DNA from: Povalibacter uvarum
GTDB lineage: Bacteria > Pseudomonadota > Gammaproteobacteria > Steroidobacterales > Steroidobacteraceae
Assembly: GCF_014202975.1 (NCBI RefSeq)
Contig: NZ_JACHHZ010000005.1
Coordinates: forward strand, 372,001-436,000
Length of the DNA: 64,000 nucleotides
Direction of reading: 5' to 3'
This document shows positions 1 to 64,000 of the stretch, piece after piece; positions within the stretch are counted from its first letter, which is position 1, and the number at the start of each line of letters is the position of its first letter. Under the pieces are notes generated by a model that had not been told where the DNA came from, did no database searches, and saw only the letters and a list, made by a program, of their open reading frames with translations. Made by a program: the position numbers and the translations under genes.

Positions 1-39
1 CAGCACGGCGCGGATGCCTTGATCGACCGATGCATTCAT
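1..39 (-). CDS. Partial CDS, N-terminus only (MNASVDQGIRAVL...)
   Basis: An ATG on the minus strand at 39-37 opens a frame that runs off the left edge; 13 codons are visible. The start overlaps the stop of the EF-hand gene in an ATGA arrangement, the usual sign of translational coupling in an operon. Too little protein is present to name a function. Confidence 0.5.
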   Translation of the reverse strand, partial: MNASVDQGIRAVL

Positions 40-326
40 CTGCGGGCCTCGCTGACCACTATTCGCTTCGTTGCGGTCTCGTACTCGCTGCGAGTGACGA
101 AGCCGTCGCCATCGATGTCGCTCTCCACGAAGATGCTCTGGAGATGCCGGTTGTAGCCGGCTTCGGTACGGCTCAATCGATCGTCATTGTTGCGATCGAG
201 CTGTTCGAATGCCGGTGCGGCAGTTGCGATGCGCTCCTGTGCGTTGCCGACGGATGCCACGGTGCACAGCGCGAGTCCCGCACAGCCGACGATCCATTGC
301 GCCCTGCGCGCAATCGATGAACCCAT
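36..326 (-). CDS. Exported EF-hand domain protein
   Basis: This 96-residue protein begins with a Sec-type signal peptide (MGSSIARRAQWIVGCAGLAL onward) that would be cut after VASVGNAQ. Two EF-hand calcium-binding loops follow. The first is DRNNDDRLSRTE at about residues 43-54 and the second DIDGDGFVTRSE at about 72-83; both have Asp/Asn at the liganding positions and a terminal Glu. It is therefore likely a periplasmic calcium-binding protein; partner and role are not visible. The frame is open further upstream, but the start at 326 is chosen because a purine-rich GGGGACGAGG ribosome site precedes it and the signal peptide begins there. Its stop overlaps the start of the next gene in an operon running leftwards off the window. 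Confidence 0.8.
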   Translation of the reverse strand: MGSSIARRAQWIVGCAGLALCTVASVGNAQERIATAAPAFEQLDRNNDDRLSRTEAGYNRHLQSIFVESDIDGDGFVTRSEYETATKRIVVSEARR

Positions 327-742
327 TTTCCTCGTCCCCTTGCCAGAATTCCGCCCGAAGGCGGTGTGTGATGGTCCGGATCGTAGGGACGCCACAGGAC
401 AGAATCTGTCGCGGCTTTGTAAACGATCCCATCGGACCGGCTCCAAAAGGCGGTTTCACCGCGAAAATCCGCTGCCAAACGACGCCGTACATTTGGGTTA
501 CAAAAGGGCCCAACGCCGCTGGCCGGCTGCGGTTGACGCCCGTTCGGGCTCGCTATTCCGCGCCGCGGACGAACGTGTTCCGGTCTCCGGAATGACGTCC
601 GCCGATAGTTGAGATTCCGAACGAACGTTGACGTGGGCGGGGATTGCCGTCGATATACTCGGATCGAAACGATGCCGCCCTGGTTGCGCGCATCGTGCTT
701 CCAGGGAATCGAAATCAGCTGGCATCCACAAGAGAGGGAACC
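327..742. other. 416-bp divergent intergenic region
   Basis: This gap separates the leftward EF-hand gene from the rightward beta-helix gene, so it must hold promoters in both directions. The frames that cross it are shadows without ribosome sites or recognisable protein. The only element I can point to is a sigma70-like candidate around 628-659. Confidence 0.5.
628..659 (+). promoter_or_regulatory. Possible sigma70 promoter of the beta-helix gene
   Basis: TTGACG at 628-633 is followed by an AT-rich CGATATACT stretch at 651-659. Spacing is 18 bp if GATATA is taken as the -10 box and 20 bp if TATACT is. It lies about 85 bp upstream of the start codon at 743. The match is moderate and not tested. 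Confidence 0.35.
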
Positions 743-1858
743 ATGAAGCGGTCAGTAACGCGGGAGTGGGGGATGGCGTCGCGCGTGGCGGTTGCGACGA
801 TGCTTTCGGTGTGCTGTCTTGCGACGACATCTGTCGCGGCCACGACGGAGGACGACGACGTCGAGGCGACATCGTTTCCGCAGGTGGAGCGAAAGGTGAA
901 GAATCTGCGCAAGCGTGTGCGACAGCTCGAGGCGGATGTCGCGGCGTTGCAGACGCAGCATCTGCCGGTCGAAGCACAAGTCGATTGCGGATCGGGCGGC
1001 AGCGTATCGGATGCGCTGGCGGCAAATGCGGAAGGCAAGGGGTCGCTCACCATCGTCGTCTCGGGCGCGTGCGCCGAAGCCATTCGAATCTCGCGCAGCG
1101 ACGTGACGCTTCGCGGCGCGTCCGCGGGCGCTGCTCTCCAGGGAACCTCGACATCGGTGTTCACGGTCATCGTGGAAGGCGGAGCGAGCAACGTCGAACT
1201 TCAGAACCTGACGATCAGCGGCAGCAACACCGCAGCGCTCGTCGCAACAAAGGGTGCGCACGTCATCGCCCGGAACGTGACCGTGCAGCAGTCGATCTCG
1301 GGCGCGATGGCGCTCGACAACGGAACGCTTGATGTCGTCGGTTCGACAGTTCGCAACAACTCGCAGGGTGCGTACGCGGCGCGAGGCGGAGTGGTGACGA
1401 TCAGCGGCGGCACCGTCGAGAGCAACCAGATCGGCGCGCTCGCCTGGAAGGCGGGCACCGTGATCTTCACCAGCAGTCTGCCGGAGCTCGGCGCGCCCGG
1501 TGGCGCTGGCCCGGTCGTTCAGGCGAACTTCAATGGCGTCGTGGCGCGATCCGGTGGATTCGTCGAATTCGCCGACACGACGGTGCAGAACAACACCCAG
1601 AACGGGGTGGTCGTCGATTCGGGCGGCACAGCGCATTTCTTCTCCGCGCTGACCGGCGCCGGCAATCGTATCGCGGGCAATCCCGCCAACGGCATCGTCG
1701 CGTCCAGGAACACGAGCCTGGTGTTTTCCGATCTGACGAACGTCATCACGGGCAACGGCCGGGGCATCGTGTGCAACGGCAATCCGAGCTACATCGTGCC
1801 GCCGGGATTTGTCGTTGCGGGGAATACGCTTGGGGACATTCTGGGGTGCGCGCCGTGA
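743..1858 (+). CDS. Exported right-handed beta-helix protein with coiled coil
   Basis: A 371-residue protein with an N-terminal signal peptide (residues 1 to about 33, ending CLATTSVAA). An acidic stretch is followed by a coiled-coil heptad region (VERKVKNLRKRVRQLEADV, about residues 44-70). From about residue 110 to the end there are repeated short strands rich in Gly, Asn, Thr and Val (NVELQNLTISGSN, HVIARNVTVQ, TLDVVGSTVRNN). These are the signature of pectate-lyase-like right-handed parallel beta-helix proteins. No catalytic residues of a known polysaccharide lyase stand out, so a structural, adhesive or carbohydrate-binding role is as likely as an enzyme. The start at 743 is preceded by AGAGAGGGAA and gives an intact signal peptide. 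The coiled coil may trimerise the helix, but this is inference. Confidence 0.7.
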   Translation: MKRSVTREWGMASRVAVATMLSVCCLATTSVAATTEDDDVEATSFPQVERKVKNLRKRVRQLEADVAALQTQHLPVEAQVDCGSGGSVSDALAANAEGKGSLTIVVSGACAEAIRISRSDVTLRGASAGAALQGTSTSVFTVIVEGGASNVELQNLTISGSNTAALVATKGAHVIARNVTVQQSISGAMALDNGTLDVVGSTVRNNSQGAYAARGGVVTISGGTVESNQIGALAWKAGTVIFTSSLPELGAPGGAGPVVQANFNGVVARSGGFVEFADTTVQNNTQNGVVVDSGGTAHFFSALTGAGNRIAGNPANGIVASRNTSLVFSDLTNVITGNGRGIVCNGNPSYIVPPGFVVAGNTLGDILGCAP

Positions 1859-1861
1859 GAA

Positions 1862-1883
1862 GCCGGCTAGCCCGCTAGCTGAC
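1862..1883. repeat. GCTAGC-type palindromic repeat, copy 1
   Basis: A short palindrome-rich element built from GCTAGC units lies just after the beta-helix stop. Related copies are at 19918-19943 and 34142-34174, all intergenic. Its position would allow it to act as a transcript end structure. Confidence 0.6.
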
Positions 1884-1944
1884 AGAGATTCAGATAGCCC
1901 GGTCATATGTTGCCGTTGCACCGGGCTGTTGAAATACTCGTCCC

Positions 1945-2613
1945 ATGCTCACCGTCTTCATCTCCGCTTTCCTGCTGGGTCTCATCTTCAACGCTGCGCC
2001 TGGCGCTGTTTTCGCGGAAACAGTGCGGCAGGGCGTGCGCGGCGGCTTCCGTCCCGCGCTCGCTGTCCAGATCGGGTCGCTGGTCGGCGATGCGTTGTGG
2101 GCAGTGCTCGGGCTGGTGGGAATTGGATTGCTGCTGCAGCTGGAGGCGCTGCGTCTGCCGATCGGCATTGCGGGTGCGCTCTATCTGCTCTGGCTCGCCT
2201 ACGATTCGTGGCGCGCTGCCAGCCAGGAATTTCGCATCGATGACGGTACCCGATCGAAGCGCGCACTGCGTGCCGGCGTGCTCCTTTCGGTGACGAATCC
2301 GCAGAACGTTGCTTACTGGGCTGCGCTCGGCAGCGCGCTGGGTGCTGTGGGTATCCAGGAGCCAACGGCGATCGACTACGGAACGTTCTTCGGTGGCTTC
2401 ATGGCTTCATCGATCGTGTGGTCCTTCGTGTGTGCCGCGATCGTCGATCGCCTGTTTCGCAAGGCCGGGGCTCGATGGGCAAGCATCACGTACAAGGTCT
2501 GCGCCGTCGCATTCGTTGCGCTCGCCGCGGGATCTGTGCGCGACCTGATTCATCACGCGACGAAGCCTGAACGACCGGATGCGGCTGGCGTGCTGGCTCC
2601 TCCCCCGCCCTGA
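1945..2613 (+). CDS. LysE/RhtB-family exporter
   Basis: This 222-residue protein has five to six hydrophobic segments. It begins with the typical LysE start (MLTVFISAFLLGLIFNAAPG), including the conserved small-residue and Pro pattern (NAAPGAVFAETVRQGVRGGF) at residues 16-35. NPQNVAYWAALGSAL in the second half is the conserved Asn-Pro segment of the superfamily. Members export amino acids or other small metabolites across the inner membrane by proton exchange. The substrate here cannot be read from sequence. No LysG-type regulator is adjacent, and the gene stands alone between a repeat and a small membrane protein gene. Confidence 0.85.
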   Translation: MLTVFISAFLLGLIFNAAPGAVFAETVRQGVRGGFRPALAVQIGSLVGDALWAVLGLVGIGLLLQLEALRLPIGIAGALYLLWLAYDSWRAASQEFRIDDGTRSKRALRAGVLLSVTNPQNVAYWAALGSALGAVGIQEPTAIDYGTFFGGFMASSIVWSFVCAAIVDRLFRKAGARWASITYKVCAVAFVALAAGSVRDLIHHATKPERPDAAGVLAPPPP

Positions 2614-2690
2614 GCTGACGTCGCTGTAACGGAACCACCTCCCGGCGGGCGCGTTCCCCTGTTGTTCTTCGGTGACAGGGGATTCACAGC

Positions 2691-2849
2691 ATGAAAGTCT
2701 TGGTCTGGATCGGCCTCTCGATGGTCGTCGCGTGGGGCATTCTGTGGCTCGGCATCAAGATGGCGATCGGCGCCGTGCACCTGCTGCTCATCCTGGGCTT
2801 GATCGCGATTGCCTGGGGCCTCTTCGGGCGTGCGGGCGCGAATCCCTGA
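2691..2849 (+). CDS. Small two-segment membrane protein (52 aa)
   Basis: A 52-codon frame begins at an ATG at 2691, preceded by ACAGGGGA at ribosome-site distance. It encodes two hydrophobic segments: MKVLVWIGLSMVVAWGILWL, then a second around VHLLLILGLIAIAWGLF. A short Gly/Ala/Asn/Pro tail follows. The pattern of a WLG segment followed by a HLLLILGLIAI segment resembles the small lmo0937/DUF5670-type membrane proteins, whose function is unknown. The similarity is by eye only. Confidence 0.6.
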   Translation: MKVLVWIGLSMVVAWGILWLGIKMAIGAVHLLLILGLIAIAWGLFGRAGANP

Positions 2850-2868
2850 TCGGGCGTTCTGACGTTCC

Positions 2869-3936
2869 GTGGCCGACGCAGAGCCGCAATCGGTCGTACA
2901 AGCCCGCCGCCATGCGAGGGCGAGCGGCCTGCTTTACGTCTGTGACACCGAGCCAGGGATTTCCCGGAAGCGTGCCGGCACGGGCTTTCGCTATCTCGGT
3001 CCGAATCGCCGGGCTGTCCATGCGGCGCGCACCCTGGAGCGCATTCGCAAACTCGCCATTCCACCCGCTTACACGGATGTCTGGATCTGCACGGAGCCCC
3101 AGGGTCATCTGCAGGCGACCGGTCGCGACGCACGGCGTCGCAAGCAGTATCGCTATCACGTGCGTTGGCGCGAGACGCGAGACAACGGCAAGTTCTCCCG
3201 CATGATCGAGTTCGGCGAGAGGCTCCCGCGATTGCGCCGCCGGCTCAAACACGATCGCGCGCTTGCGGGTCTGCCGAAGAACAAAGTGCTTGCTGTAGTC
3301 GTCACACTGCTCGAAGAAACGCTGGTGCGTGTCGGCAATGAAGAGTACGCCCGTGCCAACGGCTCATTCGGTCTGACTACGTTGCGTGCCCGGCACGTGA
3401 AGTTCCTGCGTGACGGTCGCGCGTCGTTCAACTTCCGCGGCAAAGGCGGCAAGTTGCACGAGATCGTGCTCGACAACCGCCGCCTCGCCGCGATCATCAG
3501 AAAGATTCAGCAGTTGCCCGGACAGCTGCTGTTTCAATACATCGATGACGAAGGGAAGCGTCAGGCCGTCGACTCAGGAATGGTGAACGAGTACTTGCGC
3601 GAAGTCATGGCGGACAACGGCGAGGGGTTCACAGCGAAGGATTTCCGCACCTGGGGGGCGACCGTCCGCGCCATCGCGCATCTGTCTTGTGAGCCGCGCG
3701 ACAAGGTCGTCAGCGACACAGCATTCAACCGCTGCGTTGCTGCAACAGCCAGGCACGTTGCGGACGCGCTGGGCAACACACCTGCCGTCTGTCGCAAGTC
3801 GTACATCAATCCCGCGGTATTCGTCGCGTGGCGCGGCGGCACGATCGATGCACTCGTGCCGCACACATCCCTGAACCCGCGACAGATGGAGAAGATCGCG
3901 CTGAAGATCCTCCGGCGACAGGACTCCAGGCGATGA
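2869..3936 (+). CDS. DNA topoisomerase IB (poxvirus-like)
   Basis: This 355-residue protein has the layout of bacterial type IB topoisomerases, which relax supercoils by nicking one strand through a 3'-phosphotyrosine. The N-terminal domain (about 20-100) contains GFRYLGPNRRAV and IRKLAIPPAYTDVWIC. The catalytic domain carries VRVGNEEYARANGSFGLTTL (154-172) with Arg173, the FRGKGGK hairpin (189-195, the general-acid Lys) and KDFRTWGAT with Arg260. The nucleophile is in CRKSYINP, Tyr312. All key residues appear intact. The predicted start is a GTG at 2869, 19 bp after the preceding small gene; no strong ribosome site distinguishes it from nearby alternatives. Bacterial members are scattered and usually non-essential. 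Confidence 0.92.
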   Translation: MADAEPQSVVQARRHARASGLLYVCDTEPGISRKRAGTGFRYLGPNRRAVHAARTLERIRKLAIPPAYTDVWICTEPQGHLQATGRDARRRKQYRYHVRWRETRDNGKFSRMIEFGERLPRLRRRLKHDRALAGLPKNKVLAVVVTLLEETLVRVGNEEYARANGSFGLTTLRARHVKFLRDGRASFNFRGKGGKLHEIVLDNRRLAAIIRKIQQLPGQLLFQYIDDEGKRQAVDSGMVNEYLREVMADNGEGFTAKDFRTWGATVRAIAHLSCEPRDKVVSDTAFNRCVAATARHVADALGNTPAVCRKSYINPAVFVAWRGGTIDALVPHTSLNPRQMEKIALKILRRQDSRR

Positions 3937-4000
3937 GCTGTGAGCCAGACGCGTCCGCGGGCTCTGGCTCACTGTTCGTCGCTCGCTGCTCACTGCCTCT

Positions 4001-4363
4001 TCAATTCGGTCGATAGAAGAACTGCTCGCGCACGATCTTGTCGTTCGCGACTTCATACACGCAGATTTCCGTCATGGAGCGTCGACCGCCTTCCTTGTAG
4101 GTGGCGTCGAGTCCCATGACGATGCTGAAGAACCCGTCGGCCACCACGGGCTCGCTGACCGTGACGGTGTGGACCTGGGTCAGTGTCGCGTCGAAATCGC
4201 GGCCTTTCTGGCGGATCGCATCCATCCCCACTGCTTCGGCGTTCGGTACACCTTCCATTTCGATGCTGCGAGCGCTGTCCGCGAACAGTTCATTCTGGGC
4301 GACGTCGAATTTTCCCTGACGACAAAGCTCGACGAGGCGGTGCGCGACGGTTTCGGTGCTCAT
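4001..4363 (-). CDS. SnoaL-like / NTF2-fold protein
   Basis: A 120-residue soluble protein. It starts with an alpha-helical segment (TVAHRLVELCRQGKFDVAQNELFADSA), then alternating strands ending in TEICVYEVANDKIVREQFFY. This is the characteristic end of SnoaL-like polyketide-cyclase/NTF2-fold proteins, where the last strand closes the pocket. Family members are isomerases, cyclases, hydrolases or simple binding proteins, so the fold does not define the reaction. A GGAGATC ribosome site sits upstream of the ATG at 4363. It is convergent with the topoisomerase gene and divergent from the nucleotidase gene. Confidence 0.75.
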   Translation of the reverse strand: MSTETVAHRLVELCRQGKFDVAQNELFADSARSIEMEGVPNAEAVGMDAIRQKGRDFDATLTQVHTVTVSEPVVADGFFSIVMGLDATYKEGGRRSMTEICVYEVANDKIVREQFFYRPN

Positions 4364-4607
4364 GGTGATCTCCTGGCGAATTTTGCGGGCGAATCTTCCG
4401 GTTGGGGAACGGGAGGGATGTTCGCGCCAATCGCTGACAGCTCATGTCAGGGATCGCAGGGAGAGTGCAAATTCTGGCCAGGCGGGTCCCGGAGGCGTGT
4501 GGTCGGTGCGAGTTTCAGTCTTACGTTACAGGCCGATGACATCGAACGTTGCCCGAACCGCATCCGCACTATTGGCAGCGTATGCGGGGCGGGCGATCAT
4601 CACGCGT

Positions 4608-6377
4608 ATGCACAAAAGAACATCAGCTGCTCCAGCGTACCGCCTCTGCCTGGTTCTCTCGCTCGCGTTGCTTGCGTCCTGCGCATCGCAGGTCGAGACG
4701 CCGGTTCAAGGTGAAGTTTCCGTGAAGCTCATCGCGGTCAATGACTTTCACGGCAACATCAATCCCCCGCGCTCGCCCACGCGTATTCCCGATCCGGCAT
4801 CACCCGACAGGCCCTTCGAACTTCCAACCGGCGGCGTCGAGTATGTCAGTGCGCTGATGGCGGAGTTGAAGGCGAGGAATCCGTTGCATGCTGTCGTCGG
4901 AGCGGGTGATCTCATCGGTGGTTCACCGCTCGTATCGGCGCTGTTTCATCACGAGCCCGCCATCGAGGCGCTGAGCAAAGCGGGGCTCGAATTCACGTCG
5001 GTGGGCAACCACGAGTTCGATGCGGGCAGGGTCGAGCTGCTGCGCATGCAGAACGGCGGGTGCTTTGCAGGCAGCGGCCAGGATACGTGCCGCAACGGAA
5101 AGTTCGCCGGCGCGCAGTTTCAGTATCTGGCGGCGAATGTGATCGATCAGGCTACAGGACGTTCGCTCTTCCCGCCGTACGCCATCAAGAAATTCAAGGC
5201 TCCGAACGGCGCGTCGTTCCAGATCGCATTCATCGGACTGGTGCTGGAAGACACGGCCAGCCTCGTTGTCGCGTCCGGCGTCGCGGGTCTGGAGTTCACG
5301 GATGAGGCGGATGCCGCCAATGCGCTCATTCCGGAACTGCGGTCGAAGGGGATCGAAGCCATCGTCGTGCTGATCCACGAGGGCGGTCTCACGGCACAGA
5401 AGGTTTTCGACGATCCGACATGTCCCGAATTCACGGGAGCGATCCGCGACATCGTGCGGCGGTTCGATCCCGCAATCGACGTCGTGGTCAGCGGGCACAC
5501 GCATCGCCCCTACATCTGTCACGACAGCGGACGACTGGTCACGAGCGCCGGTGCGGAGGGCCGCATCATCACCGACATCGATGTGACGATCGATACGGCG
5601 ACGAAGGACATCGTGCGATCCCAGGCAACACAGCTCGCCGTGGTGAACGACACGGCGCCGAATCCGTTGCCGCTCCGTTATCCGACCCTGGCGAAGGACC
5701 CCAAGCTCACGCCGCTGGTTACGTTCTACAACGATCAGGCCGCGCCGCTGGCGCAGCGCGAGGTGGCCAGGATTTCCGCGGACATCGTTCGTGCGCCGGC
5801 CACGACGGGTGAGTCCGCGCTGGGTGATTTCATTGCGGATGCCCAGCTCATTGCGACGCGAGCGCCAGAGGCGGGCGGCGCGCAGATCGCGTTGATGAAT
5901 CGCGGCGGGATGCGTGCTGATCTGCGTGCAGACAAAGGCTATATCACCTACAGCGATGTGTTCTCCGTGCATCCGTTCAACAACGGCCTCATCACGCTCA
6001 CACTGACTGGCGAGCAGATCGATGAGGTGCTGGAACTGCAATGGGGACCGGCCGACACGATGCTGCAGGTGTCGGAAGGATTCAGCTACGAATGGGATGG
6101 TCGCAAGCCGGTCGGCGAGCGCGTCGACTTTGCAAGCATCAGCCTGAACGGTCAGCCCCTTGAGGCAACGAAGTCGTATCGCGTGACGGTGAACGAATTC
6201 CTGGCGATGGGCGGCGACAACTTCAAAGTGCTGGCGAAAGCGTCGGATCGGGTGCGCGGCATCATGGATGTCGAGGCACTCGAACGCTACGTCACCGCGC
6301 GATCACCCATCTCGGCGCCTGCTCTCGGACGGATTCGGCGTGCGGACTCGGGGCCGGCCGCAAGCGGCAGTCACTAG
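4608..6377 (+). CDS. 5'-nucleotidase/UshA-family lipoprotein
   Basis: This 589-residue enzyme should hydrolyse nucleotides or related phosphoesters in the periplasm. The metallophosphoesterase domain has all dimetal motifs in order: VNDFHGN (Asp, His), GAGDLIGG, SVGNHEFDAG (Asn, His), a His in LIHEGG, and VVSGHTHRPY (GHTH). The C-terminal 5'-nucleotidase domain follows with GESALGDFIADAQ, ALMNRGGMRADL and SVHPFNNGLITLTLTG, the substrate-binding loops. Starting at 4608 gives a lipoprotein signal with lipobox LLASC (Cys25). The open frame extends upstream to 4356 and an ATG at 4536 is possible, but both would bury the signal. UshA itself is usually soluble; the lipid anchor suggests attachment to a membrane. 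Confidence 0.88.
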   Translation: MHKRTSAAPAYRLCLVLSLALLASCASQVETPVQGEVSVKLIAVNDFHGNINPPRSPTRIPDPASPDRPFELPTGGVEYVSALMAELKARNPLHAVVGAGDLIGGSPLVSALFHHEPAIEALSKAGLEFTSVGNHEFDAGRVELLRMQNGGCFAGSGQDTCRNGKFAGAQFQYLAANVIDQATGRSLFPPYAIKKFKAPNGASFQIAFIGLVLEDTASLVVASGVAGLEFTDEADAANALIPELRSKGIEAIVVLIHEGGLTAQKVFDDPTCPEFTGAIRDIVRRFDPAIDVVVSGHTHRPYICHDSGRLVTSAGAEGRIITDIDVTIDTATKDIVRSQATQLAVVNDTAPNPLPLRYPTLAKDPKLTPLVTFYNDQAAPLAQREVARISADIVRAPATTGESALGDFIADAQLIATRAPEAGGAQIALMNRGGMRADLRADKGYITYSDVFSVHPFNNGLITLTLTGEQIDEVLELQWGPADTMLQVSEGFSYEWDGRKPVGERVDFASISLNGQPLEATKSYRVTVNEFLAMGGDNFKVLAKASDRVRGIMDVEALERYVTARSPISAPALGRIRRADSGPAASGSH

Positions 6378-6411
6378 GTCCCGAGTCACTGGGTTTCTTG
6401 AACTCCCGCCG

Positions 6412-6433
6412 GGGTCCGGCTGAAGCCGGACCC
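6412..6433. repeat. GTCCGGCTGAAGCCGGAC hairpin repeat, copy 1
   Basis: A perfect inverted repeat, GGGTCCGGCT and AGCCGGACCC arms around a short loop, lies between the convergent nucleotidase and PRC-barrel genes. The same hairpin recurs at 60451-60470 and a degraded copy is at 50386-50410. Confidence 0.65.
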
Positions 6434-6455
6434 ACGGCAAGAGGCCGGGCACGCG

Positions 6456-6821
6456 TTATTGCCAGTACGGCTTGGCCTTGTAGTACGCGTACGTCTGGTC
6501 GCGGTAGCCAAGACCGTCGTTCTTCGTCAGTTCTTCGATCGAATCCGCGGGAGCCGCCTTGAGCTGTTCCTTCGTCAGGTTCACGACATAGCTGTCTTCG
6601 CCCTTGTCGTAGTTCAGCGTGCTCCACGGGACGGGGTGGAATTTCTCGCCGATACCGAGCACGCCGCCGAAGCCCACGATCGCGAACATGATCTGGTTGG
6701 ACTGCTTGTCGAGCACGATGTCCTCGACCTCGCCGAGCTTGTGACCGCTCGAATCCTTGACATTGGTCCCGATCACTTTCTTCGCGCGAATAGCGCTCGT
6801 ATGGCCCGTTGCAGTAGGCAT
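6456..6821 (-). CDS. PRC-barrel domain protein
   Basis: A 121-residue soluble protein with one PRC-barrel domain (about residues 10-85): IRAKKVIGTNVKDSSGHKLG is followed by EDIVLDKQSNQIMFAIVGFG and a KFHPVPWSTL strand. This domain is known from the photosynthetic reaction centre H subunit, RimM and many stand-alone bacterial stress-associated proteins. A tail rich in charged residues follows (ELTKNDGLGYRDQTYAY). The start at 6821 is chosen because AAGGAG lies 8 bp upstream, although the frame is open to 6899. Partners are unknown. Confidence 0.85.
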   Translation of the reverse strand: MPTATGHTSAIRAKKVIGTNVKDSSGHKLGEVEDIVLDKQSNQIMFAIVGFGGVLGIGEKFHPVPWSTLNYDKGEDSYVVNLTKEQLKAAPADSIEELTKNDGLGYRDQTYAYYKAKPYWQ

Positions 6822-6983
6822 GGATGGATCTCCTTGGTGATGGAACGTCGAGACGACGTTCAACAGGAATTCAATGCGAATGCCGTGCGGAGGTTCCATG
6901 CGCTGCGCGGCGCGAACCTCGTCATCTTTTTACTTGCGGACAGACAGCAAAGAACCACCATCGCCGCCGCGCTGCGCAAACGA

Positions 6984-7556
6984 TCAAAGCAGTCGCACGA
7001 AGATGAGCATCGCGTTCGACGAGAGAGGGTGTGCGCTAGTCGCCGGTGCAGCATGAGACCACCGAACTCCCTGGCCCTCGTCGAGACTGATATCGCCCAC
7101 GAGCCAGCGACCTGCGTTTGCGTAGAGCAATCCCTGCACACCTAGTGTTAGTGACGTGCCTTCGCGCAGCACGCTGACTGCCGCGCGCTGCGGTCGCCGC
7201 GTCATCAGGTTGAAATCTTTCGAGACGCCGCCCACCAGGGAAGCCTGGATCGAGGTCTCTCCCGGAAACGAGAAAGGAACGCCTGGGTCGATGAGGAGGT
7301 GATCCACGCTGCCCTGATTCACGCCATCGTGGGGCGATCGCAGGTGCATGCCTTCCCCCGACAGCAGAACGATCGTGCGATCGATTCCCGGGAAGCGGGA
7401 GAAGGGTCCGCTGGCGGCAACGGTCGCGATGCTGACCCGCCAGTCGAAGTCCGCCAGCGTTGCGCCCGGTGGCGAACACATCAGTTCCAGCGTAGTGCCG
7501 CCCCCATTTTTCCAGGGCGTCGGCGGGATTGTCGCAGTGTCGAACCGGTCGAACAT
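6984..7556 (-). CDS. HutD/Ves-family protein
   Basis: A 190-residue protein beginning MFDRFDTATIPPTPWKNGGG. The W-K-N-G-G-G motif followed by TLELMCSPPGA and FDWRVSIATVAASGPFSRFP is the hallmark of the HutD/Ves cupin family. LVGGVSKDFNLMTRR is the conserved DFNLM segment. HutD is encoded with histidine-utilisation operons in pseudomonads and is thought to limit pathway flux, while Ves in enteric bacteria is linked to cold-shock regulation. No hut genes are nearby here, so a histidine-related role cannot be inferred from context. Confidence 0.85.
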   Translation of the reverse strand: MFDRFDTATIPPTPWKNGGGTTLELMCSPPGATLADFDWRVSIATVAASGPFSRFPGIDRTIVLLSGEGMHLRSPHDGVNQGSVDHLLIDPGVPFSFPGETSIQASLVGGVSKDFNLMTRRPQRAAVSVLREGTSLTLGVQGLLYANAGRWLVGDISLDEGQGVRWSHAAPATSAHPLSSNAMLIFVRLL

Positions 7557-7633
7557 GGGTGCGCAGATACCGAGGGTAGGAACGGGCCGCGGGTCCGATG
7601 CATTATCGCCTGCCCAACCGCCGGAGGAGCCTC

Positions 7634-8131
7634 ATGCCGACCAGGTCCGCACCCGCCGCAGCGCCGCGAGCCAGTGATTTTCAGGTGAGCCTCCGGATAC
7701 GCCATCCCGATATCGATCCGAAGCAGATTACCCGGCAGCTCGGGCTCGAGCCCGACCACGCCTGGGCGAAGGGCGACGCCCGCAGATCGGAGACGGGCCA
7801 GACGCTAGGTGGGATCCGTCGCGATTCCTATTGGTCGATCACTTTTCCGGACCCTCGCCTCTATGAGCAGACATTTGGTGAGGATGCCGAACCCGGCACA
7901 GTGCACCAGTCCCTGGCGGGCGCCGCGACGGCCGACCTCGGGATGTTCCTCACGCTGCAGTTGCTGCAGCTGAAACGCCAGCGAGAGCTGCTGGTGAAGC
8001 TGAGCAGCGAAGGGGACGTCGCATTCGTCATCTCGATGACGGCGGAGTCGGGATCGACGCTGCGGCTCGAGTCCGCGCTGATGCGCCAGCTCACTGACCT
8101 CGGCCTGCGACTGGAATTCGAGTTCGAGTAA
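7634..8131 (+). CDS. DUF4279-type protein
   Basis: A 165-residue soluble protein. SLRIRHPDIDPKQITRQLGL followed by EPDHAWAKGD and a later DSYWSITFP segment resembles the DUF4279 family, small alpha/beta proteins of unknown role often near toxin-immunity or housekeeping genes. The start at 7634 is chosen over 7598 because GGAGGAG is placed a few bases upstream. The C-terminal half is helical (TLQLLQLKRQRELLVKL), then beta. No catalytic motif is seen. Confidence 0.65.
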   Translation: MPTRSAPAAAPRASDFQVSLRIRHPDIDPKQITRQLGLEPDHAWAKGDARRSETGQTLGGIRRDSYWSITFPDPRLYEQTFGEDAEPGTVHQSLAGAATADLGMFLTLQLLQLKRQRELLVKLSSEGDVAFVISMTAESGSTLRLESALMRQLTDLGLRLEFEFE

Positions 8132-8139
8132 GGCTCACC

Positions 8140-8178
8140 AAAAAGTTGGCCGCCGGGAGTTTCCCCCTGGCGGCCAAC
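8140..8178 (-). terminator. Intrinsic terminator of the monooxygenase gene
   Basis: A perfect 10-bp stem, GTTGGCCGCC at 8145-8154 with GGCGGCCAAC at 8169-8178, is followed on the minus strand by five T (8144-8140). It is placed 22 bp after the minus-strand stop at 8201. On the plus strand there is no T run, so its direction is clear. Confidence 0.85.
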
Positions 8179-8200
8179 GTTGGCGATCGATGAGGGTCGC

Positions 8201-9940
8201 TCAGTTCGTTTTCGCGACCTTCGCGCCGCCCTGGTCGACGTACTTGTAGGTCACCGACCCGAAGAACATCTCATCCCAGCTCTGCTGGCCCCACGGCACC
8301 TCCCGCGACGGATCCGGGTTCGCCTTGTTCTGCTTCGAGTTGTCGAAAGCACCCACGGCGCGGATCTTCGTACCTGCCGGCACGAACTTCGGTTCCGTCA
8401 GTTCGTAGTCGAGCTGCCAGTTGTAGTTGTAGTGCGCGATGTTCAGCAGTTCTTCGCTGGTGCCGTTCGGATAGTCGGCATAGAAGCGCATGCGCTTACC
8501 GCGGAAGTGCATGTGCGGCAGCATGCTGTAGATGTGCGCGTCCTTCTTGATCGTGATGGTCTGCTGCATTTCGTGATCGGCTGCATACGGCGGGATCGGA
8601 GTCCAGCCGCGCGTGAAGATGCAGGCGCACTGGTTCGACATGCGCTCGGCCGGCACTTCGTTCTCGTCGTAGAACCACAGGCCGATTTCGCTCGCGTCCG
8701 TCGTGGCCTTGCCGTTCGTGGTGTAGTGCAGCTGCAGCGCAAGCGTCGAGCCCTTCTTCAGCAAACCGCCCGTGTTCGCCGGTTCGTGCTGCGGCTGCGC
8801 GCCCGGAATGTAAGCGGTGATGCGCGCGGCGTTCGGATCGCCACCGCCAAGGAATCCGCCTTCCTGCTTCGCGCCCGGAGGCAGCAGGCTGTTGAGCGTG
8901 TGGTGCAGCACAGTGCGATCGCCGGCGATGTACTGGCTCGCCTTCACGTAGCGGTCGCGATCCATGCCTTCGATCGGAACGGCGACGCGGATGTAGTCGA
9001 GCACGCCGGTAGCGGGAATGTCCTGCGGCGGGACTTTGATGACGAGGTCAGGTTCGCCGTAGGCCCACTTCGTTGCCGGCCACTTGAGCTGCGTCAGCGG
9101 ATCGACATCGCCGTCTTTCTCCGCGCCGGCCTCGATCCAGTGAATGAGCTTCTGCTGCTCTTCGCTCGTGAGCGTGTACGTTTCCTTGAAGTGCCCGATG
9201 ACCGGATCGATCTGGCCCGGCGGCATGCGCTTGGTGAGCACGACTTCGCGAATCATCGGCGCGAAGCCTTTCACCATCAGGTGGCTGTTCATCGCGAACG
9301 GTGCGATGCCGCCTTCACGATGGCAGCGTGCGCAGTTCTCGGCGAGGATCGGCGCGATTTCCTTCGAGTAGGACACGCCCTTCTTTTCCTGCGCGACGCG
9401 AGCCGGGTATTTCACGGCCTCGCCGCGAGCCCAGGCCTTCGCCTTCTTCACGGGTTGATCGGCGAGCACCGCGTCGATTGCGGCTTCGAAGTGCTTGCCG
9501 GCCGGGCCGCGATACAGGATTTCGGAGGTGCCGGGGCGGACGAGGAGGACTTCGCCCATCTTCTTCACGCCCAGACCTTCGGCGACGAGTTGCGCGTCGT
9601 CCATCAGCACGGGAATGTCGAGGCCCGCTTTGTCCAGTTCCTGTTGCACCGACGCACGCGTCTGAGTGCCGAGCGGGTTGAGCATGAAGAAGCGGATTTT
9701 GCCGGCGTACTTCTCGCTCGCCTGCTTGAAGCCGGGCAGCGACTTCGCGGTGGCCTTGCTGCCATTTCCCTGCACGAGCAGCGCAACGGCCTTCTGGTCG
9801 TTGTAGTAGCTCAGCTGATGGAAGTAGCCCTTCTGATCGATGAGCGAGAAATCACCGACACGATTGCCGGAGCTGGCGGAAGCTGACCCCATCACCAGCG
9901 CGGCGCTGAGCAATGTCAGCGTGGCGACATATCTGTTCAC
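8201..9940 (-). CDS. Exported thioredoxin-like / cytochrome c / copper type II monooxygenase fusion
   Basis: A 579-residue protein with a signal peptide (to about residue 23) and three parts. Residues 27-160 look like a peroxiredoxin/thioredoxin fold (VGDFSLIDQKGYFHQLSYY), but the usual Cys site is absent. Residues about 185-260 carry a c-type heme motif, CARCHR (Cys203, Cys206, His207). Residues about 290-579 match copper type II ascorbate-dependent monooxygenases (PHM/DBH-like): VLHHTLN, LQLHYTTNG and LPHMHFRGKRM are the expected His and Met copper ligands. Known relatives hydroxylate aliphatic or benzylic carbons. The heme domain could deliver electrons to copper in place of ascorbate, which is inference. 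The start is GTG with AGGGGG upstream. An intrinsic terminator follows the gene. Confidence 0.82.
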   Translation of the reverse strand: MNRYVATLTLLSAALVMGSASASSGNRVGDFSLIDQKGYFHQLSYYNDQKAVALLVQGNGSKATAKSLPGFKQASEKYAGKIRFFMLNPLGTQTRASVQQELDKAGLDIPVLMDDAQLVAEGLGVKKMGEVLLVRPGTSEILYRGPAGKHFEAAIDAVLADQPVKKAKAWARGEAVKYPARVAQEKKGVSYSKEIAPILAENCARCHREGGIAPFAMNSHLMVKGFAPMIREVVLTKRMPPGQIDPVIGHFKETYTLTSEEQQKLIHWIEAGAEKDGDVDPLTQLKWPATKWAYGEPDLVIKVPPQDIPATGVLDYIRVAVPIEGMDRDRYVKASQYIAGDRTVLHHTLNSLLPPGAKQEGGFLGGGDPNAARITAYIPGAQPQHEPANTGGLLKKGSTLALQLHYTTNGKATTDASEIGLWFYDENEVPAERMSNQCACIFTRGWTPIPPYAADHEMQQTITIKKDAHIYSMLPHMHFRGKRMRFYADYPNGTSEELLNIAHYNYNWQLDYELTEPKFVPAGTKIRAVGAFDNSKQNKANPDPSREVPWGQQSWDEMFFGSVTYKYVDQGGAKVAKTN

Positions 9941-10101
9941 GAAACCCCCTGGCTTTGTTCGACCTTGGCTTGTCCGGACCCGTGCGGACAGGTCTGTATC
10001 GCAAGCCTACCCACGTAACGCCCCGGTGCAATAGCCAACTTCACCGGCGGGCGTGCCAGCTTCCGTCATGATTTGTTAACGCGCTGTTTTGGCAGGGCAC
10101 A

Positions 10102-12447
10102 ATGGCCGCCATGAACGTGCGCGGCTTCATTCTTCAGGCGAGCTACCGGGTCATATCCGGCCCGGCGGGGCAGGTCCCCGTCATACATATCCATGGCCGG
10201 CTGGAGGATGGGGGTACGTTCCTGGTCCGCGACGACCGGCAGCGGCCGCATTTCTACATTCGAGCGGCGGATGCGGGCAGGGCCCGGCCACTGAGAATTC
10301 CCGAGCCGCAACCCGTTGATCGGCGGACCTTCGATGGCGAGCCCGTGTGCCGGATCGAGGCCGAAACGCCTTCCGACATTCCGGCAATCCGCGACCGGCT
10401 GCATGCGGCGGGCATCGAAACCTTCGAAGCCGACGTGCGCTTCGCGATGCGCTACCTGATCGAGCGCGGCATCAAGGGCAGTTGCGTGATCGAAGGGGAG
10501 GCAGTGCCGGGCAAGGGCATCACCTGGGTCTTCGACAATCCAGTCATCCGGCCCGCGATGCTGACGATCGAACCCCGGGTCTTTTCATTCGACATCGAGA
10601 CGGACGCCAAGGGCGAAAAGTTGCTGGCCATCTCGATGTATGCGCCCGGCATCGACGAGGTGCTGATCGTCGACAGCAGCAATCGCGAGATGCCCGAGCG
10701 AGCCATTCGCTGCGAGAACGAGTACGCCGCGCTCGAGAAGTTCTGCGAGCGGGTGCGCGTCTACGACGCGGATGTGCTGACGGGCTGGAACATCATCGAT
10801 TTCGATCTGAGTGTCCTGCAGCGCATTGCGGCGCGGGTACGTCATCCGTTCGTCCTCGGACGCGATTCGGGGCCCATTCGAATCCGCAAACCGGAAGGCT
10901 ACTTCGGGAGCGGGCAAGCGAACGTGCCCGGTCGGCTCGTGCTCGATGGCATCGATCTGTTGCGCGGTGCGTTCATTCGCATGGACGACTACTCGCTCGA
11001 TGCCGTAGCGCGAGGAGTCGTCGGCGAGGGCAAGGCGGTTCACGGTGACGTGCGTGATCGCCTCGGCGAGATCATTCACAACTATCGGAACGATTTGCCG
11101 GCGTTTGCGCTTTACGCACGCACGGACGCACGGCTTGCGTACCAGATCGTGGAGAAGCTGAACGTCGTGCAGCTTGCGCTAGCTCGCAGCCAGCTGAGCG
11201 GCATGACGCCGGATCGGGTGGCCGCCAGCATTGCGTCGTTCGATTTCCTCTATCTCTCGGAGCTCGAGCATCGACGGATCGTGGCGCCGAGCGTGCGTTC
11301 GAGCGATTCGAGCGTCTACGCGGCGCAGCAGGGCGGACACGTCCTCGAGCCGATCGCCGGCTTGCATCGCAACGTCTGGGTCTTCGACTTCAAGAGCCTG
11401 TACCCGAGCCTGATCCGCACGTTCAATATCGATCCGCTGTCGTATGTCGCGAATCCCGCCGCGACCGACGATCTGATCCAGTTGCCGGGCGGCGCATTCC
11501 GGCGCGAACCCGCAATCCTGCCGCGCATGCTCGACGATCTGTTCCCAAGGCGGGAAGCGGCGAGGAAGGCGGGCGACGACATCGCATCGAACGCCATCAA
11601 GATCCTGATGAACTCGTTCTATGGCGTGCTCGGCACGCCCGCGTGCCGCTTCTACAATCCGGCCCTCGCGAACTCGATCACGGGGACGGGGCGCGAAATG
11701 CTGTTGTGGTCGAAGCGCTGGTTCGAAGCGGCGGGATTCGTCGTGCTCTACGGTGATACCGACAGCTTGTTCGTGCATTCCGGTGTCGATGATCCGGCGG
11801 CGGCGCAGGAGCAGGGTCGCCAGCTCGCAGTCACCCTGAGTGCGCAGATCGCGCGCTACATCGAAGAACGCTGGCGAGTGACGAGCCGGCTCGAACTGAG
11901 ATTCGAGAAGCTGTACTCGCGGTTGTTTCTCGCGCAGGCCCGAAACAGCACGCGGGGCGCGAGCAAGCGCTACGCCGGAATGCGTCACGGCCGCGACTCA
12001 GCCGAGTTCGTCGGCATGGAAGTCGTGCGCAGCGACTGGACGCCGCTCGCGAAGCAGGTTCAGCGCGAGCTGTATCAACGGCTGTTCACCGATCAACCGG
12101 TGGATGTGTATCTCGCCGACGTCGTTCGACGACTGCGCGTCGGGGAGTTCGACGATGCGCTCGTCTATCGCAAAGGGCTCCGCAAGGATGCGGAGGAGTA
12201 CACGGCAACGACGCCGCCACATGTCGCGGCAGCGCGAAAATCATCGCAGCCGCTCGGTCGCACGATCAGTTACGTGATGACCACTGGCGGCGCCGAACCG
12301 ATCGACAACATCCAGCATCCGATCGATCGCGAGCACTACGTCACCAAGCAGGTGAAGCCGGTTGCTGAGCCGGTGCTGGCGACGCTGCGGCTCGATTTCG
12401 AGAAAGTGATCGGGGACACGCGGCAGATGGATTTGCTGGGGATGTAA
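10102..12447 (+). CDS. polB: DNA polymerase II (family B)
   Basis: A 781-residue family B polymerase, close to the usual length of about 780. The exonuclease motifs are present: ExoI FSFDIETD, ExoII DADVLTGWNIIDFDL, ExoIII YARTDARLAYQI. The polymerase motifs A (DFKSLYPSLIRTF), B (NAIKILMNSFYGVLG) and C (LYGDTDSLFV) are intact, as is the C-terminal palm/thumb segment with KRYAGMRHG. In E. coli the protein is SOS-induced and restarts replication over damage; I did not recognise a clear LexA box upstream. A second ATG at 10111 is an alternative start. The gene stands alone and converges on the lipase operon with only 5 bp between stops. Confidence 0.95.
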   Translation: MAAMNVRGFILQASYRVISGPAGQVPVIHIHGRLEDGGTFLVRDDRQRPHFYIRAADAGRARPLRIPEPQPVDRRTFDGEPVCRIEAETPSDIPAIRDRLHAAGIETFEADVRFAMRYLIERGIKGSCVIEGEAVPGKGITWVFDNPVIRPAMLTIEPRVFSFDIETDAKGEKLLAISMYAPGIDEVLIVDSSNREMPERAIRCENEYAALEKFCERVRVYDADVLTGWNIIDFDLSVLQRIAARVRHPFVLGRDSGPIRIRKPEGYFGSGQANVPGRLVLDGIDLLRGAFIRMDDYSLDAVARGVVGEGKAVHGDVRDRLGEIIHNYRNDLPAFALYARTDARLAYQIVEKLNVVQLALARSQLSGMTPDRVAASIASFDFLYLSELEHRRIVAPSVRSSDSSVYAAQQGGHVLEPIAGLHRNVWVFDFKSLYPSLIRTFNIDPLSYVANPAATDDLIQLPGGAFRREPAILPRMLDDLFPRREAARKAGDDIASNAIKILMNSFYGVLGTPACRFYNPALANSITGTGREMLLWSKRWFEAAGFVVLYGDTDSLFVHSGVDDPAAAQEQGRQLAVTLSAQIARYIEERWRVTSRLELRFEKLYSRLFLAQARNSTRGASKRYAGMRHGRDSAEFVGMEVVRSDWTPLAKQVQRELYQRLFTDQPVDVYLADVVRRLRVGEFDDALVYRKGLRKDAEEYTATTPPHVAAARKSSQPLGRTISYVMTTGGAEPIDNIQHPIDREHYVTKQVKPVAEPVLATLRLDFEKVIGDTRQMDLLGM

Positions 12448-12450
12448 CTC

Positions 12451-12520
12451 CGTCACTCCCGCGAAAGCGGGAGTCCATGTCTTGAATTCAGATGGACACC
12501 CGCGTTCGCGGGTGTGACGG
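12451..12520. repeat. Paired dRS3-like palindromes (locus 1)
   Basis: Two inverted copies of a hairpin repeat face each other: CGTCACTCCCGCGAAAGCGG-type at 12451-12479 and its inverse at 12493-12520. The form, ATTCCC or CTCCC arms around eight bases, resembles Neisseria dRS3. Five other loci in this window carry the family. Here it lies inside the 3' end of the lipase-like gene and supplies that gene's stop codon. Confidence 0.8.
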
Positions 12521-13241
12521 AGCGAAACGCCCCCGACCGCAGAAAACAAATTGTCCGCGCAATCACCTCCCGCCGATTCATCATGAACGTATGGGTCGTG
12601 TGAAGCAGCAGGAAATCCTGCATCCCCTCCAGCTTCGCGGCAGTCACCGACACCTTGCCGTCATCCGGCCCCGGAATCAGTCGCGACAGCAACGGATTGA
12701 CCGAACGATCGCCAGCGATGACGCCCACTTCGAAGGGCGGCGGGCCCAGTCGCCGAGGCAGCGAGTCACCTCCTGTCGTAAGTTGCCGTGCAGCGGGTGG
12801 ATGCAATGTCTCGGGAATTTCCCAGGCCACGAGGGTGTCGGCGAGCTCGCTGCCCTGGTTCGGCGGACCGAGCATGACGACACGGCCGATGTGCGGCAGG
12901 CTGCCATCGGCGACCAATTGTCGGACGACGATGCCGCCGAGCGAATGAGTCACGAAGTGAATGCGCTCGGGCCGTAGCGTCCAGCAACGCTCGATTGCGG
13001 GCAGCACTTCGTTGGCGGCCAGTTCTTCGATCGATGCAGCGGACGATGTGTAGTCGATATTGCAGACATCGTAGCCGGCGCGCTCCAGGCCCTTCGCCAT
13101 GAAGAACATCGAGGCAGCGGATCGGCCGAGGCCATGCAATACGACCACGTGCTCCTGCGCGGGATCGGTCGGGGACTCGCAGGCGATGCTCACGGTTGAA
13201 AGCATTGAGAGCGACGCGACTGCGAGACCGGGCCACTTCAT
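12453..13241 (-). CDS. Exported lipase-like alpha/beta hydrolase
   Basis: A 262-residue protein with a signal peptide, possibly a lipoprotein (Cys21). It has an alpha/beta-hydrolase core: VVVLHGLGRSA is the oxyanion-hole HG segment. HFVTHSLGGIVV holds the nucleophile Ser100 in a T-H-S-L-G elbow, so the first Gly of GxSxG is replaced. LLHTTHTFMMN near the C-terminus offers the catalytic His. It fits the EstA/lipase-type family that acts on acyl esters. It is the last of three genes joined by 4-bp ATGA overlaps, after the ketosynthase fusion and a 306-residue unknown, so it may release or exchange an acyl product. The last 22 residues (SVTPANAGVH onward) are encoded by an intergenic palindromic repeat and are probably not native to the family. 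Confidence 0.82.
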   Translation of the reverse strand: MKWPGLAVASLSMLSTVSIACESPTDPAQEHVVVLHGLGRSAASMFFMAKGLERAGYDVCNIDYTSSAASIEELAANEVLPAIERCWTLRPERIHFVTHSLGGIVVRQLVADGSLPHIGRVVMLGPPNQGSELADTLVAWEIPETLHPPAARQLTTGGDSLPRRLGPPPFEVGVIAGDRSVNPLLSRLIPGPDDGKVSVTAAKLEGMQDFLLLHTTHTFMMNRREVIARTICFLRSGAFRSVTPANAGVHLNSRHGLPLSRE

Positions 13242-14158
13242 GCGCAGACTTCCATTCTCATCGCAGCCGGTGACTTCGCTCGGACTTTGCGCTGCGCCTT
13301 CTTGTGCTCCACGAGAATGGCGTGCTGGATCTCGGTCGCCAGACCGTGGAGCACCAGGCGATAGCCGGCACGCAGCGTCGATTCAGGCACCATCGGGTGG
13401 CGATTGTTGATGAGCCCTGTTGTCCACGGCGTGTTCAACAGCTTCGCGACATACAGCCCGATCGTTTCGTCGAGCTGCAGGGAGTTCGAGGCGCGCCAGA
13501 AGTCGTTGTCGCTGAGGAACAGCTGATAGACCGGCGTGTAGAGCTCGATCGCCGTCTGCAAGTCGATGAAGTTGGTCCAGCGTCGGGGCATGGCTTCGAA
13601 CGCCGGCGGTTGTTCGCTGATTCCGCTGAAGTCCAGCTCGTCGATGGGTGCCATCTCGAGCCCCTGTTCGCGCAGCTGCCGGTTGAGCTCGATCACGAGA
13701 TTGAACAAGTTGAGATCGTGCTGCAGGTAGAGGTCGTTGCGCACGTCGCGGAGCTCCTGCGGCTTCAGCGGCGTCAGTGACATCGAGACACCCCGGGTGT
13801 TGCGCGCGATGAAGTTCAGGATCTCCGATCCGAGGTGAAAGTGACGGAAGATGAGCGTATTCGCCTGCGGCGACAGCCACGTGCGCATGTTCCATTCGAG
13901 CAGCCGATGCAGCAGCCGCGAAGACGTCAGTGCACGCGGCAGCACGATGCGCGCGCACTGGCAGAGGACGACCGCCGCTCGTGCGAACGGTCGCACGAGC
14001 GGCAGCAGGAACTGCCGCGATCGGGAACTCGAATCCGTCAGCCAGGCGCGCTTGCACTCTTCAGCGAGCGGCAGGCTCCGATCGAGATACAACGCGAGCC
14101 ACGGACTGGGATCGCGCGGATCATGCGGTTGTCGCAGGAAGTCGGGCAGCTCGCTCAT
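13238..14158 (-). CDS. Uncharacterised His/Glu-rich helical protein in ketosynthase operon
   Basis: A 306-residue soluble, mostly alpha-helical protein that I do not recognise. Clusters of potential metal ligands lie in predicted helices: His106, His108 and Glu112 (FRHFHLGSE), His147 (LQHDLNLFN), and His271, Glu276, His279, Glu284, His285 (HGLATEIQHAILVEH). The spacing E-I-Q-H and H-x-x-x-x-E recalls non-heme iron or ferritin-like proteins, but no exact family motif is present. A moderately hydrophobic stretch (about 50-75) could be a buried or membrane-peripheral helix. The start at 14158 is fixed by the ATGA overlap with the ketosynthase fusion, and the stop overlaps the lipase start likewise. 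The three products are therefore probably made together. Confidence 0.8.
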   Translation of the reverse strand: MSELPDFLRQPHDPRDPSPWLALYLDRSLPLAEECKRAWLTDSSSRSRQFLLPLVRPFARAAVVLCQCARIVLPRALTSSRLLHRLLEWNMRTWLSPQANTLIFRHFHLGSEILNFIARNTRGVSMSLTPLKPQELRDVRNDLYLQHDLNLFNLVIELNRQLREQGLEMAPIDELDFSGISEQPPAFEAMPRRWTNFIDLQTAIELYTPVYQLFLSDNDFWRASNSLQLDETIGLYVAKLLNTPWTTGLINNRHPMVPESTLRAGYRLVLHGLATEIQHAILVEHKKAQRKVRAKSPAAMRMEVCA

Positions 14159-15999
14159 AGCGCATGCTCCATCTGGAGCAGGTACAGATCCGCTGTCGTT
14201 CGGGCGACCTCGATGATCGACCTCGCGCAGGCGGGATCGATCGTCACCGCGATCTCCACTGCCTGAAGCCACCGCTGCAGATGGCTCGTGTCGTTCTCGC
14301 CATGGTAGGTGAGGAATCGCAACGCGCTCTGCGGGATGTCATCGAGCTTGCGCAACAGCGGCAGCAGGGCGGGCACGATGCGTTGGCCCGTTCCCTCGAC
14401 GATGTAGGTGGCGCCGAGCAGCCCCAGGGGGTTGGCATCGTTCGCGAGCCGATGCAGATAGGCGTTGAGCGCTTCGCCCCCTGGATTGCGCCGCAGGCTG
14501 TCGATGTTCGACTCGGTGCCGCCTGCGCGACGGTAGTCCTCGAATAACACCTGGTAGTCGAATTGCTCATCCGCGGCGTGAGTGCGCATGAGTTCGGTCA
14601 ATGCAGCGAACTTCGGATCGAGCTGGGCTGCTGCTGCGCGCATCCATTGCGTACCCTGTCGAACCTGCGGAATCCAGCTCGACATCCAGCGAACGTAGTC
14701 CGCCCGGCTGAAGTCGGCGCTGCGAATGCGATTCAGAAGATTCGTCCGCCACGCTCGCGAACGGTAGTCGTGCCAGATGTTCGCCAGCTCCGTCAGCAAC
14801 GGGCGCAAGGGTTCCGGGGCCGATTGCGCCAGATGCGGCGGTTCGCTCTTGCCGGGCAGCAAGGTCGTCACCGACTGGGCCGCGACGACTTCGAACATCA
14901 TGAACGCGACAGTGAAGCGGCCTGATTCCGGGACGAAACACAGGATGCGTTCGCCGGGGCGCAACGTGCGCTCGCGCATGAAGTCCGCGAGCATGATGAA
15001 GATCGACGCGGCGCCCGTGTTACCGCGCCAGGTCAGATTGCTGTACCAGCGGTCTGTCGGAATCGCGAGGCCGGCCTTCTGCATGAGGTCTTCGACGACA
15101 CCGGCGAATTTCCGCGATGAGTAGTGGCACAGGAAGTGCTCGATGCTCTTGGGATCGATGTGCCCGCGCTGCACGAGCTGTGCGTACTCATGAATGCCGA
15201 GCTCGAACAGGTGCGGCAGCAAACGTATGTCCTGCCGCAGCAGGAAGGCTCCATCAGCCTCGGCGTCCGCGAGCGATGGATAGTCGAGATAGGAGTCGCT
15301 CGGATTGTCCGCGGACTGACCGATCTGCATGCACACGGGCAGATCACCGCCGAACGATCGGCTGTGAACCCATTTCAGCTGCAGTGAAATGCCCGTCGCC
15401 GCCGGTTCCTTGCCGAGCAGCCATGCACCCGCACCGTCAGACAGCATCCAGCGCAGGAAGTGAGCGTCGAAGTCACTCTTGTAGCCACGCGGCGCGAATC
15501 GCGAGCGCTTGAACATGCGCGACGGCAGCTCACTGGTGACGACCAGTGCGTTCTTGCCGCCGCCGAGTTCGAGTGTGCTTGCGGCGTGCTGAAGCGCCGC
15601 GACGCCGGATGCGCACACTCCCTGATGGCTGCTCGCATGAACAGGCGGGGCGGCCAGTTCGCCCTGCACCATGCTTGCGAAGCCCGGCATCCCGAGATCG
15701 CCGCCGGACGTTCCGGTACAGAGCACGTCGATCTGCGACAACTCGACATCGCTCCCCGCGAGGCAATCGGCCGCCGCAAAAGCAGCCATCGTCGCCGCGG
15801 GAAATACCGTGCTGCCGTTGGTGTCGATCGCGTAGTGGCGTGTCTGGATGCCGTTCTCCGCAAGGATGCGCCGCTTGATTCGCGCGGAAGACGCATCGAG
15901 CGGCGCGATGAACTGATCCATCGCTTCGTTGCCCACGGGCGGGCCCGGCAGGAACGTACCTGCGGACGTGAGGAAGACCGACTGGAATTGCACGCACAT
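14155..15999 (-). CDS. Ketosynthase III fused to a heme-oxygenase-like di-iron domain
   Basis: A 614-residue two-domain protein. Residues 1 to about 385 form a FabH/OleA-type beta-ketoacyl synthase III. The catalytic triad is intact: Cys129 (SHQGVCASGVAAL), His292 (FLCHYSSRKF) and Asn327 (WRGNTGAASI), with the GTSGG and SDGAGAWLL segments expected around them. Residues about 400-614 are all-helical and end with LLGATYIVEGTGQRIVP (Glu535) and YHGENDTSHLQRW (His566-x3-Asp570-x2-His573). These are the Glu and HxxxDxxH features of heme-oxygenase-like di-iron (HDO) or iron-containing redox enzymes. KASIII enzymes condense acyl-CoA or acyl-ACP units, and HDO proteins oxidatively cleave or decarboxylate small acids. 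The product is unknown. It is the first gene of an overlapping operon, divergent from an XRE regulator. The start ATG at 15999 is the first that fits the domain. Confidence 0.88.
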   Translation of the reverse strand: MCVQFQSVFLTSAGTFLPGPPVGNEAMDQFIAPLDASSARIKRRILAENGIQTRHYAIDTNGSTVFPAATMAAFAAADCLAGSDVELSQIDVLCTGTSGGDLGMPGFASMVQGELAAPPVHASSHQGVCASGVAALQHAASTLELGGGKNALVVTSELPSRMFKRSRFAPRGYKSDFDAHFLRWMLSDGAGAWLLGKEPAATGISLQLKWVHSRSFGGDLPVCMQIGQSADNPSDSYLDYPSLADAEADGAFLLRQDIRLLPHLFELGIHEYAQLVQRGHIDPKSIEHFLCHYSSRKFAGVVEDLMQKAGLAIPTDRWYSNLTWRGNTGAASIFIMLADFMRERTLRPGERILCFVPESGRFTVAFMMFEVVAAQSVTTLLPGKSEPPHLAQSAPEPLRPLLTELANIWHDYRSRAWRTNLLNRIRSADFSRADYVRWMSSWIPQVRQGTQWMRAAAAQLDPKFAALTELMRTHAADEQFDYQVLFEDYRRAGGTESNIDSLRRNPGGEALNAYLHRLANDANPLGLLGATYIVEGTGQRIVPALLPLLRKLDDIPQSALRFLTYHGENDTSHLQRWLQAVEIAVTIDPACARSIIEVARTTADLYLLQMEHAL

Positions 16000-16108
16000 C
16001 GGGTTTCGGAAGGCTCCTCGCAGCGCGGCCGGTTGCCGCGGCACGGAGACTGCGATTGTCCGCTGGCGGTGCGCCAACGGTCTGCGGGAGGTGACACCCG
16101 GAGGAACC

Positions 16109-16132
16109 CCGGGTATCGTCTGGTGATACCGG
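16109..16132. promoter_or_regulatory. Inverted repeat, candidate operator between XRE gene and ketosynthase operon
   Basis: CCGGGTATC at 16109-16117 and GATACCGG at 16125-16132 form an inverted repeat with a 7-bp centre (GGTATC-N7-GATACC). It ends 11 bp before the regulator's ATG, overlapping its ribosome-site region, and sits about 110 bp upstream of the divergent ketosynthase start. That is a suitable place for autoregulation. Confidence 0.5.
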
Positions 16133-16143
16133 AGGGAAGCGGC

Positions 16144-16896
16144 ATGGCGGATTCGAAAACCCTGGTGCGCAACCTGAAAGCGCGACTGCGGGCCGACGAC
16201 GTGACCTATCGCGAGCTCGCGAAGCGGCTGGGCGTCAGCGAGCCCACGATCAAGCGCGATCTCAGCCGTGGTGCGTTCACGCTGCAGCGGCTCGATCGCA
16301 TCTGCGAAGTACTCGACGTCGCGCTCGAGGATCTGCTGCAGGATCCGCAGGAGAGCCGGCTGATCACGCGGCTGAGCGACGAGCAGGAGCGGATGCTCGT
16401 GGCCAATCCGAAGCTCCTGCTGGTGACCTACCTGATCGTCAACGACTGGAAATTCCCGGAGATCGTATCGACGTTCCAGATCAGCGATGCGGAGCTCATC
16501 GATCTGGTGCTGAAGCTCGAGAAGCTGGGCATCGCGGAATTCCGCAAGCCGCAGCGGCTGCGCAAGCGGACATCGAGAAATTTCTCGTGGCGCAAGGATG
16601 GACCCATCCATGGATTCTTCGTGCGACGCGTCGCGCCGGAGTTCTTCAATGCCGGCTTCGACGGCGACGGCGACGAGTTCCGGTTCATCGGCGGTCTGCT
16701 GTCGAAGGATTCGCTGCGGCGATTCAAGTCCGGTATCGAGCGACTCGCCGCGGAATTCGAAGTGCTTGCCCACAACGACGCGCGGCTGCCGCTCGATGAT
16801 CGCAACGGCTGCACGGCGATCCTTGCGCTGCGCGCCTGGGAGTTCTCGGAGTTCACCCGGCTGCGGCGGACCGCCCAGGCGGGCAGGCGCCGCTGA
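16144..16896 (+). CDS. XRE-type transcriptional regulator
   Basis: A 250-residue protein. Residues about 8-62 form a Cro/C1-type helix-turn-helix, with TYRELAKRLGVSEPTIKRDL covering the recognition helix region and TLQRLDRICEVLDVALEDLL completing the five-helix domain. The remaining 180 residues do not match a sensor domain I recognise. They contain a second helical motif (WKFPEIVSTFQISDAELIDL) that looks like a second small winged-helix or HTH, then a beta-rich tail. GGAGGG stands before the ATG at 16144. It is divergent from the ketosynthase operon with a 144-bp shared promoter region, so it is the likely regulator of that operon, though its ligand is unknown. Confidence 0.85.
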   Translation: MADSKTLVRNLKARLRADDVTYRELAKRLGVSEPTIKRDLSRGAFTLQRLDRICEVLDVALEDLLQDPQESRLITRLSDEQERMLVANPKLLLVTYLIVNDWKFPEIVSTFQISDAELIDLVLKLEKLGIAEFRKPQRLRKRTSRNFSWRKDGPIHGFFVRRVAPEFFNAGFDGDGDEFRFIGGLLSKDSLRRFKSGIERLAAEFEVLAHNDARLPLDDRNGCTAILALRAWEFSEFTRLRRTAQAGRRR

Positions 16897-16900
16897 CGTC

Positions 16901-17464
16901 TCAATCCGTCGTCGCCGGCACCAACAGCCCGGGCATCAGCAATTCCAGCATGACGAGCAGCAACATCGCGCCGCCCAGAATGGCGAAGATCCAGTTCGCG
17001 GCGGAGAACGATCCATTGCGATCGTGGGTCGGCGCCACCTGCTCGTTGTAGCGATTCACCTGCAGCTGTACCGGCACGAACACGAGACAGGCCAGGATCG
17101 AAATCAGCCAGTACGGATCAGGCAGGTTCGACAGGAACTGACTCAGGATCCAGAAGCTCGCCAACGGTCCGGCGGCAAATGTGGTCCCGGTGACCGCATC
17201 CGTGTCGCGGCGAATGCGATCGAAGCATTGGTAGCAGAAGAAGATGCTGAAGATCGAACGCATCGCCGGCATGATGGTGCTGCCATCGCGCTGCTTGATC
17301 CGGCGCCAGTTCTGATAGAACCAGTAGATCTGGTAGAGGCCGAACGTGCACATCATCAGCACGATGAGCTTGGTCACCGAAACGGCGAAATACGGTGCCT
17401 CTTCGACGGCTTCAGGAATGTCTTCGACAACAGCCGCCGGGGGTGCGTAGGGATTGCCGCTCAT
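16901..17464 (-). CDS. DUF4234-like integral membrane protein
   Basis: A 187-residue inner-membrane protein with four hydrophobic segments. The N-terminus (MSGNPYAPPAAVVED) is cytoplasmic, Pro/Ala-rich and typical of small bacterial membrane proteins that start NPYAPP. KLIVLMMCTFGLYQIYWFYQ followed by NWRRIKQRDG resembles the DUF4234 signature (G-x-Y-x-x-Y-W). The last segment is ANWIFAILGGAMLLLVML. Function is unknown. It converges on the XRE gene with a 4-bp gap. The start at 17464 is preferred over 17482 because it begins the NPYAPP tail directly. Confidence 0.75.
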   Translation of the reverse strand: MSGNPYAPPAAVVEDIPEAVEEAPYFAVSVTKLIVLMMCTFGLYQIYWFYQNWRRIKQRDGSTIMPAMRSIFSIFFCYQCFDRIRRDTDAVTGTTFAAGPLASFWILSQFLSNLPDPYWLISILACLVFVPVQLQVNRYNEQVAPTHDRNGSFSAANWIFAILGGAMLLLVMLELLMPGLLVPATTD

Positions 17465-17647
17465 CGTGACTGGTTCCCGCAATTCTATTTCTTATGTCGC
17501 ACGCTCGTTGCGAATGAGGTCGCGATCACGACGTGCATGCGCACACTACACGGGATGCGGCCGCGGTGACAATGACCTGCGCCGTGATCCGGCGCACGGT
17601 CTTGTTCGATGGTTCTCGCGACCGATCGGGCCGCGGGCGGCGTTTCT

Positions 17648-18838
17648 TTATCCGCCGATCTCGCTCTTGAGCAGCGCGCCGAGCTTCGCGATTCCTTCCT
17701 CGATCTTGGCTTGCGGCACCGTGACGAAGGACAGGCGCAGCGTGTTCGACTGAGGCTCGTTCGCGAAGAAGGGCGCGCCCGGTACGAACGCGACGTTCTG
17801 CGCGATCGCCTTGTCGAGCAGCTTCATGCTGTCGACGCCTTTCGGCAGTTTCACCCAGATGAACATGCCGCCCTCCGGTTCGTTCCACTGAACGCTCGCG
17901 GGGAAGTGATGCTTCATCGCCTCCAGCATCACGCGGCACTGGCTGGCGTAGAGCTCGCGGATCTTCGGAATGTGATCGTCGAGGAAGCCGGTCTTGATGG
18001 CTTCGTGGACCACGCGCTGTGTGAAGCTCGGTGTGTGCAAGTCCGCGGCCTGCTTCGCCTGCACGAGTTTCCCGTGCAGCTTTTCCGGAGCGATGAGGTA
18101 ACCGACGCGGAAGCCCGGGGCGAACACCTTCGAGAACGAGCCCATGTGCACGACGCCCTGCGGATTCATCGAAAGCAGCGTCGGCAACTGTTCACCCTTG
18201 TAGGAGAGTGCGCCGTACGGATCGTCTTCGAGCAGGAGCAGGCCCGCTTCGCCGGCGATCTTCGTGAGCTGCTGGCGGCGGTCCGTCGGCAAGCGACGGC
18301 CCGTGGGATTCTGGAAGTTGGGCAGGCAGTACATGAAGCGCGCGCCATCGGTGAGATCGCGTGTGAGTGCGCTCGGAATCGGGCCGCTGTCGTCGGAAGG
18401 CACGGACACGAATGTCGGCTCCGACAAGGAGAATGCCTGCAACGCGCCAAGGTACGTCGGCGTCTCGACCAGCACGCGACTGCCCACATCGATGAGCACC
18501 TTGCCGAGCAGATCGAGGCCCTGCTGCGAGCCCGTCGTGATCAGCACCTGGTTCACGCCGATCTTCACGCCGTCCTTGCTGTAGCGCTCCGCAACCCATT
18601 CGCGCAGCGGCAGATAGCCTTCGGTCGGGCCGTACTGCAGCGCCGGTGACGGCGCCGTCGTCAGAATGTCCTCGCAAGCCTTGCGAATGCGGTCGACCGG
18701 GAACGTTGCGGGGGAGGGCAATCCACCGGCAAACGAAATGACTTCGGGCCGCTCGGTGACTTTGAGGATTTCGCGAATGGCCGAGCTGGTCAGTTTTCGC
18801 GCGCGTTCAGAAAAGGTCCACGACATGGCTGTGCTCAT
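17648..18838 (-). CDS. PLP-dependent aminotransferase, class I (LysN/MocR-like)
   Basis: A 396-residue fold-type I aminotransferase. FAGGLPSPATFP at the start, ALQYGPTEGYLPLREW, TTGSQQGLDLLGKV and CLPNFQNPTGRRLP match 2-aminoadipate aminotransferase-like enzymes and the enzyme half of MocR regulators. The PLP lysine is in MGSFSKVFAPGFRVGY, and DDPYG holds the Asp and Tyr that contact the pyridine ring. Relatives transaminate 2-aminoadipate, aromatic or branched amino acids; the substrate cannot be decided. No helix-turn-helix domain precedes it. Two ATG starts, 18838 and 18826, are possible. Confidence 0.88.
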   Translation of the reverse strand: MSTAMSWTFSERARKLTSSAIREILKVTERPEVISFAGGLPSPATFPVDRIRKACEDILTTAPSPALQYGPTEGYLPLREWVAERYSKDGVKIGVNQVLITTGSQQGLDLLGKVLIDVGSRVLVETPTYLGALQAFSLSEPTFVSVPSDDSGPIPSALTRDLTDGARFMYCLPNFQNPTGRRLPTDRRQQLTKIAGEAGLLLLEDDPYGALSYKGEQLPTLLSMNPQGVVHMGSFSKVFAPGFRVGYLIAPEKLHGKLVQAKQAADLHTPSFTQRVVHEAIKTGFLDDHIPKIRELYASQCRVMLEAMKHHFPASVQWNEPEGGMFIWVKLPKGVDSMKLLDKAIAQNVAFVPGAPFFANEPQSNTLRLSFVTVPQAKIEEGIAKLGALLKSEIGG

Positions 18839-19080
18839 TGCTGGGTGCAGGCCGGACCGGCTGCGCGCGCATAGTAAGGGAACACCCCAGCCCGGCGCAG
18901 CCGCAGAAATCCTGAAATCCGGCAGTACAGTGCACGCTGTGTACAAGGGAATTCCCGGCTATTCAGGCGCTTCGGCGCGCCCTGGCTCTCTCGCCCCGTA
19001 TTTGTGGCTCCTTCGAGCGATGTCGCGTTCGTGTGCGGCGCGGAAGATGTACACAGTCGACCCATCCACGAAGAGGTTCC

Positions 19081-19821
19081 ATGAACTCGTTTTTCCGCGT
19101 GGCCGCTGCCATGGCCCTGATTTCCTGCGGCTCCGCCGCTGTCGCGAGCCCCGAAGCAGACTCGCGGCTCGCGACTGCGATCATGTCGAGCGATGTCGAA
19201 ATGGCCCGTGCCGCGCTCGATGCCGGCGCTGACATCAATGGTGATCTGGGCGAAGGACGCACGCCGCTCATCACCGCGGTCATGGCTCGCAAACCGATTG
19301 CGGTGAAGGTGCTGCTCGACGAGGGCGCCGATCCGAATCGCAGTGCGGGTGGCGCAATCGGCAATGCGGTTACCGCGGCGTTCTTTGCGATGAACGGCAC
19401 CGCGTTGACCGGGCGCACGGATGAACCGGATCCCAAGCAACAGGCCGAAGCGTTGAACGTGTTGCGACTCGTCGCAGCGAAGCGTCCTGATTGCAACGTG
19501 CTCGTCAGTCGCGGACCGACGCGAGTGACGGCGCTGATGATGGCGGCAGAAGCCGGAGTGCCGGAGGCGGTGAAGATTCTGCTCGAAGCCGGCGCTTCGC
19601 CGAACGTTGCGAATGACGGGAAGTACACCGCGCTTCACTATGCCGTGGGGCGTCCGCCGGTCTGGTCACAGGCTTCGTCAGCGGATCGCGTGCAGATCGT
19701 GAAGCTGTTGCTCGCTGCGGGAGCGCAGCGCGATCGCAAGGGAGCGGATGGTCTCGATGCAATCGAGCGCGCGAAGCGAAGTGGAAATCAGGCGGTGGTG
19801 GAGACGCTGGCGGCGAGATGA
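19081..19821 (+). CDS. Exported ankyrin-repeat protein
   Basis: A 246-residue protein with a signal peptide cleaved after about SCGSAAVAS. About five ankyrin repeats follow, recognisable as MARAALDAGADIN, AVKVLLDEGADPN, AVKILLEAGASPN and IVKLLLAAGAQRD, with T-P-L-I or T-A-L-x helix starts. Such proteins mediate protein binding, here in the periplasm. The TGA stop is the first three bases of a 21-bp tandem repeat. Confidence 0.85.
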   Translation: MNSFFRVAAAMALISCGSAAVASPEADSRLATAIMSSDVEMARAALDAGADINGDLGEGRTPLITAVMARKPIAVKVLLDEGADPNRSAGGAIGNAVTAAFFAMNGTALTGRTDEPDPKQQAEALNVLRLVAAKRPDCNVLVSRGPTRVTALMMAAEAGVPEAVKILLEAGASPNVANDGKYTALHYAVGRPPVWSQASSADRVQIVKLLLAAGAQRDRKGADGLDAIERAKRSGNQAVVETLAAR

Positions 19822-19880
19822 ATCGCCGCGGTCGTCGAGTGAATCGCCGCGGTCGTCGAGTGAGTCGCCGCAGTCGTCAT
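19819..19880. repeat. 21-bp tandem repeat, 2.9 copies
   Basis: Two identical 21-bp units (19819-19839, 19840-19860; TGAATCGCCGCGGTCGTCGA plus G) and a diverged third (19861-19880) run in tandem. The first unit begins at the TGA of the ankyrin gene and the third merges into a dRS3-like palindrome. Confidence 0.85.
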
Positions 19881-19974
19881 TCCCGCGAAAGCGGGAATCC
19901 ATGCCTTGTTCTGCCTACTGGCTAGCCTGCTAGCTGGCCAGCCCGATGGATCCCCGCTTTCGCGGGGATGACGG
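19875..19974. repeat. Composite element: dRS3-like pair enclosing a GCTAGC palindrome
   Basis: Inverted dRS3-like arms at 19875-19903 and 19945-19974 enclose a copy of the GCTAGC palindromic repeat at 19918-19943. Two repeat families are therefore nested at one site between the ankyrin gene and the phosphotransferase operon. Confidence 0.75.
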
Positions 19975-19981
19975 CGGTCAC

Positions 19982-21067
19982 CTAGAACACCTGCCCCCGC
20001 GCAATCGACACCGCAAACTCGAGCAACCCCTCTCCCAGCTCTGCGAACGCCGCGTAACGCGGATCCTGCGTTTCACCGCTGCGCCACCGCGCATGCAGTT
20101 GCTGAAAGATGACTGCGGTGCGTAGTTGCGCAAGCACGCGATGGAAGCGGAAATCGGAGAGGTCCCGGCCCAGCGCACGCGCATAGCGCAATGCAGCTTG
20201 TTCGCGAGAGGGAAATCCAGGCTGCGCCGTCGGCATCTGAGCCATCTGATGCATCGCGGGCGGGTCGTTACGCTCCGTCCAGTAACTCAGCAGGATCGCC
20301 AGGTCGTACAGGCCGTCGCCTCGTGTGCCCTGATCCCAGTCGAGCACCGCGAGCGGCCGTAGCGATTGCGGATCGAGCAGCACGTTGTCGAGCTTGAAGT
20401 CGTTGTGCAGCAGTACGGCGCCGTGACTCTCGATCTGGTGTTCGCGCAGCCAATGAGCGAGCTCGATGATCAGCTGTTGTGTGCCCGCGCTGGCCCACCC
20501 TTCGACCGCGAGGCTCGCGCGCTTGATCCAGCCCTCCGCGGCTCGCACCAGGAAGCCGTTCGGTTTGCCGAGATTCTCGAGACCGATAGCGGCGACATCG
20601 ACACGATGCAGTTCGGCCAGCAGATCGACGAGTGTTTCACCCAGTCGCTGAGCGACTGCCGCATCGCGACAGAAGGGTTCGGGCAGCGAGTCGCGCACGG
20701 AAATACCAGCTCGGTATTCGACGATCTGGAACGGCACGCCGATGACGCGTGCGTCTTCGCACAGATGCAGCCCACGAGGAGCGAGAGGGAACCGCTCCCA
20801 GAGTCGCGACAGGATCCGGAACTCGCGCCCCATGTCGTAAGCACCCGGCGGCCAGGGGCCGCGAGGCGGTCGACGCAGCACGGCCGGTTTGCCGTCGATA
20901 TGAATGAGGTAGTTGAGATTGGCGAAGCCGCCGGCGAACTGCTGCGGGTCTGTATCGAGGCGAAGCTGCATGCCCCGGCTCGCCAGATACTCCTCCAGCT
21001 GCCGCCAATGCTGCGGCACCGTTTCGATCCGGTGACGCATCGGCTGAGGTGCGGCGATGGTAGTCAT
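19982..21067 (-). CDS. APH-family phosphotransferase, acyl-CoA catabolism type
   Basis: A 361-residue kinase-fold protein. LLHNDFKLDNVLL is the catalytic loop (Brenner motif) and LAVLDWDQGTRGDGLYDLA the metal-binding Asp segment. The N-lobe has FAGGFANLNYLIHID and AVLRRPP with the ATP-binding Lys replaced by Arg. This subfamily (often called ACAD10-like) typically sits next to acyl-CoA dehydrogenases and enoyl-CoA hydratases, and acts on hydroxy-acyl intermediates in eukaryotic relatives. It is the last gene of an operon with the hydratase and thiolase-like genes. GTG at 21070 and ATG at 21067 are both possible starts overlapping the upstream stop. Confidence 0.8.
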   Translation of the reverse strand: MTTIAAPQPMRHRIETVPQHWRQLEEYLASRGMQLRLDTDPQQFAGGFANLNYLIHIDGKPAVLRRPPRGPWPPGAYDMGREFRILSRLWERFPLAPRGLHLCEDARVIGVPFQIVEYRAGISVRDSLPEPFCRDAAVAQRLGETLVDLLAELHRVDVAAIGLENLGKPNGFLVRAAEGWIKRASLAVEGWASAGTQQLIIELAHWLREHQIESHGAVLLHNDFKLDNVLLDPQSLRPLAVLDWDQGTRGDGLYDLAILLSYWTERNDPPAMHQMAQMPTAQPGFPSREQAALRYARALGRDLSDFRFHRVLAQLRTAVIFQQLHARWRSGETQDPRYAAFAELGEGLLEFAVSIARGQVF

Positions 21068-21834
21068 CACTCTCCCCGGAAGCGTGGCGAGCGCCGCTCG
21101 GCGAAGGCACGAATGCCTTCGGCCACGTCGTTGGTGCGAACGAGGAGCGATTGAGTGTCGCTTTCCCAGGCCAGCATCGTGTCAAGCGAGAGCGGCAGGC
21201 GCGAAAGAATGGCCTTCGTCGTCGAGATCGTTGCCGGTGGTGCAAGCGCCAGACGCTGAGCAAGTGCGACAGCAGCATCGAATACGTGTCCCGACTCCAC
21301 GAATCGATCGATCAGTTGCAGTGCGTGCGCCTTTTCACCCTTGATCGGATCGCAAAGCATGAGCATCTCGCGCGCTTTCGCGATCCCAACTCGCTGCGGC
21401 AGCGTCCATAGCAAGCCGTAGTCCGGCGTGAGGCCGACGCGACCGAACGCTGCGCAGAACGTCGTCGTTTCATCGCCCACGACGAAGTCACAAGCCATCG
21501 CGAGCGAGAAGCCCGCCCCGTACGCGTTCCCTTCGACGGCAGCGACGACGGGCAGGCGGCCGCCGACCAATGCACGAACCGATCGATGGCCAACCCCCAT
21601 GGCCTGGCGCATCGCGAGCGGCGTGACAGTCATCGAGCTCAAATCGCCGCCAGCGCAGAACTGCTTGCCGCCGTAGAGCACGAGTGCACGGAGCGACAGA
21701 TCGTCCTGCAGCTCGGTGAGCGTCTTCGACAGCGCTGAATACAGCTTTTCGCCGAGCGCGTTGCGCTTCTCCGGCATGTGGAGAGTGACGATCGCGACGT
21801 CGTCGCGGCGATCGACGAGAACAGGTTCGCTCAT
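21067..21834 (-). CDS. Enoyl-CoA hydratase/isomerase family protein
   Basis: A 255-residue crotonase-fold protein. GGKQFCAGGDLSSM forms the first oxyanion-hole strand and VVAAVEGNAYGAGFSLAMAC the second. FGRVGLTPDYGLLWTLPQRV covers the region of the second catalytic acid, where the usual Glu is replaced by Asp or neighbouring residues. Substrate is some enoyl-CoA. The start overlaps the thiolase-like gene by 4 bp and the stop overlaps the phosphotransferase start. Confidence 0.85.
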   Translation of the reverse strand: MSEPVLVDRRDDVAIVTLHMPEKRNALGEKLYSALSKTLTELQDDLSLRALVLYGGKQFCAGGDLSSMTVTPLAMRQAMGVGHRSVRALVGGRLPVVAAVEGNAYGAGFSLAMACDFVVGDETTTFCAAFGRVGLTPDYGLLWTLPQRVGIAKAREMLMLCDPIKGEKAHALQLIDRFVESGHVFDAAVALAQRLALAPPATISTTKAILSRLPLSLDTMLAWESDTQSLLVRTNDVAEGIRAFAERRSPRFRGE

Positions 21835-23351
21835 GCAGCATTCCAGGTCAGTAGTCCATCATCGCCCCGGCTGGTATGGCCGGGGGCTCCAATCGGCGAA
21901 GCATTCGCTGCAGTGAGCCGGGCGAGCGCGCGGGCATCGTCTGGTCGAACGCGTGCCATCAACCGTGCACCGGCCGTCGTTCTCGCGATGACGGTGCCGA
22001 ATTCCGGCGCGCCGTGTCGGTCGTATACGACCGTGAACGTCTCGATCGCAGCCGGACCTTCGTAGTCCTCGATCAACGATGGCACTTCGCCGCGGCGACT
22101 GTTCGCGATCGATTGCACGCTCGGATCGGTCTCGAGTACGTTCTGCGATGGCGCGAACGTGGACAGGATCAGTGCGTGATGCTTGGTGACGTACTCGCCC
22201 TGGCCATACAGCAACGCGAGCTTTCCGGGTTGCGTGCGCAGTTGTCGTACGAGCCCGGCAGCAGCATGAGTCATGTAGTTGTTGAGCGGCGCACCGAAGA
22301 AACTCAGTCCACCCGTTGAAGTCATCCGCGCATCGGCGGGCAGACCGAGACGGCGCCGCGCCATCTTCGGCACGATGGGGAAGCAGCTGTAGAGCTCCAC
22401 CAGTGCGAATCGCGAAGCATCGCCGCCTGCTTGTGCGAGAACAGCATCGAGCACCGCGTCCTGAGCCGATGAGTGCTGGTACTGATCGCGTTGCAGGTAG
22501 TCCGTCGGTTCGTTCGCGCTGGCGCCCGACCACACATAAATGAGTCTCTGCGGTGCGATGCCGAGTTCGCGCGCCCTCGCCAGGGAAGTCACCAGCACCG
22601 CCGCGCCTTGATTCACGAATGGGTTCGCGACCATGTGCTTCGTGTACGGCCACGCGATCGGTCGGTTGTCCGGTGCCGGCGTTGCGATCTGCTGCGGTGT
22701 GAAGCGCTGTTGCAGCCAGGAGTAGGGATTGTCGGCGGCGACCGCGGAGTATCGCGACCACAGCTCAGCTGATTCCTGTTGTGCCTGCGCAGGTGTCTGA
22801 CCCCACGCAGCAGTCGCTGCGTTTTCGTACAACGGATAGATCTGCACCGGCTGCATCATTCCGTGACGGACGGCGACCGGATGACACAGATCCTTGCCGC
22901 GAACCAGCTTCGCGTGCGCATCACGTGCTTCCCAGGGCAGCGAAACGCCTGCTTTGGCAGCGGCTGCGGCGCTGTGTGCGGCTTCCGCTCCAACGATTGC
23001 GCATACGGCGCTTTCGCCACTCGCGATTCGTCGGGCTGCTTCGTGAATGAATCGCACGGGGCTCTCGCCGCCAGCGGTCCCGTAGAACTGCCGTCGAGGT
23101 TTGTGGCCGATACGCGCAGTCAGCAGCGACAACGCATCGGTGTAAGGCCAGGAGTACTCGGCAACGACGTCGAGCGAGTCCAGTTGCCGCAGAAGCGCGG
23201 AGCCGTTGCCCGTCGCATCCGATGCTGCTCTCTGCAGCGCCTGTTCCATCAACGCGATCGGCTCCAGGGCGAGCGCGAGGTCGCCTGGCTTGTCAGTGAT
23301 TTCACCGATACCGACGATGACGGGAGTTCGATCTGGCGGGAGGGCTGACAT
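21831..23351 (-). CDS. Thiolase-superfamily protein lacking the nucleophilic Cys
   Basis: A 506-residue protein of the acetyl-CoA acetyltransferase/SCP-x thiolase superfamily. PVIVGIGEITDKPGD opens the fold and GESAVCAIVGAEAAHSAA corresponds to the helix after the active site. VELYSCFPIVPKMARRRLGL is the equivalent of the NEAFA region and TGGLSFFGAPLNNYMTHA the GHPxGxSG region. The segment where classical thiolases carry the acyl-accepting Cys reads FYGTAGGESPVRF, with no Cys. Proteins of this kind are common in steroid and lipid clusters but poorly characterised. It is the first gene of a three-gene operon. Confidence 0.78.
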   Translation of the reverse strand: MSALPPDRTPVIVGIGEITDKPGDLALALEPIALMEQALQRAASDATGNGSALLRQLDSLDVVAEYSWPYTDALSLLTARIGHKPRRQFYGTAGGESPVRFIHEAARRIASGESAVCAIVGAEAAHSAAAAAKAGVSLPWEARDAHAKLVRGKDLCHPVAVRHGMMQPVQIYPLYENAATAAWGQTPAQAQQESAELWSRYSAVAADNPYSWLQQRFTPQQIATPAPDNRPIAWPYTKHMVANPFVNQGAAVLVTSLARARELGIAPQRLIYVWSGASANEPTDYLQRDQYQHSSAQDAVLDAVLAQAGGDASRFALVELYSCFPIVPKMARRRLGLPADARMTSTGGLSFFGAPLNNYMTHAAAGLVRQLRTQPGKLALLYGQGEYVTKHHALILSTFAPSQNVLETDPSVQSIANSRRGEVPSLIEDYEGPAAIETFTVVYDRHGAPEFGTVIARTTAGARLMARVRPDDARALARLTAANASPIGAPGHTSRGDDGLLTWNAA

Positions 23352-23515
23352 TCACTCGTTCTCTTTACGTTGGTTATCGTGCCTGTGCACCGCAATCGAT
23401 AAATCGTCAGTTCAGACGATGTACAAAAACGGGGCCTGTCCTAGCGTACCTATCGCCCGCGGAGGACTCCGCGGGCATCACAGATCGATAAACGACGATT
23501 GCGGGGGACAGGACC

Positions 23516-25534
23516 ATGGCAAATGGAGCCAGACGGGCTGCCGCGTTGTTGACAGCTCTCTCATGCGTAAGCGCGCCGCTCGGCGCCCAGACATTACCGC
23601 TACTCGACCAGGCTGATATCCGTGCGCCGCTGGCGGCAGCCTGCAACGGCAAACCCGATAGTACGCCGCTGCCCATCGACCCGCGCAGACTCGTCACACC
23701 GGGCGTGAACACGAATCCCAACTCGGCGATTCAGTTCAACGCGTGGTTCGTGGATCTGCACAATCCACCCGCACCGTTCGTGAATCGCCTGCCGCCGCGG
23801 CCGCAGAACTGCGGCGAATTTCGTGCCGCTGCCGCACGCGGTCGCTACAACCTCGAACAGCGTCAGTACTTCCAGCCCATGGCGCTTGCGTCCGAGTATC
23901 ACTACATCTACCAGCAGTGGGGCCTGTGGGTCCGTCCGCCGGACTTTCAGGAGCAGGTGGCAAAGCGCTATGGCCTGTATCCCGCGCCGTTCCGCAATCC
24001 CTATCCGCTGCCGGGCGAAGATCCGAACCGCACGAACGGCGGCAGCGGACAGCTGCCGCTGGGCCTGATCCAGGGCAAGGACGACAACGGTCGCTGGACG
24101 GGTCTCATCGGCGCGTCCTGTTCGGCCTGTCATGACTCGAGACTGGGCAGCGAGAGCGAGGCGAACTTCGTCTGGGGCCTGCCCAACAGCGCGAACGATG
24201 CTGGCGTGCTCGCCTCCGACATGTTCCGCACGACCCCGATCACATCCATCGGCGTGTTGCTGCCGGTTCCGTGGAGTTCGGGTCGCGGCAGCAACGATGC
24301 GATCGCGCTGATCTCGCTGCTGCCCGCGCTCTGGGACATGGACAACCTCGTGTTCGCGCCCAGTCTGCTGGAGTACACAGCGGACACTCCGCATGGTGGC
24401 ATGACGAAAGCGCCAGCGTGGTTCCATCGCGGATTCAAGACTCGCCAGTTCTGGGACGGTGCGCTGACATCGGACAACGTGCATTCCGAAAGCGCGTTCG
24501 GCGTCGCCAACATTCTGCGCAGTGCTGCGCAGCGCCGCGCGTTGCGAACGGATTTCGAGGACATCAACACGTTCCTCATTTCCATGTCGCCGCCGAAGTA
24601 TCCGAAGCCGATCAACACGTCGCTCGCCGAGCAGGGTGCTGTGATCTTCCACGAGCGCGACTTGTGGTCGAACGGCAACGCCAGCATCCCACGACCTCAG
24701 GGCAATGGTTCGTGCGCGAGCTGTCATGGCGTCTATTCGCCGCGTCACGCTGCTGATCCGAACTACCTTCCGGATCCGCGCCTGAAGGGCGTCGCCGGCG
24801 TGATTACGCCGATCGAGACGATCCGCACCGATCCGCGCCGCAAGGAACTGATGGCCGACGAGCGTCAGCGTCGCGCATGGAACAGCTCCTGGTGGGCGTA
24901 CAACGAACTGAGCCCGGATTGGCAGGGCTATCCTTCCGACAGCATCGTCGCGAGCGAACTGCGTCGTGTGCCGCGTTCGATCTACAACAACGGCGGAGCG
25001 ATCTATTCACCGCTCGGTCCGAATGAATGGATTGAGCCCACCGGCTATATCGCGCCGCCGCTCTACGGTACGTGGGCCATGGCGCCGTACCTGCACAATG
25101 CCAGCGTGCCCAATCTCTGGGGCATCCTGAAGCCGGCTGATCGGCCGAAGGTCTGGAAGCGTCCGTACACGGCGGCCGGCTGGGGCGGCAAGAACCAGGG
25201 CTACGACTACAGCTTTGCTTCCTACGACTTCAGCAAGCTCGGCTGGAAGTACACGGCTGTGAATTGCAGCAACTCGATCTTCACGTCGCCGTTCCTGCCT
25301 TGCGACCATGGCTTTGCACCGATCGACGCAGTGTTCTCCGCGTTCAGCAACGTCGCGGCCGAGCATCTGAACCTGGCGTTCCAGACACCGCCGCCGATTT
25401 CTGATCAGCAGATCAAGTCGCGCATGGTCTTCAACAGCCATCTTTACGGGAATGGCAACGGCGGCCATGACTTCACGCAGACCCTGAGCGACACCGAACG
25501 CTGGGCGCTGCTGGAGTACTTGAAGACCCTCTAG
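23516..25534 (+). CDS. RoxA/RoxB-like di-heme cytochrome c, exported
   Basis: A 672-residue protein with a signal peptide (to about residue 24, PLGAQ) and two c-type heme sites, CSACH at 202-206 and CASCH at 400-404. The length, the positions of the two hemes, GNGSCASCHGVYSPRHAAD and the late YLHNASVPNLWGIL segment match the rubber-oxygenase (RoxA/RoxB) family of di-heme dioxygenases. That family cleaves poly-cis-isoprene outside the cell, and relatives of unknown substrate also exist. MauG/CcpA-type peroxidases are smaller. The gene stands alone, divergent from the thiolase-like operon and upstream of a beta-oxidation cluster. That neighbourhood would suit cleavage of an isoprenoid or similar polymer to acids, which is inference. 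Confidence 0.75.
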   Translation: MANGARRAAALLTALSCVSAPLGAQTLPLLDQADIRAPLAAACNGKPDSTPLPIDPRRLVTPGVNTNPNSAIQFNAWFVDLHNPPAPFVNRLPPRPQNCGEFRAAAARGRYNLEQRQYFQPMALASEYHYIYQQWGLWVRPPDFQEQVAKRYGLYPAPFRNPYPLPGEDPNRTNGGSGQLPLGLIQGKDDNGRWTGLIGASCSACHDSRLGSESEANFVWGLPNSANDAGVLASDMFRTTPITSIGVLLPVPWSSGRGSNDAIALISLLPALWDMDNLVFAPSLLEYTADTPHGGMTKAPAWFHRGFKTRQFWDGALTSDNVHSESAFGVANILRSAAQRRALRTDFEDINTFLISMSPPKYPKPINTSLAEQGAVIFHERDLWSNGNASIPRPQGNGSCASCHGVYSPRHAADPNYLPDPRLKGVAGVITPIETIRTDPRRKELMADERQRRAWNSSWWAYNELSPDWQGYPSDSIVASELRRVPRSIYNNGGAIYSPLGPNEWIEPTGYIAPPLYGTWAMAPYLHNASVPNLWGILKPADRPKVWKRPYTAAGWGGKNQGYDYSFASYDFSKLGWKYTAVNCSNSIFTSPFLPCDHGFAPIDAVFSAFSNVAAEHLNLAFQTPPPISDQQIKSRMVFNSHLYGNGNGGHDFTQTLSDTERWALLEYLKTL

Positions 25535-25559
25535 GAGATCGGAAGAAGATCCGGAATGA

Positions 25560-28975
<3,416 letters not shown>

Positions 28976-28984
28976 TCTCTGACC

Positions 28985-29002
28985 ATCCGCTATCCGCCAT
29001 CC
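28985..29002 (+). repeat. ATCCGCT heptamer repeat, short copy
   Basis: ATCCGCT-ATCCGCC-ATCC lies in the 44-bp gap between fadB and the acyl-CoA dehydrogenase gene. It is the same unit as the longer arrays at 49274-49424. Confidence 0.6.
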
Positions 29003-29019
29003 CCTTCTTCGAGCGATCC

Positions 29020-30168
29020 ATGATCCCAAGAACCCTGTTCACCTCCGATCACGATGAATTCCGCAAGAACATCCGTCGCTTCATCGATGAGGAATGCGTC
29101 CCGCATCATGCGCGCTGGGAAGAGCAGCAGTACGTGGACCGCTCGCTCTGGAATCGCGCCGGTGAGCTCGGATTTCTGTGCCTGACGATTCCCGAGGAAT
29201 ACGGCGGCATGGGCGGCGATCGCCTGTACAGCACGGTGCTGATGGAAGAGCAGACGTACGCCGGCGCCACGGGCCCTGGCTTTGCCGTTCACTCGGACAT
29301 CGTCGCGAACTACATGCTGAACTTCGGAACGGAAGATCAGAAGCGGCACTGGTTGCCGAAGATGGCGGCGGGCGAGGCGGTCGGCGCCATTGCGATGACC
29401 GAGCCCGGAACGGGATCGGACCTGCAGTCGATCAAGACCCGCGCGCAGCTCGACGGCGATGACTACGTGATCAACGGGTCGAAGATCTTCATCACCAACG
29501 GCTATCTCTCCGACGTCGTGATCGTCGCCGCGAAGACCGGCGAAAGCGGCTCGGGAGCGAAGGACATCTCATTGATCCTCGTCGAGAACGGCACGCCCGG
29601 TTTCACGAAGGCAGCCCCGCTGAAGAAAGTCGGCATGAAAGCGCAGGACACCTGCGAGCTGTTCTTCCAGAACGTTCGCGTGCCTCGCTCGAATGTGCTG
29701 GGCGGCGCGGACGGCGAAGGTCGTGGCTTCATCATGCTGATGAAGGAACTGGCCTGGGAGCGCCTCATCATCGCCATTCTCTCGATGGCGGGCGCGCAGG
29801 CTGCACTGAACTGGACGATCGACTACACACGAAGCCGCAAGGTCTTCGGCAAGCCGGTCGTCGACTACCAAAACTCGCGTTTCAAGCTCGCCGAGATGAA
29901 GGCGGACATTGCTGTTGCACAGGTGTTCGTGGACCGCTGCCTCGAGCTCGTTCTCCAGGGCAAGCTCACACCGGAAGCGGCCGCGGCCGCGAAGCTCTTC
30001 ACCTCGGATCTGGTCTGTCGCGTCGTCGATGAATGCGTGCAGCTTCATGGCGGCTACGGGTATATGCTCGAATATCCGATCGCGCGGGCCTTCATCGACA
30101 ATCGCGCCAGCCGGATCTACGGCGGCACGAACGAGATCATGAAAGAGCTGATCGCAAGAACACTGTAA
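29020..30168 (+). CDS. Acyl-CoA dehydrogenase (long-chain type)
   Basis: A 382-residue FAD enzyme. AMTEPGTGSDLQSIKT and YVINGSKIFITNGYLSD are the FAD/substrate strands; QLHGGYGYMLEYPIARAF and RIYGGTNEIMKELIAR end the C-terminal domain. The position of the medium-chain catalytic Glu is Gly here (IYGGT). The base is instead likely Glu247 in MKELAWERLIIA, as in long-chain and isovaleryl-type dehydrogenases. It oxidises a saturated acyl-CoA to enoyl-CoA, passing electrons to ETF. It lies between fadB and the acyl-CoA ligase on one strand, so it is probably cotranscribed. Confidence 0.92.
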   Translation: MIPRTLFTSDHDEFRKNIRRFIDEECVPHHARWEEQQYVDRSLWNRAGELGFLCLTIPEEYGGMGGDRLYSTVLMEEQTYAGATGPGFAVHSDIVANYMLNFGTEDQKRHWLPKMAAGEAVGAIAMTEPGTGSDLQSIKTRAQLDGDDYVINGSKIFITNGYLSDVVIVAAKTGESGSGAKDISLILVENGTPGFTKAAPLKKVGMKAQDTCELFFQNVRVPRSNVLGGADGEGRGFIMLMKELAWERLIIAILSMAGAQAALNWTIDYTRSRKVFGKPVVDYQNSRFKLAEMKADIAVAQVFVDRCLELVLQGKLTPEAAAAAKLFTSDLVCRVVDECVQLHGGYGYMLEYPIARAFIDNRASRIYGGTNEIMKELIARTL

Positions 30169-30247
30169 GAGCAGATCCGGAGCGGGACGGTCGGCCAGGG
30201 AGCGCGCCGGTGCATCGTCGCGCGCCGCACTCGACGTCCGGGGGAAG

Positions 30248-31939
30248 ATGATGACTGTGCAGACGCTACGCACTCCGATCGAAAGCCTGCGCCAATGGGC
30301 GACGACGACGCCCGATCGTATCTACATGACTCAGCCGCACGCGGACGGGTCTGTCGTCGACTACGCATGGGCGCAGGTCTGGGACGAGTCGAGACGCGTC
30401 GCTGCTCATCTCGTCTCATTGAATCTTCCCCGCGGCAGCAGCATCGCGCTCTATGGCCGCAACAGTGCGCACTGGATCATGGCGGACCTTGCGATCTGGA
30501 TGGCGGGCCATGTCAGTGTGCCGCTCTATCCGACGCTGAGCGCCGATGCGGCGAAGTACATCCTCGATCACAGCGAAGCGAAACTGCTCTTCATCGGCAA
30601 GCTCGACGGCAAGGCCGACAGCTGGAGCGAAGTGCGCCCCGCATTGCCGCCCGGGTTGCCGCTGATCCGCCTGCCGATGTCCCCTGAGATCGACGGACCG
30701 ACATGGAGCGAACTGCTCGCCCGTCATGAGCCGATTGCGACTCCTGTCGAGCGCGATCCCAATGCGCTGGCGACGATCATCTATACGTCCGGCACGACGG
30801 GCCGGCCGAAGGGCGTCATGCACAGCATGCGTTCGATCTCGGCGCCTTGCCTCGTGACGGCTGAGCTGTGGGGAACATGTTCGGAAGACCGGATGCTGTC
30901 GTACCTGCCGCTCGCGCACATCGCGGAGCGCGTCGCACTCGAAGTGCCGTCGCTCATCTTCGGCTTCCACATCTTCTTCAACTACAGCCTCGAGACGTTC
31001 CCGGAGGATCTGAAGCGCGCGCGGCCGACCCGATTCTTCTCCGTGCCCAGGTTGTGGACGCGGTTCTATCTCGGCGTGCATCAGAAGATTCCCGCGGAAC
31101 AGCAGGAGGCGATGTTCTCTGACCCGCAGAAGGGCGCGGCCGCGAAGAAGGGTATTCTCGCCAGTCTCGGTCTCGATGCGGCGACGATCGGCTTCACCGG
31201 TGCGGCGCCGCTGCCTGCCCACATCATTGCGTGGTATCGCAAGCTGGGCCTCGAACTGATCGAAGTGTTCGGCATGACCGAGAACGCTGCTACGTCACAC
31301 GCCTGTCGCCCGGGCGATGTGAAGCCGGGCTATGTCGGCACGCCGCTGCCCGGCGTCGAATGCCGGCTTTCCGAACAGGGCGAGGTGCTCGTCAAGAGCC
31401 CTGGCCAGATGATGGGCTACTACAAGATGCCGGGCCAGATGGAAGCCGAGATGACGCCGGATGGCTTCTTCCGCACGGGTGATCGCGGCGAAATGGACGA
31501 GACGGGTCGCCTGCGCATCACAGGTCGGGTCAAAGAGCTCTTCAAGACGAGCAAGGGCAAATACATCGCGCCGGTCAGGATCGAGAACAAGCTGGCGCTG
31601 CATCCGCTGATCGAGGTCGTCTGCGCAACCGGTCCCGGTGAGCCGCAGCCTTTCGCGCTGATCATGCTGCCGTTCGACCGTCATCAGCAGGTCCGCAGCG
31701 CGCCGCAGGCTCGCGACCAGCTCGAACAGCAGTTCGTCGCGTTGCTCGACGAGGTGAACCACGGGCTGGAAGACCACGAACGGCTCGACTACCTCGTCAT
31801 CGTGAAGGACCAGTGGACCATCGAGAGCGGCATGCTGACGCCGACGATGAAACTGCGTCGCAATGTCATCGAGGATCGGTATCTCTCGCGGGCCGGGGCG
31901 TGGCGCGACGCGGGGAGAAGGGTGATCTGGGAGGAATGA
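30248..31939 (+). CDS. AMP-forming long-chain acyl-CoA synthetase
   Basis: A 563-residue ANL-superfamily ligase that activates fatty or other carboxylic acids to CoA thioesters using ATP. The P-loop TIIYTSGTTGRPKGVMHS is intact. GFTGAAPLPAHIIAWYRKLG and LIEVFGMTENAATSH match the A4/A5 motifs. FFRTGDRGEMDETGRLRITG is the hinge motif, and the C-terminal lysine region includes FKTSKGKYIAPVRIENKL. GGGGGAAG precedes overlapping ATGs at 30248 and 30251. It provides substrate for the dehydrogenase and fadB just upstream. Confidence 0.9.
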   Translation: MMTVQTLRTPIESLRQWATTTPDRIYMTQPHADGSVVDYAWAQVWDESRRVAAHLVSLNLPRGSSIALYGRNSAHWIMADLAIWMAGHVSVPLYPTLSADAAKYILDHSEAKLLFIGKLDGKADSWSEVRPALPPGLPLIRLPMSPEIDGPTWSELLARHEPIATPVERDPNALATIIYTSGTTGRPKGVMHSMRSISAPCLVTAELWGTCSEDRMLSYLPLAHIAERVALEVPSLIFGFHIFFNYSLETFPEDLKRARPTRFFSVPRLWTRFYLGVHQKIPAEQQEAMFSDPQKGAAAKKGILASLGLDAATIGFTGAAPLPAHIIAWYRKLGLELIEVFGMTENAATSHACRPGDVKPGYVGTPLPGVECRLSEQGEVLVKSPGQMMGYYKMPGQMEAEMTPDGFFRTGDRGEMDETGRLRITGRVKELFKTSKGKYIAPVRIENKLALHPLIEVVCATGPGEPQPFALIMLPFDRHQQVRSAPQARDQLEQQFVALLDEVNHGLEDHERLDYLVIVKDQWTIESGMLTPTMKLRRNVIEDRYLSRAGAWRDAGRRVIWEE

Positions 31940-31958
31940 GCCGGATGCTGCTGGCTAT

Positions 31959-32028
31959 CGTCATTCCCGCGAAAGCACGAATCCATCCGGTTCCAGGACA
32001 TGGATTCCCGCTTTCGCGGGAATGACGG
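31959..32028. repeat. Paired dRS3-like palindromes (locus 3)
   Basis: A partly decayed copy (31959-31988) and an intact inverse copy (31999-32028) of the ATTCCC-N8-GGGAAT palindrome stand in the gap between the two acyl-CoA ligase genes. Confidence 0.8.
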
Positions 32029-32057
32029 AATCTCTCTTTCCAACTATCAGTTCTCTC

Positions 32058-34169
32058 ATGCCCCACCCCCTCGACTCCTTCTTCCGCCCGCGCTCGATCG
32101 CATTCATCGGCGCAACGGAGCGCTCGGTCTGGACACGCGCGGCGCTCGCGAATCTCCGGACACTCGGCTACGAAGGCAAGTTGCATCTCGTGAACCGAAA
32201 GGGCGGCGAGGTGCTTGGACAGCCGGCGGCAACATCCGCCGCGTCGATCGGCGAGCCCGTCGATGTCGCGCTGGTGATGGTGCCGTCGGAAGTCCTTCTC
32301 TCCACGTTTCCCGATCTCGAGGCTGCAGGGATTCGCAACGCAGTGGTGCTCAGCTCCGGCTTCGCGGAGTCGGGGAAGGACGGTGCGGCACGCCAGCAGG
32401 CCTTGAGCGATGCTGCACGTGAGCACGGCGTTTCGCTGCTGGGGCCGAACTGTCTCGGCTTCGTGAACTTCGTCGATCGCACGCCGGTGTGGACTGTGGG
32501 TGCGAGGCCGCCGGTCGGTGCAAGCCGTATCGCGATCGTTTCCCAGAGCGGGGCGCTCGCCGCGCAAATGTCTTATTTCGCGGGCTGGCAGGGCATCGGT
32601 CTCACTTACATGATCTCGACCGGTAACGAGGCGGGCATCGACGTTGCGCAGGCGATCGACTATCTGGCTGATGAGCCGCGCACGCAGGCTATCGCCGTAT
32701 TCCTCGAGTCGGTGCGCGATCCTTCGTCTTTCGAACGCGCAGCGTTGCGCGCGAAGCGGGCCCGCAAGCCGATCGTCGTGCTGAAAGTAGGCACGAGCCA
32801 AGTCGCGATGAAGGCCGCGCAGGCACACACCGGCTCGCTCGTCGGTGACGATCGTGTCTTCGATGCGGCTTGCCAGCGCATGGGGCTGATTCGCGTGCGC
32901 TCGCTCGAAGATCTGATCATCACCGCGGAAGTTGCAGCGCGGACCGGGCCGATCAGCGGCGGGCTGGGTGTGGTTTCTCTGTCTGGTGGTCTCTGCGAGA
33001 TCGCTGCTGATCGTGCCGAAGCGGAAGGGGTCGAGTTGCCCGGACTTGAACCGGCAACGATGGCTGCGCTCGAGAATGCGTTGCCGGGATTCGGCACGCC
33101 GCACAATCCGCTCGATGTGACCGGCGCGGTGATGTTGCAGCCGGAGCTGCTCGAGCGCTCGCTCGAAGTCCTCTACGCCGCATCCAATCTGTCCGCGATG
33201 GCATCCGTGCTGGATGTTCCTTCCGCGCCCGAGGATGACAGCGCGCTTCTGAGAAAGCTCGTCGCCTCCGTGAGCGCAGTGCAGGGGCGACATGCGAAGC
33301 CTGGGGTCATGTTCAGCCACACGATGCGTCCGATGAGCGCGATGTCACAGCAGATCGCCCGCGAAGCGAATCTCAGCTACCTCCCATGTGGAGTGCATCA
33401 CGGCGTTACGGCTCTCGGGCGAGTTCGTGCCTGGACGGAGATGCTTGATCGACCAACCCGAACGCGGGATCAAGCAGTTGCGCAGGACGTCAGGCCTCAA
33501 TCCGAACAACAGACACTCGAGTTCCTCGCATCGCGCGGCGTGCCGGTGATTCCGACGCAGATCGCTCGCAGCGCCGACGATGCTGTCGCGATAGCGCAGC
33601 GCTTCGGAGCTTCTGTTGCACTCAAGATCGCGTCGGCGGATATCCAGCACAAGAGCGATATCGGCGGCGTCATCCTCGATGTCCGCGGTGATGCCGCAGT
33701 TGCCGATGCGTATCGGATGATCTTGCAGAACGCTTCGCGCGCGCGTCCGGAGGCACGAATCGACGGCGTTGCGATCGCGCCGATGCGCAAGGGCGGAGTC
33801 GAGCTCTTCGTCGGCACGATGCGCGATCCTCAGTGGGGCCCGGTGCTGGCTGTTGGGCTCGGAGGCGTGTGGGTTGAAGCGCTGCGCGATACGAGTCTGC
33901 GCTTGCTGCCTGTGACCGCCTCGGAAGCAGAAGAGATGCTGAGTGAGTTGCGTGGCTCGAAGCTGCTCGATGGATTCCGCGGCGCGCCCGCTGTTGATCG
34001 CAAGGCAGTGGCGCGTGTCATCGCGGCCATAGGTGAGGCAGCGCTGGTGCTCGGACCGGAGCTGCTGTCGCTTGAGGTGAATCCGTTGCGAGCGAGCGGG
34101 GATGAAGTGGAAGCACTGGATGGATTGGTGGAGTGGGGAGGCCAGCCAGCTGGCCGGCTAGCAGGCTAG
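32058..34169 (+). CDS. NDP-forming acyl-CoA synthetase (fused alpha-beta, acetate-CoA ligase family)
   Basis: A 703-residue fused enzyme. The alpha half has the CoA-binding Rossmann part (FRPRSIAFIGATERSVWTRA, LLGPNCLGFVNF) and the succinyl-CoA-synthetase-like domain (IAIVSQSGALAAQM, STGNEAGIDVAQAIDYL). AQAHTGSLVGDD is at the place of the phosphohistidine loop. The beta half is an ATP-grasp domain (ALKIASADIQHKSDIGGVIL, then GVELFVGTMRDPQWGPVLAV and SLEVNPLRAS). These enzymes interconvert acyl-CoA and acid with ADP or GDP. The start at 32058 is used; the frame also opens at 32022 within the repeat. The last eight or nine residues (QPAGRLAG) and the stop are encoded by a GCTAGC palindromic repeat. 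Confidence 0.85.
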   Translation: MPHPLDSFFRPRSIAFIGATERSVWTRAALANLRTLGYEGKLHLVNRKGGEVLGQPAATSAASIGEPVDVALVMVPSEVLLSTFPDLEAAGIRNAVVLSSGFAESGKDGAARQQALSDAAREHGVSLLGPNCLGFVNFVDRTPVWTVGARPPVGASRIAIVSQSGALAAQMSYFAGWQGIGLTYMISTGNEAGIDVAQAIDYLADEPRTQAIAVFLESVRDPSSFERAALRAKRARKPIVVLKVGTSQVAMKAAQAHTGSLVGDDRVFDAACQRMGLIRVRSLEDLIITAEVAARTGPISGGLGVVSLSGGLCEIAADRAEAEGVELPGLEPATMAALENALPGFGTPHNPLDVTGAVMLQPELLERSLEVLYAASNLSAMASVLDVPSAPEDDSALLRKLVASVSAVQGRHAKPGVMFSHTMRPMSAMSQQIAREANLSYLPCGVHHGVTALGRVRAWTEMLDRPTRTRDQAVAQDVRPQSEQQTLEFLASRGVPVIPTQIARSADDAVAIAQRFGASVALKIASADIQHKSDIGGVILDVRGDAAVADAYRMILQNASRARPEARIDGVAIAPMRKGGVELFVGTMRDPQWGPVLAVGLGGVWVEALRDTSLRLLPVTASEAEEMLSELRGSKLLDGFRGAPAVDRKAVARVIAAIGEAALVLGPELLSLEVNPLRASGDEVEALDGLVEWGGQPAGRLAG

Positions 34170-34174
34170 CCGGC
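34142..34174. repeat. GCTAGC-type palindromic repeat, copy 3
   Basis: AGCTGGCCGGCTAGCAGGC and the following GGCTAGCCGGCT make nested palindromes. The element overlaps the 3' end of the preceding synthetase gene and gives it its TAG stop (34167-34169). Confidence 0.7.
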
Positions 34175-34198
34175 TCTTGTCTGAGGATCACAGTTCAC

Positions 34199-34600
34199 AT
34201 GACTACATTCCACGGTGGCTGCCTCTGCGGCCAGGTCCGCTACCAGGTGAGCGCCGACCGCGCGCAAACCGTGGTCTGTCATTGCCGGCATTGCCAGAAG
34301 CAATCGGGTTCGGCGTTCTCGATCATGATGATCGCGCCGCGCGCGAGCGTGACGTTGAGCGGCGAGCTCGGGACGTACATCGATCGCGGTGACAGCGGCG
34401 CGACGGTTCTGCGGAAGTTCTGTCCCGTCTGCGGTTCTTCGATCGTCAGCGAGCCGGGATCGATGCCCGCGATCCTCGCGATCAAAGCGGGCACGCTCGA
34501 TGATGTCTCGAAGCTCAAACCCCAGGCGCACGTCTGGTGCAGCAGTGCACAGCCGTGGGTGGGGTTGCCGGAGGATGTGCCTTGTCTGCAAGGACAGTAA
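34199..34600 (+). CDS. GFA/CENP-V-family zinc protein
   Basis: A 133-residue protein of the glutathione-dependent formaldehyde-activating fold. Zinc ligands are arranged as usual: GGCLCGQVRY, then VCHCRHCQKQSGSAF, then FCPVCGSSI. Members bind zinc and some bind glutathione, but most have unproven functions; the formaldehyde role is established only for a few. Start at 34199. It converges on the thiolase gene with 9 bp between stops. Confidence 0.9.
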   Translation: MTTFHGGCLCGQVRYQVSADRAQTVVCHCRHCQKQSGSAFSIMMIAPRASVTLSGELGTYIDRGDSGATVLRKFCPVCGSSIVSEPGSMPAILAIKAGTLDDVSKLKPQAHVWCSSAQPWVGLPEDVPCLQGQ

Positions 34601-34609
34601 CGAGGCCCA

Positions 34610-35809
34610 TCAGATCCTCTCTACCACCGTCACATTCGCCATCCCACCGCCCTCACACATCGTCTGCAGTCCATAACGCTTGCCGTGAGTCCTCAGCGAG
34701 TACACCAAAGTCGTCATGAGCTTCGCGCCCGACGCACCCAGCGGATGACCGAGTGCGATGGCGCCGCCATGAACGTTGAGGCGCTTGGGATCGGCGCCGG
34801 TCGCCTTGATCCACGCGAGCGGCACGGGTGCGAACGCTTCGTTCACTTCGAACAGATCGATGTCGTTGATCGAAAGGCCCGACTTGCGAAGGGCAGTTTG
34901 AGTCGCGGGCAGCGGTGCTTCGAGCATGATCACCGGATCGTGGCCCAGCATGGTCATGTGGTGGATGCGCGCAAGCGGCTTCGCGCCGAGGCGCTTGAGT
35001 CCGCGTTCGTTGGCGATCAGCACGCCGGCAGCGCCGTCGCAGATCTGGCTCGCCGTTGCAGCGGTCACGCGGCCACCTTCGGCGATGAGCTTCACGTTGC
35101 GGATGCCTTCGAGCGAAGCGTCGAAACGAACGCCTTCGTCGGTGTCGTGGATTTCTCCGGGCACGTCCGGCGGGGCGGCGTTTCCTCCCGCGCTCACGCG
35201 GCGGACTTCGAGCGGCAGGATCTCGTCACGAAATACGCCGCTTCGGACAGCGGCCGCGCCGAGCTGGTGGCTGTGCAGGGCGTATTCATCGAGCGCGTCC
35301 TTCGTCAGGTCATACTTCTTCGCCATCATCTCGGCGCCGATGAACTGGCTGAACTCGACGTTCGGATAGCGGGCGGCCATTGCCGGCCCGACGTAGAAGC
35401 CGAAGCCGTTCTTCTGGGGCAGCGCGACGCTCAAGCCCATCGGTACGCGCGTCATGCTCTCGACGCCCGCTGCGATGACGATATCCATCGTGCCCGACAT
35501 CACGGCCTGGGCCGCGAAATGAATGGCCTGCTGCGACGACCCGCATTGCCGATCGACGGACGTGCCGGGAACGCTTTCGGGCAGGCGCGATGCGAGCACG
35601 GCGCTGCGCGCAATGTTGAATCCCTGTTCGCCAACCTGCCCGACGCAGCCCATGATGACGTCTTCGACTGCGCCCGGCGGCGCCTGGGCGCGGTCGACCA
35701 GCGAGTTCAGGACCTGGCCTGCAAGATCGGCCGGATGCCATCCGGAAAGGCGACCGCCCTTGCGGGCGCCGGCTGTGCGTACAGCGGCAACGATGAAAGC
35801 TTCGGACAT
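34610..35809 (-). CDS. Acetyl-CoA acyltransferase (thiolase)
   Basis: A 399-residue classical thiolase. The nucleophile is Cys89 in SVDRQCGSSQQAIHFAA. FEVNEAFAPVPLAW holds the Asn/Glu loop, NVHGGAIALGHPLGASGAKL the catalytic His and TMCEGGGMANVTV the second Cys. It performs the last beta-oxidation step, thiolysis of 3-ketoacyl-CoA, or the reverse condensation. The gene is monocistronic here, divergent from the LuxR-type regulator gene. It is not in the usual fadAB arrangement. Confidence 0.92.
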   Translation of the reverse strand: MSEAFIVAAVRTAGARKGGRLSGWHPADLAGQVLNSLVDRAQAPPGAVEDVIMGCVGQVGEQGFNIARSAVLASRLPESVPGTSVDRQCGSSQQAIHFAAQAVMSGTMDIVIAAGVESMTRVPMGLSVALPQKNGFGFYVGPAMAARYPNVEFSQFIGAEMMAKKYDLTKDALDEYALHSHQLGAAAVRSGVFRDEILPLEVRRVSAGGNAAPPDVPGEIHDTDEGVRFDASLEGIRNVKLIAEGGRVTAATASQICDGAAGVLIANERGLKRLGAKPLARIHHMTMLGHDPVIMLEAPLPATQTALRKSGLSINDIDLFEVNEAFAPVPLAWIKATGADPKRLNVHGGAIALGHPLGASGAKLMTTLVYSLRTHGKRYGLQTMCEGGGMANVTVVERI

Positions 35810-35987
35810 AAGTGTGATACCCGCGCGAAAGTGAGCGATGCGGCAACCGGCGGCTGCCTTCGGGAATTGTGTGTCGGGACGGCGATGGCAGGCTTCGTCC
35901 GAAGCGACGAAGCGGGGAATGCCGCAGCGGCTCGCGATGCGGTGCCGTCGTCACTATCATAGGCCCGCGTACCCATACGATCGCTGC

Positions 35988-38702
35988 ATGTCCGATTCCC
36001 ATCCGCCAATCGCTGCACCCCGCAGCCACCTGATCCGGTCGAAGCTCACGCCGCCGCCCGCGCCGCCCTTTCAAATCGCGCGTGCGGAACTGCGCGAGCG
36101 GATCTGCGCTGGTGCCGGCGAGAAACTCGTGCTCATCCAGGCCCCGGCAGGTTTCGGCAAGACGACGCTGATGCTGCAGGTGATGACGACGTTGCAGCAG
36201 CAGGGCGTGCGCACGGCGTGGCTGACCGCGGATCCGGCGGATAACGATGTGGGGCGGTTCCTGAGCTTTCTCGGGGCGGCGATCGATGCGCTGGCGGATC
36301 GCACCGAACCGGTGCTCATGGATGAGGGTGGCGAGGCCACAGGCCTGATGGCGCTGGATCTCATCGATCGGGTGTCGTTCGCGACGCCGCCGTTCGCGCT
36401 GTTCATCGACGATGTCGAGTCGATTCAGAACGCAGCGGCCTTCGCCCTGATTCGTCAGGTTCTCGAGCATTTACCGGCCGGCGGGCGAATCGTGATGGGA
36501 TCACGAATGCTTCCCGACATCGGCGCGGCGCGGCTGCTTGCGCGCGGGCAACTGCTCGAAGTGGATCTCGCACAGCTGCGATTCTCGCTCGGCGAGGCTA
36601 CGGATTTTCTCGCGGGCAAGCGCGGTCTCAAGTTGCAAGGAGCTGACGTCGCGCGATTGCAGGGTGTCACTGAAGGCTGGCCAGTTGCGCTGTGGCTCGC
36701 ATCGGTCGCGCTCGAACGAAGGGAGCGTCCCGCGGATCTCGTTGCGCAGTTCTCCGGTTCGAACGTCGCAGTCGCCGACTACCTGGCCGAGGAAGTTCTC
36801 GCACAGCAGTCCGACGCCGTGCGCGACTTCATGTTGCGGACGAGCATCCTTCAGCAGTTGAACGCACAGCTCTGCGATGCCGTGCGAGGCAGCAGCGACA
36901 GTCGCGAGATTCTCGAATCGCTCGAGCGCTCGAATCTCTTCATCCAACCGGTCGGCGAGAGCCGCGACTGGTTTCGATATCACAGTCTCCTCAGCAGCTT
37001 CCTTCGCACGCAGCTCGAACGCGTGCATCCCCAGGACATCGGCCGCCTGCATCGTGCGGCAGCTGAATGGTATGAGGGCCAGCGTCGGCCGATTCCCGCG
37101 ATCGAGCACGCGATTGCGTGCGGCGATGCAAGCTATGCGATGCCGTTGCTCGAGCGGCACGCCGAACGACTCATCGAGGATGGCCGCATTCGTCTCGTGG
37201 CCCGCCTGCTCGACACCGCGCTGCCCGAGGATCTGCAGAACTGGCCCGGATTGCGCCTGATTCACGCATGGGCGCTGGGGTTCACACGTGGCGGACAGGA
37301 AGCGATGCGCATGCTGGAAGGCATCGAACGCGATGGTTTGCAGACTGCCGACCAGAAGGCGCATGCACTTGCGTTACGACCGATGCTGCTGACGATGCTC
37401 GATCGACTCGACGAGGCGTACGCGGCTGGGCTCAGCGCAATCGACAGAGTCACGCCGCAGCAGGCGTTCGCGTTCCGCATCCTGCGTACGACGCTTGCCA
37501 ACACGCATCTGATCATGGGCAAGTATGCGAACGCGCGGGAGCTGCTCGATCGCAGCGGCGGCGTGTCGGACGCGCCGAGCGGACCGTTCATGATGATCTA
37601 CGCGCAGTGCGTCGATGGCGTCATCGATCTTCTGCATGGACGATTGCGGCAGGCCACTGCGAGATTCAGGCACTCGGCGAGCGTCGGTTCGCGCAGCGCT
37701 TTCACCGATACGAACGGCAACGCGATGGCGGGCATCCTGTTGTCGGAAGTGCTGTACGAGCAGGACGAACTGCCCGAGGCGGAGCGGCTGCTCAATGTGT
37801 ACGTGCCGCTGATGCAGGAACTCGGGCTCGCCGATCATCTGATCTGCGGCTATCGGAATCTGGCGCGCATTGCCTGGCATCGCGGCGATCACGATCGCTC
37901 GTTGCAGCTCGTGACGGAGATGGAGTTCGTCGGCCATCGCCGGGGTCTCACGCGGGTCGTCGCAAGTGCGCAGCTCGAACGCGTGAGACATGCACTGTGG
38001 CGGGGCGACCTCAACACCGCGAAGGAAGCATTGCAGCGCGCGAAAGCGGCGACAGACTGGAGCGAGGTCACCAGCCGCTCGTTGTTCGGCAACGACGCCG
38101 ATACGCTGGTGGAGGCGCAGCTGCGCTGGATGATCCATGGCGGTGCGGCCGACGATGCTGTCGCCCAGCTCAAGCAGGAGCTCGAACGGGCTGAAGGGGC
38201 GCGACGTCATCGTCGTGCATTGAAGCTTCGCATCCTGCTGGCTCTCGCTCTCGATCGCAGCGGGAATGAGAAGGCAGCCCTGCGCACTTTGCGTGATGCA
38301 CTGCGGTTCGGCGCCACCGAGCGCTTCGTCCGGATGTTCCTGGACGAGGGCGATCCGTTCCACGCACTTCTGCAAAAGCTCTCCGCCGCCGGCCAGCGTG
38401 AACCCGAAGAAGGTATCGAGAATGCGCTGCAATACTTCGAACGGCTGACGCAACCCGCGGCGGCCGTGCCCGAGCCCGCGCCTCAGCCCGCGATCTCAGG
38501 CGATTTCGAGGCCCTGACCCGCAAGGAACTCGAGATCCTGAAACTCCTGGCCGAAGGCCTCTCCAACTTCGCCATCGCCGGCCGCCTGTTCGTCTCCGAG
38601 ACCACCGTCCGCACCCACCTCAGAAACATCAACTCGAAGTTCAGGGTGCATAACAGGACGCAGGCGATCGCGGTGGGAAGGAAGCTCAGGCTGATCGCGT
38701 AG
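35988..38702 (+). CDS. MalT-like LuxR-family ATP-dependent regulator
   Basis: A 904-residue signal-transducing regulator of the MalT/STAND type. LIRSKLTPPPAPPFQIARAE is the typical start. A Walker A motif follows (QAPAGFGKTTLM, about residues 51-62) and a Walker B-like FALFIDDVESI. A long helical TPR-like sensor region spans about residues 350-800. A C-terminal LuxR helix-turn-helix spans about 845-904 (LTRKELEILKLLAEGLSNFA and SETTVRTHLRNI). Such proteins bind an inducer and ATP, oligomerise and activate transcription. It is encoded directly upstream of a TonB receptor and an acyl-CoA dehydrogenase. These are its most likely targets, and the inducer may be a lipid or terpenoid; that is inference. 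Confidence 0.88.
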   Translation: MSDSHPPIAAPRSHLIRSKLTPPPAPPFQIARAELRERICAGAGEKLVLIQAPAGFGKTTLMLQVMTTLQQQGVRTAWLTADPADNDVGRFLSFLGAAIDALADRTEPVLMDEGGEATGLMALDLIDRVSFATPPFALFIDDVESIQNAAAFALIRQVLEHLPAGGRIVMGSRMLPDIGAARLLARGQLLEVDLAQLRFSLGEATDFLAGKRGLKLQGADVARLQGVTEGWPVALWLASVALERRERPADLVAQFSGSNVAVADYLAEEVLAQQSDAVRDFMLRTSILQQLNAQLCDAVRGSSDSREILESLERSNLFIQPVGESRDWFRYHSLLSSFLRTQLERVHPQDIGRLHRAAAEWYEGQRRPIPAIEHAIACGDASYAMPLLERHAERLIEDGRIRLVARLLDTALPEDLQNWPGLRLIHAWALGFTRGGQEAMRMLEGIERDGLQTADQKAHALALRPMLLTMLDRLDEAYAAGLSAIDRVTPQQAFAFRILRTTLANTHLIMGKYANARELLDRSGGVSDAPSGPFMMIYAQCVDGVIDLLHGRLRQATARFRHSASVGSRSAFTDTNGNAMAGILLSEVLYEQDELPEAERLLNVYVPLMQELGLADHLICGYRNLARIAWHRGDHDRSLQLVTEMEFVGHRRGLTRVVASAQLERVRHALWRGDLNTAKEALQRAKAATDWSEVTSRSLFGNDADTLVEAQLRWMIHGGAADDAVAQLKQELERAEGARRHRRALKLRILLALALDRSGNEKAALRTLRDALRFGATERFVRMFLDEGDPFHALLQKLSAAGQREPEEGIENALQYFERLTQPAAAVPEPAPQPAISGDFEALTRKELEILKLLAEGLSNFAIAGRLFVSETTVRTHLRNINSKFRVHNRTQAIAVGRKLRLIA

Positions 38703-38828
38703 GCCGTCCCGAAATTCGTCACTTCGGACGAGTCAACCCGCCCCCGGCTCGTAGATCCTGACAACGCACAAACAAAGCTGCCCCTCGTTCCGGGCAGTGC
38801 GTCATCGTCGTATTCAGGGGGCAAGACT

Positions 38829-41147
38829 ATGAGAAGTCGGGGGTTGGTCCGGGGCGGTAGCAATTCGAACTGCTTGAGGGCCTGCGTGGCGGCGGTGCTG
38901 GCGGTTGCGCCTTCGGTCGCAGTCTGGGCAGCGGATTCCGCGGGCGGTGCGGTAGAAGAAGTGATCGTGACGGCTCAGCGCCGCGCGGAAAACATCCAGC
39001 GCGTGCCGATCGCCGTGACGGCGGTGACGGCGGACCAGCTCGAGGCTGCGCGGGTCGACAGTATCGATAACGTGCAGGCGATTTCGCCGAGCATTTCATT
39101 CGACGTGACCAACAGCGCGTCCAACAGCGCCAATATTCGTATTCGCGGCATCGGCACCGTCGGTAACAGCCGGGCGTTCGAAGGCGCGGTCGGTGTATTC
39201 ATCGACGGCGTGTACCGCACGCGCGGCGGCCAGGCGCTCCAGAACTGGCTCGATGTCGACAATCTCCAGGTGCTGCGCGGTCCGCAGGGAACGCTGTTCG
39301 GCAAGAACACGTCCGCCGGCGCACTGCTGCTCACCAGCAAGCAGCCTGAAATCGATGCGTTCGGCACGGACTTCGAGCTGACGTACGGAAACTACGAGAC
39401 GCTCTCGGCACGCGCCGCTCTCAATGCGCCGCTGTCAGACAGCGCAGCGCTGCGAATTGCAGGGTTGTGGGGCCAGTCGGATGGGTTCATCGAGAATCCG
39501 AACGGCGGGAACTACAACGATCGCAATCCGCGCGCCGTGAAGGCGCAGCTTCTGCTCGAGCCGACCGATTCGTTCAGCCTGCGGGTGATCGCCGACTGGT
39601 CGGACGAGAAGAACAACTGCTGCTACGGCCAGGTCGACGATGTCGACGGACCGCTGCAGCCGCTGATCAACAACCTGACGCTGGCGCGTGGTGTGGCCCT
39701 GCCTTCGGCCGACTTCGACGACTATGAGCAGGTCCTGAGCAACGACACGCAGCAGGACATCGTCGACAAGGGCGTCGTGGTTCACGCGGACTGGGACTTG
39801 CAGAGTGGCGATTCGCTGCACTCGGTCACTGCATATCGCAGCTGGCAGTTCCGCCAGGACGGCATGGACGCGGACTTCACCGGCGCGAACGTGCTGACGA
39901 TCAACGAGAGCTTCCGCACGGATTTCTTCTCGCAGGAGTTCACCTATAACGGCTCTGTCGGCGATGCCGAATACGTTGTCGGCGCGTACTTCGCGGATGA
40001 AGACATCGAAGCGACGTACGAACTGATCTGGGGCAACCAGGCGCAGACGTACTTCGACGCCCTGTTCTTCGCTCAGGCTGGCTTGCCGCCGGGCACGAGC
40101 AACGCCGCAACCGGCACCTGGAACTACGCCGAGTTCCCGGCGACGAGCCGTTCGTACGCTGCGTTCACGCACTGGACGATTCCCCTCTCCGATCCGCTGA
40201 AACTCGTGGCGGGTCTGCGCTACTCGAGCGAAGACAAGACGGGTGCCTTCGACCTGCAGTACTTCACACCGGCGCCGAACGCTGCGTTCCGGTTGCTCGG
40301 TGTGCAGCCTGGACCGGAGTACAGCGATGAGCAGAAGGACGAGGCCGTGAGCGGCACGTTCGGCTTCCAGTACCAGTTCACCGACGACGTGATGGGCTAC
40401 CTCACGTACAGCCGCGGTTTCAAAGCCGGCGGCGTGAACATCGACAACACGGCCGCGGGTACCCGCATGAACAACCCGGCGGAAATTCCGGGCGCCGTGC
40501 CGAAGGATCCGACATACAAGCCGGAGTTCATTGACGGCTACGAGCTGGGGCTCAAGACCCAGTATGCCGATGGACGCGGCCGGACGAATTTCGCCGTGTT
40601 CTATGACGAGATGAAGGACCTACAGGTCGCGCAGTTCCTCGGCACGCAGTTCACGATCGTGAATGCGCCGGAAGCGACTGTCTACGGTGCGGAGATAGAG
40701 AACAGCTGGCTCCTGGGCGAAGCTGTCACGCTGGGACTCGATGCGACGTGGCTGCCGGAGAAGGAATTCGGCGAAGCGGCTTCGATCCTGAATCTGTCGG
40801 GCCGGGACTTTGCGCAGGCTCCGGATCTCGCGGCCAACCTGTCGTTGAATCTCGACCAGCCGCTGACGAACAGCCTGGCTCTGATCGGTCGCGCGGCGGC
40901 GCAATACACAGGTGAGGTGTACACGAACACCTCGAACGATCTGCAGCGCGATGCCCAGACCGAGTACAACCTCAGCCTCGGCCTGCGCTCTCTGAACGGC
41001 AACTGGTCCGTCACGGCGTGGTGTCAGAACTGCAGCGACGAGCGCTACGTCGTGCAGCACTTCAATACCCCGCTGCAGGGAACCGATGCGAACGGCTACG
41101 TGTCGGTGCCGCTCACTTACGGGCTGACGCTGCGGGTTTCGTTCTGA
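38829..41147 (+). CDS. TonB-dependent receptor (1)
   Basis: A 772-residue outer-membrane protein. After a signal peptide (to about VAVWAAD) comes the TonB-box-like VEEVIVTAQRRAENIQRVPI and a plug domain with IRIRGIGTVGNS and LRGPQGTLFGKNTSAGA. The rest is a 22-strand-type barrel ending in YGLTLRVSF with the terminal Phe. SRGFKAGGVNIDNT is typical of the large group of receptors near catabolic genes in sphingomonads and Steroidobacter-like bacteria. The substrate cannot be read directly. Its place between the MalT-like regulator and acyl-CoA catabolic genes suggests uptake of a hydrophobic compound. Confidence 0.9.
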   Translation: MRSRGLVRGGSNSNCLRACVAAVLAVAPSVAVWAADSAGGAVEEVIVTAQRRAENIQRVPIAVTAVTADQLEAARVDSIDNVQAISPSISFDVTNSASNSANIRIRGIGTVGNSRAFEGAVGVFIDGVYRTRGGQALQNWLDVDNLQVLRGPQGTLFGKNTSAGALLLTSKQPEIDAFGTDFELTYGNYETLSARAALNAPLSDSAALRIAGLWGQSDGFIENPNGGNYNDRNPRAVKAQLLLEPTDSFSLRVIADWSDEKNNCCYGQVDDVDGPLQPLINNLTLARGVALPSADFDDYEQVLSNDTQQDIVDKGVVVHADWDLQSGDSLHSVTAYRSWQFRQDGMDADFTGANVLTINESFRTDFFSQEFTYNGSVGDAEYVVGAYFADEDIEATYELIWGNQAQTYFDALFFAQAGLPPGTSNAATGTWNYAEFPATSRSYAAFTHWTIPLSDPLKLVAGLRYSSEDKTGAFDLQYFTPAPNAAFRLLGVQPGPEYSDEQKDEAVSGTFGFQYQFTDDVMGYLTYSRGFKAGGVNIDNTAAGTRMNNPAEIPGAVPKDPTYKPEFIDGYELGLKTQYADGRGRTNFAVFYDEMKDLQVAQFLGTQFTIVNAPEATVYGAEIENSWLLGEAVTLGLDATWLPEKEFGEAASILNLSGRDFAQAPDLAANLSLNLDQPLTNSLALIGRAAAQYTGEVYTNTSNDLQRDAQTEYNLSLGLRSLNGNWSVTAWCQNCSDERYVVQHFNTPLQGTDANGYVSVPLTYGLTLRVSF

Positions 41148-41163
41148 GCAGAGTAGAAAGAAG

Positions 41164-41245
41164 TTTCACGCGGAGCGCACGGAGATCATGGAGGCTCGGA
41201 AAGACCCCTTCGAAACTCCGTGCGCTTCGTGAACTCCGTGTGAAA
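41164..41245. repeat. Imperfect long inverted repeat (CTCCGTG family)
   Basis: TTTCACGCGGAGCGCACGGA at the left pairs with CTCCGTGCGC...CTCCGTGTGAAA at the right; the right arm has an extra nine bases. It lies between the TonB receptor and the acyl-CoA dehydrogenase genes and can fold as a hairpin in RNA. Confidence 0.7.
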
Positions 41246-41277
41246 TCTCCTGCATTGGCTCCCACCTCCGATCTTCG

Positions 41278-43080
41278 ATGACTCCCTATCAAGCTCCACT
41301 GCGCGATCTGCGCTTCTGTTTCGACGAGCTTCTCGACTATCCGGCGCACTACTCGACGCTGCCGCTCGCGGCGGAGATCGGGCGTGACGATGTGGATTTC
41401 ATCGTCGGCGAGGTGGCGAAGTTTGCTCAGGAAGTGATAGCGCCGCTCTACGTCAGCGGTGACAGTGAAGGCGCTCACTGCGAGGACGGGCGAGTCACTT
41501 CGCCGCGCGGTTTCGCGGAAGCCTATCGTCGCTACGTCGAGGCTGGCTGGCCGCGATTGGGGAATCCTCCCGAGCACGGCGGGCAGGCGGCGCCGTACTC
41601 GCTGAAGCTTGCAGTCTCCGAGTTCATGCAGGCTGCCAACGGCGCGTGGTGCATGTACGCGTTGCTGAACGACGGCGGCATCAAGACGTTGATGAGCTAC
41701 GCACAACCGGCGCAGATCGAAGCTTTCGTGCCGAAGCTCGTCAGCGGCGAATGGATGAGCACGATGTGCCTCACCGAGCCCCAGTGCGGATCGGACCTGA
41801 ACCTGGTCCGGTGCCGGGCCGAGCCGGCGGCGGACGGCAAGTACCGGATCACGGGCACGAAGATCTTCATCAGTTCCGGCGAGCAGGATTTCTCGGAGAA
41901 CATCGTTCATCTCGTGCTTGCTCGATTGCCTGACGCTCCACCGGGAACGCGCGGCATTTCGCTGTTCGTGATCCCGAAGCGAAAACTGCGCGATGACGGA
42001 TCGGCCGGTGACGCGAATGCGATTCGCTGCCTGTCGATCGAACACAAGATGGGACTCAAGGCGAGTGCCACGTGCGTGATGGCATTCGATGGGGCCGAGG
42101 GTTGGCTGGTCGGGGAGCCGCATCGCGGGCTCAAGGCGATGTTCGTGTACATCAACAAATCCCGCCTCGGCACGGCACAGCAGGGGCAGGCACATGCAGA
42201 AGCTGCGTATCAGGCATCGCTCGCCTATGCGCGCGAACGGCGAGCCGGACGTGCGCCGTCAGGTCCGGTGAGTCGCGACAAGGAAGCAGATGCGTTGCTC
42301 GTGCATCCCGATATTCGGCGGATGCTGCTGACGCAGAGGGCGATTGCCGAAGGCGGGCGCGCGCTCGTTCTGTATTGCGCGCAGTGGGTCGATCGCGCCG
42401 ACACCGACGATCGGAAGGTCCGCGAGCAGGCCGAACGGCGTCTCGCGCTGCTCACGCCGATTGCGAAGGGTGCCGTTTCCGAGTGGGGCAGCGAGGCTGC
42501 GGATCTCGGCGTCCAGATTCTGGGCGGGCACGGCTACATGAAGGAATGGGGTCTCGAGCAGCGAGTGCGCGACGTGCGCATCACCCGAATCTACGAAGGG
42601 ACGACCGGCATCCAGGGCATGGATCTGCTCGGTCGGAAGGTTCTCGGACCTCAGCGCGAGACGCTGCAGGAGTTCACGGGAGAGATCCTCGATTTTTGCG
42701 CGCGACATGCTTCCGACAATGGATTGCGGCCGCTCGTTCGCAAGCTCGCGGATGCCACGAATCGATGGCGGACGATGACCGATCGCATCGCTGCGCGTCA
42801 CTCATCGGATCCGGATCTCGTGCCCGCCATTGCCGTCGACTATCTGATGTTCGCGGGCTATGTCAGCGTCGCCTGGTTGTGGGCGCGCTCGGCGCAAGTG
42901 GCGAACGCAAAGCTGGCGACGAAGTCGCCGGAGCGCGAGTTCTATCTCGCGAAGCTTCAGACCGCACAGTTCTATTTCGACCGGATACTGCCGCGAATCG
43001 CTGTTTGCGAGGCGGCGGTGGAGGCGGGCAGCTCATCGCTGATGGCAATGTCGGACGATGGCTTCGCAGCTGGGCGCTAG
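41278..43080 (+). CDS. Acyl-CoA dehydrogenase with C-terminal extension
   Basis: A 600-residue FAD enzyme with the long-form layout: an N-terminal cap (YSTLPLAAEIGRDDVDFIVG), the FAD core (MCLTEPQCGSDLNLVRC, YRITGTKIFISSGEQDF) and an added C-terminal helical domain from about residue 465. The catalytic base is likely Glu440 in RITRIYEGTTGIQ. Relatives act on bulky or substituted acyl-CoAs (for example 3-methylthiopropanoyl-CoA or aromatic types). It is immediately followed by an alcohol dehydrogenase gene whose start overlaps its end, so the two are coupled. It follows the TonB receptor on the same strand. Confidence 0.9.
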   Translation: MTPYQAPLRDLRFCFDELLDYPAHYSTLPLAAEIGRDDVDFIVGEVAKFAQEVIAPLYVSGDSEGAHCEDGRVTSPRGFAEAYRRYVEAGWPRLGNPPEHGGQAAPYSLKLAVSEFMQAANGAWCMYALLNDGGIKTLMSYAQPAQIEAFVPKLVSGEWMSTMCLTEPQCGSDLNLVRCRAEPAADGKYRITGTKIFISSGEQDFSENIVHLVLARLPDAPPGTRGISLFVIPKRKLRDDGSAGDANAIRCLSIEHKMGLKASATCVMAFDGAEGWLVGEPHRGLKAMFVYINKSRLGTAQQGQAHAEAAYQASLAYARERRAGRAPSGPVSRDKEADALLVHPDIRRMLLTQRAIAEGGRALVLYCAQWVDRADTDDRKVREQAERRLALLTPIAKGAVSEWGSEAADLGVQILGGHGYMKEWGLEQRVRDVRITRIYEGTTGIQGMDLLGRKVLGPQRETLQEFTGEILDFCARHASDNGLRPLVRKLADATNRWRTMTDRIAARHSSDPDLVPAIAVDYLMFAGYVSVAWLWARSAQVANAKLATKSPEREFYLAKLQTAQFYFDRILPRIAVCEAAVEAGSSSLMAMSDDGFAAGR

Positions 43081-44191
43081 CGTGCGCGCAACTGCAGCGG
43101 TTTTGCGTGCGCCGGGTGGCCGCTTCTCGATCGAGCCTGTGATCCTGGACGCGCTGCGTGAGAACGAAGTGCTCGTTCGAATCGTCGCGAGCGGTATCTG
43201 TCACACGGACCTCAGCGCGAGGGAGCAGCTGCTGCCGTTGCGGTTGCCCGCCGTGCTGGGTCATGAAGGGTCGGGCGTCGTCGAAGCCGTGGGAGCGAAG
43301 GTGACATCGGTACGCCCCGGCGATCACGTCGTGACCAGCTTCGATTTCTGTGGCGATTGCGATTCCTGTCGCGACTGTCACGTCGCATATTGCCAGCACG
43401 CGCCGCGGCTGAATTTCTCCGGCGTGCGGCGTGACGGCACCGGCGTCGTGCACGATGAACAACGAAGCGTTCTGTCGGCGCGATTCCTGGGACAGAGCTC
43501 GTTCGCGTCCCATGCGAACGTCAGCGAGTCCAGCGTGGTCCGCATCGATCGCGACGTGCCGCTCGAGCTGATGGGGCCGCTGGGCTGCGGCATGCAGACG
43601 GGAGCCGGCACGGTGCTCAACGTTCTGAAGCCCAGGCCGGGCAGTTCGATCGCCATTCTTGGCGCGGGCTCCGTCGGGTTCGCGGCGTTGATGGCCGCTC
43701 GCATCGCCGGATGCGAGACGATCATTGCAGTCGACATCAACGATGCGCGGCTGACGCTTGCCCGAGAGCTGGGCGCGACAGACACGTTCAATGCATTGTC
43801 GGGCGATCCTGTCGAGTTCGTTCGTATCGCGACAAAGGGGCGAGGTGTTCACTCCAGTGTGGAGTGCACGGGGCTGCCCGCAGTCTTGCGCCAGGCCGTC
43901 GATGTGCTCGCACCTCGCGGCACGTGTGCGCTGGTCGGCGTCGCTCATCCGCGAGCCGACGCTGCAATCAACATGGCATCGATGCTGCGCGGCCGAACGC
44001 TCGTCGGTGTGACCGAAGGCGATGTCGTTCCACGCACCTTCATTCCGCAGATGATCGAATGGTGGCGCGAGGGACGGTTTCCCTTCGACCGGCTTGTTCG
44101 GTACTTTGAATTTGCCCGGATCGATGAAGCGGTGGCGGCGTGTGCTTCGGGTGAGGTGGTGAAGCCGGTGGTGAGGATGGGCGGCGGCTAG
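43058..44191 (+). CDS. Zinc-dependent alcohol dehydrogenase (MDR, aryl/allyl alcohol type)
   Basis: A 377-residue class III-like enzyme. Catalytic zinc ligands are Cys in SGICHTDLS, His and Glu in LGHEGSGVVEAVG and Cys in GPLGCGMQTG. The structural zinc loop is CGDCDSCRDCHVAYC. NAD-binding is at AILGAGSVGFAALMAA, followed by VDIND, the Asp favouring NAD. The layout resembles aryl-alcohol and geraniol-type dehydrogenases. The ATG at 43058 overlaps the previous gene by 23 bp; a GTG at 43082, just after that gene's stop, is an equally possible start. Confidence 0.88.
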   Translation: MASQLGASVRATAAVLRAPGGRFSIEPVILDALRENEVLVRIVASGICHTDLSAREQLLPLRLPAVLGHEGSGVVEAVGAKVTSVRPGDHVVTSFDFCGDCDSCRDCHVAYCQHAPRLNFSGVRRDGTGVVHDEQRSVLSARFLGQSSFASHANVSESSVVRIDRDVPLELMGPLGCGMQTGAGTVLNVLKPRPGSSIAILGAGSVGFAALMAARIAGCETIIAVDINDARLTLARELGATDTFNALSGDPVEFVRIATKGRGVHSSVECTGLPAVLRQAVDVLAPRGTCALVGVAHPRADAAINMASMLRGRTLVGVTEGDVVPRTFIPQMIEWWREGRFPFDRLVRYFEFARIDEAVAACASGEVVKPVVRMGGG

Positions 44192-44201
44192 AAGTTACTG
44201 G

Positions 44202-44267
44202 GTCATTCCCGCGGACGCGGGAATCCATCTGCATCCAAGCATGGACTCCCGCGTGCGCGGGAGTGAC
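44202..44267. repeat. Paired dRS3-like palindromes (locus 4)
   Basis: ATTCCCGCGGACGCGGGAAT and an inverted partner with CTCCCGCGTGCGCGGGAG stand between the convergent alcohol dehydrogenase and SDR genes. Arms have changed together with their partners, as expected if the hairpin matters. Confidence 0.8.
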
Positions 44268-44288
44268 ACCAATCGGCAGCGAGCTGCC

Positions 44289-45035
44289 TCATCTACCACC
44301 CGAAACATCGATAAACGTCCCCGTCGTGTACGACGCCTCGTCCGACAGCAGCCACAGGATCGCCTTCGCCACTTCCTCCGCTTCGCCGCCTCGCTGCATC
44401 GGAACCGAACTCTTCAGTCGCTCGATGCGTCCCGGCTCACCGCCGCTCGCGTGCATCTCGGTGTCGATGAGCCCGGGCCGCACTGCATTCACACGAATGC
44501 CTTCGCCGGCCACTTCTTTCGCGAGGCCGACAGTGAACGTATCGATCGCGCCTTTGGATGCCGCGTAGTCGACGTACTCATTCGGTGAGCCGAGCCGGGC
44601 AGCCATCGAGGAGACGTTTACGATAGCGCCCCCCGTGCCGCCGCGCTTCGTCGACATCCGCTGGATGGCTTCACGCGCGCAGAGAATCGAGCCAGTGACG
44701 TTGGTGGCGAACACGCGGGCGATGCGATCCGCTGACATTGCCTCGACGCGCATCTGGTGTTCGAGAATGCCGGCGTTGTTCACGAGCGCGGTGATCTTGC
44801 CGAACTCGCGGTCGACCACGCCGAACATCCTGACGACCTCCTCCTCGTTCGCAACGTCGGCCTGCACGACCAGTGCCCGGCCACCGTTGCGTGCAATCTC
44901 ATCGGCGACGAGATAGGCGGGCGCTGCCTTCGAGCGGTAGTTCACGCACACGGCGTAGCCGTGCTGTGCGGCAAGGATCGCAGTCGCCGCTCCGATGCCG
45001 CGGCTTGCGCCGGTGATGACTAGGACCTTGCTCAT
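44289..45035 (-). CDS. SDR-family oxidoreductase
   Basis: A 248-residue classical short-chain dehydrogenase. LVITGASRGIGAATAI is the cofactor Gly motif and NNAGIL the stabilising one. VNVSSMAARLG with YAASKGAID gives Ser, Tyr and Lys of the catalytic set, and VNAVRPGLIDTEM follows. An Arg after the second strand (NYRSKA) suggests NADP preference. Substrate is unknown; many such enzymes are FabG-like or act on hydroxyacyl or sugar substrates. It is 9 bp downstream of the flavoprotein gene, so they likely form an operon. Confidence 0.88.
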   Translation of the reverse strand: MSKVLVITGASRGIGAATAILAAQHGYAVCVNYRSKAAPAYLVADEIARNGGRALVVQADVANEEEVVRMFGVVDREFGKITALVNNAGILEHQMRVEAMSADRIARVFATNVTGSILCAREAIQRMSTKRGGTGGAIVNVSSMAARLGSPNEYVDYAASKGAIDTFTVGLAKEVAGEGIRVNAVRPGLIDTEMHASGGEPGRIERLKSSVPMQRGGEAEEVAKAILWLLSDEASYTTGTFIDVSGGR

Positions 45036-45044
45036 ATATATGTG

Positions 45045-46034
45045 TCAGCGAGCGGCGGCCCAGCCTGCGGCATCGACGCCAAGCTGCTCGCGTGCCCTCT
45101 GATACTCGGCTTCGAGCCGGTCGACGATCGTGCCGACCGGTGGCGCATCGTGAATTCCAGCGACGCTCTGGCCGCTGCCCCAGATGTCGCGCCACGCCTT
45201 GGCTTTCTGGTCGCCGCCGCTGCCGAAGTTCATCTTGCTCTTGTCGGCTTCGGGCAGGGCATCGGGATCGAGGCCGGCTGCAACGATGCTCGATCGCAGG
45301 TAGTTGCCGTGAACGCCGGTGAACAGGTTCGTGTAGACGATGTCTTCGGCGCCGCTGTCGATGATGGCTTGCTTGTAGCCATCAGTCGCGTTCGCCTCCT
45401 GGCTCGCGATGAAGCGCGTGCCCATGTACGCAAGATCGGCGCCCAGCGCCTGCGCGGCGAGAATGCCGGCGCCAGTGGAAATTGCACCTGAAAGAATGAT
45501 CGTGCCGTCGTAGAACTCACGCACCGCGGTGAGCAACGCGAACGGCGACAGCGATCCGGCGTGACCACCGGCACCGCTGCACACGAGAATCAAGCCATCG
45601 ACGCCAGCCTGCAGCGCACGCTTCGCGTGCTTGACGTTGGTGACGTCGTGAAAGACGAGGCCGCCGTAGGAGTGCGCGGCTTCGACGACTTCGTCCGGCG
45701 CGCGCAGGCTCGTGATTTGGATGGGAACGCGATGTTCGCGACAGACGGCAATGTCATGGGCGAGGCGATTGTTGGAGCTGTGCACGATCTGATTCACCGC
45801 GAACGGCGCGACCCGTCGCTCAGGATGCTCGCGCTGATACGCGTCGAGTTCATTGCGGATCTGGACGAGCCATTGTTCCAGCACCGGTTCGGGCCGGGCG
45901 TTCAGCGCGGGAAACGAACCGACGATCCCGGCTTTGCACTGCGCGATCACGAGCTGTGCCGACGAAACGATGAAGAGCGGCGAACCGATGACGGGCAGGC
46001 GCAGTTGCGAACGCAGGGCAGCGGGAATCGGCAT
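45045..46034 (-). CDS. Nitronate monooxygenase-type flavoprotein (2)
   Basis: A 329-residue FMN TIM-barrel of the nitronate monooxygenase class, not closely similar to the other copy in this window. LPVIGSPLFIVSSAQLVIAQ is the start, CSGAGGHAGSLSPFAL holds the conserved His and IILSGAISTGAGILAAQALG the FMN phosphate loop. Enzymes of this type detoxify nitronates; in lipid clusters the true substrate is usually unknown. First gene of a leftward pair with the SDR. It is divergent from the arabinose locus. Confidence 0.85.
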   Translation of the reverse strand: MPIPAALRSQLRLPVIGSPLFIVSSAQLVIAQCKAGIVGSFPALNARPEPVLEQWLVQIRNELDAYQREHPERRVAPFAVNQIVHSSNNRLAHDIAVCREHRVPIQITSLRAPDEVVEAAHSYGGLVFHDVTNVKHAKRALQAGVDGLILVCSGAGGHAGSLSPFALLTAVREFYDGTIILSGAISTGAGILAAQALGADLAYMGTRFIASQEANATDGYKQAIIDSGAEDIVYTNLFTGVHGNYLRSSIVAAGLDPDALPEADKSKMNFGSGGDQKAKAWRDIWGSGQSVAGIHDAPPVGTIVDRLEAEYQRAREQLGVDAAGWAAAR

Positions 46035-46197
46035 GTCGGGGTCCGGAAAGCCTCAGGGAGGCCGATGATGCAGGAGCCGCCCTGCGCTGCCCACCCAGCG
46101 GCAGGGGAGTGGCTACGGAAATCGATTCCACGGAATGGGCGCGAGTTTGCCGCGAAACGCCGTTTGGGGCTTGTCTCGCGAGACGATTAGTGACATT

Positions 46198-46208
46198 TTG
46201 TCTGAGTA
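46198..46208 (+). promoter_or_regulatory. Candidate GntR operator, site 1 (TTGTCTGAGTA)
   Basis: The 11-bp TTGTC-T-GAGTA lies 68 bp upstream of the mutarotase start in an AT-rich patch that contrasts with the surrounding GC-rich DNA. It shares TTGTCTGAGT with the site before the aldehyde dehydrogenase operon and the left half with the others. Confidence 0.55.
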
Positions 46209-46275
46209 TTTAAGCGGCCCAGATTGGGGGTGGGCCGTCTGCGGATCACTGGAATCCGAGAGACCACTATTACTC

Positions 46276-47412
46276 ATGAGAAAACAGCAAGTTAGCGCTG
46301 GAACGCTGCTGGTCGCCCTGAGCATCGCTACGGCCGGCGAAGCGGCCGAGGTGAATCGGATGGATTTCGGCAAGCTGGCCGATGGCTCCCCCGTCGAAAT
46401 AGTCGAGCTGGCGAACGGCAGCGGCGTGAGCGCGAAGATCATGACGCTCGGGGCGGCGATCTATTCCCTCAACGTTCCCGATCGCAACGGCAAGAGCGCG
46501 GATATCGTGCTCGGCTACGCGACCGCGGCTGAATATCTCGCCAAGCCCCAGTACTTCGGTGCGACTGTCGGCCGTTACGCGAACCGGATTCGCAACGGCC
46601 AGTTCGAACTCGACGGCAAGCGCTACAAGCTCGAGACGAACGACGGTCCCAATCATCTTCACGGCGGGCTGCGCGGCATCGACAAGGTCGTGTGGAAGAT
46701 CGATTCCGTGAAGGCTGGCTCGCCCGCGAGTGTCGTGCTGAGCCACGTGAGTCCCGACGGCCAGGGCGGCTATCCCGGCACACTCAAGATGACCGCGACT
46801 TACTCGCTCAGCGACAAGAACGAGCTGACGGTCGAGTACCGCGCGACGACCGACAAGCCGACGGTCCTGAACATCACGAATCACAGCTATTTCAACCTGG
46901 CCGGTGATGCCGGCTCGAGCGACATCATCGGCCATCGGCTGACGGTGTTCGCGGATGCCTACACGCCGGTCGACTCGACGCTGATTCCCACGGGCGAACG
47001 TCGCAATGTCGCGGGAACGCCGTTCGACTTCCGCGAAGCGCAGACGATCGGCCTCAGGGTGCGTGACGGCCGCGACGAGCAGATCCGCTTCGGCCGCGGT
47101 TACGATCACAACTACGTGGTTCGCGGGCAGGCCGGCACGTTGCGCCCCGCGGCGCGCGTGGAGGACCCTGCGTCAGGTCGCGTCATGGAGTTGTTGACGA
47201 CGGCGCCAGGAGTGCAGTTCTATTCCGGCAACTTCCTGGACGGCACCACCGTCGGCAAGGCCGGGCGGATCTATCGGCAGGGCGATGCGCTCTGCCTGGA
47301 ACCGCAGGTCTTCCCGGACTCGCCGAACCAGCCGGATTTTCCGTCGGCGCGACTGGATCCGGGGAAGACGTACACCAACACGATGGTGTACCGCTTCTCG
47401 ACCTCGCGCTGA
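46276..47412 (+). CDS. Aldose 1-epimerase (mutarotase), exported
   Basis: A 378-residue mutarotase with a signal peptide (cleaved after about ATAGEAAE). PNHLHGG and [12 protein letters not shown] carry the two catalytic His. [16 protein letters not shown] carries the catalytic Glu. It interconverts alpha and beta anomers of sugars, which here would feed the anomer-specific L-arabinose dehydrogenase, in the periplasm. First gene of the operon that continues with the arabinonate dehydratase and lactonase genes. The chosen start at 46276 gives a clean signal; the upstream open frame crosses the operator. Confidence 0.92.
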
Positions 47413-47458
47413 TCGCGACCACCTCAAATTTCTTCACCGACTTTCCGAAGCCGAAGCA

Positions 47459-49264
47459 ATGACTGCATCGAAACCCGCTTCTCCGCCCAAGCTGCGCTCG
47501 CGTGCCTGGTTCGACGATCCTGCGAATGCCGATATGACGGCGCTCTATCTCGAGCGCTACATGAATTTCGGGCTCACGCTGCAGGAGTTGCAGTCGGGTA
47601 AGCCGATCATCGGCATTGCACAGACGGGCAGCGATCTGTCGCCGTGCAATCGTCACCACATCGTGCTGGCGGAGCGGCTGCGCGAAGGCATCCGCGAAGC
47701 CGGCGGCATCGCGATCGAGTTCCCGGTGCATCCGATCCAGGAAACCGGCAAGCGACCGACCGCGGGGCTCGATCGCAATCTGGCGTATCTCGGTCTCGTC
47801 GAAGTGCTGTTCGGATACCCGCTCGACGGCGTGGTGCTGACCATCGGCTGCGACAAGACGACGCCGGCGTGCCTCATGGCAGCGGCGACCGTGAACATTC
47901 CGGCAATCGCGCTTTCTGTCGGCCCGATGCTGAACGGTTGGTACAAGGGCGCTCGCACGGGCTCGGGCACAATCGTCTGGCGCGCCCGCGAATTGCTTGC
48001 CGCGGGAAAGATCGACTACCAGGGCTTCATCAAGCTGGTCGCATCGTCGGCGCCGTCGACGGGTTACTGCAATACGATGGGCACCGCGACGACGATGAAC
48101 AGCCTCACCGAAGCGCTCGGCATGTCGCTGCCGGCATCGGCTGCGATTCCGGCGCCTTATCGGGATCGCCAGGAATGCGCGTATCTCACCGGCAAGCAAA
48201 TCGTCGAGATGGTAGCGGTAGATCGCAAGCCGTCGGACATTCTCACCCGCGATGCGTTCATCAACGCGATTCGCGTGAACTCCGCCATCGGCGGTTCAAC
48301 CAATGCACCGATTCATCTGAATGCGCTGGCGCGCCACATCGGCGTCGAACTGTCGATCGATGACTGGCAGAAGTTCGGTCTCGACATTCCGCTGCTCGTG
48401 AACTTGCAGCCTGCGGGCGAGTATCTCGGCGAGGATTACTATCGCGCCGGCGGCGTGCCGGCGATCGTGTCGGAGCTCATGAAGCAGGGGCTGATTGTCG
48501 AGAACGCTCTGACCGTGAACGGCAAGACGATCGGCGAGAACTGCCGCGACGCGAGCATCGCCGATGAAGCGGTCATTCGTCCGTTCAACGAGCCGCTGAA
48601 GAAGCGGGCCGGGTTCACGGTGCTGAGCGGCAATCTCTTCGATTCCGCCATCATGAAGACCAGTGTCATCTCGGAAGAATTCCGCGCGCGCTATCTCTCG
48701 AACCCCAATGACCCGGATGCGTTCGAAGGCCGCGCCATCGTGTTCGATGGTCCGGAGGACTATCACAAGCGCATCGACGATCCTTCGCTCGGCATCGACG
48801 AGTCGACGCTGATGTTCATGCGCGGCGCGGGCCCGATTGGTTATCCCGGTGCCGCGGAAGTCGTGAACATGCGTCCGCCCGCTTACCTGATCACTGCGGG
48901 CGTTCACCACCTGCCGTGCATCGGCGACGGGCGTCAGTCAGGCACATCGGGCTCGCCCTCGATCCTCAACGCATCGCCCGAAGCGGCGGCAGGCGGCGGA
49001 CTCGCGTTGCTGAAGAGCGGCGATCGCGTTCGTATCGATCTGCGTCGCGGCGAAGCCAATATCCTCATCAGCAAGGAAGAGCTCGAAACGCGTCGCAAAG
49101 CGCTCGAAGCCGCCGGCGGTTATCCGATTCCGGCGAGTCAGACTCCGTGGCAGGAAATTCAGCGCGCCACCGTCGGCCAGGCCGAAACCGGCGCAGTACT
49201 GGAGAACGCGACGAAGTATCAGAAGCTCGCGCAGACGATCGGCGTGCCGAGGCATAATCATTGA
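47459..49264 (+). CDS. IlvD/Edd-family L-arabinonate dehydratase
   Basis: A 601-residue iron-sulfur dehydratase. Cys63 ([10 protein letters not shown]), Cys131 ([11 protein letters not shown]) and Cys204 (STGYCNTMG) match the three cluster ligands known in Rhizobium L-arabinonate dehydratase at 59, 127 and 200. The C-terminal domain has [16 protein letters not shown]. It removes water from an aldonate to give the 2-keto-3-deoxy acid. Xylonate or galactonate dehydratases are close relatives. The neighbours (arabinose dehydrogenase, AraD1-type dehydratase, arabinanases) favour L-arabinonate. The start at 47459 is 46 bp after the mutarotase stop. Confidence 0.9.
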
Positions 49265-49273
49265 GAAGTGACT

Positions 49274-49424
49274 GGCGGATAGCGGATGGCGGATAGGAAG
49301 ACGTTCGGAAACGCACCACCCAACCGTCGTCACATTCGGTCTGCAAGCTTCGCACAGCGAAGTCGCGCAGGCTTTTCTGACTAGTCACCATCCGCTATCC
49401 GCTATCCGCTATCCGCCATCCGCT
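49274..49424. repeat. ATCCGCT heptamer arrays in inverted orientation
   Basis: Three heptamers (GGCGGAT-AGCGGAT-GGCGGAT) at 49274-49294 face five (ATCCGCT x3, ATCCGCC, ATCCGCT) at 49390-49424. The arrays flank about 95 bp between the dehydratase and lactonase genes and could pair in mRNA. A shorter copy is at 28985-29002. Confidence 0.75.
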
Positions 49425-49426
49425 GC

Positions 49427-50284
49427 ATGCCTTCAATCATCGCTCCCTCCATCCGTTGCCAGCTCGGCGAAGGTCTTCTCTGGTCGTCGCGCGAGAACGC
49501 GGTTTACTGGGTCGATATCATCGGCCAGAAGCTGCACCGCTACCTGCTCGGCGATGGCGGTACGAAATCCTGGGATATGCCCGAGAAGACCGGCTGGCTC
49601 GTCGAGCGCCGCGAGAAGCCCGGATTCATCGCGGGCATGCAGAGCGGGTTCGTCGAGCTGACGCTCGATCCGTTTGCGATCAAGGCGCTCGCCGATCCGG
49701 AACCGCACCTGCCCGGCAATCGCATGAACGACTGTTGCGTCGACCATGAAGGACGCCTCTGGGCGGGGACGATGGATGTGGCCATCGAAGAGGTGACCGG
49801 ATCGCTGTACCGGCTCGATGGCGATCATCAGGTCACGAAGCTCGACAGCGACTATCTCGTTACGAACGGCCCGGCGTTCGGCATCGCTCGCGAGTGCGTG
49901 TATCACAACGACACCGGCCGCGGCGTCGTGTACCGATTCGATCTCTCGCCGGATGGGCGCATCACCAACAAGCGCGAGTTCATTCGTTTCCCCGATGACT
50001 GGGGCGTGCCCGATGGCATGACCGTCGACGCGGCGGGCGGCTTGTGGATCGCGCACTGGGGCGGAAGCTGCGTCAGCCGCTTCACGCCGGATGGCAGGCG
50101 TGAGCGCTGGATCGAGTTGCCCGCTTCGCAGATCACGAACGTCGTGTTCGCCGGCGCGAATCTCGACCGCATGTTCGTGACGTCAGCGGCTGATGGAAAG
50201 CCCGATGAGCCGCTCGCCGGCTCGCTGTTCGAAGTGGACGCGGGCGGGGTGAAGGGTCTGGCGCCGCATCGGTTTGCGGGTTAG
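49427..50284 (+). CDS. SMP-30/gluconolactonase-family L-arabinolactonase
   Basis: A 285-residue six-bladed beta-propeller lactonase with no signal peptide. CQLGEGLLWSSRENAVYWVD holds the first metal-ligand Glu, and NRMNDCCVDHEGRLWAGTMD the Asn and the substrate-binding region. TNGPAFGIARECVYHNDTG and VPDGMTVDAAGGLWIAHWGG carry the catalytic Asn and Asp. It opens the gamma-lactone produced by sugar dehydrogenases; by context the substrate is L-arabino-1,4-lactone. It is the third gene of the mutarotase operon. The ATG at 49427 sits 2 bp after a heptamer repeat array. Confidence 0.88.
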   Translation: MPSIIAPSIRCQLGEGLLWSSRENAVYWVDIIGQKLHRYLLGDGGTKSWDMPEKTGWLVERREKPGFIAGMQSGFVELTLDPFAIKALADPEPHLPGNRMNDCCVDHEGRLWAGTMDVAIEEVTGSLYRLDGDHQVTKLDSDYLVTNGPAFGIARECVYHNDTGRGVVYRFDLSPDGRITNKREFIRFPDDWGVPDGMTVDAAGGLWIAHWGGSCVSRFTPDGRRERWIELPASQITNVVFAGANLDRMFVTSAADGKPDEPLAGSLFEVDAGGVKGLAPHRFAG

Positions 50285-50296
50285 GAAGCGGCACAC

Positions 50297-50365
50297 CGTC
50301 ATTCCCCGCGCACGCGGGAATCCATCCGATTGAAAGACATGGGCTCCCGCTTTCGCGGGAGTGAC
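50297..50365. repeat. Paired dRS3-like palindromes (locus 5)
   Basis: Inverse copies at 50297-50326 and 50338-50365 stand between the convergent lactonase and arabinofuranosidase genes. Confidence 0.8.
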
Positions 50366-50385
50366 GAAGAGGGTGCTTCGCATGA

Positions 50386-50410
50386 CGTCCGCCTAAAGCC
50401 GCACCCACAG
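50386..50410. repeat. GTCCGGCTGAAGCCGGAC repeat, degraded copy
   Basis: CGTCCGCCTAAAGCCGCACC matches the hairpin repeat of 6412 and 60451 with a few changes that break the stem. Confidence 0.4.
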
Positions 50411-50477
50411 GAAGATCGAGGCCGCGAGCGATGAGCCAGAGGGCCTCTCTGGCTCGCCGCTCACAGCTCGCAGCTTC

Positions 50478-52040
50478 TCACTCCAGCGTCAGCACCACCA
50501 CCGACTTCGCCGGCAGATTGGCGATCACTTCATCGCCCTTGCGCTGAGCCTTGAACGCCGCCGGTTGCACTGCGTTCGGTTTATCGAACGTGTTGTGCGC
50601 ATCGATCGTCGCTGCCGTCAGCACACGTCCGGTGACGCCGCCCTTGCCTGTGGCGCCCGCGATCTTGGTCGTGATCGTCGCGCCGCGGTTCGGATCAGTG
50701 TTCACTAGTGCGATGTGGATTTTTCCGTCCTTGCCGCGTGCAGCCGAGACATCGACCGCGGGCACTGCGAGATCACCCTTGCGGTACTCGGGCGCCTTGA
50801 ACTCAGCCGGCAGGAACGTCGCGTCCTGGAACGGGATGTACATCTCGAACAAGTGATAGGTCGGCGTCAGGACCATCTTCTCCTTGTCCGTCAGGATCAT
50901 CGCCTGCAGCACGTTCACCATCTGGGCGATGTTCGCCATCTTCACGCGATCGGCATGCCGATGGAAAACGTTGAGGGTGAGCGCGGCCACATGCGCATCG
51001 CGCAGCGTGTTCTGCTGCCAAAGGAAGCCCGGTTCGCGGCCAGCGGTCGGGTCGTACCAGGTGCCCCACTCATCGACGAACAGGCCGACGCGCTTCTCGG
51101 GGTCGTGCTTGTCCATGATCGCCGAGTGCTTCGTGACCAGTTCGTCCATGTAGAGCGCGTGATCCAGGGTCGAGATCCATTCGGATTCGGGGAAGCCGAT
51201 GCCGGGGCCCTTGTCCATCCACTTCTCATGACGCGGACGGGTGTAGAAATGGATCGAGTACGCATCCATGAGCTTGGATGCCTGCGCGAGCATCACTTCA
51301 GTCCAGTGATAGTCGGCTTCGTTGGCGCCGCTCGCGATCTTGAGCGGGCGATTGTCGCGCGGTGCTTTCACGAACGTTTGCATGTGACGATACAGGTCGG
51401 CCCAGTACTCGGCGCGCATGTTGCCGCCGCAGCCCCAGGTCTCGTTGCCGACACCGAAGAACGGCAGCTTCCAGGGCTTCTCGCGTCCGTTCTTGCGGCG
51501 CAGTTGCGCGAGCGAAGAGTTGTTGTCGGCGGTGATGTACTCGACCCAGTCGGCCATCTCCTGCGCCGTGCCTGAGCCGGCGTTACCCGACACATAGGGA
51601 TCGGCGCCGATCAGTTCGGCGAAATCGAGGAACTCGTGCGTGCCGAACGAATTCGGTTCTTCGACACCGCCCCAGTGCGTGTTCACCTTGATCGGACGCT
51701 GTTCGCGCGGGCCGATGCCTTCGCGCCAGTGATATTCGTCGGCGAAGCAACCGCCGGGCCAGCGCACGACGGGCACCTTCAGCTTCTTCAGTGCATCGAC
51801 GACATCGTTGCGATAGCCGCGCGTGTTCGGAATCTTCGAGTCTTCGCCGACCCAGATGCCTTCATAGATGCCGGCGCCGAGGTGCTCGGCGAACTGCCCG
51901 TAGATGTTGCGGCTGATGGTTGCCCCCGGCTGGTCCGCACGAATCGTGACGGACGCCGACACAGGACCGCTCTGCGCGTGGGCCCCCGTAACCCCCAAAA
52001 GCGACGCCATACACATCGCTGCAGCAATGATCGTTCTCAA
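50478..52040 (-). CDS. GH51 alpha-L-arabinofuranosidase, exported
   Basis: A 520-residue glycoside hydrolase family 51 enzyme that removes arabinofuranosyl units from arabinan or arabinoxylan. VVRWPGGCFADEYHW, then PFFGVGNETWGCGGN with the acid/base Glu200 and GLFVDEWGTWYD with the nucleophile Glu324, lie in the expected order, with a beta-sandwich C-terminal domain. I chose a TTG start at 52040: GAGGAGAAG stands just upstream and it gives a full signal peptide (MRTIIAAAMCMASLLGVTGA). The upstream open frame reaches into a nonamer repeat. It is the last gene of a leftward operon starting at the aldehyde dehydrogenase. GH51 enzymes are often intracellular, so export is notable. Confidence 0.9.
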   Translation of the reverse strand: MRTIIAAAMCMASLLGVTGAHAQSGPVSASVTIRADQPGATISRNIYGQFAEHLGAGIYEGIWVGEDSKIPNTRGYRNDVVDALKKLKVPVVRWPGGCFADEYHWREGIGPREQRPIKVNTHWGGVEEPNSFGTHEFLDFAELIGADPYVSGNAGSGTAQEMADWVEYITADNNSSLAQLRRKNGREKPWKLPFFGVGNETWGCGGNMRAEYWADLYRHMQTFVKAPRDNRPLKIASGANEADYHWTEVMLAQASKLMDAYSIHFYTRPRHEKWMDKGPGIGFPESEWISTLDHALYMDELVTKHSAIMDKHDPEKRVGLFVDEWGTWYDPTAGREPGFLWQQNTLRDAHVAALTLNVFHRHADRVKMANIAQMVNVLQAMILTDKEKMVLTPTYHLFEMYIPFQDATFLPAEFKAPEYRKGDLAVPAVDVSAARGKDGKIHIALVNTDPNRGATITTKIAGATGKGGVTGRVLTAATIDAHNTFDKPNAVQPAAFKAQRKGDEVIANLPAKSVVVLTLE

Positions 52041-52083
52041 CTTCTTCTCCTCACTTCGGCGGAACGGAAAGAGAAAGATTCTC

Positions 52084-52163
52084 CACGGGGTACACGGGGA
52101 GCACGGGGGTTCGGAGATCTTCTTCATCCCCGTGCACCCCGTGCACCCCGTGTACCCCGTGGA
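52084..52163. repeat. Long inverted repeat made of nonamers (CCCCGTG family), copy 2
   Basis: Three CACGGGG-plus-two-base units (52084-52109) face four CCCCGTG-plus-two-base units (52128-52163). The stem is followed on the minus strand by the ribosome site of the arabinofuranosidase, so it lies between the two genes within the operon. Confidence 0.75.
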
Positions 52164-52181
52164 AATTCTGTTCTTCTCAGG

Positions 52182-53117
52182 TCACTCGACAAACGGTGCG
52201 GCTACAACACGGCGGCCGCACATGAAAGCATCGGCGACGAGGCGGAACGGTGTTACGTCGACATCGATCCGGCGTTCGCGCACGAGTTCTTCGAAACGTG
52301 CGTACAGGTTCGGATACTCGCGATCGGGTGCCTGCATGACCGGGTCGTCGTTGATGCGCAGCACGGAGCCGCCGAGCGACAGGAGCAGGCGGCCGTCGTC
52401 GGTTTCGACGGCGATATCCCAGGTTTGTGGGCCTGTCTGCAGAAAATCGAACTCCATGCGGACCGCGGTGCCGTGCTCATTCCTGAGTTGCAGCGTCGCA
52501 GCGACCGGGGCTTCGCAGTTCGAGGGGAATGCGAGTTCGGCGTCACGAAGCACGAGATGGCCCGGCAGGATGCGCGTGATGATCGACAGAGCGTTGATGC
52601 CCGGATCGAATACGCCGAGGCCGCCGGCTTTCCAGATCCAGGTCTGTCCGGGGTGCCATACGCGAACATCTTCTTTCCACGTGACGATGACGTTGCGCAC
52701 TTTACGGTTGGCGAGCCACTGGCGCGCAGGCTCGACGCCCGCCGCTTCGCGTGAATGCCAGGTAGCGTGGAGCGCAACCTTCTGCTGTTCCGCGAGTTCG
52801 ACGAGCGCGCGAACTTCATTCAATGTCGCGCCCGGAGGCTTTTCCAGCATGACGTGATGGCCACGCTCGAGTGCGTAGCGCGCGATGTCGTAGCGGATCT
52901 GAGGCGGCGTGCAGATTGCGAGCGCGTCGATGTCGGGGATTGCGCTCAGGAGCGACGCGACATCAGGGTAATGAGGGAAGCCTTCGAGCTTGTGGTTCGG
53001 GCTGGCGACCGCAACGAGCTCGAACGCCGGATTGCCGGCGATCGCGGGCACGTGCTGGTCGCGCGCGATCTTGCCCATCCCCACCAGACCGATCTTGATC
53101 CCCGTGGAGTTCTTCAT
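52182..53117 (-). CDS. L-arabinose 1-dehydrogenase (Gfo/Idh/MocA type)
   Basis: A 311-residue NAD(P)-dependent sugar dehydrogenase that oxidises L-arabinose, often also D-galactose, at C1 to the lactone. KIGLVGMGKIARDQHVPAIA is the Rossmann start; HVMLEKPPGATL holds the conserved E-K-P. From memory of the Azospirillum brasilense enzyme, VWHPGQTWIWKAGGLGVFDP and NALSIITRILP match it almost word for word. That makes this the first step of the oxidative pathway with good support. No signal peptide, so it is cytoplasmic. It is 5 bp downstream of the AraD1-type gene in the same operon. Confidence 0.9.
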   Translation of the reverse strand: MKNSTGIKIGLVGMGKIARDQHVPAIAGNPAFELVAVASPNHKLEGFPHYPDVASLLSAIPDIDALAICTPPQIRYDIARYALERGHHVMLEKPPGATLNEVRALVELAEQQKVALHATWHSREAAGVEPARQWLANRKVRNVIVTWKEDVRVWHPGQTWIWKAGGLGVFDPGINALSIITRILPGHLVLRDAELAFPSNCEAPVAATLQLRNEHGTAVRMEFDFLQTGPQTWDIAVETDDGRLLLSLGGSVLRINDDPVMQAPDREYPNLYARFEELVRERRIDVDVTPFRLVADAFMCGRRVVAAPFVE

Positions 53118-53122
53118 GATCT

Positions 53123-54121
53123 TTACAGCGAAGTGACTGCTGAGCTCGGCGATGCGACGCGACCGAGCGGGTTGCGCAGCGGCAGTCGGAACGGCGGCGC
53201 CTCGATCTCGAACACATCGCCCTCTTGCGTCTTGATGCCGTCGGAGAACGACAAAGTCGCCGTGCCATAGAAATGCACATGCAGGTCGCCGGGGCGACGA
53301 AACAGCGCGTACTTGAAATGATGATGTTCGAGATTGGCGATCGTGTGCGACATGTTCGTCTCACCGGTCAGGAACGGCTTCTCCCAGATTTTTTTGCCGT
53401 TGCGCAGCAAGCGGCTGGTGCCGCGTACGTCGCTGGGAAGTTCGCCTGTGACCAGCTCGGGGCCGAGCGCTGCATGGCGCAACTTCGAATGGGCCAGCCA
53501 CAGATAGTTGCCGCGTTCGATGATGTGATCGGAGAACTCATTCGCGAGACAGAAGCCGAGACGATGCGGGTTGCCCTGGTCGTCGATGATGTAGATGCCG
53601 GCGATCTCGGGCTCTTCGCTGCCGTCGAGTGCAAAGTCCGGCGACGGCAGTGCGTTGCCCGTGCCGACGATGTGCGATCCGTCGCCCTTGTAGAACCACT
53701 CGGGCTGCGCGCCGACGGTGCCGGGCGCGGGCTTGCCGCCTTCGACGCCCATCATGAACATCCGCATCGAATCGGTGACCTGACCAGACGCCGCGGCCTT
53801 GTGCATCTTGTCGCGGCCTTCAGCCGATCCGAGATGCGTGAGGCCGGTTCCGGTCAGATAGAGATGAGCGCTGTCGGGATGATCGATCGGGGCGAGCAGG
53901 CGACCTTGCTTCTCTGCCTGGGCAAGATCGATCTGCTCGCTCGATCGTCGTGAGCTTGCTGCATCCTTCAGGCTCGACCGCTTCTGAAGCGCAAGGCGGG
54001 CGAGCTCGTACACGGTGGTGACACCGTCGACTCGCCAGCCGGAGTCGCCGCCTTCGGACGCAACGACTGCGCGTGAGCCGGTCGGGGTTGTGATCTGCAG
54101 CAGTCGAAACGTCATCGTCAT
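53123..54121 (-). CDS. AraD1/FAH-family 2-keto-3-deoxy-L-arabinonate dehydratase
   Basis: A 332-residue fumarylacetoacetate-hydrolase-fold protein of the GguC/AraD1 type. LTGTGLTHLGSAEGRDKMH and EWFYKGDGSHIVGTG are typical of that group. GSEEPEIAGIYIID carries the E-x-E metal ligands and RLGFCLANEFSDH the rest of the active site. The expected reaction is loss of water from 2-keto-3-deoxy-L-arabinonate to give 2-oxoglutarate semialdehyde; an aldolase activity cannot be excluded from sequence. It lies between the dehydrogenases of the same pathway, which supports the assignment. Starts at 54121 or 54115. Confidence 0.85.
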   Translation of the reverse strand: MTMTFRLLQITTPTGSRAVVASEGGDSGWRVDGVTTVYELARLALQKRSSLKDAASSRRSSEQIDLAQAEKQGRLLAPIDHPDSAHLYLTGTGLTHLGSAEGRDKMHKAAASGQVTDSMRMFMMGVEGGKPAPGTVGAQPEWFYKGDGSHIVGTGNALPSPDFALDGSEEPEIAGIYIIDDQGNPHRLGFCLANEFSDHIIERGNYLWLAHSKLRHAALGPELVTGELPSDVRGTSRLLRNGKKIWEKPFLTGETNMSHTIANLEHHHFKYALFRRPGDLHVHFYGTATLSFSDGIKTQEGDVFEIEAPPFRLPLRNPLGRVASPSSAVTSL

Positions 54122-54148
54122 CTCTCGGTTGGCAAGGGGAGCAAGTCG

Positions 54149-55723
54149 TCAGTCGGCCACGTAGACGCCGTCGAGACGGCGCGGGCGCTTGGGCGCATCG
54201 CGGCGCAGCGCGGCGGGCAGCAGTGCATCGGGGATGTCCTGGTAGCAGACAGGCCGCAGGAAACGTTCGATGGCGAGCGTTCCGACCGATGTGCTGCGGC
54301 CATCGGAGGTCGAGGGATACGGACCGCCGTGAACCATCGCATGTGCGACTTCGACGCCGGTTGGCCATCCATTCGCGATCAAGCGGCCCGCTTTGCGTTC
54401 GAGCACCGGCAGCAATCGCGACGCAATTGCCGTGTCCTCGTCGGTGAGGTGCAGCGTGGAAGTGAGTTGCCCTTCCAGGTGCTCCAGCACGCGAACCAGC
54501 TCCGCCTCGTCCGCGCAGCGCACGACAACGGAAGAAGCGCCGAATACTTCTTCGGCAACCTCATCGTGCTGCACGAAGTCGCTGCCAGTGATCGTGAACA
54601 GTGCGCCACGGCCGCAGTTGACGCCGGCCTTGTCGAGTCCACGAGCGATCGTCGTGACGCGATCGTTGCGCGCCAGCTTGTCGACGCCCTTCTCGTACGC
54701 GGCATGGATACCCGGAGTGAGCATCGTGGCGGGAGGAACCTGTCCGAGAGCAGCGGCTGCGGATTCGACGAAGCGCTTCAGATCCGGCCCGTCGAGCGCG
54801 AGCACGAGGCCTGGGTTGGTGCAGAACTGACCAGCGCCGAGGGTGAGCGAGCCGACGAAATCCTTGCCGAGCGCTTCCGCGCGAGTAGCGAGCGCATTGG
54901 GGAGCAGCACGACCGGATTGATGCTGCTCATTTCGGCGTACACCGGAATCGGTTCCTTGCGCTCACTTGCGATCTTCATCAGCGCGGTTCCGCCGACGCG
55001 GGAACCCGTGAAACCCACAGCCCTGACATGCCGATGTGCTACGAGCGACTGGCCGAGCGCCCGGGAATTTCCGTTCAGAAGCGAGAAGACACCGCGCGGC
55101 AAGTTGCAGGCTTCGACTGCGGCACTCACGGCTCGGCCGACCAGTTCGCTCGTGCCGGGATGCGCCGAATGACCTTTGACGATGACCGGGCATCCCGCGG
55201 CAAGTGCCGCGGCCGTGTCGCCGCCCGCCACGGAGAACGCGAGCGGGAAATTGCTGGCGCCGAACACGACCACCGGCCCGAGCGGAATCTTGCGCTGGCG
55301 AAGATCGGAGCGGGGCAGGGGTTTGCGATCCGGCAGCGCCGGGTCGATGCGCAGGCCCATCCAGCCGCCCTTGCGCAGCTCGTCTGCGAACAATCGCAGC
55401 TGATTCACGGTGCGGGCGCGTTCGCCCGTCAGTCGTGCAAGCGGCAAACCGGATTCCGCGTGGCCTCGTTCGAGCAATTCGTCGCCGAGCGCCATGATCT
55501 GGTCGCCCACGGCCTCGAGAAACTGGGCGCGCTTCTCGGGGTCGAGCTCGCGGTAGCTGTGAAATGCCGACCAAGCCAGCTCACACGCCTTCTCGACATC
55601 CTCCGCGTTCGCTGAGCTGAAAGGGGGCTGCAGGTTCTCGCCCGTGGAAGGATTCACCGCGAGGAAGGTTTCGGGCCTCCGCACGCGCTGGCCACCGATC
55701 AACAACTCTCCGGAAATCGCCAT
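54149..55723 (-). CDS. 2-oxoglutarate semialdehyde (2,5-dioxovalerate) dehydrogenase
   Basis: A 524-residue aldehyde dehydrogenase. Catalytic Cys301 is in [16 protein letters not shown], Glu264 in [17 protein letters not shown], and Asn158 in [20 protein letters not shown]. The [10 protein letters not shown] and [15 protein letters not shown] segments are typical of the NADP-dependent KGSADH group. It yields 2-oxoglutarate, the last step of the oxidative arabinose route. The ATG at 55723 with GGAGAAT upstream is chosen; the frame is open to 55783. First gene of the leftward operon with AraD1-type, arabinose dehydrogenase and GH51 genes, and 77 bp downstream of a candidate GntR site. Confidence 0.9.
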
Positions 55724-55799
55724 GGAAATTCTCCAGTTCGTTCCGCCTTCGGCTTGGCCCCCGGGGCGAACGAACGATTTCATTTGCGTGGTTTACTAT

Positions 55800-55810
55800 A
55801 ACTCAGACAA
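55800..55810 (-). promoter_or_regulatory. Candidate GntR operator, site 2 (TTGTCTGAGTT)
   Basis: Read on the minus strand this is TATATTGTCTGAGTTATAG, with the 11-bp core TTGTC-T-GAGTT. It lies 77 bp upstream of the aldehyde dehydrogenase start in a locally AT-rich segment. Its core shares ten bases with site 1. Confidence 0.55.
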
Positions 55811-55853
55811 TATAACACGGCATGAGGGTTACCAAGGGGGACCCTCGAAGTTG

Positions 55854-55867
55854 TGGTAGCGCTCACA
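55854..55867 (+). promoter_or_regulatory. LacI-type operator resembling a xyl box
   Basis: TGGTAGCGCTCACA differs by one base from TGGTAGCGCTAACA, the xyl box described in Xanthomonas. Its core AGCGCT is palindromic as in LacI/GalR operators. It lies 163 bp upstream of the symporter. No LacI-family gene is present in this window. Confidence 0.4.
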
Positions 55868-56030
55868 CGCCGCCGCCGCATACCATACACGCCCGGTTCG
55901 CCCAGCGGACAATCCAGGGCGCCGGGTGCTTGGGGGATGATTTTGGGGGGATTGGGCGCGTTACAACGCGTCCCGTCGTCGCTGGGACGATGACCTACGA
56001 TTCACGAACAACTAAAGACGGGATGCACGC

Positions 56031-57752
56031 ATGACCGGCACCGCTGTTTCTTTCTCCGGCCTCGATTGGGCCGTGGTGGCCCTGTACTTCGTCGTCAACA
56101 CCGCCATCTGCGTGTGGTGTGCGATGCAGAAGGAAAAGAATACCGAAGACTACTTTCTTGCCGGCCGTACCGCGGGCTGGGTCCTGATCGGCTCTTCCAT
56201 CTTCGCCTCGAATATCGGCGCCGAGCACCTGATCGGCCTGGCCGGCTCGGGTGCCGATTCGGGCGTGGCGTTCGCCCACTGGGAGCTGCATTCGTACCTG
56301 GTGCTGGTGCTGGGCTGGATATTCGCGCCTTTCTATCTGCGCGCGAAGATCTTCACGACACCGGAATTCCTCGAGAAACGCTATACGCCCGCGACGCGCA
56401 CGGTGCTCTCGGTCATCTTCCTGGTCAGCTACATCCTGACCAAAGCCTCGGTGACCATCTTCGCCGGCGCCTTCGCGATCCAGACGATTCTCGGCTATGA
56501 CCAGGTGAATGTGCCGCTGCTGGGGCAGGTCGACTTCTTCTGGTTCGCCGCCTTCTCGCTGGTCATCATCACCGGCGTTTTCGTGATTCTGGGCGGCATG
56601 AAATCGGTGCTCTACACCGAAGCCATGCATGTGCCGGTGCTGCTCGCGGGCTCCACTGTCCTTCTGTTCGTCGGTCTCGGCGAGATCGGCGGCATGGATG
56701 CGCTGCTGGCAGCGAATCCGGACACGAGCCATTTGTGGCGGCCGCTCTCGACCACGCCGGAAACGCAGGGATTCCCGGGCTTTCTGTTCGATCCGAGCGC
56801 TACGCCGTGGCTGGGCGTGCTGTTGTGTTCCCCGATCATCGGCTTGTGGTACTGGTGTACCGACCAATACATCGTGCAGCGCGTGCTGACGGGCAAGAGC
56901 CTGAAGGAATCGCGTCGCGGCACGATCTTCGCGGCCTATCTCAAGCTCACGCCGCTCTTCATCTTCCTGCTGCCGGGCATGATCGCTGTGGCGCTGTACA
57001 AGCAGGGCGCCCCGGGCTTCGAAACCATCGGCGACAACCCGCAGGGTGCGTTCCCCGTGCTGGTTTCGAGCCTGCTGCCCGTCGGTCTGCGCGGGCTCGT
57101 GCTTGCCGGCATGCTCTCGGCACTGATGAGTGCGCTCGCGTCGCTGTTCAACTCGACCGCGACGCTGTTCACCGTCGACTTCTACAAGCGCCTGCGCCCG
57201 CAATCATCGGAAAAGCACCTCGTGAATGTGGGGCGCATCGCGACCGCCGGTGTCATCGTGCTCGGCATGCTGTGGATTCCGTTCCTGCAGGATCTGGGCA
57301 AGGGCCAGCTCTATACCTATCTTCAGCTGGTGCAGTCGCTGCTCGCACCGTCGATCGCCGCCGTGTTCATGCTGGGTATCTTCTCGAATGGCGTGACGCC
57401 GAAGTCGGGTCTGATCGGCATCGTCACGGGCTTCGTCCTGGGCATGCTCCGCCTGGTTTTCCAGGCTACGCATGAGATGTACGGCGTCGAGTGGCCGGGC
57501 TTCATCCAGACACTCGTCGACATCAACTGGCTGTACTTCAGCTTCATGCTGTTCGTCTTCACCTGCGTAGTGATCTTCGCGGTGAGCGCAGTCACGCCGA
57601 AGGCACCGCCGGAGCAGATCGCGGGTATCACCTACAACACGGCAACGGCGGAACAGATCGCTGAAGAGAAGGACGGCTACGGTTTCTGGGAAATCTTCCA
57701 CACCGTCGTGATCGTCGCGATCATCGCCAGCATCTATATCTACTTCTGGTAA
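56031..57752 (+). CDS. SGLT-type sodium/sugar symporter
   Basis: A 573-residue inner-membrane transporter of the solute:sodium symporter family with about 14 transmembrane segments. GSSIFASNIGAEHLIGLAGS is the unwound first core helix that binds substrate and sodium. SYILTKASVTIFAGAFAIQ, WYWCTDQYIVQRVLTGKSLK and LMSALASLFNSTATLFTVDF match the SGLT/vSGLT group of sugar symporters (residues of the sodium site include the Ser pair near ASLFNSTAT). By location it would bring arabinose or short oligosaccharides into the cytoplasm. It may be controlled by both sites in the preceding gap. Confidence 0.92.
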   Translation: MTGTAVSFSGLDWAVVALYFVVNTAICVWCAMQKEKNTEDYFLAGRTAGWVLIGSSIFASNIGAEHLIGLAGSGADSGVAFAHWELHSYLVLVLGWIFAPFYLRAKIFTTPEFLEKRYTPATRTVLSVIFLVSYILTKASVTIFAGAFAIQTILGYDQVNVPLLGQVDFFWFAAFSLVIITGVFVILGGMKSVLYTEAMHVPVLLAGSTVLLFVGLGEIGGMDALLAANPDTSHLWRPLSTTPETQGFPGFLFDPSATPWLGVLLCSPIIGLWYWCTDQYIVQRVLTGKSLKESRRGTIFAAYLKLTPLFIFLLPGMIAVALYKQGAPGFETIGDNPQGAFPVLVSSLLPVGLRGLVLAGMLSALMSALASLFNSTATLFTVDFYKRLRPQSSEKHLVNVGRIATAGVIVLGMLWIPFLQDLGKGQLYTYLQLVQSLLAPSIAAVFMLGIFSNGVTPKSGLIGIVTGFVLGMLRLVFQATHEMYGVEWPGFIQTLVDINWLYFSFMLFVFTCVVIFAVSAVTPKAPPEQIAGITYNTATAEQIAEEKDGYGFWEIFHTVVIVAIIASIYIYFW

Positions 57753-57759
57753 GGCAGGG

Positions 57760-57785
57760 CGGGAGAGGATCGATCCTTTCCCGCT
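57760..57785 (+). terminator. Hairpin after the symporter gene
   Basis: GCGGGAGAGGATC and GATCCTTTCCCGC form a 13-bp stem with one mismatch, beginning 8 bp after the symporter stop. The following TTCCTC is only weakly T-rich, so it may be a terminator or an mRNA end-protecting hairpin. Confidence 0.5.
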
Positions 57786-57799
57786 TCCTCGAACCCAGG

Positions 57800-57828
57800 A
57801 TGGATCGCCGCTTTCGCGGGGATGACGG
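57800..57828. repeat. dRS3-like palindrome, single arm (locus 6)
   Basis: One arm of the paired element (GGATGGATCGCCGCTTTCGC and on) lies between the convergent symporter and GntR genes. Its inverse partner is missing. Confidence 0.65.
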
Positions 57829-57837
57829 GGTACTGGC

Positions 57838-58635
57838 TTACTTCGCCGCCTTCATGCGCGGCCGGCGGGCGTTGGTCGTATCGAGGAAGGCGAGATCGAC
57901 GAGGTTCTCCATCGCCTTGTGCGCCGCCTGCGGGTCCGAGGCCTTGATCGCTTCGTAAACACGCACGTGATCCGGCATCGGATCACGGGACAGGGGATTG
58001 TCGCGCTGCTTGAAAATCGTGGTCCAGGAAATGGCGGCGCCGACGCCGCTCGTCAGTGACATCACGAACTCGTTGCCGCTCGCGCGCAAGAGAGCCGAGT
58101 GGAACTCCTGGTCGGCGAGCCGGCCCGCTTCCACGGCGAGCGTGTGTTTCGCCATTCCTTCTAGGCCCCGGGCCATCGCCTCGAGATGTTCATCGGTCCG
58201 GCGCAACGCGGCAAGTGCCGCGGCCTGCGGCTCCACGATCTTGCGCAGCTCGAACAGACTCGTAAGCAGGTGCTCGTCCGGTTCGAACTCGAAGATCCAG
58301 GAGAGCACATCCGGATCCAGCATGTGCCAGCGTTCTGGCTGACTGATGCGAGTGCCGACTTTGGGGCGCGATTCCACGAGTCCTTTGGCGGCGAGAATAC
58401 GGACCGCCTCGCGATACGCGCCTCGCGAGACGTGCAAGCGGTCGCTTGCCGCGATTTCACCATTCAGGAGTTCGCCGGGCTTGTAGCGTCCCGAGACGAT
58501 GAGGACGCCGAGGTCGCGCGCAATCGTCCCGTGCAGGCGCAACGATCGGCGACGCGCACGCGCGTTGGCTTTCGACGCGGGAGAAGAAGCACCAGCCGGG
58601 CTCGGTGTCGCTATCGGTTTCTTTTTCACGGCCAT
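57838..58635 (-). CDS. GntR-family regulator with FCD domain
   Basis: A 265-residue FadR-type GntR regulator. A basic, disordered N-tail (to about 33) is followed by a winged helix: GTIARDLGVLIVSGRYKPGE, DRLHVSRGAYREAVRILAAK and GLVESRPKVGTRIS. The all-helical FCD ligand domain runs from about residue 105 to 255 (FELRKIVEPQAAALAALRR, ADQEFHSALLRASGNEF, DHVRVYEAIKASDPQAAHK), where Asp and His residues usually bind a metal and an acidic ligand. FCD regulators respond to sugar acids or organic acids and are usually repressors released by ligand. Given the genes around it, L-arabinonate or a later intermediate is the likely inducer. Confidence 0.88.
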   Translation of the reverse strand: MAVKKKPIATPSPAGASSPASKANARARRRSLRLHGTIARDLGVLIVSGRYKPGELLNGEIAASDRLHVSRGAYREAVRILAAKGLVESRPKVGTRISQPERWHMLDPDVLSWIFEFEPDEHLLTSLFELRKIVEPQAAALAALRRTDEHLEAMARGLEGMAKHTLAVEAGRLADQEFHSALLRASGNEFVMSLTSGVGAAISWTTIFKQRDNPLSRDPMPDHVRVYEAIKASDPQAAHKAMENLVDLAFLDTTNARRPRMKAAK

Positions 58636-58834
58636 GAGTCGTTAATTTAGTCTCGCGGTCCGTTTCGGGGCAACTCTAAAGGCCATCGATGCTCGCGCGA
58701 TGGCACGCAACGACGATCACGCCGCGCTTCCTATAGACGACAAGACTGCTCAGCGACCTCAGTCCCGACTCGTGAGCGTGCGCCGCGCAGAGCGTCGAAA
58801 TACCCGCCTCAAGCTCCGCTTGCCTCAATTTCAT

Positions 58835-58845
58835 TTGTCCGACAA
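58835..58845 (+). promoter_or_regulatory. Candidate GntR operator, site 3 (TTGTCCGACAA)
   Basis: A perfect pseudo-palindrome, TTGTC-C-GACAA, stands 51 bp upstream of the GH43 start within ATTTGTCCGACAATAT. The half-site fits the known FCD-type GntR pattern of GT(A/C) and (T/G)AC arms. Confidence 0.65.
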
Positions 58846-58896
58846 TATCCGTGGACGTGCCGGGACGCAAGTCACTACTTTCCGGTGCGTCAATCC

Positions 58897-60402
58897 ATGC
58901 CTACAACCAGAAGAATCGTCCTGTCGTTGCCACTGGCTCTGCTCGCCGGCTGCGGAGGAGGCGGGGGCGGCGGCGATGACGGCGGCACTCCACCTCTATC
59001 CGGAGGTGGCGGCAACCCGCCGCCTCCCGGAGTCACGTTCACCGAGGTGTCGGTCCACGATCCGTCGATCATCAAGGTCGACAGCGACTACTACGTTTTC
59101 GGATCGCACCTCGCGGCGGCGAGGACGACGGACTGGCTGAACTGGACGCGGGTCGCGGACGGTGTGACGGCGACGAACCCGTTGTTCAACGACGTTACGC
59201 GGGAACTGCGCGACACGTTTGCATGGTCCGAAGTCACGGGACTCTGGGCGCCCGATGTGGTCCGCCTCCCGGACGGCAAGTTCTACATGTACTACGACTC
59301 GTGCAAAGGCGATTCGCCGCGTTCGGCTCTCGGCGTTGCGGTCGCCGATCGCGTAACGGGTCCCTACGTCAACAAGCAGATCCTCCTGAAATCCGGGATG
59401 TGGGGCGAGATCAGCGAGGACGGCGTGAGCGTCTACGACGCGCAGGTTCATCCGAATGCCGTCGATCCGCAGACCTTCTTCGATCGCGACGACAATCTCT
59501 GGATGATCTACGGCTCTTACTCGGGCGGCATTTTCATCCTGGCGATGGACAAGACGACCGGACTGCCGCAGCCCGGGCAGGGCTACGGCAAGCACCTGAT
59601 CGGCGGCCACCACGCACGCATCGAAGGCGCGTACGTGCTCTACAACGCATCGACCGGCTACTACTATCTCTTCGTTTCGTTCGGTGGTCTCGACGCTGTC
59701 GGCGGCTACAACATTCGCGTTGCCCGGGCAGATGCGCCCGATGGTCCGTACTTCGACGCGGCGGGCACCGACATGGCGACGGTGAAGGGCAATCCGAACC
59801 AGCTCTTCGACGACTCGCGCATCGCGCCGCACGCGCAGAAGCTGATGGGCAATCACCAGTTCGCGCCTGCCAGCGGCGAGACGGGCACTGCGCTCGGCTA
59901 TGTTTCTCCCGGTCACAATTCTGGGTACTTCGATGCCGCGACCGGCAAGTATTTCCTGATCTTTCACACGCGCTTTCCGAATCGCGGCGAGCAGCACGAA
60001 GTGCGCGTGCACGAACTGCTATTCAATGAGGACGGCTGGCCGGTCGCTGCTCCGTTCCGCTATGTCCCAACGAGCGTGAGCGCAACGCCCGTTGCGGCGG
60101 CGGTGACCGCTACAGAAGCGCAGGGTAGCTACAAGTACATCAATCACGGCAAGGACATCACCGCGGCCATTCGCGCCTCGCAGACGATCACGCTCAACGC
60201 TGACGGCACGATCAGTGGTGCCATAACGGGCACATGGCTGCACAAGGGTGACAACTACATCGCGCTGACGCTCGCTTCGGGCGAATTGTTCAATGGTGTC
60301 CTGTCCCGTCAGTGGAATGGCAACGCGAATGCCTTCGCCGTGACGTTCACTGCGCAGTCGCAGGCGGGCGTGTCGATCTGGGGCGCGCGAACCGGCGCTT
60401 GA
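58897..60402 (+). CDS. GH43 endo-arabinanase lipoprotein
   Basis: A 501-residue lipoprotein. Lipobox LLAGC (Cys19) is followed by a Gly/Asp/Pro linker (GGGGGGDDGG). The five-bladed propeller carries the GH43 catalytic set: Asp54 in SVHDPSIIKVDSDYY (base), Asp189 in NAVDPQTFF (pKa modulator) and Glu242 in ARIEGAYVLYN (acid). WAPDVVRLPDGKFYMYYD and TGYYYLFVSFG are family strands. A C-terminal beta domain of about 120 residues (from SYKYINHGKD) matches the extra domain of endo-arabinanases. It should cut alpha-1,5-arabinan at the cell surface or in the periplasm. The ATG at 58897 is preferred to the GTG at 58885. Confidence 0.9.
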   Translation: MPTTRRIVLSLPLALLAGCGGGGGGGDDGGTPPLSGGGGNPPPPGVTFTEVSVHDPSIIKVDSDYYVFGSHLAAARTTDWLNWTRVADGVTATNPLFNDVTRELRDTFAWSEVTGLWAPDVVRLPDGKFYMYYDSCKGDSPRSALGVAVADRVTGPYVNKQILLKSGMWGEISEDGVSVYDAQVHPNAVDPQTFFDRDDNLWMIYGSYSGGIFILAMDKTTGLPQPGQGYGKHLIGGHHARIEGAYVLYNASTGYYYLFVSFGGLDAVGGYNIRVARADAPDGPYFDAAGTDMATVKGNPNQLFDDSRIAPHAQKLMGNHQFAPASGETGTALGYVSPGHNSGYFDAATGKYFLIFHTRFPNRGEQHEVRVHELLFNEDGWPVAAPFRYVPTSVSATPVAAAVTATEAQGSYKYINHGKDITAAIRASQTITLNADGTISGAITGTWLHKGDNYIALTLASGELFNGVLSRQWNGNANAFAVTFTAQSQAGVSIWGARTGA

Positions 60403-60450
60403 GAGCGCAAGAGTCGGGCGCGCACGCCCGAAAGGCGTCCTTCGGATAAC

Positions 60451-60470
60451 GTCCGGCTGAAGCCGGACCC
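60451..60470. repeat. GTCCGGCTGAAGCCGGAC hairpin repeat, copy 2
   Basis: An 18-bp perfect hairpin repeat identical to the core of the copy at 6412-6433. It lies between the convergent GH43 and TonB receptor genes. Confidence 0.65.
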
Positions 60471-60497
60471 ACAATCGGAGCGGTGCACACCTCCAAC

Positions 60498-60526
60498 AAA
60501 AAAGGGCAGCCCTTGCGAGCTGCCCT
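60498..60526 (-). terminator. Intrinsic terminator of the TonB receptor gene
   Basis: AGGGCAGC at 60503-60510 and GCTGCCCT at 60519-60526 form a perfect 8-bp stem with an 8-base loop. The minus strand then reads a run of six T (60503-60498). It begins 26 bp after the stop of the receptor gene. Confidence 0.88.
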
Positions 60527-60551
60527 CCGGCTCCGGCCGATTCAGTCGCGA

Positions 60552-63446
60552 TCAGAACGTGAAGCGCGCACCCAGTGCAAACGTCCGGCCCACGATTGCG
60601 GAGCCGAAATTGTTCGTGGTCGGGTTCACGTAGTAGCTCTGGTAGATCTCATCCGTGAGGTTGGTGGCGTCGAACGTCAGCACCAGCGCGTCCGTGAGGT
60701 CGTAGCTGAGCTGGAAGTCCAGGTTCTGCTCCGATGCGCGCCACACTTCCTTCGGGTTGGCGAACAGAGCCGCCTCGTAGTTGTTGAGGAAGTCTTCGCG
60801 CCATACCCACGACAGGCGGGCATCGAAGTTGTCCTTCTCATACACGAGCACCGCGCTGTACGAAGAGTCCGATACGCCGAACAGGGATGTTCGTTGCGTG
60901 CCTGTGATTTCGCCGGCCGAGTTCGTGATCGGTGTGTCCTGTTGCGAGTCCAGCATGGTGTAGCTGGCCTGCAGGCCGATCCCGTTCAGCCAGTTCGGCA
61001 CGTTCTCCGGGAAGTACTGGAAGCCAAACTCCACGCCGTCCAGTTCACCGTTCGACGCGTTGTACGGCTGGGCAAGGATGTAGTCGTACGGTCCGATGTC
61101 GTCGGTATAGTTCACGCGCCGCAGGAACGGTACGACGAAGCCCTCGATCTCACGCTTGAACGCCGTGACGTACACGGCACTCGCGTTGGAGAAGTACCAT
61201 TCGAGGGACAAGTCATAGTTCTTCGACTCGGTGGGCTCCAGGTCGGGATTGCCGCCGTTCGCCGTGCCGTAGCCAATGTTCGAGACATCTCGGGCATAGC
61301 GGACTACGGGGTTCAGGTCGATGAAGTTCGGACGCCGGAGCGTTTCGCCGTAGCTGGCGCGCAGGCGCAGTTCATCCGTGAAGGCGAAGCGCATCATGAC
61401 GCTGGGCAGCAGCTTCGACTTCGTGGCCGAGTCCGACGTGCGAACCCGCGCGTTCGCCGGCCCCTCCCAGAAATCCATGTCCGTATCGACGGACACATAG
61501 CGCGCGCCCAACTGGCCGTCGAACTGATGTCCGGCGACATCGACGTCGAAGTTCGCCTGCAAGTAGGCCGCCGAAGTCACTTCGTTGACTTCGAAGTTCT
61601 TCGGGGTCACGAGCTCATCGCCGACTGCCAGGTCGATGTTCAACGTCGTGTTGTAGAGGTTGCGCATCTGGTCGGCGTGCGACCGCAGGTAGTAGCCGTC
61701 GATCGCGGCCCAGCCGCCGGGCACAGTCGCCTGACCGTCGAAGAATCCGCTGTTGGTGGAAACGAGATCCGGGAAGTTCGCCATCGTCGTGCCGCTGCCC
61801 AGGCCGGCCAGCCAGCCAGCGGATTGACCACGCGTACCTTCCGACGCGCTGCGGTCGTCGTAGCGCACGCCGAAGCTGAGCGTCGTGAGGAACGCGGAAT
61901 CCATGTGGTAGTCGCCATCGATCGTGACTGTTGCAGCATCGCCTTCGCGCCATCCGGCGTTGTCGTAGAACTCACCGAGGTTCCACAGGCGAGGATCGGT
62001 CAGGTCGCTTTCGTCGATGTCGGCGGTACCAGGATTGTCGTTGAACGTCAGCGCCGGAATGCCGTCACCTGCGTTGAAGTCAATGGACAGGCCGGGCGCG
62101 ACGCGAACGCCACGCATGGCGATGAAGTCTTCCTCGTATTCGCTCGTCTGCCAGGCCACATCGGCGCGCAACTCGAAGGCATCGCTGACGTTCCACTTGC
62201 CGCCGAGCGCGTACAGGAAGCTGTCGGTCTTCGCCGTGAACAAGTCACCGCTCGTGAAGCCGAAAGGCACGTCCGTGTTGCGCGACTTGACGATGTTCGT
62301 GCCCGGGTAGAGCACGATGTTGGCGTTCTGGGGGCTGCCCCAGAAGTCGACGAACGTGAACATCAGCGAATTGAACTGCTGGTTGCGATAGCCGTTGTAG
62401 AACACATCGAGCACGTACTCGGATGAGTCGTTGGGTGCCCACTGCAGTGAGATGTTGGCTGCCGGACGCTCGCGCTCGCCAGTGAGATCGCTGGCGAACA
62501 CAGCATCGCGTGACAGGATGTACTCGGCCTCTTCGCCGCCGACAACCATTGTCGAGCCTGGTGCCGTGGGCAGACCGTTGAGCAGTCCAGGCTGCCAGTT
62601 TTCCACGCCCCAGTACTGCGGAGCGACTGCCCAGTCTTCAGGACCGCCCTGGTTATAGACCGAACGAATGATCTGGTAAGCCCCGAGATTCGCGGGCGGA
62701 TCATCCGTGGCAAACGGCATCTGCGCGCCAGCCGTGAAGCTCTGACCGCGATAGTTTGTCTGCGCGTACGAGACGTTCAGCAGCGCGCCGACCTCGCCGA
62801 TGCCCGTTGTCCAGCGATCGCTGAACAGCGCGCTGACGTTGGGATCCAGTTCTTCACTCTGTTCCTGATAGATGCCGCGCACCGACAGCGAAACTTTGCT
62901 CTCGGGGAAATTGAAAGGGCGCTGCGTCTGAATGTCGATCACGCCGGCGATACCGGCCTCGATCAGGTCGGCGGAGCGGGTCTTGAAGACGTCGACCCGG
63001 TTGATCAGGTTGGCCGGCACGTCGGCCAGCGCAATCTGACGGCCCGATGCCGTGAACACGTTGCGGCCATTGACCGTCGTTGTGACATCGTCGAGGCCGC
63101 GAATGGAGACTTTGCCGGCCTCGCCGTTTGCACGGTCGGTGACTTGAACACCGGGCACGCGCTGCAGCGCTTCGACCACGTTGTTGTCCGGGAACTTGCC
63201 GATGTCCTCGGCCACGATCGCATCGACGAGTTGAATGGATTCGCGCTTGATGTCGAGTGCCTTCTCGAGGCTCTCGCGAATGCCGGAGACGACCACTTCT
63301 TCCAGCTCTTCGGTCGCCGGCGCTGCCGCCTGACCGAAGGCACTGCCGCCCGCTGTGACGCCGAGCAGCACCGTCGAAATGGCCGAAGCCAGCCGCATGT
63401 TGCGCGGCGTGCGGTGATTGGCGCGCTCGATCCCCCACCTGTTCAT
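60552..63446 (-). CDS. TonB-dependent receptor (2), carbohydrate-uptake type
   Basis: A 964-residue outer-membrane receptor. The signal peptide (MRLASAISTVLLGVTAGG region, cleaved after about SAFGQ) is followed by LEEVVVSGIRESLEKALDIK and the plug segment KFPDNNVVEALQRVPGVQVT. These two segments are hallmarks of the large receptors of sugar-uptake loci in Xanthomonas, Caulobacter and related bacteria. The barrel ends in FALGARFTF with the terminal Phe. Likely cargo is arabino-oligosaccharides. The start at 63446 is set by GGGGGAGC upstream; the open frame to 63677 crosses two candidate operators. It is followed by a strong terminator. Confidence 0.9.
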   Translation of the reverse strand: MNRWGIERANHRTPRNMRLASAISTVLLGVTAGGSAFGQAAAPATEELEEVVVSGIRESLEKALDIKRESIQLVDAIVAEDIGKFPDNNVVEALQRVPGVQVTDRANGEAGKVSIRGLDDVTTTVNGRNVFTASGRQIALADVPANLINRVDVFKTRSADLIEAGIAGVIDIQTQRPFNFPESKVSLSVRGIYQEQSEELDPNVSALFSDRWTTGIGEVGALLNVSYAQTNYRGQSFTAGAQMPFATDDPPANLGAYQIIRSVYNQGGPEDWAVAPQYWGVENWQPGLLNGLPTAPGSTMVVGGEEAEYILSRDAVFASDLTGERERPAANISLQWAPNDSSEYVLDVFYNGYRNQQFNSLMFTFVDFWGSPQNANIVLYPGTNIVKSRNTDVPFGFTSGDLFTAKTDSFLYALGGKWNVSDAFELRADVAWQTSEYEEDFIAMRGVRVAPGLSIDFNAGDGIPALTFNDNPGTADIDESDLTDPRLWNLGEFYDNAGWREGDAATVTIDGDYHMDSAFLTTLSFGVRYDDRSASEGTRGQSAGWLAGLGSGTTMANFPDLVSTNSGFFDGQATVPGGWAAIDGYYLRSHADQMRNLYNTTLNIDLAVGDELVTPKNFEVNEVTSAAYLQANFDVDVAGHQFDGQLGARYVSVDTDMDFWEGPANARVRTSDSATKSKLLPSVMMRFAFTDELRLRASYGETLRRPNFIDLNPVVRYARDVSNIGYGTANGGNPDLEPTESKNYDLSLEWYFSNASAVYVTAFKREIEGFVVPFLRRVNYTDDIGPYDYILAQPYNASNGELDGVEFGFQYFPENVPNWLNGIGLQASYTMLDSQQDTPITNSAGEITGTQRTSLFGVSDSSYSAVLVYEKDNFDARLSWVWREDFLNNYEAALFANPKEVWRASEQNLDFQLSYDLTDALVLTFDATNLTDEIYQSYYVNPTTNNFGSAIVGRTFALGARFTF

Positions 63447-63463
63447 ATAATGCTCCCCCAAGT

Positions 63464-63474
63464 TTGTTAGACAA
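63464..63474 (+). promoter_or_regulatory. Candidate GntR operator, site 4 (TTGTTAGACAA)
   Basis: TTGTT-A-GACAA, one base off the palindromic consensus. It lies 17 bp upstream of the TonB receptor ATG, next to the ribosome site. Its centre is 31 bp from site 5, about three turns of the helix. Confidence 0.6.
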
Positions 63475-63494
63475 TTGAATCCGACCGGGCCATC

Positions 63495-63505
63495 TTGTCC
63501 GACAA
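63495..63505 (+). promoter_or_regulatory. Candidate GntR operator, site 5 (TTGTCCGACAA)
   Basis: This core is identical to the 11-bp site before the GH43 gene. With site 4 it would place two regulator dimers on the same face of the DNA over the receptor promoter. Confidence 0.68.
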
Positions 63506-63681
63506 TTAGGCGGCTGGCAAGGAGGGTTCGGGCCCGGATCGCTGTTTCGGAGGCGTTCGCAGGTGCAAAATGAGCCTGTCTTACTCTCGCCACACGGTGC
63601 CGAGGGGTCGAAACCTTCCGGTAACCGGTTTCGGTACCTCCTTCAGGCTTGCCCACCCTGGTCCGGATCGATACCATTCAT

Positions 63682-63692
63682 TTGTCGGAGTT
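63682..63692 (+). promoter_or_regulatory. Candidate GntR operator, site 6 (TTGTCGGAGTT)
   Basis: TTGTC-G-GAGTT has the same right half as site 2. It lies 257 bp upstream of the partial Tat-signal gene and 235 bp upstream of the receptor. The weakest of the six by position. Confidence 0.4.
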
Positions 63693-63949
63693 AATGCAAG
63701 TCAAGGCGTCGAACGCGCGCTGCTGGGGGAAAATCGATGACACGTCTGAATGGCCGCGGCCGCGTAGCAATGCCGGGCGCGAATTCCTCCGCCGATTCCC
63801 ACATGACTTTCATGGCGCGGTGATCGCGCACCGATTTCTCACGCTCTCTCCCCGGCCGGCTGTCGTGGCAAAGTCGCTTCCCCTGGCGACTGCCGCGACG
63901 CCGGCCGGGGGACTTCGCGCTCACGGCAAATGACCCACGGCAGCGATCG

Positions 63950-64000
63950 ATGACCAACGGCTCGTATCTGAACCGTCGAGACCTTCTGCGTGCGACGACG
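63950..64000 (+). CDS. Partial CDS with twin-arginine signal
   Basis: An ATG at 63950 opens a frame that runs off the right edge after 17 codons (MTNGSYLNRRDLLRATT). N-R-R-D-L-L-R is a typical twin-arginine export motif, so the product is probably folded before export. Its place beside the arabinan locus makes a glycoside hydrolase or sugar oxidoreductase plausible, but nothing seen proves it. Confidence 0.55.
   Translation, partial: MTNGSYLNRRDLLRATT

Follow-up and report, generated by a model that had tools for sequence, protein, structure and literature searches.

Gene organisation of the locus

The locus lies in a stretch of 64,000 nucleotides from Povalibacter uvarum, referred to here as the window, and its features are collected in Table 1. 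As the first-pass annotation had read it, three genes form an overlapping operon; according to the reading frames of the window, neighbours share four bps each. The same annotation had placed a KASIII-type ketosynthase and a heme-oxygenase-like HDO domain in one frame of 614 residues. This was confirmed by Pfam domains that all scored above cut-off, namely ACP_syn_III (residues 127-203), ACP_syn_III_C (279-355) and Haem_oxygenas_2 (PF14518; 439-606, E 2.8e-11).

Table 1. Features at the locus, in window coordinates
Feature	Position	Strand	Remarks
alpha/beta-hydrolase (lipase-like) gene	12453-13241	-	262 aa; 4 bp overlap with DUF6999 gene
DUF6999 (PF22523) gene	13238-14158	-	306 aa; 4 bp overlap with fusion gene
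KS-HDO fusion gene	14155-15999	-	614 aa; ketosynthase and HDO domains
HDO part of fusion	14158-14817	-	residues ~395-614
Ketosynthase part of fusion	about 14884-15978	-	residues ~8-372; StlD/DarB-like
Candidate operator, inverted repeat GGTATC-N7-GATACC	16112-16130		divergent promoter region
XRE-type regulator (HTH_26)	16144-16896	+	250 aa from ATG at 16144; divergent from fusion

The second gene had been listed as an unknown. It does travel with the fusion gene, and its product is a full-length DUF6999 protein (E 1.7e-123; 411.5 bits against a gathering cut-off of 27). The predicted structure was all-helical and found no fold match in the PDB (best Foldseek E 0.57). A diverged HDO domain was considered and rejected: hhalign gave a probability of 0.15, and HDO entries appeared in Foldseek only at E >1 with TM <0.2. 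The word DUF6999 was found in no paper of open-access PubMed Central; its linkage to KS-HDO is reported here.

The ketosynthase domain

The predicted KASIII triad (Cys129, His292 and Asn327) was invariant in the 12 fused and three split ketosynthases aligned. The OleA/FabH framing initially given to this domain had to be replaced by StlD/DarB. StlD (5gk0) was the nearest solved relative (E 8.6e-63), and the StlD/DarB model NF005293 scored 334 bits, whereas no FabH-type model exceeded 89 bits, on which a FabH-type identity was rejected. The 334 bits lie under the curated cut-off of NF005293 (450 bits); a DarB-like protein from locus L005 scored 600 bits with this model. In an alignment and tree with DarB-like ketosynthases and FabHs, the sampled KS-HDO ketosynthases formed one group, and the fusion ketosynthase adjoined DarB, the dialkylresorcinol cyclase. 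Residues common to the fusion ketosynthase and four DarB-like ketosynthases included R183, S187, C223-M224, Q256, S294, W318 and P357-E358-S359, none of which was shared with the three FabHs aligned.

Because the ketosynthase is StlD/DarB-like rather than FabH-like, its first product is more likely to be a cyclohexane-1,3-dione-type ring than a linear beta-keto acid. Its score under the family cut-off leaves room for another ring, or no ring at all, as the product of the KS-HDO clade.

The HDO domain and its metal site

Comparison of a predicted structure with UndA and other HDO folds, as suggested in the first-pass annotation, supported the HDO assignment. The AlphaFold2 prediction had a pLDDT of 95.1, and Foldseek matched it to CtCADD (TM 0.79-0.87), UndA (E 4.2e-5 to 1.4e-4) and HrmI. 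Glu535 and the HxxxDxxH residues His566, Asp570 and His573, first picked out in the window, proved invariant in 86 of 86 HDO domains, three of which were separate, unfused genes. Altogether seven potential ligands (H474, E478, D481, E535, H566, D570 and H573) were invariant in this set. Among them, His474 is an extra residue and Asp481 occupies the position of a usual His ligand; the five other PF14518 proteins compared, all uncharacterised, display His there. This Asp/His correspondence was also seen against 3dde, and against CADD and MboA with a mixed profile (A5) that contains three family members.

Ligands at the usual positions amount to 2H/4C (E478, D481, E535, H566, D570 and H573), or 3H/4C if H474 binds; sets of 3H/3C or 3H/4C are given for the superfamily in the available portion of PMC13108848. 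A di-metal site is plausible in this domain, but with its altered residues it may differ from canonical O2-activating sites.

Distribution of the conserved unit

The DUF6999 gene was found downstream of KS-HDO in 79 out of 80 loci, these being the best 80 of 294 relatives, and the 80th ended at a contig edge. The loci were picked by similarity to the fusion and are rich in Achromobacter, so the fused form is favoured in this sample; flanks extended up to 10 kb, and some contigs were short. In a phylum sample of 398 genomes, where up to three candidates per genome were scored (E <= 1e-40), nine displayed KS and HDO (seven fused, two split), and these were the same nine that displayed DUF6999. 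On a Pseudoalteromonas plasmid, KS, HDO and DUF6999 were encoded by three separate adjacent genes; a separate HDO is present in Pseudoalteromonas sp. THAF3. The genome of Caulobacter vibrioides, included as a control, gave matches to both PF22523 and PF14518. The conserved unit is KS+HDO+DUF6999, of which no description was found in the open-access PubMed Central literature.

The neighbourhood expected by the first-pass annotation was thus only partly recovered: DUF6999 stays with the fusion, while the other two genes do not. The lipase-like hydrolase was absent from all 80 related loci (tblastn, E <= 1e-5) and was discarded as a system part, being a local addition. The XRE gene was beside the fusion only in L031, L032 and L034 (3/80) and in the window. 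The inverted repeat was perfect in the window and L032, with one mismatch in L034 and two in L031.

Ahead of the unit, where the window has its divergent XRE gene, 69 of the 80 loci carry desaturase and hydroxylase genes, counting L038 (desaturase match split over two frames) and L092 (both frames with a stop near the start) as present. Searched against PDB sequences, one desaturase and one hydroxylase query gave no hit at E values as high as 1. Nothing in the window genome matched the desaturase query; of the three PF04116 genes in that genome, one (locus L114) matched with the hydroxylase query at 28 % identity. Lipid-remodelling genes were nearby in four of ten neighbourhood maps, of which only nine proteins were family-scanned: acyltransferase/AMP-ligase/MFS genes at L124 and L052, a diacylglycerol kinase gene overlapping DUF6999 at L038 and a FA_hydroxylase-PAP2 gene at L127.

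Partner exchange with DarA

In the 398-genome sample, a DarA-like gene was adjacent to 12 out of 12 DarB-like ketosynthases without HDO (gaps of -16 to 87 bp) and to none of the nine with HDO. The window genome displayed no match to the DarA-like query, and none of the other eight KS-HDO loci had such a gene beside the ketosynthase. The figure for this split, 1/C(21,9) = 3.4e-6, ignores common descent and is no true probability. PF14518 genes occurred elsewhere in seven of 11 DarA-only genomes, none near the ketosynthase. As no more than three candidates had been scored per genome, the 12 DarA-type genomes were searched again for HDOs; PF14518 matches appeared in eight, one of them being the fusion of G574, and the remaining matches were on other contigs or, in G567, ~2 Mb off.

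The DarA-like query matched no Pfam or NCBIfam family, and it is therefore named from its position next to DarB and from PMC3949708, the available portion of which names Azoarcus darB the DAR-cyclase and darA the DAR-aromatase. Mutants of P. chlororaphis in darA and darB made no resorcinol, according to the part available of PMC6403133. Adjacency of DarA in 12/12 cases without HDO against 0/9 with HDO suggests that HDO+DUF6999 most likely takes over from the resorcinol aromatase DarA, and favours a putative ring oxidation or aromatisation; the exchange could instead reflect new chemistry. Since the KS-HDO ketosynthases group together, it may have been a single event.

Proposed pathway and alternatives

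The domains, the fold prediction, the invariance of triad and metal residues, the linkage and the partner exchange were computed; from these we infer the chemistry and regulation of KS-HDO-DUF6999. Our preferred reading, given not quite an even chance, is a three-component lipid cyclase/oxidase in which HDO+DUF6999 replaces DarA. Judging from its family, the ketosynthase would join two thioesters derived from fatty acids, forming a 2,5-dialkylcyclohexane-1,3-dione-type ring. The fused HDO, with its predicted di-metal O2-activating site, would oxidise this ring or a precursor, and the clean partner exchange points to a dialkylresorcinol-type aromatic as the most likely product, in DarA's place. 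DUF6999 would be the constant third component, probably acting in the same oxidative step. Membrane desaturase and hydroxylase, where present, would tailor the chains. In the window's lineage, control of the operon would probably lie with the divergent XRE protein, acting at the palindrome. Points against this explanation include that two components stand for one and that only linkage ties DUF6999 to the oxidative step. A signal lipid is a possible product. More broadly, we put forward, as a tentative view somewhat below an even chance, an undescribed and widespread pathway in which a di-metal HDO with a new ligand arrangement (Asp for a core His, and one further His) and DUF6999, a protein of unmatched fold, oxidise the ring, displace DarA and yield signalling or membrane lipids of a new class.

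It is rather unlikely that the ring is made and then hydroxylated, opened or oxidatively decarboxylated by HDO+DUF6999, which would yield lipids of a new class that may belong to the membrane. The remodelled metal site (Asp481 and His474, 86/86) would suit changed chemistry, as would two components in the place of one and the lipid-remodelling genes near four of ten mapped loci; however, the DarA exchange most simply means the same job, and those neighbours vary by locus, possibly by chance, in maps with so few family-scanned proteins. OleA-like condensation followed by UndA-like decarboxylation or cleavage of a linear beta-keto product, with a hydrocarbon or ketone as the outcome, is improbable, although first proposed. 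UndA, a fatty acid decarboxylase, is indeed among the fold matches, but the metal residues found here differ from its 3H/3C set (both after the available portion of PMC13108848), and the ketosynthase scores and groups with StlD/DarB over FabH in a tree without OleA. A non-catalytic HDO with a degenerate site, serving the ketosynthase as scaffold or channel, is very improbable despite Asp481 in 86/86 members where five other PF14518 proteins have His, since the residues of a dead site should drift, yet all seven potential ligands are invariant, separate HDO genes included.

Relation to known systems

These findings place DUF6999 in a functional context and tie it strictly to a genomic partner, and HDO enzymes, of which approximately a dozen are functionally validated (available portion of PMC13108848), would be extended to ketosynthase-coupled lipid chemistry. 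The words 'ketosynthase', 'fusion' and 'resorcinol' were absent from the searched portion of this 2026 review. Some resorcinol-type lipids act as signals (available portion of PMC4414361). Under the preferred reading, lipids of this type may have a second, iron-dependent route that searches for DarA/DarB pairs would miss; if true, it would add a new way in which signalling or membrane lipids are made.

Like the HDO superfamily members CADD, UndA, HrmI and MboA, the domain is predicted to have the heme-oxygenase-like helical fold and retains Glu478, Glu535 and HxxxDxxH; it differs by Asp481 for the usual His, the added invariant His474 and the ketosynthase fusion. UndA, the 1-undecene synthase, shares the fold and a fatty-acid setting, whereas its substrate is a free fatty acid and its ligand set 3H/3C (PMC13108848, available portion). 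The DarA/DarB (StlC/StlD) pathway to dialkylresorcinols and cyclohexanediones has the same ketosynthase branch, whose triad and DarB-type residues are kept here, and likewise a partner gene beside the ketosynthase. In contrast, the ketosynthase described here scores under the curated family cut-off, and in DarA's place it has DUF6999 and an HDO, fused or adjacent.

Organisation and distribution of the locus

KS-HDO-DUF6999 was found to be a real, conserved system, for which no published description was found in the open-access literature searched. The first-pass annotation had described a KASIII-type ketosynthase (KS) fused to an HDO-like domain, a 4-bp overlap with the next gene and, overlapping that one, a lipase-like gene. 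This was correct wherever checked, and Pfam profiles recognised both parts of the fusion, PF14518 ('iron-containing redox enzyme') matching residues 439-606 with an E-value of 2.8e-11, above the cut-off.

Features of the window and of loci from other genomes (L numbers)
Feature	Location	Strand	Remarks
KS-HDO fusion gene, 614 aa	14155-15999	-	Frame; Pfam KASIII domain pair and PF14518
Gene 2, full-length DUF6999 protein	13238-14158	-	Pfam E 1.7e-123; 4 bp overlap with fusion gene
Gene 3, alpha/beta-hydrolase	12453-13241	-	4 bp overlap with gene 2
XRE-type gene	16144-16896	+	Divergent from fusion gene
Family B DNA polymerase gene	10102-12447	+	Pfam; adjoins end of operon
GGTATC-N7-GATACC	16112-16130		Perfect inverted repeat
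Hydrolase gene end and facing ORF	12450-12560		Translation resembles, by eye, a common REP-type repeat
Acyl-CoA gene run	26765-34169		3HCDH/ECH, acyl-CoA dehydrogenase, AMP-ligase, CoA-ligase-like; ordinary
MFS/acyltransferase/AMP-ligase genes beside triad	L124:4697-8098	-	G418, same phylum, another class
MFS/acyltransferase/AMP-ligase genes beside triad	L052:5873-9902	+	Moraxellaceae MAG
Fatty-acid-hydroxylase and PAP2 phosphatase domains, single frame	L127:4161-5549	-	Adjoins DUF6999
AMP-ligase-like/HDO/short-chain dehydrogenase rows	L008:206-2097; L009:2079-2927; L014:599-2070		Pfam on parts of three loci
His/Glu-rich membrane-like protein, 185-188 aa	L111:9439-9996	+	No Pfam match
His/Glu-rich membrane-like protein, 185-188 aa	L125:8441-9007	-	No Pfam match

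Genome contigs were scanned and yielded 294 relatives, the best 80 of which were fetched, many from Achromobacter. Among these best 80, DUF6999 lay downstream of the fusion in 79, with 0-497 bases between matches; in the remaining locus (L075) the contig stops 103 bases past the match. An upstream PF00487 desaturase was present in 74, a nearby PF04116 hydroxylase in 73 and the complete order hydroxylase-desaturase-fusion-DUF6999 in 69. The layout of the window, with a divergent XRE gene and neither desaturase nor hydroxylase, was restricted to three of the 80 (L031, L034 and L032; two Steroidobacter records and one uncultured), and the alpha/beta-hydrolase gene accompanied the fusion in none of the 80. 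Asked earlier which neighbours travel with the fusion, this survey points to DUF6999; the hydrolase is no part of the conserved unit, and the XRE gene adjoins the fusion only in those three loci and the window.

Full-length fusions occurred in four out of 196 genomes of the order, window included. DUF6999 was found in nine out of 398 genomes of the phylum, and the same nine carried KS and HDO, fused in seven and as adjacent genes in two; on a Pseudoalteromonas plasmid KS, HDO and DUF6999 were three neighbouring genes. Pairwise distances of KS and DUF6999 correlated at 0.97 (79 loci), which reflects shared descent and not special coupling, since all family pairs compared reached at least 0.899. 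The small His/Glu-rich proteins of L111 and L125 were encoded directly upstream of split KS/HDO/DUF6999 genes and may represent an unrecognised membrane metal enzyme in place of the desaturase/hydroxylase.

Ten neighbourhood maps were drawn and nine chosen proteins were family-scanned. Lipid-remodelling genes lay near the triad in four of the ten maps (L124, L052, L038 and L127). The gene groups of L124 and L052 are, we assume, Aas/LplT-like, and in L038 a diacylglycerol kinase gene overlaps DUF6999. Such neighbours hint faintly at a membrane-linked product.

The intergenic gap between fusion and XRE genes was 144 bases long and contained the inverted repeat. Allowing up to two mismatches, three matches were present in the window versus 0.9 expected (three were reached in 5 out of 100 shuffles), of which this was the sole exact copy. 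ACGATACC was identical in all four aligned intergenic regions (window, L032, L034 and L031), while the opposite arm varied: window and L032 shared GGTATC, L034 had GGTATA and L031 AGTATA.

Ketosynthase, HDO and DUF6999

StlD was the best solved relative of the window KS (E 8.6e-63). The top NCBIfam model was likewise StlD/DarB, but its 334 bits lay under the curated cut-off of 450; the best FabH-type model scored 89 bits. In a tree of 22 ketosynthases (OleA left out; three FabHs as outgroup), the 12 fused and three split members clustered together, nearest to a Streptomyces plasmid KS and with three DarB-like proteins beside. Residues R183, S187, C223-M224, Q256, S294, W318 and P357-E358-S359 were among those common to the family and four DarB-like proteins and absent from FabH.

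The AlphaFold2 model of the HDO domain (44 rows) had a mean pLDDT of 95.1, and its top Foldseek matches in the PDB were 3dde, CtCADD (TM 0.79-0.87), UndA and HrmI; the predicted C-terminal fold thus agrees with the UndA/HDO type proposed earlier. H474, E478, D481, E535, H566, D570 and H573 were identical in all 86 domains compared (window, the best 80 of 294 relatives, L003, L004 and three split genes), as were W409, Q445, Y489, N569 and Y606. Five other PF14518 proteins of the same order displayed His at Asp481, Tyr at His474 and His at Gln445. The His/Asp correspondence at 481 recurred in a profile alignment to 3dde, which has His at the equivalent of 474, and versus CADD and MboA (mixed profile). 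A 2026 review gives ligand sets 3H/3C and 3H/4C (PMC13108848); 2H/4C is predicted from sequence for this family at the usual positions, and the set could be 3H/4C if His474 binds. The same order has a second HDO setting, a row of genes for an AMP-ligase-like protein, a PF14518 HDO and a short-chain dehydrogenase; ORFs resembling this row were seen by eye in further loci.

The DUF6999 model (40 rows; mean pLDDT 89.0) was nearly all helix. Foldseek gave no PDB match under E 0.57, and the profile none among PDB sequences at E up to 10. A relationship to HDO found no support from hhalign. Residues invariant in 40 sequences included H106, H147-D148, E205, D217, D219, D230-E231, H254, H271, E276 and H279, a pattern that would suit an enzyme, perhaps a metal-bearing one.

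Proposed exchange of DarA for HDO and DUF6999

According to PMC3949708 and PMC4414361, DarB-type enzymes condense two fatty-acid-derived units, the intermediates of the dialkylresorcinol pathway are cyclohexanediones, and darB is named cyclase and darA aromatase. PMC6403133 reports no resorcinol from either darA or darB mutants of P. chlororaphis.

DarB-like KSs were searched in the 398 phylum genomes (E <= 1e-40, at most three candidates scored per genome), and 12 further ones without HDO were found. Eleven of these were each in a separate genome, and the twelfth was an additional KS of G574. The protein adjoining the DarB-like gene of L005 served as DarA-like query in the window genome and 19 others. 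A DarA-like gene was adjacent to all 12 KSs without HDO (gaps of -16 to 87 bases) and to none of the eight KS-HDO loci in phylum genomes other than the window's; seven of these eight genomes, and the window genome, gave no DarA-like match. Both systems coexisted in G574: apart from its KS-HDO-DUF6999 cassette it had a DarA/DarB-like pair, and its DarA-like gene was present only there, beside the second KS. The 12 DarA-type genomes were also searched for missed HDOs with PF14518 and the family's own profile: none lay near the KS in the 11 DarA-only genomes. Seven of the 11 did have an HDO, which was ~2 Mb off in G567 and otherwise on a different contig. Two out of 16 other fusion-carrying genomes had a DarA-like gene, each time beside a DarB-like gene, and KS and DarA-like genes were also paired on three Streptomyces plasmids.

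HDO and DUF6999 are therefore read as a replacement of DarA. Since the sampled KS-HDO ketosynthases form one group, the swap may have been a single evolutionary event, and it may have been accompanied by a change of product. Compared with the DarA/DarB pathway, the system would consist of a DarB-like cyclase whose partner is not DarA but HDO together with DUF6999, and whose chemistry we infer.
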